Positions 1 through 32,268 of a DNA stretch of 32,268 nt are shown piece by piece. Each line of letters starts with the position of its first letter. The first letter of the stretch is position 1. Under the pieces are notes generated by a model. That model worked only from the letters and a program-made list of their open reading frames with translations. It ran no database searches and had not been told where the DNA came from. The position numbers and the translations under genes were made by a program. This stretch comes from Staphylococcus epidermidis (GTDB lineage: Bacteria > Bacillota_I > Bacilli_A > RFN20 > CAG-826). The stretch lies in the NCBI GenBank assembly GCA_945870555.1, contig CAMBSI010000007.1, forward strand, positions 1 through 32,268. The letters are read 5' to 3'.

Positions 1-1
1 A

Positions 2-925
2 GGATGGCAACAAGGTGGGTATTCCTATACCGCGCCAAATCAAAACACCTTGGATGCTTCCTTAGGAACCTTGGCGGATTTAACATCCTTTCAAGAAACC
101 TTAAATAGCAGTCCAACCCAACTTCGCTTGGCAATTGACCCGAATCGTGCTTATACACGCGGCCGTGGTTATACCAATCAAGATATTCTTCAATCGATTG
201 GCCAAGAATTTATTCAACATGGCGCGTATTACCATTTAACCGAGACTGCTGGTCATGCGCTGCAAGTTGACATGAAGGACCGGTTACAAGGTTGGGGATT
301 TACCGGTGCAGCGATTGAAACGATTGGTGAACACATGTCGAGTCATTTTGGTCAGGTCGACACAACTAAAGAAGCAAGTATCGATCATCTTCAAACACAG
401 CTCACCATCGACGATGGGGTGTTTCGACCGATGAGTTATAGTTGGAACGCTGGCCAATTATTTGATGTACCGATGTATTCAAGTGAACAAAAGCGATTAA
501 CCGATACGATCCCATTACTCCCTTACATGATGAAAGGATATCGTCATGGGTTCGGTCGAGCAGGAAATTTCTTTTCAAACACATCCAATGAATTACTACG
601 CATGATTGATTATGGTTTATACCCATCCTTTTTTGTCACCGAAGCAAGTGCATATGACCTCATCGACACGGGTTCTGAACACATCTTTACATCACGTTAT
701 CTCGATTGGAAACCTGAAATGCAACGGCAATATGCGTTTCTATCAGAAGCATTACAATCAACGATTGGCAAACGGGTCATGCAACGAGAAGTCCTTGCAT
801 TAGGTTTAGTCTGCATTACGTATGAAGACGGAACCCATCTTTATGTCAATTATAGTGGGACCGATTTCCAAAGTGAGGATGGTTTAGTCCCAGCATTAGG
901 CTACCTTGTCCAGGTGGGAACGTAA
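2..925 (+). CDS. C-terminal part of a large DUF5696-like protein (5' truncated by window edge)
   Basis: The frame is open from base 2 (GWQQGGYSYTAPNQNTLDASLG...), so the track's TTG start at 50 is internal. It is followed directly by sugar ABC permeases. The family call is from recall of sequence style and context only. Confidence 0.5.
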   Translation, partial: GWQQGGYSYTAPNQNTLDASLGTLADLTSFQETLNSSPTQLRLAIDPNRAYTRGRGYTNQDILQSIGQEFIQHGAYYHLTETAGHALQVDMKDRLQGWGFTGAAIETIGEHMSSHFGQVDTTKEASIDHLQTQLTIDDGVFRPMSYSWNAGQLFDVPMYSSEQKRLTDTIPLLPYMMKGYRHGFGRAGNFFSNTSNELLRMIDYGLYPSFFVTEASAYDLIDTGSEHIFTSRYLDWKPEMQRQYAFLSEALQSTIGKRVMQREVLALGLVCITYEDGTHLYVNYSGTDFQSEDGLVPALGYLVQVGT

Positions 926-926
926 G

Positions 927-1871
927 ATGAAATCACCGATGATTCATAAAAAAATGAACCGTTTCCAACGTTGGTATCAACGTTTAAAACCATCGTATCG
1001 TGAAGGTTTATCTGGATATGCCTTTATTAGTGTATGGTTATTTGGTTTTATCTTCCTGACGATGATTCCCCTCATTGAATCGCTGATCTATGCGTTCCAA
1101 CGTATCACGATTGTCGGCGGTGAAGGCATACGCCTTGTCTATATCGGCTTTGAAAACTTCATCACCTTATTTACCACGGACTTAACCTTCTTATCGCGTT
1201 TACAAGATTTTGTATCGGAAATGATTTTATTTGTCCCGGTCATGAATATCCTCGCGATCTTAATTGCGATTTTATTAAATCGTCAATTTAAGTTTCGGGG
1301 ATTTTTCCGGGCCATCTTTTTCTTACCGGTGATCATTACTTCTGGTCCCGTCATTGCCGAATTGCTTCGCCAAGGGGCGGGAACGTTACCAACGTTAACC
1401 GAATCTGGTTTTCTTGATGTGCTTGAACAGTTATTACCATCTTTTTTAAATGCACCACTACAATCCTTATTTTCTCAAATCATTTTTATGCTTTGGTTTT
1501 CTGGTGTACAAGTGGTCTTATATTTAGCCGGTTTACAAAAGCTCGATCAAAGCATGTATGAAGCTGCACAAATCGATGGGGCGAATGTATGGGAATCTTT
1601 TTGGAAGATCACCTTACCATCCTTACGACCGATGATTTTGGTGTCGTCGATTTATACGATTGTCACCTTAGCAACCTTTGCGAATAATTCGATTATTTTA
1701 TGGATTTCCAGTGTTATGTTTAATCCAAACCTTGGATATGGTTATGCGTCTGCACTTGCTTGGGTTTATTTCTTGGTCATTGCCATTCTGCTCATGATTT
1801 CGACGCGCTTGATTCAACCAAAACAAAAGCAATACAAAGTCTTAAAAGAATATGACCGGTACAAACGATGA
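927..1871 (+). CDS. Sugar ABC transporter permease, MalF/LplB type
   Basis: Multiple TM segments; EAA motif 'MYEAAQIDGANVWESFWKITLPSLRP'. ATG at 927, 1 nt after the preceding TAA, is preferred over TTG at 906. Confidence 0.9.
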   Translation: MKSPMIHKKMNRFQRWYQRLKPSYREGLSGYAFISVWLFGFIFLTMIPLIESLIYAFQRITIVGGEGIRLVYIGFENFITLFTTDLTFLSRLQDFVSEMILFVPVMNILAILIAILLNRQFKFRGFFRAIFFLPVIITSGPVIAELLRQGAGTLPTLTESGFLDVLEQLLPSFLNAPLQSLFSQIIFMLWFSGVQVVLYLAGLQKLDQSMYEAAQIDGANVWESFWKITLPSLRPMILVSSIYTIVTLATFANNSIILWISSVMFNPNLGYGYASALAWVYFLVIAILLMISTRLIQPKQKQYKVLKEYDRYKR

Positions 1872-2797
1872 ATACCAAGATGAATCAAAAACATCAGATG
1901 TCACTACGGCGTAAGCTTTTGGGGATGAAATTGACCGACGGATTATTCTTTAAAGTTCTTTTATATGCGTTATTAATTATTATTGGGTTTGTTTATATTT
2001 ATCCGTTATTACACATGCTGTCGTATAGCTTAAAGAGTCTTGCGGATTTACTTGATCCAACGATTAATGTTTTACCATCGTCGCTATATTTAAATAACTT
2101 TATCGATGCCTTTGCGGTTTTAGAATACGGAACCCTGTTACTTGAAACCTTATTGGTAACGTTAGTTCCTGCGATCATGCAAACCTTGGTCGCATCCTTG
2201 ATTGGATATGGGTTTGCAAGATTTCAATTCCCACTCAAGAAAATGTGGTTTGCATTATTACTGGCAACGTATATTATTCCTCCTCAAGTGACGATGATTC
2301 CACGGTATGTCCTATTCTTTGACCTTGGGATTTTAGAAACCGTTTTCTCCATCATCATTCCCGCTTCGTTGGGTCAAGGAGTGTCAAGTGCCATTTTCGT
2401 TCTTATCTTTTATCAATTTTATTTAATGGTACCAAAAGCACTTGATGAAGCCGCCCAGTTAGATGGGGCAACCAAATGGATGGTTTACACCAAGGTTGCG
2501 GTTCCTTTATCTTTGCCATCTTTCCTCACCGCCTTCTTATTTAGCTTTGTCTGGTACTGGAATGAAACCTACATCATGCGTTTATTTCTAGGCAACGGTG
2601 GAGAAACCTTGTTACTAAGACTGTATAATTTTGTGAGTGCGTATAACGCGATTATCGGCGGCGGAAATGATTATGCCAACGAGGCCATCCGTATGGCAGC
2701 GACGTTATTAATCATTGCCCCACTCGTTGTGGCATACTTTATCTTACAACGCTTATTTATTGAAGGTATTGATCGTAGTGGCATCACAGGAGAATAA
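1868..2797 (+). CDS. Sugar ABC transporter permease, MalG type
   Basis: EAA motif 'KALDEAAQLDGATKWMVYTKVAVPLSLP'; ATGA overlap with the upstream permease. Confidence 0.9.
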   Translation: MNTKMNQKHQMSLRRKLLGMKLTDGLFFKVLLYALLIIIGFVYIYPLLHMLSYSLKSLADLLDPTINVLPSSLYLNNFIDAFAVLEYGTLLLETLLVTLVPAIMQTLVASLIGYGFARFQFPLKKMWFALLLATYIIPPQVTMIPRYVLFFDLGILETVFSIIIPASLGQGVSSAIFVLIFYQFYLMVPKALDEAAQLDGATKWMVYTKVAVPLSLPSFLTAFLFSFVWYWNETYIMRLFLGNGGETLLLRLYNFVSAYNAIIGGGNDYANEAIRMAATLLIIAPLVVAYFILQRLFIEGIDRSGITGE

Positions 2798-2798
2798 G

Positions 2799-4175
2799 AT
2801 GAAAACCATTTATCCAACGTTGCTGATGTTCCTCTTCGTCGTCAGTTGCACACCATCGGAATCGAGTTCCGAGCTTAGTTCATCATCGTTAACGAGTAGT
2901 GAACAAACCTTACTTGCAGCAAGAGAAGCTCTTTACACTGAACAAGAAAAATCATTTAACTTTTTTTGGGAAACCACCACGACCGCAAATGTTGCGGGTT
3001 TTGGCTTAAGTCGTGATCGTTGGCCGGGTAACCCAACGATTGCCTCCATCGCGTCGGTGGGGTTTGCCTTGGCTTCGATTCCAAGTGGTGTTCATCAAGG
3101 CTTTATTAGCCGAGCAGAAGGTGAAGCGCGTGTCCTTGGTACCTTAAATTCATTAATGAATATGACCAGGGTTGAAGGTTTTTATTATCACTGGGTGAAT
3201 ATGACCACTGGTGCAAGAGAATGGAATAGCGAAGTATCGATTATTGATACGGGCTTGATGTTAGCAGGAGCGATTGTCGCCGCCGAATACTTCGGTGGGG
3301 AGATTGCAACCCTAGTTGAAGAAATCTATTTAGATGTGAATTGGGATTGGTATACAAAAGTTACCTCGAGTACGAATAAAGAATTTTATATGAGTTATCG
3401 TCCTAACGAAGGTCATCGTGGCGCATGGGATCACTTTGCGGAACAAATGATTTTATATGTGTTGGCAGCAGGTCATCCAGATTTTTCTCATGGTGATGAT
3501 CTTTATAAAACACTCGTCAGTCGCTCATTTAACAACAACTATATTCGCGGTTATACCTCAACCAAAACACAAGAAGTGGTTGCACCGTTTATTTATAGTT
3601 ATGATGGCTCATTATTTCAACATCAATTTTCTCATGCGTTTATCGACTTTCGCAGTATCCAAGACGAAGCGGAAATCAATTGGTTCGAAAATGCAAGACG
3701 TGCAACCAGGGCAAATTATTTATACACACAAGATTTTTCTCATCGGTATTTAACGTATCATGAAACCTCATGGGGTCTTTCTGCTGGAGATGGACCAAAT
3801 GAATATCGCGCATACGGTGCCCAACCTGCAAAAGCGAATGCGCATAATGGCACGATTGTTCCCTACGCTGCAGTGGCATCCATTAATTACCTTGAAGAAG
3901 AAAGTTTGTTGGCCACCCTTAACTACGCCTCGATAACCCAATTACAAACTACTTATGGTTTTGCGGATGCTTATAACTTAGGACCAGTTGATGATGCGTA
4001 TAATCAAACAATTGCGAATTTAACCCCATGGTACGATCTGCATGTGTTAGGGATTGATAAGGGCATTTCGTTGTTAATGATTGAAAATTATCGAAGTGAA
4101 TTAATTTGGGACATGTTTATGGCGAATGATTTTGTTCAAACCGGTTTAGACGTACTCGGATTCCAAACCGTCTAA
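2799..4175 (+). CDS. Lipoprotein GH144-like (PF10091 'glucoamylase'-type) endo-beta-1,2-glucanase, predicted extracellular
   Basis: ATG at 2799 gives lipobox MKTIYPTLLMFLFVVSC followed by a Ser-rich linker. Motifs 'NFFWETTT', 'SIASVGFALASI', 'WDHFAEQMILYVLAAG', 'FQHQFSHAFIDFR', 'GLSAGDGPNEYRAYGAQP', 'LGIDKGISLLMIENYRS'. Confidence 0.75.
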   Translation: MKTIYPTLLMFLFVVSCTPSESSSELSSSSLTSSEQTLLAAREALYTEQEKSFNFFWETTTTANVAGFGLSRDRWPGNPTIASIASVGFALASIPSGVHQGFISRAEGEARVLGTLNSLMNMTRVEGFYYHWVNMTTGAREWNSEVSIIDTGLMLAGAIVAAEYFGGEIATLVEEIYLDVNWDWYTKVTSSTNKEFYMSYRPNEGHRGAWDHFAEQMILYVLAAGHPDFSHGDDLYKTLVSRSFNNNYIRGYTSTKTQEVVAPFIYSYDGSLFQHQFSHAFIDFRSIQDEAEINWFENARRATRANYLYTQDFSHRYLTYHETSWGLSAGDGPNEYRAYGAQPAKANAHNGTIVPYAAVASINYLEEESLLATLNYASITQLQTTYGFADAYNLGPVDDAYNQTIANLTPWYDLHVLGIDKGISLLMIENYRSELIWDMFMANDFVQTGLDVLGFQTV

Positions 4176-4181
4176 TTCCTA

Positions 4182-4210
4182 TTGACGATGTAACCGCTTT
4201 CACCTATAAT
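4182..4210 (+). promoter_or_regulatory. Sigma-A-type promoter TTGACG-N17-TATAAT
   Basis: TTGACG 4182-4187, 17-nt spacer, TATAAT 4205-4210, upstream of the CBM lipoprotein gene. Confidence 0.8.
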
Positions 4211-4218
4211 TAATTTAT

Positions 4219-4230
4219 CGAAACGTTTCA
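4219..4230. promoter_or_regulatory. LacI-family-type operator palindrome cGAAACGTTTCa
   Basis: Perfect GAAAC|GTTTC palindrome at about +2 to +13 of the promoter; a LacI-family regulator is encoded at 9313. Confidence 0.6.
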
Positions 4231-4367
4231 ATTGACGAATAACCATCAATTAGTATTGTTGCCATCGATGATTATTCAAAATCAATTGAACCAAACTGAT
4301 TAACCTTCTTGAGGAGGTTGGTTAATGAGCAATCTAGCCGTTATTCATTAAGAAAAGGAGAATTTAA

Positions 4368-6407
4368 ATGAATAAGAAACACTTACTTGTCTTGTCTTCA
4401 TTGACTGCGTTGTTTCTCGTTGCATGTGGTGAAGCGTCCTCATCATCACTGACCCCAAGTTCCTCTTCCTCGTCAACTACATCCTCAAGTTCCTCCGTTT
4501 CCTCATCTACCTCGATTGATTCGGACGAAACATGGGGCATCATCAACGGTGACTTCGAAGATGCGTCTGATGACTTCGCTTTCCAATCCGCTGGTTGGAA
4601 TACCTTCATTGGTGGAGAAGTCGATGGTATCGTTGCCTCCGCTTCCTATGAAACCGAAGGCGAAAATCAATATGGTGCAATTAATATTGAATCTGTGACG
4701 GAAGCTACCCAATGGTGGCACGCCCAAATTAGACAAAACGGTGTTTATGTATATGCTTCCGGATCGTATGTTCTAAGTTTTAAAGTCCGCGCTTCCGCAG
4801 CCCGTACGATTCGCGTTCAATTACAAGGTGGCGGTCTTACCTCTAAACCAACCAGTCTAAATGAAGCCGCCATTGCAGTTGGCACAAGTTGGGAAACCAA
4901 GACGATTAATTTCACAGCTCCTTCTGACGCGGTCAATGCTGAATTACAATTTGGTATCGGGCCGGATTCATTCTTGCCAAGTGATTTAGTTGGTTTTGCA
5001 AGAAGCTTTGCTGAAGTTCATTTAGATGATGTCAAAATTGAAATTGGCGAACCTTTACCAAACCAAGCTCCTACCATTAGTGGTGGCGATGTGGTTGGTC
5101 AAGCTGGCGAACTCTTATTAGTGAAGTCTGGCTTAACCGTACGTGATGATTATGATACAAACTTAGCTTTAGCAGATGTCACGGCAATTGATGTTACCAA
5201 TGGTACCAAATTAAATGCTGCTTCTCCTGCTGCTGGTTTCTATACCTTTATGTATGTGCTCACCGACTCAGAAGGTCTTGTCGGCACTCACACACGTAAC
5301 ATCATCATTACCAATCCAGATCAATTATTGAATAACACTCAATTTACCCAATGGGGAACATCTGGCATGCCAGCCGGTTGGACCAAATGGAACGAAGACA
5401 ACAACGGTGGCCAACGTGTTACCGCTGGCGTCATGCCTCATTTACTTCCAGAATCATTATTAGGTAATGTCGTTAATGGTGACTTCTCCGATGGCACTGA
5501 AAATTTCTTGACTTCCGCAGGATGGAAAACGTTTATCGCCGATGAAGAAATCGATGGCATTGCTGCAACCATGGGCATCACCGATGGTGTCGGTGTGTTT
5601 ACCACAACCGCATCAACGTCTGCAACCCATTTCTGGCATGGTCAAATTCGCCAAGAAAATATTCGCTTACCACAAGGTGATTTCACATTAGAATTCCGCG
5701 CGAAGACTTCAGAAGCAAGAACGATTCGTGTTGCCTTAGCTGGGGGCGGTATCGTCGCAACTGGTCGCGCGATTGACGAAGTTCCAGTCGTCTTAACCAC
5801 GGAATGGGACACGTATGAAATCGAATTCACCGCTCAAAACCATTCCTATGGTGCATTACTCCAATTCTTTACTGGTCCAGATCAATTCTTACCAGCGGAA
5901 TTAGCGGCACTTTATGCTTCTGAAACCGGAACCGTTTACTTAGATGATGTGGTGATCCGTTATGAAGATGCCCAATCTCCTGTTGCAACGATGGTTCCAA
6001 CCCTTGCGGTAGATTTATGGAGAATTGTTGACAGTGGCAATCCATGGGAAAACCAAATCAAGTATGAAAAGTTACCATTCTACGAAGGTGACTATACGTT
6101 AAACTTCAAAGCTTATGCAGATGAAGCACGTCCAATCATCCTCGCGATGGAAGGCAATGGTGGCGTTGCTCAACCGAATTTATATCGTACGGTTGAATTA
6201 ACCACAACCCCACAAGCGTTTAGTTATGACATTGAATTTATTGCTGACTCGGTGAATACCTCGAAGAATATGCAATTCTTTATGGGTTCCTTTAGCAACT
6301 TTGCAGAATTTGGTTCATGGTGGTCAGGTTTAGATCCAGTTGGTGTCGAAGATAATATCGAAACCATGGTCTATCTCTTTGATTTTAGCTTAGACAAAGT
6401 CGCCTAA
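4368..6407 (+). CDS. Lipoprotein with tandem/nested CBM4_9-like beta-sandwich modules and an Ig-like domain; probable surface glycan-binding protein
   Basis: Lipobox 'LTALFLVAC', Ser-rich linker, and three related modules with 'NGDF...W..QIRQ...F..(K)A(S/R)..AR.I...L.GGG' signatures. No recognisable catalytic domain. Confidence 0.7.
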   Translation: MNKKHLLVLSSLTALFLVACGEASSSSLTPSSSSSSTTSSSSSVSSSTSIDSDETWGIINGDFEDASDDFAFQSAGWNTFIGGEVDGIVASASYETEGENQYGAINIESVTEATQWWHAQIRQNGVYVYASGSYVLSFKVRASAARTIRVQLQGGGLTSKPTSLNEAAIAVGTSWETKTINFTAPSDAVNAELQFGIGPDSFLPSDLVGFARSFAEVHLDDVKIEIGEPLPNQAPTISGGDVVGQAGELLLVKSGLTVRDDYDTNLALADVTAIDVTNGTKLNAASPAAGFYTFMYVLTDSEGLVGTHTRNIIITNPDQLLNNTQFTQWGTSGMPAGWTKWNEDNNGGQRVTAGVMPHLLPESLLGNVVNGDFSDGTENFLTSAGWKTFIADEEIDGIAATMGITDGVGVFTTTASTSATHFWHGQIRQENIRLPQGDFTLEFRAKTSEARTIRVALAGGGIVATGRAIDEVPVVLTTEWDTYEIEFTAQNHSYGALLQFFTGPDQFLPAELAALYASETGTVYLDDVVIRYEDAQSPVATMVPTLAVDLWRIVDSGNPWENQIKYEKLPFYEGDYTLNFKAYADEARPIILAMEGNGGVAQPNLYRTVELTTTPQAFSYDIEFIADSVNTSKNMQFFMGSFSNFAEFGSWWSGLDPVGVEDNIETMVYLFDFSLDKVA

Positions 6408-6429
6408 TTCGGAGAAAACGAGTATATTA

Positions 6430-6461
6430 GGGATATGGTGGGAACACCATATCCCTTTTTT
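6430..6461 (+). terminator. Rho-independent terminator, possibly partial/intra-operonic
   Basis: GGGATATGGTG-GGAA-CACCATATCCC-TTTTTT: perfect 11-bp stem, 4-nt loop, U-tract. Confidence 0.92.
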
Positions 6462-6486
6462 AAGAAAGTGAAGGACTCTAAGACCT

Positions 6487-7719
6487 GTGAAACATAACCA
6501 TTCCTTGATTCAAGCAATTGAACAAACAGGTGTTAAATTTTTTCAAGATTTCACCAAGTTTAAGGGTGAAAAAGCCGATGGGCTGACCGTCGATCATACC
6601 GGTGATCTCAACTTAAGTTCAATCGCATCAACCGGATATTTCTTATCGAGTTTAGTCATCGGCGTTTCCCAAGGTTATCTGAAACGTGACCTTGCCATCA
6701 AACAAGCCATCACAACCTTAACCACCTTGCGTGACCATGTTCCTCATTACCATGGTTTCTTTAGTCATTTTGTCAACATTCATACCGGAGAACGACACAA
6801 AAAATCGGAGTATTCAACGATTGATAGTGCCTTGGCGTTTAATGGTATTCTCACGGTCGACCAATACTTTAAGGATCCAGCGATTCATCAACTTTCAGAA
6901 TCGATTTTAGGAAGGGTGAATTGGGATATTTTAATTCACCAACGTCAAGGGAAAACCCATTTTTACATGGCGTATAACCCGGATGCAGATGGTGATTATG
7001 TCAATGGAAAACCTGGTTATATTCATCATTGGAGTATGTTTGCAGAACAAATCATGATGTATGTCATGTATGCTGCAGTCGCAAAAGATCAAACCCTTGC
7101 ATTAAAACTATATGAAGATTTTGAACGTAAGTTAGTGACGTACAAGCAAGCAAGTTATTATTACACCCCAGGAAATACCTTATTTGTTTATCAATATCCA
7201 CAATGCTGGTTAGATTTAAAAAACATGAAGGATCGTCAAGGTATCAATTGGTTTGAGAACACACGTCAAGCGATTTATGGACATTATCAGTTAAGTCGCG
7301 ACATGGTGAAAACGTATCCTACTTTTGGAAATCATTATTTTGGATTTACCGCATCTTATGGCAGAAAAGGGTATCAAGTTTCAAGTGCATTACCCAATGT
7401 GATGAACAAACTTGACCATGATGGTAGCGTTGCCACGAATGCAATGATTGGTTCGCTTTACCACGCTCCTGAGATTGCCTTACCTGCGGTAGAACAATTA
7501 AAAAAAGATCAACGTTTATGGGATGAACGATATGGCTTTATCAACGCCTTTAACGATGATAAACCAGTTTGGTTATCGTCAAGATGGTTAGGGATCGATA
7601 AAGGTTTAGAACTATTAATGGCGAATGCTTATCTTCATCACGATGTGATGGACGCTTACATGCATCACCCACTCATTCAAAAAGGGATGAAAGTTCTCCA
7701 ATGGAAAAAAAACATATAA
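6487..7719 (+). CDS. GH144-like enzyme without signal peptide (predicted cytoplasmic)
   Basis: GTG start. Paralogous to 2799-4175: 'SIASTGYFLSSLVIGV', 'FAEQIMMYVMYAA', 'QYPQCWLDLKNMKDRQGINWFENTRQA', 'LGIDKGLELLMANAY'. Confidence 0.75.
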   Translation: MKHNHSLIQAIEQTGVKFFQDFTKFKGEKADGLTVDHTGDLNLSSIASTGYFLSSLVIGVSQGYLKRDLAIKQAITTLTTLRDHVPHYHGFFSHFVNIHTGERHKKSEYSTIDSALAFNGILTVDQYFKDPAIHQLSESILGRVNWDILIHQRQGKTHFYMAYNPDADGDYVNGKPGYIHHWSMFAEQIMMYVMYAAVAKDQTLALKLYEDFERKLVTYKQASYYYTPGNTLFVYQYPQCWLDLKNMKDRQGINWFENTRQAIYGHYQLSRDMVKTYPTFGNHYFGFTASYGRKGYQVSSALPNVMNKLDHDGSVATNAMIGSLYHAPEIALPAVEQLKKDQRLWDERYGFINAFNDDKPVWLSSRWLGIDKGLELLMANAYLHHDVMDAYMHHPLIQKGMKVLQWKKNI

Positions 7720-9326
7720 CCTGGTGGCAACGTGCCAGCGTTTATCAAATTTATCCTTTAAGTTTTCAAGACAGTAATGGTGATGGCATTGGAGACATCC
7801 AAGGCATCATCTCTCGGCTTGACCATATTAAAGGTCTTGGTATTGACGTGATTTGGTTATCACCAGTGTTTCAATCTCCAATGAAAGACAATGGCTACGA
7901 TGTCAGTGATTATCGTGCCGTTCATCCCTGGTTTGGTACCAAAGCAGATCTTCAACAATTGGTGGATGCGGTTCACAAAAAAGGAATGAAAATCATTTCC
8001 GATATCGTCCTCAACCATACCTCTGACCAACATCCTTGGTTTATCGATGCGTTAAAAAATCCAAATAGTCCATGTCGCGATTATTATATTTTCCGGCCTT
8101 CCATCAATGATATTCAATCGGTTTTTTCAGGACCTGCATGGACAAAAGTCCCGACCAGAGATGAATACTATTTTCATTTCTTTGCGAAAGAACAACCCGA
8201 TTTGAATTGGCAAAATCCAACCTTAAGAAAAGAACTTTACAAGATTTTAAAAGAATGGTTAAGCTTTGGATTTGATGGCTTTCGTTTGGATGTCATTGAT
8301 TTAATCGGTAAAGATATTGATCGTAAGCAAATTGGTCATGGACCTTTTTATCATGCATTTTTAAAGGAATTAAAAGATGAAGTGCTCCATGATACGAACC
8401 TGTTTACAGTTGGGGAGTTATCCGGATCAAGTGCAGAACAAGCTGCGGCGGTGACGGGATATCCCAATGGCACCTTTTCCATGGCGTTTCAATTTTCACA
8501 TTTATGGCTTGATGAACAACCCCACAAAGGCAAATGGGCGCTTAAAAAACTCGACTTAAAAGATTTAAGAAATACCTTTCAATATCTTGATTCGGTTTAT
8601 CGCAAGCAAGGTTGGAATGCCTTGTTCATGGGCAATCATGATCAACCTCGCCCGGTCAGTCGGTATGGTTCTGAACGCCATCGATATCATAGCCAAACGA
8701 TGTTGACCCTAGCGTTTTATGGTCAACGTGGAACCCCTTTTATTTATCAAGGTGAAGAAATTGGCATGCTCAATTATCCATTTAAACGGATTGAATCCTT
8801 TAAAGATGTTGAATCCATCAATTATTATCATGATCAACTTGGCAAACAATCCAAAGCACAAGTGCTGAAGTCCTTACAAGCAAAAGGCCGAGACAATGCG
8901 AGGACGCCGATGCAATGGGATCAAACGCAACATGCTGGTTTTTCAAAAGTAAAGCCTTGGTTACCGGTTCATCCAACCTATCAATCGAACAATGTCATGT
9001 CTGATCAACTCGCTCAACATAGCATTCAGCGTTTCCTAAAAACCTTTCTTGCGCTACGAAAAAAACATGATGTCTTTATTGATGGAACCTTATCCTTTCG
9101 CGATCTTCATCAAGACGTTTATGCTTACGAACGAACCTCGCCAGATGCATCCATCCTCATCTTGACCTCCTTTGCAAATCACAAGTTAAAGATAACCTTA
9201 CCGGATGCTAATCATTGGCAACTCTTACTTAGCAATCATCCAACCCTTTCCCTCCAAGAAAAGATAACTTTACCCCCATTTTTTGCTGGGTTATACTTGA
9301 GAAAGAAAAACGATGGCAACGATTAA
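7701..9326 (+). CDS. GH13 alpha-glucosidase, oligo-1,6-glucosidase/trehalose-6-P hydrolase-like
   Basis: 'DSNGDGIGDIQGI', 'DIVLNHTSDQHPWF', 'GFDGFRLDVIDLIGK', 'FTVGELSG', 'MGNHDQPRPVSRYGS'. Confidence 0.9.
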   Translation: MEKKHITWWQRASVYQIYPLSFQDSNGDGIGDIQGIISRLDHIKGLGIDVIWLSPVFQSPMKDNGYDVSDYRAVHPWFGTKADLQQLVDAVHKKGMKIISDIVLNHTSDQHPWFIDALKNPNSPCRDYYIFRPSINDIQSVFSGPAWTKVPTRDEYYFHFFAKEQPDLNWQNPTLRKELYKILKEWLSFGFDGFRLDVIDLIGKDIDRKQIGHGPFYHAFLKELKDEVLHDTNLFTVGELSGSSAEQAAAVTGYPNGTFSMAFQFSHLWLDEQPHKGKWALKKLDLKDLRNTFQYLDSVYRKQGWNALFMGNHDQPRPVSRYGSERHRYHSQTMLTLAFYGQRGTPFIYQGEEIGMLNYPFKRIESFKDVESINYYHDQLGKQSKAQVLKSLQAKGRDNARTPMQWDQTQHAGFSKVKPWLPVHPTYQSNNVMSDQLAQHSIQRFLKTFLALRKKHDVFIDGTLSFRDLHQDVYAYERTSPDASILILTSFANHKLKITLPDANHWQLLLSNHPTLSLQEKITLPPFFAGLYLRKKNDGND

Positions 9327-10275
9327 AGATGTCGCAAAAAAAGCAGGGGTTTCGGTTTCAACCGCAAGTTACGCGTTGAACAATGTTCCCAATGTCCATC
9401 CTGACACGCGAAAACGGGTCATGGAAGTTGCCGCTGCGATCAATTATCATCCCAATGCCAGTGCACGAAATTTAAAAACGAAACGAACCAATAACCTCGG
9501 CGTTTTTGTTTACGGTTTTAGTGGTCCCGTCTTTTCAGAAATTCTTGAAGGGGTAAACCATATTGTTCATCAACATGGATTTAACATCTTGGTGAGCTCA
9601 GGGAATTCATCTTCGATTATGCTCCAAGAAAAACAAGTTGATGCAGCGATTATTTTTGATTCTTCCTTCGACCGTGAGGTGATCACCCAATATGCCAAGA
9701 CGGCACCGGTTGTCGTCCTTGACACCTATTTAAAAGGGAAAAATATTTATTCAAGTGTCATCGATAATGACCTATTGGTTCATCAATTGATTCGGCAAAT
9801 GGTCAACAAAGGGTATTCGCGTTTTGTTTATGTTTCTGGCCCAAAGGATGCGTTTAATAACAAAGAACGATACAAAGGCTACTTACAAGCGTTACAAGAA
9901 GCTGGGTTAACGAGTCAGCAATATTTCCATGGAGATTTTACGACCCCCTCTGGCTATCAAGCTGGCCAAGCGATTGCCAACATGAAACCATTACCTGATT
10001 TTGTCTATTGTGCAAATGATGAAATGGCGATTGGGGTGATGAATGCTTTTTCTGAAAAGAACATTAGCATTCCCAAAACGATTGGTGTCGCAGGATTTGA
10101 TGGGTCTTATTTGAAGAACCCATATATTCGCCCATCGCTCACCACAATCACGATTAATCACTATGCGTGGGGTGAAAGTGCTGCCTTGTTTTTGATTCAG
10201 GCCTTGCAAAGTCAATCGACGCTAAAAGGAATCACCAAACCAATTGGTGAGATCATGATTAAGGAGTCAACATGA
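9313..10275 (+). CDS. LacI-family transcriptional regulator
   Basis: N-terminal HTH 'ATIKDVAKKAGVSVSTASYALNNVPNVHPDTRKRVMEVAAAINYHPNASARNLKT' plus a periplasmic-binding-like effector domain. Confidence 0.95.
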   Translation: MATIKDVAKKAGVSVSTASYALNNVPNVHPDTRKRVMEVAAAINYHPNASARNLKTKRTNNLGVFVYGFSGPVFSEILEGVNHIVHQHGFNILVSSGNSSSIMLQEKQVDAAIIFDSSFDREVITQYAKTAPVVVLDTYLKGKNIYSSVIDNDLLVHQLIRQMVNKGYSRFVYVSGPKDAFNNKERYKGYLQALQEAGLTSQQYFHGDFTTPSGYQAGQAIANMKPLPDFVYCANDEMAIGVMNAFSEKNISIPKTIGVAGFDGSYLKNPYIRPSLTTITINHYAWGESAALFLIQALQSQSTLKGITKPIGEIMIKEST

Positions 10276-12365
10276 ACATCAACGCGTTATTATCCACCTT
10301 AACATTAGAAGAAAAGGCTGGCCAACTGGCTCAGTTACCTCCTTTCTTTTTTAAGAAGGAAGCGTTACAAGAAGTTGCAGGACCGGTTCAACGCTTACAG
10401 TTGAATGAGGATGACATCTTTCTTGCTGGGTCAGTTTTAGGAATTGGCAATCCTCAAGAAATGATCGACGTACAAACGAGGTATTTATCAAAAAGTCGGC
10501 ATAAAATTCCCCTTATCTTTATGGCGGATATCATTCATGGCTATAAAACGATTTTCCCCATTCCATTAGCATTGGCTGGTTCGTATTCGAAAGAAAACTT
10601 TTATCAGATGGCAAGGGCCTCGGCAGCCGAAGCAACCTTAAGTGGTATCCATGTCACCTTTTCACCGATGGCAGATATGGTTAAGGATATTCGTTGGGGT
10701 CGCGTGATGGAAGCGTATGGAGAAGATCCGTTTCTTGCTTACCATTATGCGTATGCGATGACCAAGGGTTATCAAGGTGAAAGCATTCGTAAAAAAGATA
10801 GTCTGGCAGCATGCATCAAACACTTTGCTGCCTACGGGGCTGCGCTTGCTGGTCGTGATTATGCCCAGGCGCAAATTTCCTTGCATGATTTTTATCAACA
10901 ATATGATGCGGGTTATCGTGGCGCGGTTGATGCAGGTGTTCGGATGGCAATGACCTCTTTCAACGTCTTTGAAGGTGTTCCTGCAACCATTCACCAAACC
11001 TTAATAAGAAAAATCCTGAGGAAAAAAATGGGATTCAAAGGTGTGACGATATCGGATTATGATTCGATTATTGAAACGGTTGTTCATCGTGTCAGTAAAG
11101 ATAATCAAGATGCCGTCCGTCAAGCCATGTTAGCCACCGTTGATATTGAAATGGCTTCCGCTGCCTATATCAAACACATTCCCGTCTTGGTCAAGAACGG
11201 TTTGATCGATATGGATTTATTAGACCAAGCCGTGTTACGTGTGCTTAAACTCAAAAAGGATTTAGGTTTATTTACCAATCCTTTCAAAGGTGCAAACGTC
11301 AAATTAGAACAAACATTTCCCCTATCGACTGAACAACGAAACCTTGCAAAACGTCTTGCGGATGAATCGATTGTGTTATTGAAGAATAAAAACAATCTTT
11401 TACCACTACAATCTCAAAAGGTCGCCTTACTCGGTAAAATGTCAAACTCAGGCGAACTCCTCGGTCCTTGGTCGTGGCATGGTAATCGCCAAAACACGGC
11501 AACCGTTTTCCAACAATTAAAACCATTTGTTCATCATGGTAAAGAACTCATCGAATCGTGGGATGAATCCACCTTGGCAAAAGTGAAATCAGCAGATGTT
11601 TTGGTTGTGATGACCGGGGAAGAAGAAAAAGAATCTGGCGAAGCGCGATCAAAAGTCAATCCAACCTTGGCGACGGATACGATTCAGTTTATCAAGACAC
11701 TGAAACGTTTTCAAAAACCAATCGTGCTCATCATCACCGCAGGACGACCATTGATTCTTACGTCAATCATTGATGATGTCGATAGTATCCTTTACACGTA
11801 TTTTTTAGGAACCGAAGCAGCGAATAGTATCGTCGATACCTTATACGGCAGAAACAATCCTTCTGCAAAGTTAACGATGAGTTTCCCTCGGCACTTAGGG
11901 CAAATCCCAATGAGTTATAATCACCTCAATACTGGACGTCCTTTCTTAGGTCAATCCTTTACGTACACCTCGCATTATATTGATGAATCCAATCTTCCAT
12001 TATTCCCCTTTGGTTTTGGATTAAGTTATAGTACGTTTAAGTTAGAACGCGTCAAGGATATATCGAAGGATCAAGATCTTTTGTTTAGCGTTGATGTGAA
12101 AAATGAATCGGATCGAGCCGGATGGATGATTGTTCCCGTTTATTTAATTCAACCCTTTGCGCCAGTAGCATTACCAAACCGTCAATTGGTTGGCATGGGG
12201 AAAATATTCTTGGAATCACGTACTTCGAAAAATCTTACCATCACGATCGATCGATCCTTCTTAACTTACATTGACCGCGATTATCAAAAGCAAGCGCTTC
12301 AAGGCAAGTTCACCTTTCAAGTCGGCGATGATCAACCAAAAGGTACGATCATCAAGGAGATTTAA
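10272..12365 (+). CDS. GH3 beta-glucosidase
   Basis: 'DIIHGYKTIFPIPLALAGS', 'SPMADMVKDIRWGRVMEAYGEDPFL', 'CIKHFAAYGAALAGRDYA', and nucleophile region 'GFKGVTISDYDSI'. Confidence 0.92.
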   Translation: MNINALLSTLTLEEKAGQLAQLPPFFFKKEALQEVAGPVQRLQLNEDDIFLAGSVLGIGNPQEMIDVQTRYLSKSRHKIPLIFMADIIHGYKTIFPIPLALAGSYSKENFYQMARASAAEATLSGIHVTFSPMADMVKDIRWGRVMEAYGEDPFLAYHYAYAMTKGYQGESIRKKDSLAACIKHFAAYGAALAGRDYAQAQISLHDFYQQYDAGYRGAVDAGVRMAMTSFNVFEGVPATIHQTLIRKILRKKMGFKGVTISDYDSIIETVVHRVSKDNQDAVRQAMLATVDIEMASAAYIKHIPVLVKNGLIDMDLLDQAVLRVLKLKKDLGLFTNPFKGANVKLEQTFPLSTEQRNLAKRLADESIVLLKNKNNLLPLQSQKVALLGKMSNSGELLGPWSWHGNRQNTATVFQQLKPFVHHGKELIESWDESTLAKVKSADVLVVMTGEEEKESGEARSKVNPTLATDTIQFIKTLKRFQKPIVLIITAGRPLILTSIIDDVDSILYTYFLGTEAANSIVDTLYGRNNPSAKLTMSFPRHLGQIPMSYNHLNTGRPFLGQSFTYTSHYIDESNLPLFPFGFGLSYSTFKLERVKDISKDQDLLFSVDVKNESDRAGWMIVPVYLIQPFAPVALPNRQLVGMGKIFLESRTSKNLTITIDRSFLTYIDRDYQKQALQGKFTFQVGDDQPKGTIIKEI

Positions 12366-12368
12366 TCG

Positions 12369-15300
12369 ATGGCAACCTTACAGAATCAATGGCAGCTCTA
12401 TCCGATTCAACAAGGAGGAATTACCTTTTCTTTATTGGCATCCGGTGATGTCTTTAAGATCATGGATCAAGAACATCAAGTGAACTTGTTACATGGGAAC
12501 TTACTCGATGGGATGATTGCCAATCTATACCTGAGAGAAAAACTTGCCAAAGGTTATCGGGTGACCAAATTATTAGGAATCGATAGTCCAAGCCAATGGA
12601 CATTAACAAAAGATGGTGCGATTTTCCAAGGTAACATTTGGGACGTTGATTATCAAGTTCATTTGGTTGTCCAAGCGAAAACCTGGTTTTATCAACTCCA
12701 TTTAAAAGGGAAAAATCCTCAAGCCCAATATGATGTCATGTATGGCCAAGATGTCGGGATTGCCCACCCCTTTGGAATTCTTTCAAATGAAGCGTATACC
12801 TCACAATATATCGACCATCAAGTTTTTCAAACACCCACCCATATCACGATTTTATCAAGACAAAACCAAGGTAGTACCCACTACGTTCAAATCGGAAGTG
12901 ATTATCCTACCGTTGCATATGCGACGGATACGATGCAATTTTTTGGACTCGATTATAAACGCACCCATCTTCCGGTGGCCTACCAATTACCCTTACTTCC
13001 TTCTAAGAATTATCAATATGAATTTTCCTATCCTAGTTTGCAAACCAAAACCTTTTCATTAACACAAACGCTCACCACGATTTCCTTTTATGGTTATTCG
13101 CATCGAGAACAAGATCTGTTTGTGAAACAACCGTTTGCCTCACCGGTTTTCCCAAAAACCACCTGGGTTGAAAAATTATCCGGAAACAAATTAAAGTCGC
13201 TATTAAAAACCAAATCGCCAATTATTGGTCAAAAATTAACCCAAGAAACGATCTTGAAACATTACCCACAATTAACCGACTTAGAAATTGAAGGTCAAGA
13301 TCTGCTTTCCGGTTTCTTACCAGATGGCAGTCATCTGGTTACGCAGCAAAAAGAACTACTCGTGGAAAGACCCCATGGAACGATTTTATTAAGTGGAGAT
13401 GTCTTGCATGCGACCGAGGATGTGTTTGCAACCACGGCATACATGATGGGCATCTTTGGTTCACATACAGTTTATGGAAACACCAATTTTCATAAGCTTA
13501 CTGGCGATTTAAGGCATCCTTTGAATGTTCATACCTTATCTGGGACACGCATTTATCTTGAACAAGATGGTGTTTTTAATCTTCTTGGCATGCCTTCGGT
13601 ATTTGTCATGGGTTTTGATCAATTAACATGGATATATGTCCTGCCCCAAGATACGATCACGATTACCCTTGCCGTGAATGGAGAAGATCCCCTTTCAAAA
13701 CTAACGTTTGCGTCAAAAGAAAATCGGTCTTACCGCGTCAAATTATCACAACAACTCCTGATCGATACCAATGAATATAATCAACCGATTCAATATACGT
13801 TTGACGGCCGAATCCTGGAAGTGGATGGGCGTAGTAATGGCATGATTGCCAGTCATTATCCTGGATTAAGATACCGCTTATCAGCCGACCAACCTTTCCA
13901 ACTTGAATTCCCACAACAATTGATTACACCAACCCAACATGATGGTGGTTTGTTATTTTTCTCATTTGGGTTTACGAGTCGCTTTAGTTTTTATACCGAA
14001 GGAACCTTAACGGGAAACTTTTTAAAGAAACCAGAAACCATCTCCTTTGAAGGTGCATATCCTGCCTTGTTGAAAAAACTCGTGCCATTAAAATTAACGC
14101 TCGCATCGAAACAAAAACAACTGGATGGGTTTAATCGCTTGGTTCCTTGGTATGTTCATAATGCCTTGGTCCATTACGCTTCTCCGCATGGATTAGAACA
14201 ATATAACGGTGCAGCGTGGGGAACGCGCGATGTCCTCCAAGGACCTTTTGAATTATTCTTAACCGCCCAACGTTTTGATATCAATAAAGAAATTCTTCTG
14301 AAGGTCTTTGCCCGTCAATTTAAGGATACGAAAGAATTTCCGCAATGGTTTATGTTTGATAACTATCGCCATATTCAAGCACATGAATCTCATGGTGATG
14401 TCTTGGTTTGGCCATTAAAAGCGCTCGCCAGTTATTTGGATGCTACCAATGATATCGCCTTACTTAAACAACCGCTTCCATTTATGGATAAGCAAACTGG
14501 CAAATTTACCGTAGAAAAAGTCAGTGTCGCCGAACACGTGTGGGCGATTATTCAAACGATTCAACATAGTTTTATCAAAGGGACATCGTTACCCGCTTAT
14601 GGCGGTGGCGATTGGGATGATACGTTACAACCTGCCAATCAAACGTTAACCAAACAAATGGTGTCAGGCTGGACGGTTGCCTTACTCTTTGAAGCATTAT
14701 CCATTTTAAATAACTACCCGCTGTTTTCTGATGATCGCCAACAACAATTAAAAGCATTGACCGATCAGCTCAAAAAAGATTTTGATCAATACCTGATTGT
14801 GGATGGGGTTCCTGCTGGCTTTGTGATTTTCTATCCAGATCATCAAGAAGTCTTGTTGCACCCTTCTGACAAAACCACTGGACTTAATTACCGTTTATTG
14901 CCATTCAATCGAGGCATCATCAGTCAAGCCTTTGATCCAAAAGATATTGCCCGTTATCAACAAATCATTCAAACGCATTTACGGCATCCGGATGGTGTAC
15001 GTTTAATGAATACTGCCGTTCGTTATCAAGGTGGAAAAAAGACCTATTTCCAACGCGCAGAAACCGCTGCAAATTTTGGTAGAGAAATCGGCATTCAATA
15101 CGTTCATGCCCATATACGTTACATCGAAGCGATGTGCACGATTGGAAATGCAGAAGAAGCATGGTGGGGATTAAATGTCATTAATCCAATGCATTTAATC
15201 ACGCACGTTCCCAATGCTGAAAAGCGCCAACGAAATGTTTATTTCTCAAGTTCTGATGCAGCATTTTTAGATCGATATGAAGCAAAACAAGACTTTGAAA

Positions 15301-15611
15301 AAGTGAGAAAAGGGCAAATCAAAGTTAAAGCTGGATGGCGACTTTATTCATCTGGACCAGGGATTTACTTACAAACCCTCATCCAACGTTTTCTTGGTGT
15401 TCGCGTTTATCGCGGTCAGTTAATCGTTGACCCTCAAGTTCCACATTCCTTAGCAGGTTTAACGGTTCAATTCCATTTCCAAAATCGCCCATTAACCATG
15501 GTGATTCCTCAAGTGCCTAAACCAAGTTTACCTGGGAATCGTTATCGTTTAAAGATAGCAACCGATGTTAAAATCACTGCCTCCAATGTGGTGGTAACGA
15601 TTCGCGAATGA
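12369..15611 (+). CDS. GH94-like phosphorylase, probable 1,2-beta-oligoglucan phosphorylase (SOGP type)
   Basis: 1080 aa; 'QYNGAAWGTRDVLQGPFELFLTAQRF', 'LPAYGGGDWDDTLQP' (general-acid loop), 'YFSSSDAAFLDRYEA', 'GWRLYSSGPGIYLQTLIQRFLGVR'. Adjacent to GH3, as in the Listeria innocua SOGP operon. Confidence 0.8.
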   Translation: MATLQNQWQLYPIQQGGITFSLLASGDVFKIMDQEHQVNLLHGNLLDGMIANLYLREKLAKGYRVTKLLGIDSPSQWTLTKDGAIFQGNIWDVDYQVHLVVQAKTWFYQLHLKGKNPQAQYDVMYGQDVGIAHPFGILSNEAYTSQYIDHQVFQTPTHITILSRQNQGSTHYVQIGSDYPTVAYATDTMQFFGLDYKRTHLPVAYQLPLLPSKNYQYEFSYPSLQTKTFSLTQTLTTISFYGYSHREQDLFVKQPFASPVFPKTTWVEKLSGNKLKSLLKTKSPIIGQKLTQETILKHYPQLTDLEIEGQDLLSGFLPDGSHLVTQQKELLVERPHGTILLSGDVLHATEDVFATTAYMMGIFGSHTVYGNTNFHKLTGDLRHPLNVHTLSGTRIYLEQDGVFNLLGMPSVFVMGFDQLTWIYVLPQDTITITLAVNGEDPLSKLTFASKENRSYRVKLSQQLLIDTNEYNQPIQYTFDGRILEVDGRSNGMIASHYPGLRYRLSADQPFQLEFPQQLITPTQHDGGLLFFSFGFTSRFSFYTEGTLTGNFLKKPETISFEGAYPALLKKLVPLKLTLASKQKQLDGFNRLVPWYVHNALVHYASPHGLEQYNGAAWGTRDVLQGPFELFLTAQRFDINKEILLKVFARQFKDTKEFPQWFMFDNYRHIQAHESHGDVLVWPLKALASYLDATNDIALLKQPLPFMDKQTGKFTVEKVSVAEHVWAIIQTIQHSFIKGTSLPAYGGGDWDDTLQPANQTLTKQMVSGWTVALLFEALSILNNYPLFSDDRQQQLKALTDQLKKDFDQYLIVDGVPAGFVIFYPDHQEVLLHPSDKTTGLNYRLLPFNRGIISQAFDPKDIARYQQIIQTHLRHPDGVRLMNTAVRYQGGKKTYFQRAETAANFGREIGIQYVHAHIRYIEAMCTIGNAEEAWWGLNVINPMHLITHVPNAEKRQRNVYFSSSDAAFLDRYEAKQDFEKVRKGQIKVKAGWRLYSSGPGIYLQTLIQRFLGVRVYRGQLIVDPQVPHSLAGLTVQFHFQNRPLTMVIPQVPKPSLPGNRYRLKIATDVKITASNVVVTIRE

Positions 15612-17167
15612 ACAAGCAAAGAACGATGAATGCTTTCCCATTCATTATTTTTTCTTTACTCGTGGTGACAAGTTGTGATGGCATCATCCAACCTTCATCT
15701 CAAGTCTTTTCTTCGGAAAATTTAAGTCAGTATGAACGTGAATTGACGCCAACGATTCCTTACTTGTCAGAGAATTACCTTCTTCCCGTACTTGCGGAAA
15801 ATCCTTATCTGATTTCAATCACATGGACTACGCCACATTATGCGGTTGAGGATGGGACACTCATTTATGTTTCTCCGATTGCAGATGAGGTCATTACGCT
15901 TTCTGCAACCTTAACGTATCAACTACTCAGTCATACCCTCACCTATGAATTGCTGGTCAAAAGTCAATTAGATGTACCATCGTTTTCAAAACGCCCAAGA
16001 TTATCGATTCAACTCGGCAGTCAACGTACCGAATCCGACATTTATTATGAAGACTATATTTCGGCAACAGCGACCATCCAGCATGATGCCAACGGACTGT
16101 ATCAAACGACGTCCATCATCTCACCGTTAGGGATTCGTACACGTGGCCATTCAACCCGATTTATGCCGAAGCGTCCATATCGGATTCGCTTTGATCAAAA
16201 CACATCCATTTTTGGTATGAAGCCTGCCAAGAATTATATTTTATTGGCGAATTATATCGATCGCTCGCTTGTTCGCAATAGTTTAGTTGCATACATGAGT
16301 CAATTCTTTGATTCAACCCTTTATCCGCTTGATTATCGATTTGTTGATTTAATCATTAACCAAGAATATCGGGGACAATATTTACTCATTGAGCGTGTAG
16401 AATTCCAAAAGAATCGGCTTGATATCGAACCTAATTTATCCCTTGATGATGCTGGCTTTATGGTTGAACTAGATTTCCAAGTGTACGTTCAAAACCAAGG
16501 CAATGAAAACTTAGAGTGGTTTATGATGAATGACAAACCGTATGTGATCAAGGAACCGAATCCATTAACGACTCAAGGTTATCAATTTCGGCACACGCGT
16601 TATATGAATGATTATTTCCACGCCACAAGAACAGCGCTTATCCAAAAAACCAATGTTGCCGATTATATTGATATCGAAAATTGGATTGATTATTTCATGA
16701 TTCAAGAAATCTCAAAAAATGTTGATGTCGGTTGGGGTTCCGTTTATATGGTCAAGCCCACCGGAGAAAAACTCAAACATATGCCTCTATGGGATTTTGA
16801 CTTAGCGTTTGGTAACGCTGACTATGTGGACTATACCCCTGAAGGTCATTGGGGTTGGGCGACTTATGAAAAAAACGAATTGTTTACCTTGTTGATGGGT
16901 GTGACCGCGATTCGTAACCGATTCAAAGCTAAATTAATTGAATTTGAACGCGACGTTTTACCGCTGATCCTCGCTTGGTTAACTGCGAATGAATCGTCCT
17001 TAATGATCTTAAGTGAAGAGAACTTTAATTTGTGGCCGATGGATACATGTGAAGGTTGGTGTCCGATTCCACTACCATTACAAGGCTTAACATCGATTGC
17101 TCAACAGTTTGATTACCTTCGTGACTTTCTAACACAACGGATCACGTGGATGAAATCTCACATCTAA
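15608..17167 (+). CDS. CotH-kinase-family lipoprotein
   Basis: Lipobox 'IFSLLVVTSC'; 'GIRTRGHSTRFMPKRPYRIRFD', 'YILLANYIDRSLVRNSLVAYMS', 'INQEYRGQYLLIERVE', 'MPLWDFDLAFGN'. ATGA overlap with the GH94 stop. Confidence 0.85.
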   Translation: MNKQRTMNAFPFIIFSLLVVTSCDGIIQPSSQVFSSENLSQYERELTPTIPYLSENYLLPVLAENPYLISITWTTPHYAVEDGTLIYVSPIADEVITLSATLTYQLLSHTLTYELLVKSQLDVPSFSKRPRLSIQLGSQRTESDIYYEDYISATATIQHDANGLYQTTSIISPLGIRTRGHSTRFMPKRPYRIRFDQNTSIFGMKPAKNYILLANYIDRSLVRNSLVAYMSQFFDSTLYPLDYRFVDLIINQEYRGQYLLIERVEFQKNRLDIEPNLSLDDAGFMVELDFQVYVQNQGNENLEWFMMNDKPYVIKEPNPLTTQGYQFRHTRYMNDYFHATRTALIQKTNVADYIDIENWIDYFMIQEISKNVDVGWGSVYMVKPTGEKLKHMPLWDFDLAFGNADYVDYTPEGHWGWATYEKNELFTLLMGVTAIRNRFKAKLIEFERDVLPLILAWLTANESSLMILSEENFNLWPMDTCEGWCPIPLPLQGLTSIAQQFDYLRDFLTQRITWMKSHI

Positions 17168-17216
17168 TCAATCTTTTTATGGTATAGTGCTAAAAGTGTT
17201 TATGATTCCTGGCATA

Positions 17217-17245
17217 TTGCTCGGTGGATCATCACCAAGGAGCAA
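17217..17245 (+). promoter_or_regulatory. SD-sequestering leader hairpin of the DEAD-box helicase
   Basis: TTGCTCGGTG-GATCAT-CACC(aag)GAGCAA: 10 bp with a 3-nt bulge. The 3' arm and bulge contain the SD AAGGAG (17237-17242); ATG at 17248. Confidence 0.55.
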
Positions 17246-17247
17246 CC

Positions 17248-18945
17248 ATGTCATTTACGAAATTAGGTCTTATTGAGACTTTATTAAAAGCTGTTGAAAA
17301 AGAAGGCTATTCAACACCAACACCCATTCAAGAACAAGCGATTCCAGTCTTATTACAAGGAAAAGACGTCTTAGGTACGGCACAAACCGGTACAGGTAAA
17401 ACTGCCGCTTTTGCTTTACCGATGATTCAATTACTCACCCAATTACCAAAACCTGAAAAGCGCGTGGTAAGAGGACTGATTGTGGTTCCTACCCGTGAAC
17501 TTGCGGTTCAAATTCAAGAAAGTTTCATGCAATATTCACGTTTTAGCAATCTTCGCATCGGGATGTTTTTTGGTGGCGTTAGTAAATTCGGACAAATTAA
17601 TTTGCTCCGTCAAGGGGTTGATATTGCCGTTGCCACACCTGGACGATTACTTGATTTAATGAGAGACCGTGCGTTTCATCCTCAAGATATTAAAATGGTC
17701 GTCTTAGATGAAGCTGATCAAATGTTAGACATGGGTTTTTTACCTGATGTCAAAACGATTATTCAATCGATTCCAAAACCGAGACAAGCGGCTTTGTTTT
17801 CCGCGACGATGCCAGAACAAATTGCAAGCTTAGCAAACCAATTTTTAAATCAACCCGTTCGCATTGCGATTACACCGGTTAGTCAACCGTTAAATAAAAT
17901 TGCCCATCAAACCATTCGCATTGAAAAGAATCAAAAACTATCGTTGTTAATGCACTTACTAAAAAACCCAGCACTTGTATCCGTGTTAATCTTTGTACGA
18001 ACCAAACGTGGTGCAAAACGGACGGCGTTAAATTTAACCCATCAAGGTCATCAAGTGGTTGAACTTCACGGGAATCAATCCCAAGCACAACGCCAATTTG
18101 CGATGAAGAAATTTAAAGAAAAACATGTTCGTATTCTCGTTGCCACCGATCTTGCAAGTCGCGGAATTGATATCCATCAATTAACCCACGTCATTAATTT
18201 TGATATGCCAGAAACTGGCGAAGCGTTCTTGCATCGGACCGGTCGAACTGGTCGGGCAGGATTCTCAGGTGATGTGATTAACTTAGTTTCTCGAGAAGAA
18301 AATAGTTTACTTCACATGATCAATCGTCATACCGGATTGACACTGTCTCCAGTCCCACTTCATGGATTCGTTTTTGATCCAACCATGGTCGTCCATGGCG
18401 GAGAAGATCAAGAAGACACCTCTCGTTATAATCGTAACAAACCTCAATCCCGTTCCTATGGGGATCGTTCCTCTTCACGGCCACCACGAACTTACCATGA
18501 TTCCAAACCAGCCGGTGAAGGAAGTTCAAGTAGTTATCAAGGAAGCCGTCCACCACGGTCATCGTCCTATCAAGGCCGTTTATCCTCAGGTTCTTCCCAA
18601 GGTTATCGTCAAGAACGCCGTCCATATCAAGGTTCAAATCCTCGTTCAGAATCCACCGGATCATCTTCAGAATCTAAACCAAGTGCTTATGAAGGCCGAT
18701 CATCGTCAAGTTCTGCTCCACGTTATCGCCAAGAACGTCGCCCTTATGAAGGCACCAATCCACGTCCGGCATCGACTGGAGAAGCAAAACCAAGTTCATA
18801 CTCAGGTCAATCTTCTGGCAGTGAAAATCGTGGTTATCGCCAAGATCGAAAACCATACCAAGATGGTGGCAAACCAAATAGTTACCAAGGAAATTCCTCA
18901 GGTTATCAAGGTAGAAAAAGTAGCTTTAAAAAACGTAATCCCTAA
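17248..18945 (+). CDS. DEAD-box ATP-dependent RNA helicase
   Basis: 'AQTGTGKTAAFALP', 'PTRELAVQI', 'VLDEADQMLDMGF', 'LFSATMP', 'HRTGRTGRAG', and an S/R/G/Y-rich C-tail. ATG with AAGGAG SD preferred over GTG at 17224. Confidence 0.95.
   Translation: MSFTKLGLIETLLKAVEKEGYSTPTPIQEQAIPVLLQGKDVLGTAQTGTGKTAAFALPMIQLLTQLPKPEKRVVRGLIVVPTRELAVQIQESFMQYSRFSNLRIGMFFGGVSKFGQINLLRQGVDIAVATPGRLLDLMRDRAFHPQDIKMVVLDEADQMLDMGFLPDVKTIIQSIPKPRQAALFSATMPEQIASLANQFLNQPVRIAITPVSQPLNKIAHQTIRIEKNQKLSLLMHLLKNPALVSVLIFVRTKRGAKRTALNLTHQGHQVVELHGNQSQAQRQFAMKKFKEKHVRILVATDLASRGIDIHQLTHVINFDMPETGEAFLHRTGRTGRAGFSGDVINLVSREENSLLHMINRHTGLTLSPVPLHGFVFDPTMVVHGGEDQEDTSRYNRNKPQSRSYGDRSSSRPPRTYHDSKPAGEGSSSSYQGSRPPRSSSYQGRLSSGSSQGYRQERRPYQGSNPRSESTGSSSESKPSAYEGRSSSSSAPRYRQERRPYEGTNPRPASTGEAKPSSYSGQSSGSENRGYRQDRKPYQDGGKPNSYQGNSSGYQGRKSSFKKRNP
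18601..18884 (+). repeat. Degenerate tandem repeats encoding the helicase tail (G/R)YRQ(E/D)R(R/K)PY(Q/E)...
   Basis: Copies start at 18601 (GYRQERRPYQGSNPRSESTG), 18721 (RYRQERRPYEGTNPRPASTG) and 18832 (GYRQDRKPYQDGGKPNS); periods 120 and 111 bp. Confidence 0.8.
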
Positions 18946-18946
18946 A

Positions 18947-19354
18947 CTATTTTTGTTTGAAATTTTCAGCAACGTAAATCCGATTTAATGCTCTTGACAA
19001 GGCTGCTTTTGCTCTCGTCGCATCGATCTTTTCCGTCTTTTCTTTTAAACGATCCTCTGCTCTTTTTAAGGATTCTTTAGCCCGGGAAATATCAATGTCT
19101 TCCGCTTGTTCAATGGCATCCACGAGTAAGACCGTTTTATCTTTTTTTACGGATAAGACACCACCACTGACTGCATAATACGTGGTTTTACCATTTCGTA
19201 TAAAATGCAAAGGTCCGGTTTTGATGATCGTTAATAATGGGGTATGATTCGCCAAAATACCAAGCTGACCAGCGGTTGTCACCACACTTAAAAGCTCGAC
19301 TTCACTATCGAAGACTTTTCTTTTTGGCGTGATAATCAATACGGGAAAGGTCAT
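18947..19354 (-). CDS. atpC: F1 ATP synthase epsilon subunit
   Basis: 'MTFPVLIITPKRKVFDSEVELLSVVTTAGQLGILANHTPLLTIIKTG'; last gene of the atp operon. Confidence 0.95.
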   Translation of the reverse strand: MTFPVLIITPKRKVFDSEVELLSVVTTAGQLGILANHTPLLTIIKTGPLHFIRNGKTTYYAVSGGVLSVKKDKTVLLVDAIEQAEDIDISRAKESLKRAEDRLKEKTEKIDATRAKAALSRALNRIYVAENFKQK

Positions 19355-19355
19355 G

Positions 19356-21640
<2,285 letters not shown>

Positions 21641-21648
21641 GATGATCC

Positions 21649-23154
21649 TTACATTCGCTTTTCAAAGAACGTGGTGGCAATCTTCTTTAATTGTTCTAAA
21701 GTCTTATCTTGAAATTTCTTCCTTACTTTGATGTCTTCAATAATGGCGGGATGTTTGCTTTCAATAAAGGAAACAAAACTCTTGAGTAAGGTTTTTAACT
21801 CTTCGACAGGTGCAGTTTCTAAAAAGCGATTTTGCACCGCATACAAGAAAAGAATTTGATGTTCAACTGGTAAAGGTGCATATTGGTTTTGTTTAAGCAC
21901 ATTCATTAAGACTGCACCATGAACAAGAACTTTCTTGGTCGATGCATCGATATCACTTCCGAATTGAGCAAAGGATTGTAATTCTCGATAGTTTGCTAAT
22001 TCAATCTTTAATGAGCGAACAACTTGTTTCATCGCCCCAATTTGAGCAGCGCCACCGACACGCGACACGGATTGTCCAGAATCAATGGCTGGCCGTTGAC
22101 CACCATTAAAAAGATCAGTTTGTAAAAAGATTTGACCATCGGTAATGGAAATGACGTTGGTTGGAATATAAGCCGAGTTATCTCCGGCTTGGGTTTCAAT
22201 AATCGGTAGCGCGGTTAAAGATCCTCCGCCATGGGCTTTATCAAGTTTGCAAGCGCGTTCTAATAAACGGGAATGCAGGTAGAAGATATCCCCTGGGTAA
22301 GCTTCTCGACCTGGTGGTCTTCTTAAAAGTAGCGAGAGTGTTCGATATGCCACCGCATGTTTACTTAAATCATCATAAACAATCAGGACATCTTTGCCGT
22401 TGTCTAACCATTCTTCACCAATGGCAGTTCCTGCATATGGGGCTAACCATTGTAAGGTTGCAATTTCGGAAGCGGATGCTGCAACAACCGTGGTATATGC
22501 CATCGCGCCTTCACTTCGTAACCGTTCAACAATGTTTGCAACGGTTGAATTCTTTTGGCCGATCGCTACATAAATACATAATACTTTTTGGTCTTTTTGA
22601 TTGAGAATGGCATCAATGGCGATGGCAGTTTTTCCGGTTTGACGATCACCAATGATTAATTCCCGTTGACCGCGACCAATCGGAATCATCGCATCAATCG
22701 CAACAATCCCTGTTTGTAATGGGGTGTTGACAGGTTCACGCGACATAACCCCAGGAGCAATCCGTTCAACTGGCCTTGTCTTTTTGGTTTGTAGCGGTCC
22801 TAAATTATCAATCGGTTGACCCAATGCATTGACAACCCGACCAAGAAGTACATCACCGACCGGAACTTCTATCGTCCGATTGGTTCGTTTGACAATGTCA
22901 CCTTCTTTTATCGCCTGGGTTGTGGATAACAAAACCACACCAACATGATCTTCTTCAAGGTTCAGCACAAGACCATATACATCGTTTGGAAAAAGCACGA
23001 GTTCGTTCATCATTGCTTTTTCTAAACCATAGACTAAGGCGATGCCATCACCAATGGAAATGACTTTTCCAGTCTCTGCTTCACCAAAAGGTTGGTGAAA
23101 CGATTTAATTTGTTCCTTGATTAGATTTGAAATTTCTTCTGGTTTGATTTTCAT
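21649..23154 (-). CDS. atpA: F1 ATP synthase alpha subunit
   Basis: '[18 protein letters not shown]', '[17 protein letters not shown]', '[24 protein letters not shown]'. Confidence 0.98.
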
Positions 23155-23157
23155 ACT

Positions 23158-23694
23158 TTATCCTCGTTTTAATAGTTGTTGCTTAAGACTTGCTAATTTT
23201 TGAAAAATCGACGCATCAAAGATTTTTCCTCGAATATCGATCCGAAAACCACCTAACAAAGTTGGATCGATGATGTTTTCAAGGCTTAATGCATGTCCTA
23301 AGTGCTTTTGCATTGCCTGTTGTAATTGGATGAGTTGATCTGGTGTGAATGGTGTCACGGAATATACAATACCTTTTTGTTGTTGTAGTTCATCGCGTAA
23401 TAAATGGATGGTCGCTTGAAGAATGGAAGGTAAGTATAGAATCCGGTGTTTTTCCACAAGTAATGATAAAACATTATGGAAATCAAACCATGTGTCAACA
23501 GGGAAGGTTTGATCCAAGAATTTAAACTTGGTTTCTTTACTGTAGAATTCATTTGCTAAAAAATGAATAAGGGTGGAATCGGACTTTAAGAATAGGAGAA
23601 GCTGTTCAGATGCTTCTAAATAAACTTCGACTTGCGAGGTTTCTAGGGCAATCTTTGATAACGCAAGTGCGTATCGAGAAGCAATACCTTCCAT
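23158..23694 (-). CDS. atpH: F1 ATP synthase delta subunit
   Basis: OSCP/delta-like; 'IDPTLLGGFRIDIRGKIFDASI' C-terminal signature; operon position. Confidence 0.93.
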   Translation of the reverse strand: MEGIASRYALALSKIALETSQVEVYLEASEQLLLFLKSDSTLIHFLANEFYSKETKFKFLDQTFPVDTWFDFHNVLSLLVEKHRILYLPSILQATIHLLRDELQQQKGIVYSVTPFTPDQLIQLQQAMQKHLGHALSLENIIDPTLLGGFRIDIRGKIFDASIFQKLASLKQQLLKRG

Positions 23695-24236
23695 TAATTC
23701 CTTAATCCTTTAATAAAGTTTTCAATAACTTTATCATTATCTTTTTGATTAAACTCTCTTTCAAGAACTTGTTTCGAAGCATCAAGGGCAACGTTGATCA
23801 TTTCTTTTTCAATTTCAAGTAAAGCTTGCGATTTAGCTTGACCAATTTCATCTGTTGTCTTTTGTTTAATTCTGTTTGCTTGGTTTTGAGCATCTTCTAA
23901 AAGTTTTGCCTTGGTGGTTTCAATTTCTTCTAAAGCTTCCTCACGAAGTGATTTTAGAGATTGTTGAACTTTCTTGGTTTCTGCTTCTAATGAAATCTTC
24001 AGAGCTTTTGCTTGGGCTTCACGGGCAATCGCTTCATCCAAGGTTTGTTTAACAAATGCTGCGCGCTTATCAAAAATTCCTTTGATAGGTTGATAGAGAA
24101 ATCTTTTCACAATCAAAAGCATGACAAAGGTTGAAAGCAGCTGGGATATAAAGGGCCATATGCCAGTTGGAATCAACTTATCAATGATAGTTTGCGGATC
24201 AACTGGACCCGCAAAAAACATGAAAAAAACCTTCAT
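23694..24236 (-). CDS. atpF: Fo ATP synthase b subunit
   Basis: One N-terminal TM helix followed by a long charged coiled coil; operon position. Confidence 0.93.
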   Translation of the reverse strand: MKVFFMFFAGPVDPQTIIDKLIPTGIWPFISQLLSTFVMLLIVKRFLYQPIKGIFDKRAAFVKQTLDEAIAREAQAKALKISLEAETKKVQQSLKSLREEALEEIETTKAKLLEDAQNQANRIKQKTTDEIGQAKSQALLEIEKEMINVALDASKQVLEREFNQKDNDKVIENFIKGLRN

Positions 24237-24240
24237 AAGA

Positions 24241-24534
24241 TTAGTAGACGAAGATGAGTAAAATGGCGATTAAGAGACCGTAAATACCAGTACTTTCGTC
24301 AATAGCACAGCCAAGAATCATCGTTGCACGAAGATTATCGGCGGTTTCGGGATTACGTGACATACCTTCAATTGCAGTTGAAACGATTTGCCCTTCACCG
24401 AGAGCAGGACCAATCGCCGCTAAACCAACCGCTAAACCAGCACCAATGCCAGTTAAACCCTTGTTGATATCAGCAAATACTGGCGACAATAAAGCGAATT
24501 GGGCAGCGACCGTCGTTAAGATGGATAGGATCAT
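24241..24534 (-). CDS. atpE: Fo ATP synthase c subunit
   Basis: 'GLTGIGAGLAVGLAAIGPALGEGQIVSTAIEGMSRNPE...MILGCAIDESTGIYGLLIAILLIFVY'; two-TM proteolipid. Confidence 0.97.
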   Translation of the reverse strand: MILSILTTVAAQFALLSPVFADINKGLTGIGAGLAVGLAAIGPALGEGQIVSTAIEGMSRNPETADNLRATMILGCAIDESTGIYGLLIAILLIFVY

Positions 24535-24554
24535 AAAATCTCTCCTTTTTTATA

Positions 24555-25295
24555 TCATGCAGTGACTGCATGTTTTTCTTCCTCGTCTTTGCTTGGTCGA
24601 GCAGGCCCTTCCTGCGCGATGAAAAGCATCGATAAGGAAATGAAAACAAGGGTTTGGATGAGCGCCGAGAAAAGATCGAAATAAAGGTGGAACCACGGCG
24701 CAACAAGTGGTGCCAACCAGATAGAGTTAGATCCAGCAGGTAAGAAACTAAAGAGCCAAGAAGATAACTCTCCTAATGAAAAATAAATGAGTGACATCAA
24801 AATGAATCCTGATAAGATATTGCCAAAAATACGAAAACTCATGGATACAAGTGGTACCCATACTGAGAAAAGGTTAATCGGTAGGAACACAGGGAAAGGT
24901 TCAATAAAGCGTTTAAAATATTTCCAACCATTTGTTTTCATGGCCGTGTAGTGAATGAGAACAAATGAGATAAGAACGATGGTGAAGGTGTTCATATAAT
25001 AGCTTAAGGGTGAAGATAATCCTGTTAAACCAAACAAAAATCCAATAAATAAGTAAAGAGTAATCGAAAGAAAATATGGGGTCAAAAATTTAAAGTGCCG
25101 ACCCATGTTCGATTTGACTAAGCTTTCAATGGTGAAGACAATCCATTCAGCAACCAGCATGATTCCTTTTGGTTTTTGGAATGGATCAACCTTCTTAGAA
25201 AGTTGATAAACAATAAAAGAGAAAATAGAAATAATGATAACGACCATCCAAGATGTGTAGGTTTCGGCTGGTAAGGATAAAAAAAATTCGCTCAT
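24555..25295 (-). CDS. atpB: Fo ATP synthase a subunit
   Basis: 'PLVSMSFRIFGNILSGFILM' (conserved Arg) and 'LFSALIQTLVFISLSMLFI'. Confidence 0.96.
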   Translation of the reverse strand: MSEFFLSLPAETYTSWMVVIIISIFSFIVYQLSKKVDPFQKPKGIMLVAEWIVFTIESLVKSNMGRHFKFLTPYFLSITLYLFIGFLFGLTGLSSPLSYYMNTFTIVLISFVLIHYTAMKTNGWKYFKRFIEPFPVFLPINLFSVWVPLVSMSFRIFGNILSGFILMSLIYFSLGELSSWLFSFLPAGSNSIWLAPLVAPWFHLYFDLFSALIQTLVFISLSMLFIAQEGPARPSKDEEEKHAVTA

Positions 25296-25711
25296 TTTTT
25301 CTTTTTGATTATACGAAAATTCGCACCAGTAATAAAGATAATTGAACTAATAACTAAATAAGCGACAAAAATCGTGAAAATATTAAATAATTCAAAATCT
25401 TCAAATTTTATAAATACAGACGCCAATAACCCTATCGCAAATAAACCAAAACGAAACATCATATACATCGGGCTAACTCCAGCTCTTATTTTATTTTGAA
25501 CGCCTAGCGTTAATCGATTTGCTTGAATAATGATTATTCCATAATTAATCGAGCCAATCACCGACCCTAAAACCCAACCAAGTGGCCAGGAGAGAGGTGA
25601 CCATCCGAGAAAATAGATAACGAATAATAGGATTCCAACAATAAAAAAAACAATGAAAGCTTTTGCTAAAATTTTTAATGGTAATTGCCGAATCGAATAG
25701 GCGTTTTCCAT
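25292..25711 (-). CDS. atpI: AtpI-like small membrane protein
   Basis: 139 aa with several TM segments; first gene of the atp operon; ATGA overlap with atpB. Confidence 0.65.
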   Translation of the reverse strand: MENAYSIRQLPLKILAKAFIVFFIVGILLFVIYFLGWSPLSWPLGWVLGSVIGSINYGIIIIQANRLTLGVQNKIRAGVSPMYMMFRFGLFAIGLLASVFIKFEDFELFNIFTIFVAYLVISSIIFITGANFRIIKKKK

Positions 25712-25807
25712 ACTTCATTAAGATAACATAATTTGAAGTACATTTGAATCAAAATACGATTTTACAATTCTCAAAAAAATTAATGGTAAAATAAGTGGTG
25801 AGGATTT

Positions 25808-26770
25808 ATGCAAAACCATTTTAAACTTTTTGCCTTAAGCGGCTCAAAACAATTAGGATTAGCGATTTCTCAGGCACTTAAAGTTCCTTTAAGTCCTTTA
25901 GAAATTAATAAGTTTGCGGATGGTGAGGTTCTTGTTAAACCGCTAGAAACGGTTCGAAACCAACACGTTTACATTATTCAAAGCACGAGTAAGCCTGCAT
26001 CAGAAAATCTAATGGAGTTAATGGTATTTGTCGATGCGCTAAAACGATCAAGTGCAAAAGAAATCACTGCCGTCATTCCATATTATGGATATGCTCGACA
26101 AGATCGTGTAGCTAGAAGCAGAGAACCCATTTCCGCTAAGCTCGTTGCAGATCTTTTAGTTGCTTCAGGCGTCGATCGGGTGATGAGTGTCGATATTCAT
26201 ACAATGCAAATCCAAGGATTCTTCTCCGTTCCTTTCGATAATATTTCCCCTTATCACCTCTTCGCAAAAGAAATTAAACAACTCTTAACACAACAACGTT
26301 TAGGGGAGGATGACCTCGTGGTCGTCTCACCTGACCATGGTTCAGTTACCAGAGCAAGAAATTTTGCCGAACTCTTCCGTCAAGCAAGCATCGGGATTGT
26401 TGACAAAAGACGGCCCAAACCAAACATGTCTGAAAGTGTGAATTTAATTGGTGATGTCAATGGAAAAATTGCTGTGATTGTCGATGATATTGTCGATACA
26501 GGTAATACTATGATTGGTGCCACTGAAATCTTGAAGAAGCATGGAGCAAAAATGATTCTTGTTTGTGCTACTCATGGAATCTTTTCCCAAGATGCTTTAG
26601 CGAGAATTCAACAAGCTCCGATTGATCGTTTTTTCATTACCGATACGATTGATCGCGTTTCTCAAGGCAATATGAAAGTCATTTCGGTTGCCCCACTTTT
26701 AGCAAGGGTGATTGAAAATATGCATGAAGGTAAAGCTCTTTCCCCAATTTTTGATGAATTTTCAAGGTAA
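25808..26770 (+). CDS. prs: Ribose-phosphate pyrophosphokinase
   Basis: 'LFALSGSKQLGLAISQALKV', 'EINKFADGEVLVK', 'PYYGYARQDR', 'SVDIHTMQIQGFF', 'VIVDDIVDTGNTM'. Confidence 0.97.
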   Translation: MQNHFKLFALSGSKQLGLAISQALKVPLSPLEINKFADGEVLVKPLETVRNQHVYIIQSTSKPASENLMELMVFVDALKRSSAKEITAVIPYYGYARQDRVARSREPISAKLVADLLVASGVDRVMSVDIHTMQIQGFFSVPFDNISPYHLFAKEIKQLLTQQRLGEDDLVVVSPDHGSVTRARNFAELFRQASIGIVDKRRPKPNMSESVNLIGDVNGKIAVIVDDIVDTGNTMIGATEILKKHGAKMILVCATHGIFSQDALARIQQAPIDRFFITDTIDRVSQGNMKVISVAPLLARVIENMHEGKALSPIFDEFSR

Positions 26771-26773
26771 TCC

Positions 26774-27982
26774 ATGAAACGATTTTTTGCTAGATTTGTT
26801 CAGTTTTTGATGAGAATCGTTGCTAAATTGATACGGATTCCTGAGCCAACGCTCTACCTTGGTCACAAGCTATTTCATAAAGTGATTGAAATTTTTCAGT
26901 ATCATCAAATTTCTAAAGTCCTTATTGTTACAGACAAAAATATTGTTCACCTTAAATTATTAGAACCTTTAATTGCGCTTTTAAACCTCCATCACATCGC
27001 AATGGTAGTCTATGATGACACCCATGTGAATCCAACCGTAACCAATTTAGAAGAAGCTAAAACCATTTTTCTACGTCAGCAATGTCAAGCCATTCTAGGG
27101 TTTGGTGGCGGATCACCGATGGATTGTGCCAAAGGTGCTGGGGCTTTGGTTGCCAGCAAAAAGCATGTAAACCAACTAAAAGGGTTGTTAAAAGTGAGAC
27201 GTAAACCCCCATTACTGGTCATGATGCCAACCACTGCAGGGACCGGTTCGGAAGCAACAGTTGCCGTTGTCGTCTCTAATCCCAAGACCAAAGAAAAATA
27301 TGCGATTAGTGATCCAGTTTTAGTTCCATCCTATGCGATTTTAGATTCCGCTTTGACGATAGGTCTCCCCCCACATATCACGGCGAGCACTGGAATGGAT
27401 GCAATGACCCACGCGATTGAAGCATTTTTAGGTTTTAGTAACACCACCTTTTCAATCCAAGCAGCAAAAAAAGCCCTCATTTTAATTGATCAACATTTAA
27501 TTAAATCCTTTCAAAACCCAACCTTAGAATCCTCAAGAAGAGGAATGTTAGAAGCTTCTTACCATGCCGGACTTGCATTCACCAGAGCATATGTAGGTTA
27601 TGTCCATGGTATTGCGCATACACTTGGTGGCTTTTACCAATTTCCGCATGGTTTAGCAAACGCCATCATTCTTCCTCACGTTCTGGAAGCTTATGGACGG
27701 TCTATTCATGATAAATTATCGATCATGGCGGATTGGTTAAATCTAACGACTATTGATGCGCCAGTCATCCTTAAAGCAAAAGCCTTTAAAGAATGGATTC
27801 ACCGACATCTTACTGCTTTAGAAATCAAGAACACCATCCCTGGGATCTTAAAGGAGGAAGATATCCAGTTGATGATTGAACGAGCGGAACAAGAAATTTA
27901 TCCCTTATATCCAGTTCCAACATACTTAACGTCAAAAGAATTAAAGGGCATTTATAAAACCATAGGAGGTTTTTCATCATGA
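26774..27982 (+). CDS. Iron-containing alcohol dehydrogenase
   Basis: 'ILGFGGGSPMDCAKGAGAL', 'PTTAGTGSEATVAVVVSN', 'ASTGMDAMTHAIEAFL', 'GIAHTLGGFYQFPHGLANAIILPHVL'. Confidence 0.93.
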   Translation: MKRFFARFVQFLMRIVAKLIRIPEPTLYLGHKLFHKVIEIFQYHQISKVLIVTDKNIVHLKLLEPLIALLNLHHIAMVVYDDTHVNPTVTNLEEAKTIFLRQQCQAILGFGGGSPMDCAKGAGALVASKKHVNQLKGLLKVRRKPPLLVMMPTTAGTGSEATVAVVVSNPKTKEKYAISDPVLVPSYAILDSALTIGLPPHITASTGMDAMTHAIEAFLGFSNTTFSIQAAKKALILIDQHLIKSFQNPTLESSRRGMLEASYHAGLAFTRAYVGYVHGIAHTLGGFYQFPHGLANAIILPHVLEAYGRSIHDKLSIMADWLNLTTIDAPVILKAKAFKEWIHRHLTALEIKNTIPGILKEEDIQLMIERAEQEIYPLYPVPTYLTSKELKGIYKTIGGFSS

Positions 27983-28458
27983 GCATTTATCAATTTTCGG
28001 CGACAAGTTTGAAGAAGAAAGTCATCGACTTTAAGCAATACAAAGGAAAGGTTCTGTTGATTGTGAACACCGCAACGCATTGTGGTTATACCAAACAATA
28101 TAATGGTATACAAACCCTGTATCAAACTTACCAATCCAAAGGGTTAGAAGTTTTGGACTTTCCAAGCCATTCTTTTTTACAAACTCCGGAAGATAATCAA
28201 GGTATTGAAGCCTTCTGTGAACGTCAATTTAAAACCACCTTTACAACCTTTGAAAAAATAGACGTTAACGGTGACAAAGCTCACCCACTTTATATATATT
28301 TAAGAAAAGAAAACAAAGACAAGGTCGATACAAAAATTGAATGGAACTTTACAAAATTTTTGGTCAATCGCAAAGGTCAAGTTGTCAGCCGATATAATGC
28401 AAAAACGACTCCCGAAATGTTAGTTGCCGAGATTGAAAAGCTGCTTAATGATCGCTAA
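27979..28458 (+). CDS. Glutathione peroxidase-family protein (GPx/BtuE-like)
   Basis: 'LLIVNTATHCGYTKQYNGIQTLYQTY', 'KIDVNGDKAHPLYIYL', 'IEWNFTKFLVNRKGQVVSRY'. ATGA overlap with the ADH stop. Confidence 0.92.
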   Translation: MSIYQFSATSLKKKVIDFKQYKGKVLLIVNTATHCGYTKQYNGIQTLYQTYQSKGLEVLDFPSHSFLQTPEDNQGIEAFCERQFKTTFTTFEKIDVNGDKAHPLYIYLRKENKDKVDTKIEWNFTKFLVNRKGQVVSRYNAKTTPEMLVAEIEKLLNDR

Positions 28459-29635
28459 AGCAATCAAACAGAATTTAATAGATAAACACATTCTTTGTTT
28501 TGGCATTGCTCCTGGTTATTTTGTACAAACTCCTGGAAAAATTGAATGGTTTAGCGGCTACCCATCCTTCCATGGTGGATCCTATTTGACCAGTGCGATT
28601 GATCGGTATCTTTATGCGAGCGTCAGTCGAAACCAATTCCGAACCCTTCGGATCATTTCAGCAGGATATCCAGCATTAACTTTATCGTTAGATACAACCA
28701 ATGAAACGATGATGGATGATCACCCTTCTTTTGCCTTGGTCAAAGGATTACTCAAACAATTAAACATTGCCGGTATCCAGCTCCAGCATGGATGGGATGT
28801 GTTTATTCAATCTGAATTAAATGTGATGCAAGGGTTAGGTTCCTCAAGTGCTTTTGCCACGACACTACTTGAAATATTTTTAATCGGAGCAACGTTAAAA
28901 GAACCCATTTCCTCTCTTGAAAAAGCAAGATGGATACAAGATATTGATATACCGAATGGACTCTTGCCAAAGCATCGCTTAGAAAGTTTACCAAGTCTAG
29001 AAGGTGGTACATTCCTGATTCAACATCGTGTCGATGGTATCTCTTTTTTCCAACGAACGGTTCAATCGATATCAAATTATCGGTTGCTATTGTTGCAAGT
29101 CAAACACGCCACACATCAAGATCGGCTTCCAATCAAACAAATCCTTGATCAAATGACCATCATTGCCCAACATTATCAGCATCGGGTTCTTAACCAAATT
29201 GATCCACTCAATTACCAGCATGATTTAACCGACCTTTCAAGAATGTATGGTAGCAAAACCACCGACAAGGTCAACTTTTTTTATCAAGAAAATCAACGGA
29301 TCAATGTCTCGTTTTTAGGTTTAGAAAAACAACAAGATGAATCTTTATTTAACATGTTTCAAGAAAGTGAATTGGCGGCAGAACAACTATTAGAACATCA
29401 CATCATCCCGCAACAGTCCGATCAACGTTTATTCAGCACGATCAAATGGATGAAACAACATTTACCAAAAGCGCACTTTCGTGTTTATGGATTAGGTTTT
29501 CAAGGCCCAATCTTTTTAATGATTCCTTCTTCAGAATATAAAATGATGTATCAACGATTAAAAGAGCAGTTTTATGAATCATCACTTCATGAAATTCATA
29601 CGCTGAAACAAGGCATTCGCATTTACAAATCCTGA
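28448..29635 (+). CDS. Divergent galactokinase-like GHMP-fold protein
   Basis: 'TPGKIEWFSGYPSFHGGSYLTSAIDRYLYASVS' resembles GalK '[25 protein letters not shown]'; GHMP P-loop 'GLGSSSA'; C-terminal 'SELAAEQLLEH'/'FRVYGLGFQGPIFLMIP'. ATG 28448 preferred over TTG 28424. Confidence 0.75.
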   Translation: MIAKAIKQNLIDKHILCFGIAPGYFVQTPGKIEWFSGYPSFHGGSYLTSAIDRYLYASVSRNQFRTLRIISAGYPALTLSLDTTNETMMDDHPSFALVKGLLKQLNIAGIQLQHGWDVFIQSELNVMQGLGSSSAFATTLLEIFLIGATLKEPISSLEKARWIQDIDIPNGLLPKHRLESLPSLEGGTFLIQHRVDGISFFQRTVQSISNYRLLLLQVKHATHQDRLPIKQILDQMTIIAQHYQHRVLNQIDPLNYQHDLTDLSRMYGSKTTDKVNFFYQENQRINVSFLGLEKQQDESLFNMFQESELAAEQLLEHHIIPQQSDQRLFSTIKWMKQHLPKAHFRVYGLGFQGPIFLMIPSSEYKMMYQRLKEQFYESSLHEIHTLKQGIRIYKS

Positions 29636-29652
29636 AACCTCTTTCATTTTTC
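29633..29652 (+). terminator. Weak terminator-like hairpin after the GHMP gene
   Basis: TGAAA-CCTC-TTTCA-TTTTTCC, starting at the stop codon; only 5 bp. Confidence 0.35.
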
Positions 29653-29697
29653 CTTCCAAAATGTTTGTTTTTAGTCAAAAATCATTGAAAATCTCAA

Positions 29698-29711
29698 TGT
29701 AAGCGTTGTCA
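29698..29711 (+). promoter_or_regulatory. cre site 1 (CcpA)
   Basis: TGTAAGCGTTGTCA matches TGWAANCGNTNWCA at 14/14 positions. Confidence 0.75.
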
Positions 29712-29726
29712 ATTTCATGTAAAACT

Positions 29727-29740
29727 AGAAAGCGTTTACA
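29727..29740 (+). promoter_or_regulatory. cre site 2 (CcpA)
   Basis: AGAAAGCGTTTACA matches 13/14 cre consensus positions; centre about -57 from the inferred TSS. Confidence 0.7.
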
Positions 29741-29755
29741 TTTTGTATTCGTTAA

Positions 29756-29784
29756 TTGTATTTTGATTTTCGAATGATTATATT
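29756..29784 (+). promoter_or_regulatory. Sigma-A-type promoter TTGTAT-N17-TATATT
   Basis: -35 29756-29761, -10 29779-29784, 17-nt spacer; TSS inferred at ~29790. Confidence 0.65.
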
Positions 29785-29841
29785 AATAGCGTCGATAGGT
29801 TCTGGCGCTTAAAGACACGAGGAAAAGAGGAGGAAACATAT

Positions 29842-30018
29842 ATGAGAACTACCACCACATTAGAACGGTTATCACAAAAGCCATTAAATGCAAAGTATTA
29901 TCCAATGGACCAAGAATCACCAAAGCTCATCGACGTCAAGAAAGAAAATTTCTTTCAAGAAATCGCAAAGTTTGTGATCGAAGTCTTAGCAGTCATTAAA
30001 AACTCAAACCGCGACTAA
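29842..30018 (+). CDS. Small 58-aa protein of unknown function (absent from the supplied ORF track)
   Basis: SD AGAGGAGG 8-10 nt upstream of the ATG. Translation MRTTTTLERLSQKPLNAKYYPMDQESPKLIDVKKENFFQEIAKFVIEVLAVIKNSNRD*. Own promoter and terminator. Confidence 0.75.
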   Translation: MRTTTTLERLSQKPLNAKYYPMDQESPKLIDVKKENFFQEIAKFVIEVLAVIKNSNRD

Positions 30019-30044
30019 CCATCGACGCTTGAGAGGAACGCCAG

Positions 30045-30070
30045 AAGTCGGGAACCGACTTTTTTTCTTT
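30045..30070 (+). terminator. Rho-independent terminator of the small-ORF unit
   Basis: AAGTCGG-GAA-CCGACTT followed by TTTTTTCTTT. Confidence 0.88.
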
Positions 30071-30103
30071 TAAGGCGTCAAAATGTTTACAACGTTACTT
30101 AAT

Positions 30104-30130
30104 TTAGCACTCTCAATTGACATCTGCTAA
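30104..30130. promoter_or_regulatory. CIRCE-like element 1 (HrcA), overlapping the -35
   Basis: TTAGCACTC-N9-ATCTGCTAA; left arm perfect, right arm 6/9 matches to GAGTGCTAA, canonical 27-bp spacing. Confidence 0.7.
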
Positions 30131-30145
30131 AATGACGTTTATAGT
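30117..30145 (+). promoter_or_regulatory. clpB promoter TTGACA-N17-TATAGT
   Basis: -35 TTGACA 30117-30122, -10 TATAGT 30140-30145. Confidence 0.85.
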
Positions 30146-30149
30146 ATCT

Positions 30150-30175
30150 TTAGCAGTTAAAAATAAGAGTGCTAA
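30150..30175. promoter_or_regulatory. CIRCE-like element 2 (HrcA), spanning the TSS to the RBS
   Basis: TTAGCAGTT-N8-GAGTGCTAA; right arm perfect, spacer one nt shorter than canonical. Confidence 0.65.
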
Positions 30176-30185
30176 GGAGAACACC

Positions 30186-32268
30186 ATGGAATTACCGATT
30201 GATTACTCAAAAGATGAAAAAGTATTAGAAAAATTCGGTCGAAACATCAATGATCAAGTCATTAAAGGCAAAGTAGATCCTGTGATTGGCAGAGACGAAG
30301 AAATTCGAAAAATCATTCAAATTCTTGCGAGAAAAAATAAGAACAATGTCATCTTACTTGGTGAACCAGGGGTCGGTAAAACCGCGATCATTGAGGGCCT
30401 TGCTCAACGAATTTTACGCCAAGATGTTCCAACCACACTAAAAGATAAAATTATTTATGAATTGGATATGGGCGCATTAATCGCTGGAGCAAAATTCCGT
30501 GGTGAATTCGAAGAACGATTAAAAGCAGTCCTTAATAAAATTAAAGCTTCAGAAGGGAAAATCATTCTCTTTATCGATGAAATTCATAGCATCGTTGGCG
30601 CGGGTCGAACCGATGGAGCCATGGATGCATCAAACATTCTAAAACCGTTGTTGGCGCGCGGGGAAATTGATTGTATTGGGGCGACAACGTTAAATGAATA
30701 TCGCCAATATATCGAAAAAGATCGGGCATTAGAACGACGGTTTCAACCTTTGATGGTGTTAGAACCTACCGTCGAAGATACGATTTCAATTTTAAGAGGG
30801 ATTAAATCACGCTATGAATCCCATCATGGTGTCAAAATCACCGATGAAGCACTTGTTGCAGCTGCGACGTTATCAACCCGTTATCTCACCTCACGTTTCT
30901 TACCAGATAAAGCGATTGATTTAGTCGATGAAGCCTCCGCGATGACGCGTGTGCAAATTGAGTCGATGCCGACTGAATTAGATGAAGTCGATCGAAAAAT
31001 TCGTCAACTTGAAATTGAAAAATTTGCGTTGAGTAAAGAAGAAGACCCAATTTCCAAGTCTCGATTTGTGAAAATCAGTGATGAACTTGAGGTTCTTAAA
31101 AAGAGTTACAGTGCCAAAAAACAAAAATGGCAAGAAGAAAAAACCCAACTTTTAGACATCAAAACGTTGAAAGATACGATTCATCAAACCAAACTTAAGC
31201 TTGATCAAGCTTTCACCAATGGAGATTATCAAAAGGCCTCAGAACTCCAATATGGCAAGCTCCCTGAACTTGATAAAAAGTTGACGTTACTTGAAAATAA
31301 AACACGAAAAGGTCGAATGTTATCAGAAATTGTCACCGAAGAAGAAATTGCAAAAATCGTTTCCAAAATGACTCGGATTCCGCTGAGTAGGATTATTCAA
31401 GGTGAAAAGGATAAAGTCCTCAGCCTGAAGGAAAAAATGCTTCAACGGGTCGTCGGTCAAGATGATGCCGTGACGATGGTGACCGATGCGATTATTCGTC
31501 AACGCGCCGGTATTCAAGATGCCAAGCGACCCATTGGTACGTTTATGTTTTTAGGTCCCACGGGCGTCGGTAAAACCGAAGTTGCCAAGAGTTTAGCTGA
31601 AGGATTATTTGACAATGAAAACCAAATCATCCGCATCGATATGTCCGAATATATGGAGAAATTCTCCGTTTCAAGATTAATCGGTTCACCTCCAGGATAT
31701 GTCGGCTATGAAGAAGGTGGCCAACTAACGGAAAAAGTTAGACGGGCACCGTATAGCATTATTCTTTTTGATGAAATTGAAAAAGCACATCCGGAAGTTT
31801 TTAATCTGTTATTACAAGTCTTGGATGAAGGGCGATTGACCGATGCTCAAGGTAGGCTGATTGATTTTCGTAACACCGTCATCATCATGACTTCCAACCT
31901 TGGATCTGAATTTTTACTTGAAGGTAAAAAGGACGCCGTGGAAGATTTGCTTCATCGAACGTTTAAACCTGAGTTCCTTAATCGTATTGATGAAATCGTA
32001 TACTTCAATCCATTAGACAAAGATGTCCAAGGATTAATTGTTTCCCGTATGCTTTCACAATTAGAAAATCACCTTGAAAAACAAGGAATCCTTATTAACT
32101 TTACCGAAGCAGTTGAGGAAGAAGTCATTTCCCAAGCATTTAGCAAAGAATATGGGGCGCGACCCCTTCGCCGTTTTATCCAAAAAGAAATTGAAACCTT
32201 TCTTGCAAAAAATTTGATCCAAGGAAAAATACTTTCAAAAGTACCGGTTACGATTGATGTGAAAAACC
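30186..32268 (+). CDS. clpB: ClpB-type AAA+ disaggregase lacking the N-terminal domain (3' truncated by window)
   Basis: The ORF begins just before NBD1: '[38 protein letters not shown]', then a long M-domain, then NBD2 '[21 protein letters not shown]', '[20 protein letters not shown]', '[14 protein letters not shown]'. It runs off the window end, which explains its absence from the ORF track. Confidence 0.93.

Follow-up and report, generated by a model that had tools for sequence, protein, structure and literature searches.

Domain insertion is in itself a common event, and homologous domains nested in one another are known elsewhere, as in glutathione reductase, where the NAD domain lies inside the FAD domain; thus, the principle of nesting is not new. 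Insertions are present in about a fifth of multidomain proteins, and 65.8% of insertion events take place between different homology groups (PMC13114784). As regards CBMs, they have been described as guests within catalytic domains: the GH148 enzyme EngU carries a CBM4 inside its catalytic domain, an arrangement suited by the close proximity of the CBM4 termini (PMC5725463), two CBM4s are inserted in the catalytic domain of the GH10 enzyme Xyn10C/Pm25 (PMC7848910), and the catalytic domain of the GH5 enzyme MtGlu5 harbors a CBM29-like insert (PMC9063844). In the SGBP-B surface lipoproteins, including CHU_1279, the CBM-like modules are arranged in tandem (PMC12016534). No CBM nested in a paralogous CBM was found in the literature searched, the coverage of which was incomplete.

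The stretch of DNA analyzed here (the window, 32,268 nucleotides) encodes on its forward strand a 679-aa lipoprotein with the module order A, Ig, B1-[C]-B2 (4368..6407, identified as an open reading frame with its translation), which differs from these systems in that a CBM here hosts another of its own kind, derived as a copy from a neighboring module. Encoded in a beta-1,2-glucan operon, the protein is anchored in the membrane, lacks a catalytic domain and probably serves to capture glycans; a copy of module A, now module C, was in all likelihood inserted into its module B. All segments described in this and the next paragraph are on the forward strand. The signal peptide and lipobox LVAC-G, with Cys20, were read from the sequence (4368..4430) and are followed by a Ser-rich linker, delimited by sequence and homolog comparison (residues 22-55, 4431..4532), which in the nested orthologs occupies the place of an N-terminal Ig-like domain in distant homologs. 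Module A (residues 56-228, 4533..5051) is a CBM4_9 domain that scored 50.7 bits against Pfam CBM_4_9 (PF02018, curated cut-off 25.9 bits) and matched 1gui, the CBM4 (CBM4-2) of TmLam16A, at 7.6e-05 by phmmer. The Ig-like domain that follows (residues 232-318, 5061..5321) matched Bact_surface_Ig-like at 0.0045, under the cut-off, and matches to Bact_surface_Ig-like and Big_9 are present in homologs of the lipoprotein.

The first strands of module B, that is, its N-terminal part B1 (residues 319-356, 5322..5435), were delimited by alignment to uncut B domains and lead through the entry linker PHLLPESLLG (5436..5465) into module C, a complete CBM4_9 domain (core residues 367-534, 5466..5969) that, with 39.4 bits, also exceeds the CBM_4_9 cut-off. 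The exit linker AQSPVATMVPT (residues 535-545, 5970..6002) then leads to B2, the rest of module B (residues 545-679, 6000..6404). A sequence-only reading of this DNA had placed A, B1, C and B2 at these positions and had noted a close alignment of A with C; every segment was recovered where it had been placed, and A and C share 43% identity across 161 aligned residues. The Ig-like domain between A and B1 and the specific sister relationship of C to A, discussed below, go beyond that reading. The spliced module B matched no Pfam family at E values up to 10, and its kinship with CBM4 was therefore established from a profile of B homologs, which retrieved 1gui as its best PDB match at 4e-11. All three modules resemble CBM family 4, A and C by Pfam score and B by its family profile. 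The known CBM4 structures matched are continuous modules, unlike the present protein, where a CBM4-type module is cut open by a second one. A W..Q signature aligning with 'TWHIQ' of 1gui is retained in A (W117/Q120), C (W423/Q426) and B (W560/Q563), so that no module looks degenerate, and glycan binding is predicted. The Pfam search revealed no catalytic domain in the lipoprotein, as had been supposed from the letters. The same search found no match to the SBP_bac_1 and SBP_bac_8 profiles; since dedicated substrate-binding proteins (SBPs) exist in relatives, the possibility that the lipoprotein is itself the binding protein of an ABC importer was rejected.

The splitting of module B was assessed through its homologs. 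A profile of the three nested orthologs was searched in 395 genomes of the class, and several proteins were found to match profile positions 67-367 (A, Ig and B1) and then directly positions ~553-682 (B2), without C. Such uncut B modules are encoded by genes that occupy the equivalent place in the operon of distantly related members of the class, most of these homologs having the same operon context, and the B1-like stretch runs straight into the B2-like stretch in at least six homologs; in genome G406, the A-Ig-B1 match and the B2 match are separated by 6 bases. The uncut B of locus L052 reads 'GVPVGWETWYESTRGGLTVTT-VDEVVEVDITNVDSVDGNIWENQFKVQNL', whereas the window reads 'GMPAGWTKWNEDNNGGQRVTAGVM | C | TLAVDLWRIVDSGNPWENQIKYEKL', and the spliced B of the window aligns with those of L052-L055 without a gap at the junction. 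When scored against a profile built from uncut homologs only, the spliced B reached 124.7 bits, B2 alone 97.5 bits and B1 alone 19.5 bits, while B2 joined to 200 shuffled B1 segments averaged 99.1 bits and never exceeded 106.0 bits; real B1 thus adds 27 bits and shuffled B1 at most 8.5. On these scores, the split of B is beyond chance. Additionally, in a scan of 650 possible cuts, the best five each removed exactly 188 residues, from ~353-357 to 540-544, and in the alignment with 1gui the insertion point corresponds to a short turn between 'ISGARVSD' and 'YAYITI'. As is expected of an inserted domain, the host thus occurs uncut in homologs, and taking out the guest yields a continuous host again. 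An assembly or frameshift artefact was rejected, because the layout is common to three separately assembled genomes.

Support for the nesting of C in B comes from sequence homology, as seen in uncut homologs, splice and cut scores and the module tree, rather than from a structure model. AlphaFold alignments contained three orthologs only, with their A modules added for a second model, and confidence was low because no more than these orthologs were usable (mean pLDDT 44.3 for the full length and 55.9 for B1-C-B2, with B1 below 50). On either side of the insertion, strands were modeled (residues 352-359 and 546-553), but at a confidence too low to count. In a fold search with the low-confidence second model, the top match was 7kwb (BtSGBP-B from Bacteroides thetaiotaomicron), and CBM4 structures (1gui, TM 0.80 on the target) as well as tandem-CBM proteins were also returned; these matches carry no information on nesting. 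From homology to the uncut domains, B1 would be expected to pack on B2 in the fold.

The origin of C was examined in a maximum-likelihood tree of 58 modules, including 26 other CBM4_9 modules. The C modules of the three nested proteins are sister to the A modules of the same three proteins with support of 100/99 and fall within the A clade (96/87); the B modules, without exception, make up a clade of their own (98/91). The best reading is that C arose as a copy of A that was pasted into a hairpin turn of B. In the simplest history suggested by the tree, A would have been duplicated and the copy placed within B prior to the divergence of the three orthologs. A recent duplication at the DNA level was rejected, since the repeat search gave only short matches of at most 30 nt, which indicates that the duplication event is old.

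Two other readings of this architecture were considered. Three sequential domains, with C and B2 separate and B1 a vestigial remnant or linker that does not join B2, could be proposed because the packing of B1 on B2 comes without a confident structural model and because B2 alone still obtains most of the score; however, B2 lacks the first strands present in uncut homologs, B1 supplies exactly those strands with a gapless junction, the gain from real B1 is beyond the reach of shuffled segments, and B1 is as conserved as B2 (47% versus 41% invariant residues among the three orthologs). This arrangement is thus considered very unlikely. Little more probable is a derivation of C from another protein, either another CBM4_9 protein of the genome or a horizontal donor, instead of from A: CBM4_9 modules are common in the class, donors were sampled to a limited extent and C has diverged from A to 43% identity, but the placement of C beside the A of its own three proteins, away from the 26 other CBM4_9 modules, argues against it. 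The nested reading of the sequence-only analysis, in which a CBM-like sandwich would sit in a loop of a paralogous one and split the third module in two, is therefore the one best sustained by uncut homologs, splice scores, cut scan and tree.

The two other nested orthologs, L031 (65% identity) and L032 (62% identity), have the same layout and operon and come from the same genus and another genus of the same family. These three proteins were the only carriers with full-length matches among 279 genomes of the order, and such uncut forms as were found belong to other families of this class. A single-protein query in a first scan of genome contigs found nothing, no relatives of the lipoprotein were found in viral contigs, and there was no match among plasmids. 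Among the three orthologs, dN ranged from 0.19 to 0.40 and dS exceeded 1 where computable, near or past saturation, which indicates that the nested form is old and has been maintained. The linkers of C are more conserved than the segments that they connect, with 90% invariant residues in the entry linker (9 of 10) and 73% in the exit linker (8 of 11), versus 41-50% in the flanking B1, C and B2. This pattern suggests that C would be held in a fixed geometry rather than by a loose tether, through linkers that may be rigid. Homologous lipoproteins have also grown in tandem: L058 (2954-5749) encodes two A-Ig-B units and L059 (4510-7404) four B-type modules.

The enzymes encoded around the lipoprotein gene indicate the likely substrate; the genes described below for the two GH144-like proteins, the LacI regulator, the GH3 and the phosphorylase are on the forward strand. 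A GH144-like lipoprotein glucanase is found immediately upstream (2799..4175; the open reading frame starts at 2715, with ATG 2799 the likely start) and matched PF10091 at 2.8e-57 and the endo-beta-1,2-glucanase structures 8xul and 5gzh, and a second GH144-like protein, without an evident signal peptide, is found downstream (6487..7719, PF10091 4.4e-43). A LacI-family regulator (9313..10275, PF00356 3.3e-19), a candidate operator binder, is followed by a GH3 beta-glucosidase (10272..12365), the best PDB match of which is Lin1840 of the Listeria beta-1,2-glucan cluster, and by a 1,2-beta-oligoglucan phosphorylase (SOGP; 12369..15611, SOGP_N 2.2e-66, PDB 5h3z series 7e-213). A GH13 gene of alpha-glucosidase or phosphotrehalase type (7701-9326) lies amid these genes and is also present in relatives, and a CotH-like kinase gene (15608-17167) is directly 3' of the phosphorylase gene. 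The order is thus GH144-like lipoprotein, CBM gene, second GH144-like, GH13, LacI, GH3, SOGP and CotH, with ABC permeases and DUF5696 encoded upstream. The operon is broken at the window start (1-925), and contig C31 of the same genome (G000; locus L067) probably holds its upstream part.

Homologous loci, compared by ORF sizes, N-terminal sequences and, for selected genes, Pfam, show a very similar gene order, and in relatives the upstream region also encodes two additional permeases together with two substrate-binding proteins, so that the lipoprotein is not the sole candidate binder. In L051 (4546-6855) and L052 (4693-7008), a GH35-like gene on the opposite strand separates the CBM gene from the second GH144-like gene, and the GH35 of L051 is closest to beta-1,2-glucosyltransferase structures (7vkx). 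The co-occurrence of SOGP, a GH144-type glucanase and a GH3 is that expected of a beta-1,2-glucan utilization locus. As in the Listeria innocua cluster, where Lin1839 is an SOGP and Lin1840 a GH3 (PMC3960220, PMC4757417), the phosphorylase adjoins a GH3 beta-glucosidase; in comparison, the present operon contains additionally two GH144-like proteins, GH13 and DUF5696 and, as a further probable difference, the CBM lipoprotein.

From these enzymes together with the GH35 of a homologous locus, beta-1,2-glucan would be the ligand of the lipoprotein, with modules C and B also predicted to bind glycan. The CBM4 of the closest known structure binds beta-1,3-glucan (PMC6272582) and no beta-1,2-glucan-specific CBM was found described in the literature searched, so that the specificity given here is a prediction. 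A different ligand, such as beta-1,3-glucan or an alpha-glucan, in an operon that handles a heteropolymer, would agree with the specificity of 1gui and with the alpha-glucosidase-type GH13 in this operon and in relatives, but is rather unlikely given that GH144-like enzymes, SOGP and the Lin1840-like GH3 together indicate beta-1,2-glucan, as does the GH35. There is a comparably modest chance that the inserted module serves to space or stabilize the structure and adds no binding site, any binding being due to A and B only. C does evolve faster than A (dN 0.37-0.40 versus 0.19-0.23), but so does B, and C has kept its W..Q signature as well as the complete domain outline that it has in common with A.

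The lipoprotein gene also appears to have control elements of its own. A sigma-70-like promoter, TTGACG-17-TATAAT (4182..4210, forward strand), with 11 of 12 consensus matches and at the same place in both orthologs, is proposed on consensus match, which is not proof of use. Just 3' of its -10 element lies the LacI-type palindromic operator ATCGAAACGTTTCAAT (4217..4232, forward strand), the core of which is invariant in the three orthologs. The palindrome gave two strand-hits in the window against 0.12 expected and is probably the operator that would be bound by the LacI regulator of the operon. The near-perfect palindrome TATCGAAACGTTTCGATA was observed at 4217-4232 of the window, at 3874-3887 of L067 and in L051-L066. 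In distant homologs it lies just 5' of the CBM gene or of the neighboring upstream operon gene. Substrate-binding-protein genes are likewise preceded by it, as is the second GH144-like gene in some genomes. In the genome to which the window belongs, the only other perfect palindrome is 23 bases 5' of a 503-aa lipoprotein gene on contig C31, which is followed by a 774-aa open frame; from its position and its counterparts in relatives, it is probably the gene of this operon that encodes a substrate-binding protein, cut off where the contig ends. A terminator-like stem-loop with a 12-bp stem and a T run follows the lipoprotein gene (6429..6456, forward strand), with a clear counterpart in L032 and a similar stem in L031. 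Such separate control may yield the binding lipoprotein in excess over the enzymes, which would fit a role in capture.

It had also been proposed that the protein is a Gram-positive analogue of SusE/F-type glycan-binding lipoproteins. Like SusE-SusF and SGBP-B, it is a non-catalytic, surface-anchored lipoprotein with several CBM-like sandwiches, encoded beside glucan-degrading enzymes, and a similar role is plausible from operon and co-regulation; by architecture, the SGBP-B proteins with CBM-like modules are the closest in role. However, the protein does not belong to SusE/F: the operon is of the ABC-importer type, and no SusC/SusD pair was matched among the neighbors scanned, which encode ABC permeases, with binding proteins in relatives. 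SGBP-B modules are in tandem and belong to SusC/SusD-type outer-membrane systems, whereas the modules here are nested. The Gram-positive label is also doubtful: the penicillin-binding transpeptidase (PF00905) was not found in this genome or in four others of the same genus, in assemblies 63-93% complete, and this genome gave only one Mur_ligase_M match, from which the lineage may be devoid of a peptidoglycan wall.

Taken together, the likeliest role of the lipoprotein is surface capture of glucan. The ancestral order would have been A-Ig-B, which is still present in distant homologs at the same operon position, and the common ancestor of the nested three would have gained a copy of A in a turn between two early strands of B, which split B into B1 and B2 without destroying it. 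The mature protein, with Cys20 as its anchor, would present A, the spacing Ig domain and a compact B[C] unit whose parts are connected by two short, nearly invariant linkers. The modules would keep long or cyclic beta-1,2-glucan on the cell surface while the neighboring GH144-like lipoprotein cuts it, and the resulting oligosaccharides would be imported by the ABC binding proteins and permeases and finished inside the cell by SOGP and GH3. More tentatively, and on present evidence still somewhat doubtful, this would be the first described CBM inserted in a paralogous CBM for which the ancestral state, the donor copy and the point of insertion can each be recognized, and B[C], as a rigid unit, would form a composite multi-site clamp shaped for beta-1,2-glucan. 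The lipoprotein points to candidate beta-1,2-glucan-binding modules, a specificity lacking in the CBM literature searched. Because living relatives still reveal the uncut host, the donor copy and the turn that received it, the locus represents a clean natural experiment, in which nested growth of one receptor can be directly compared with its tandem growth in L058 and L059.
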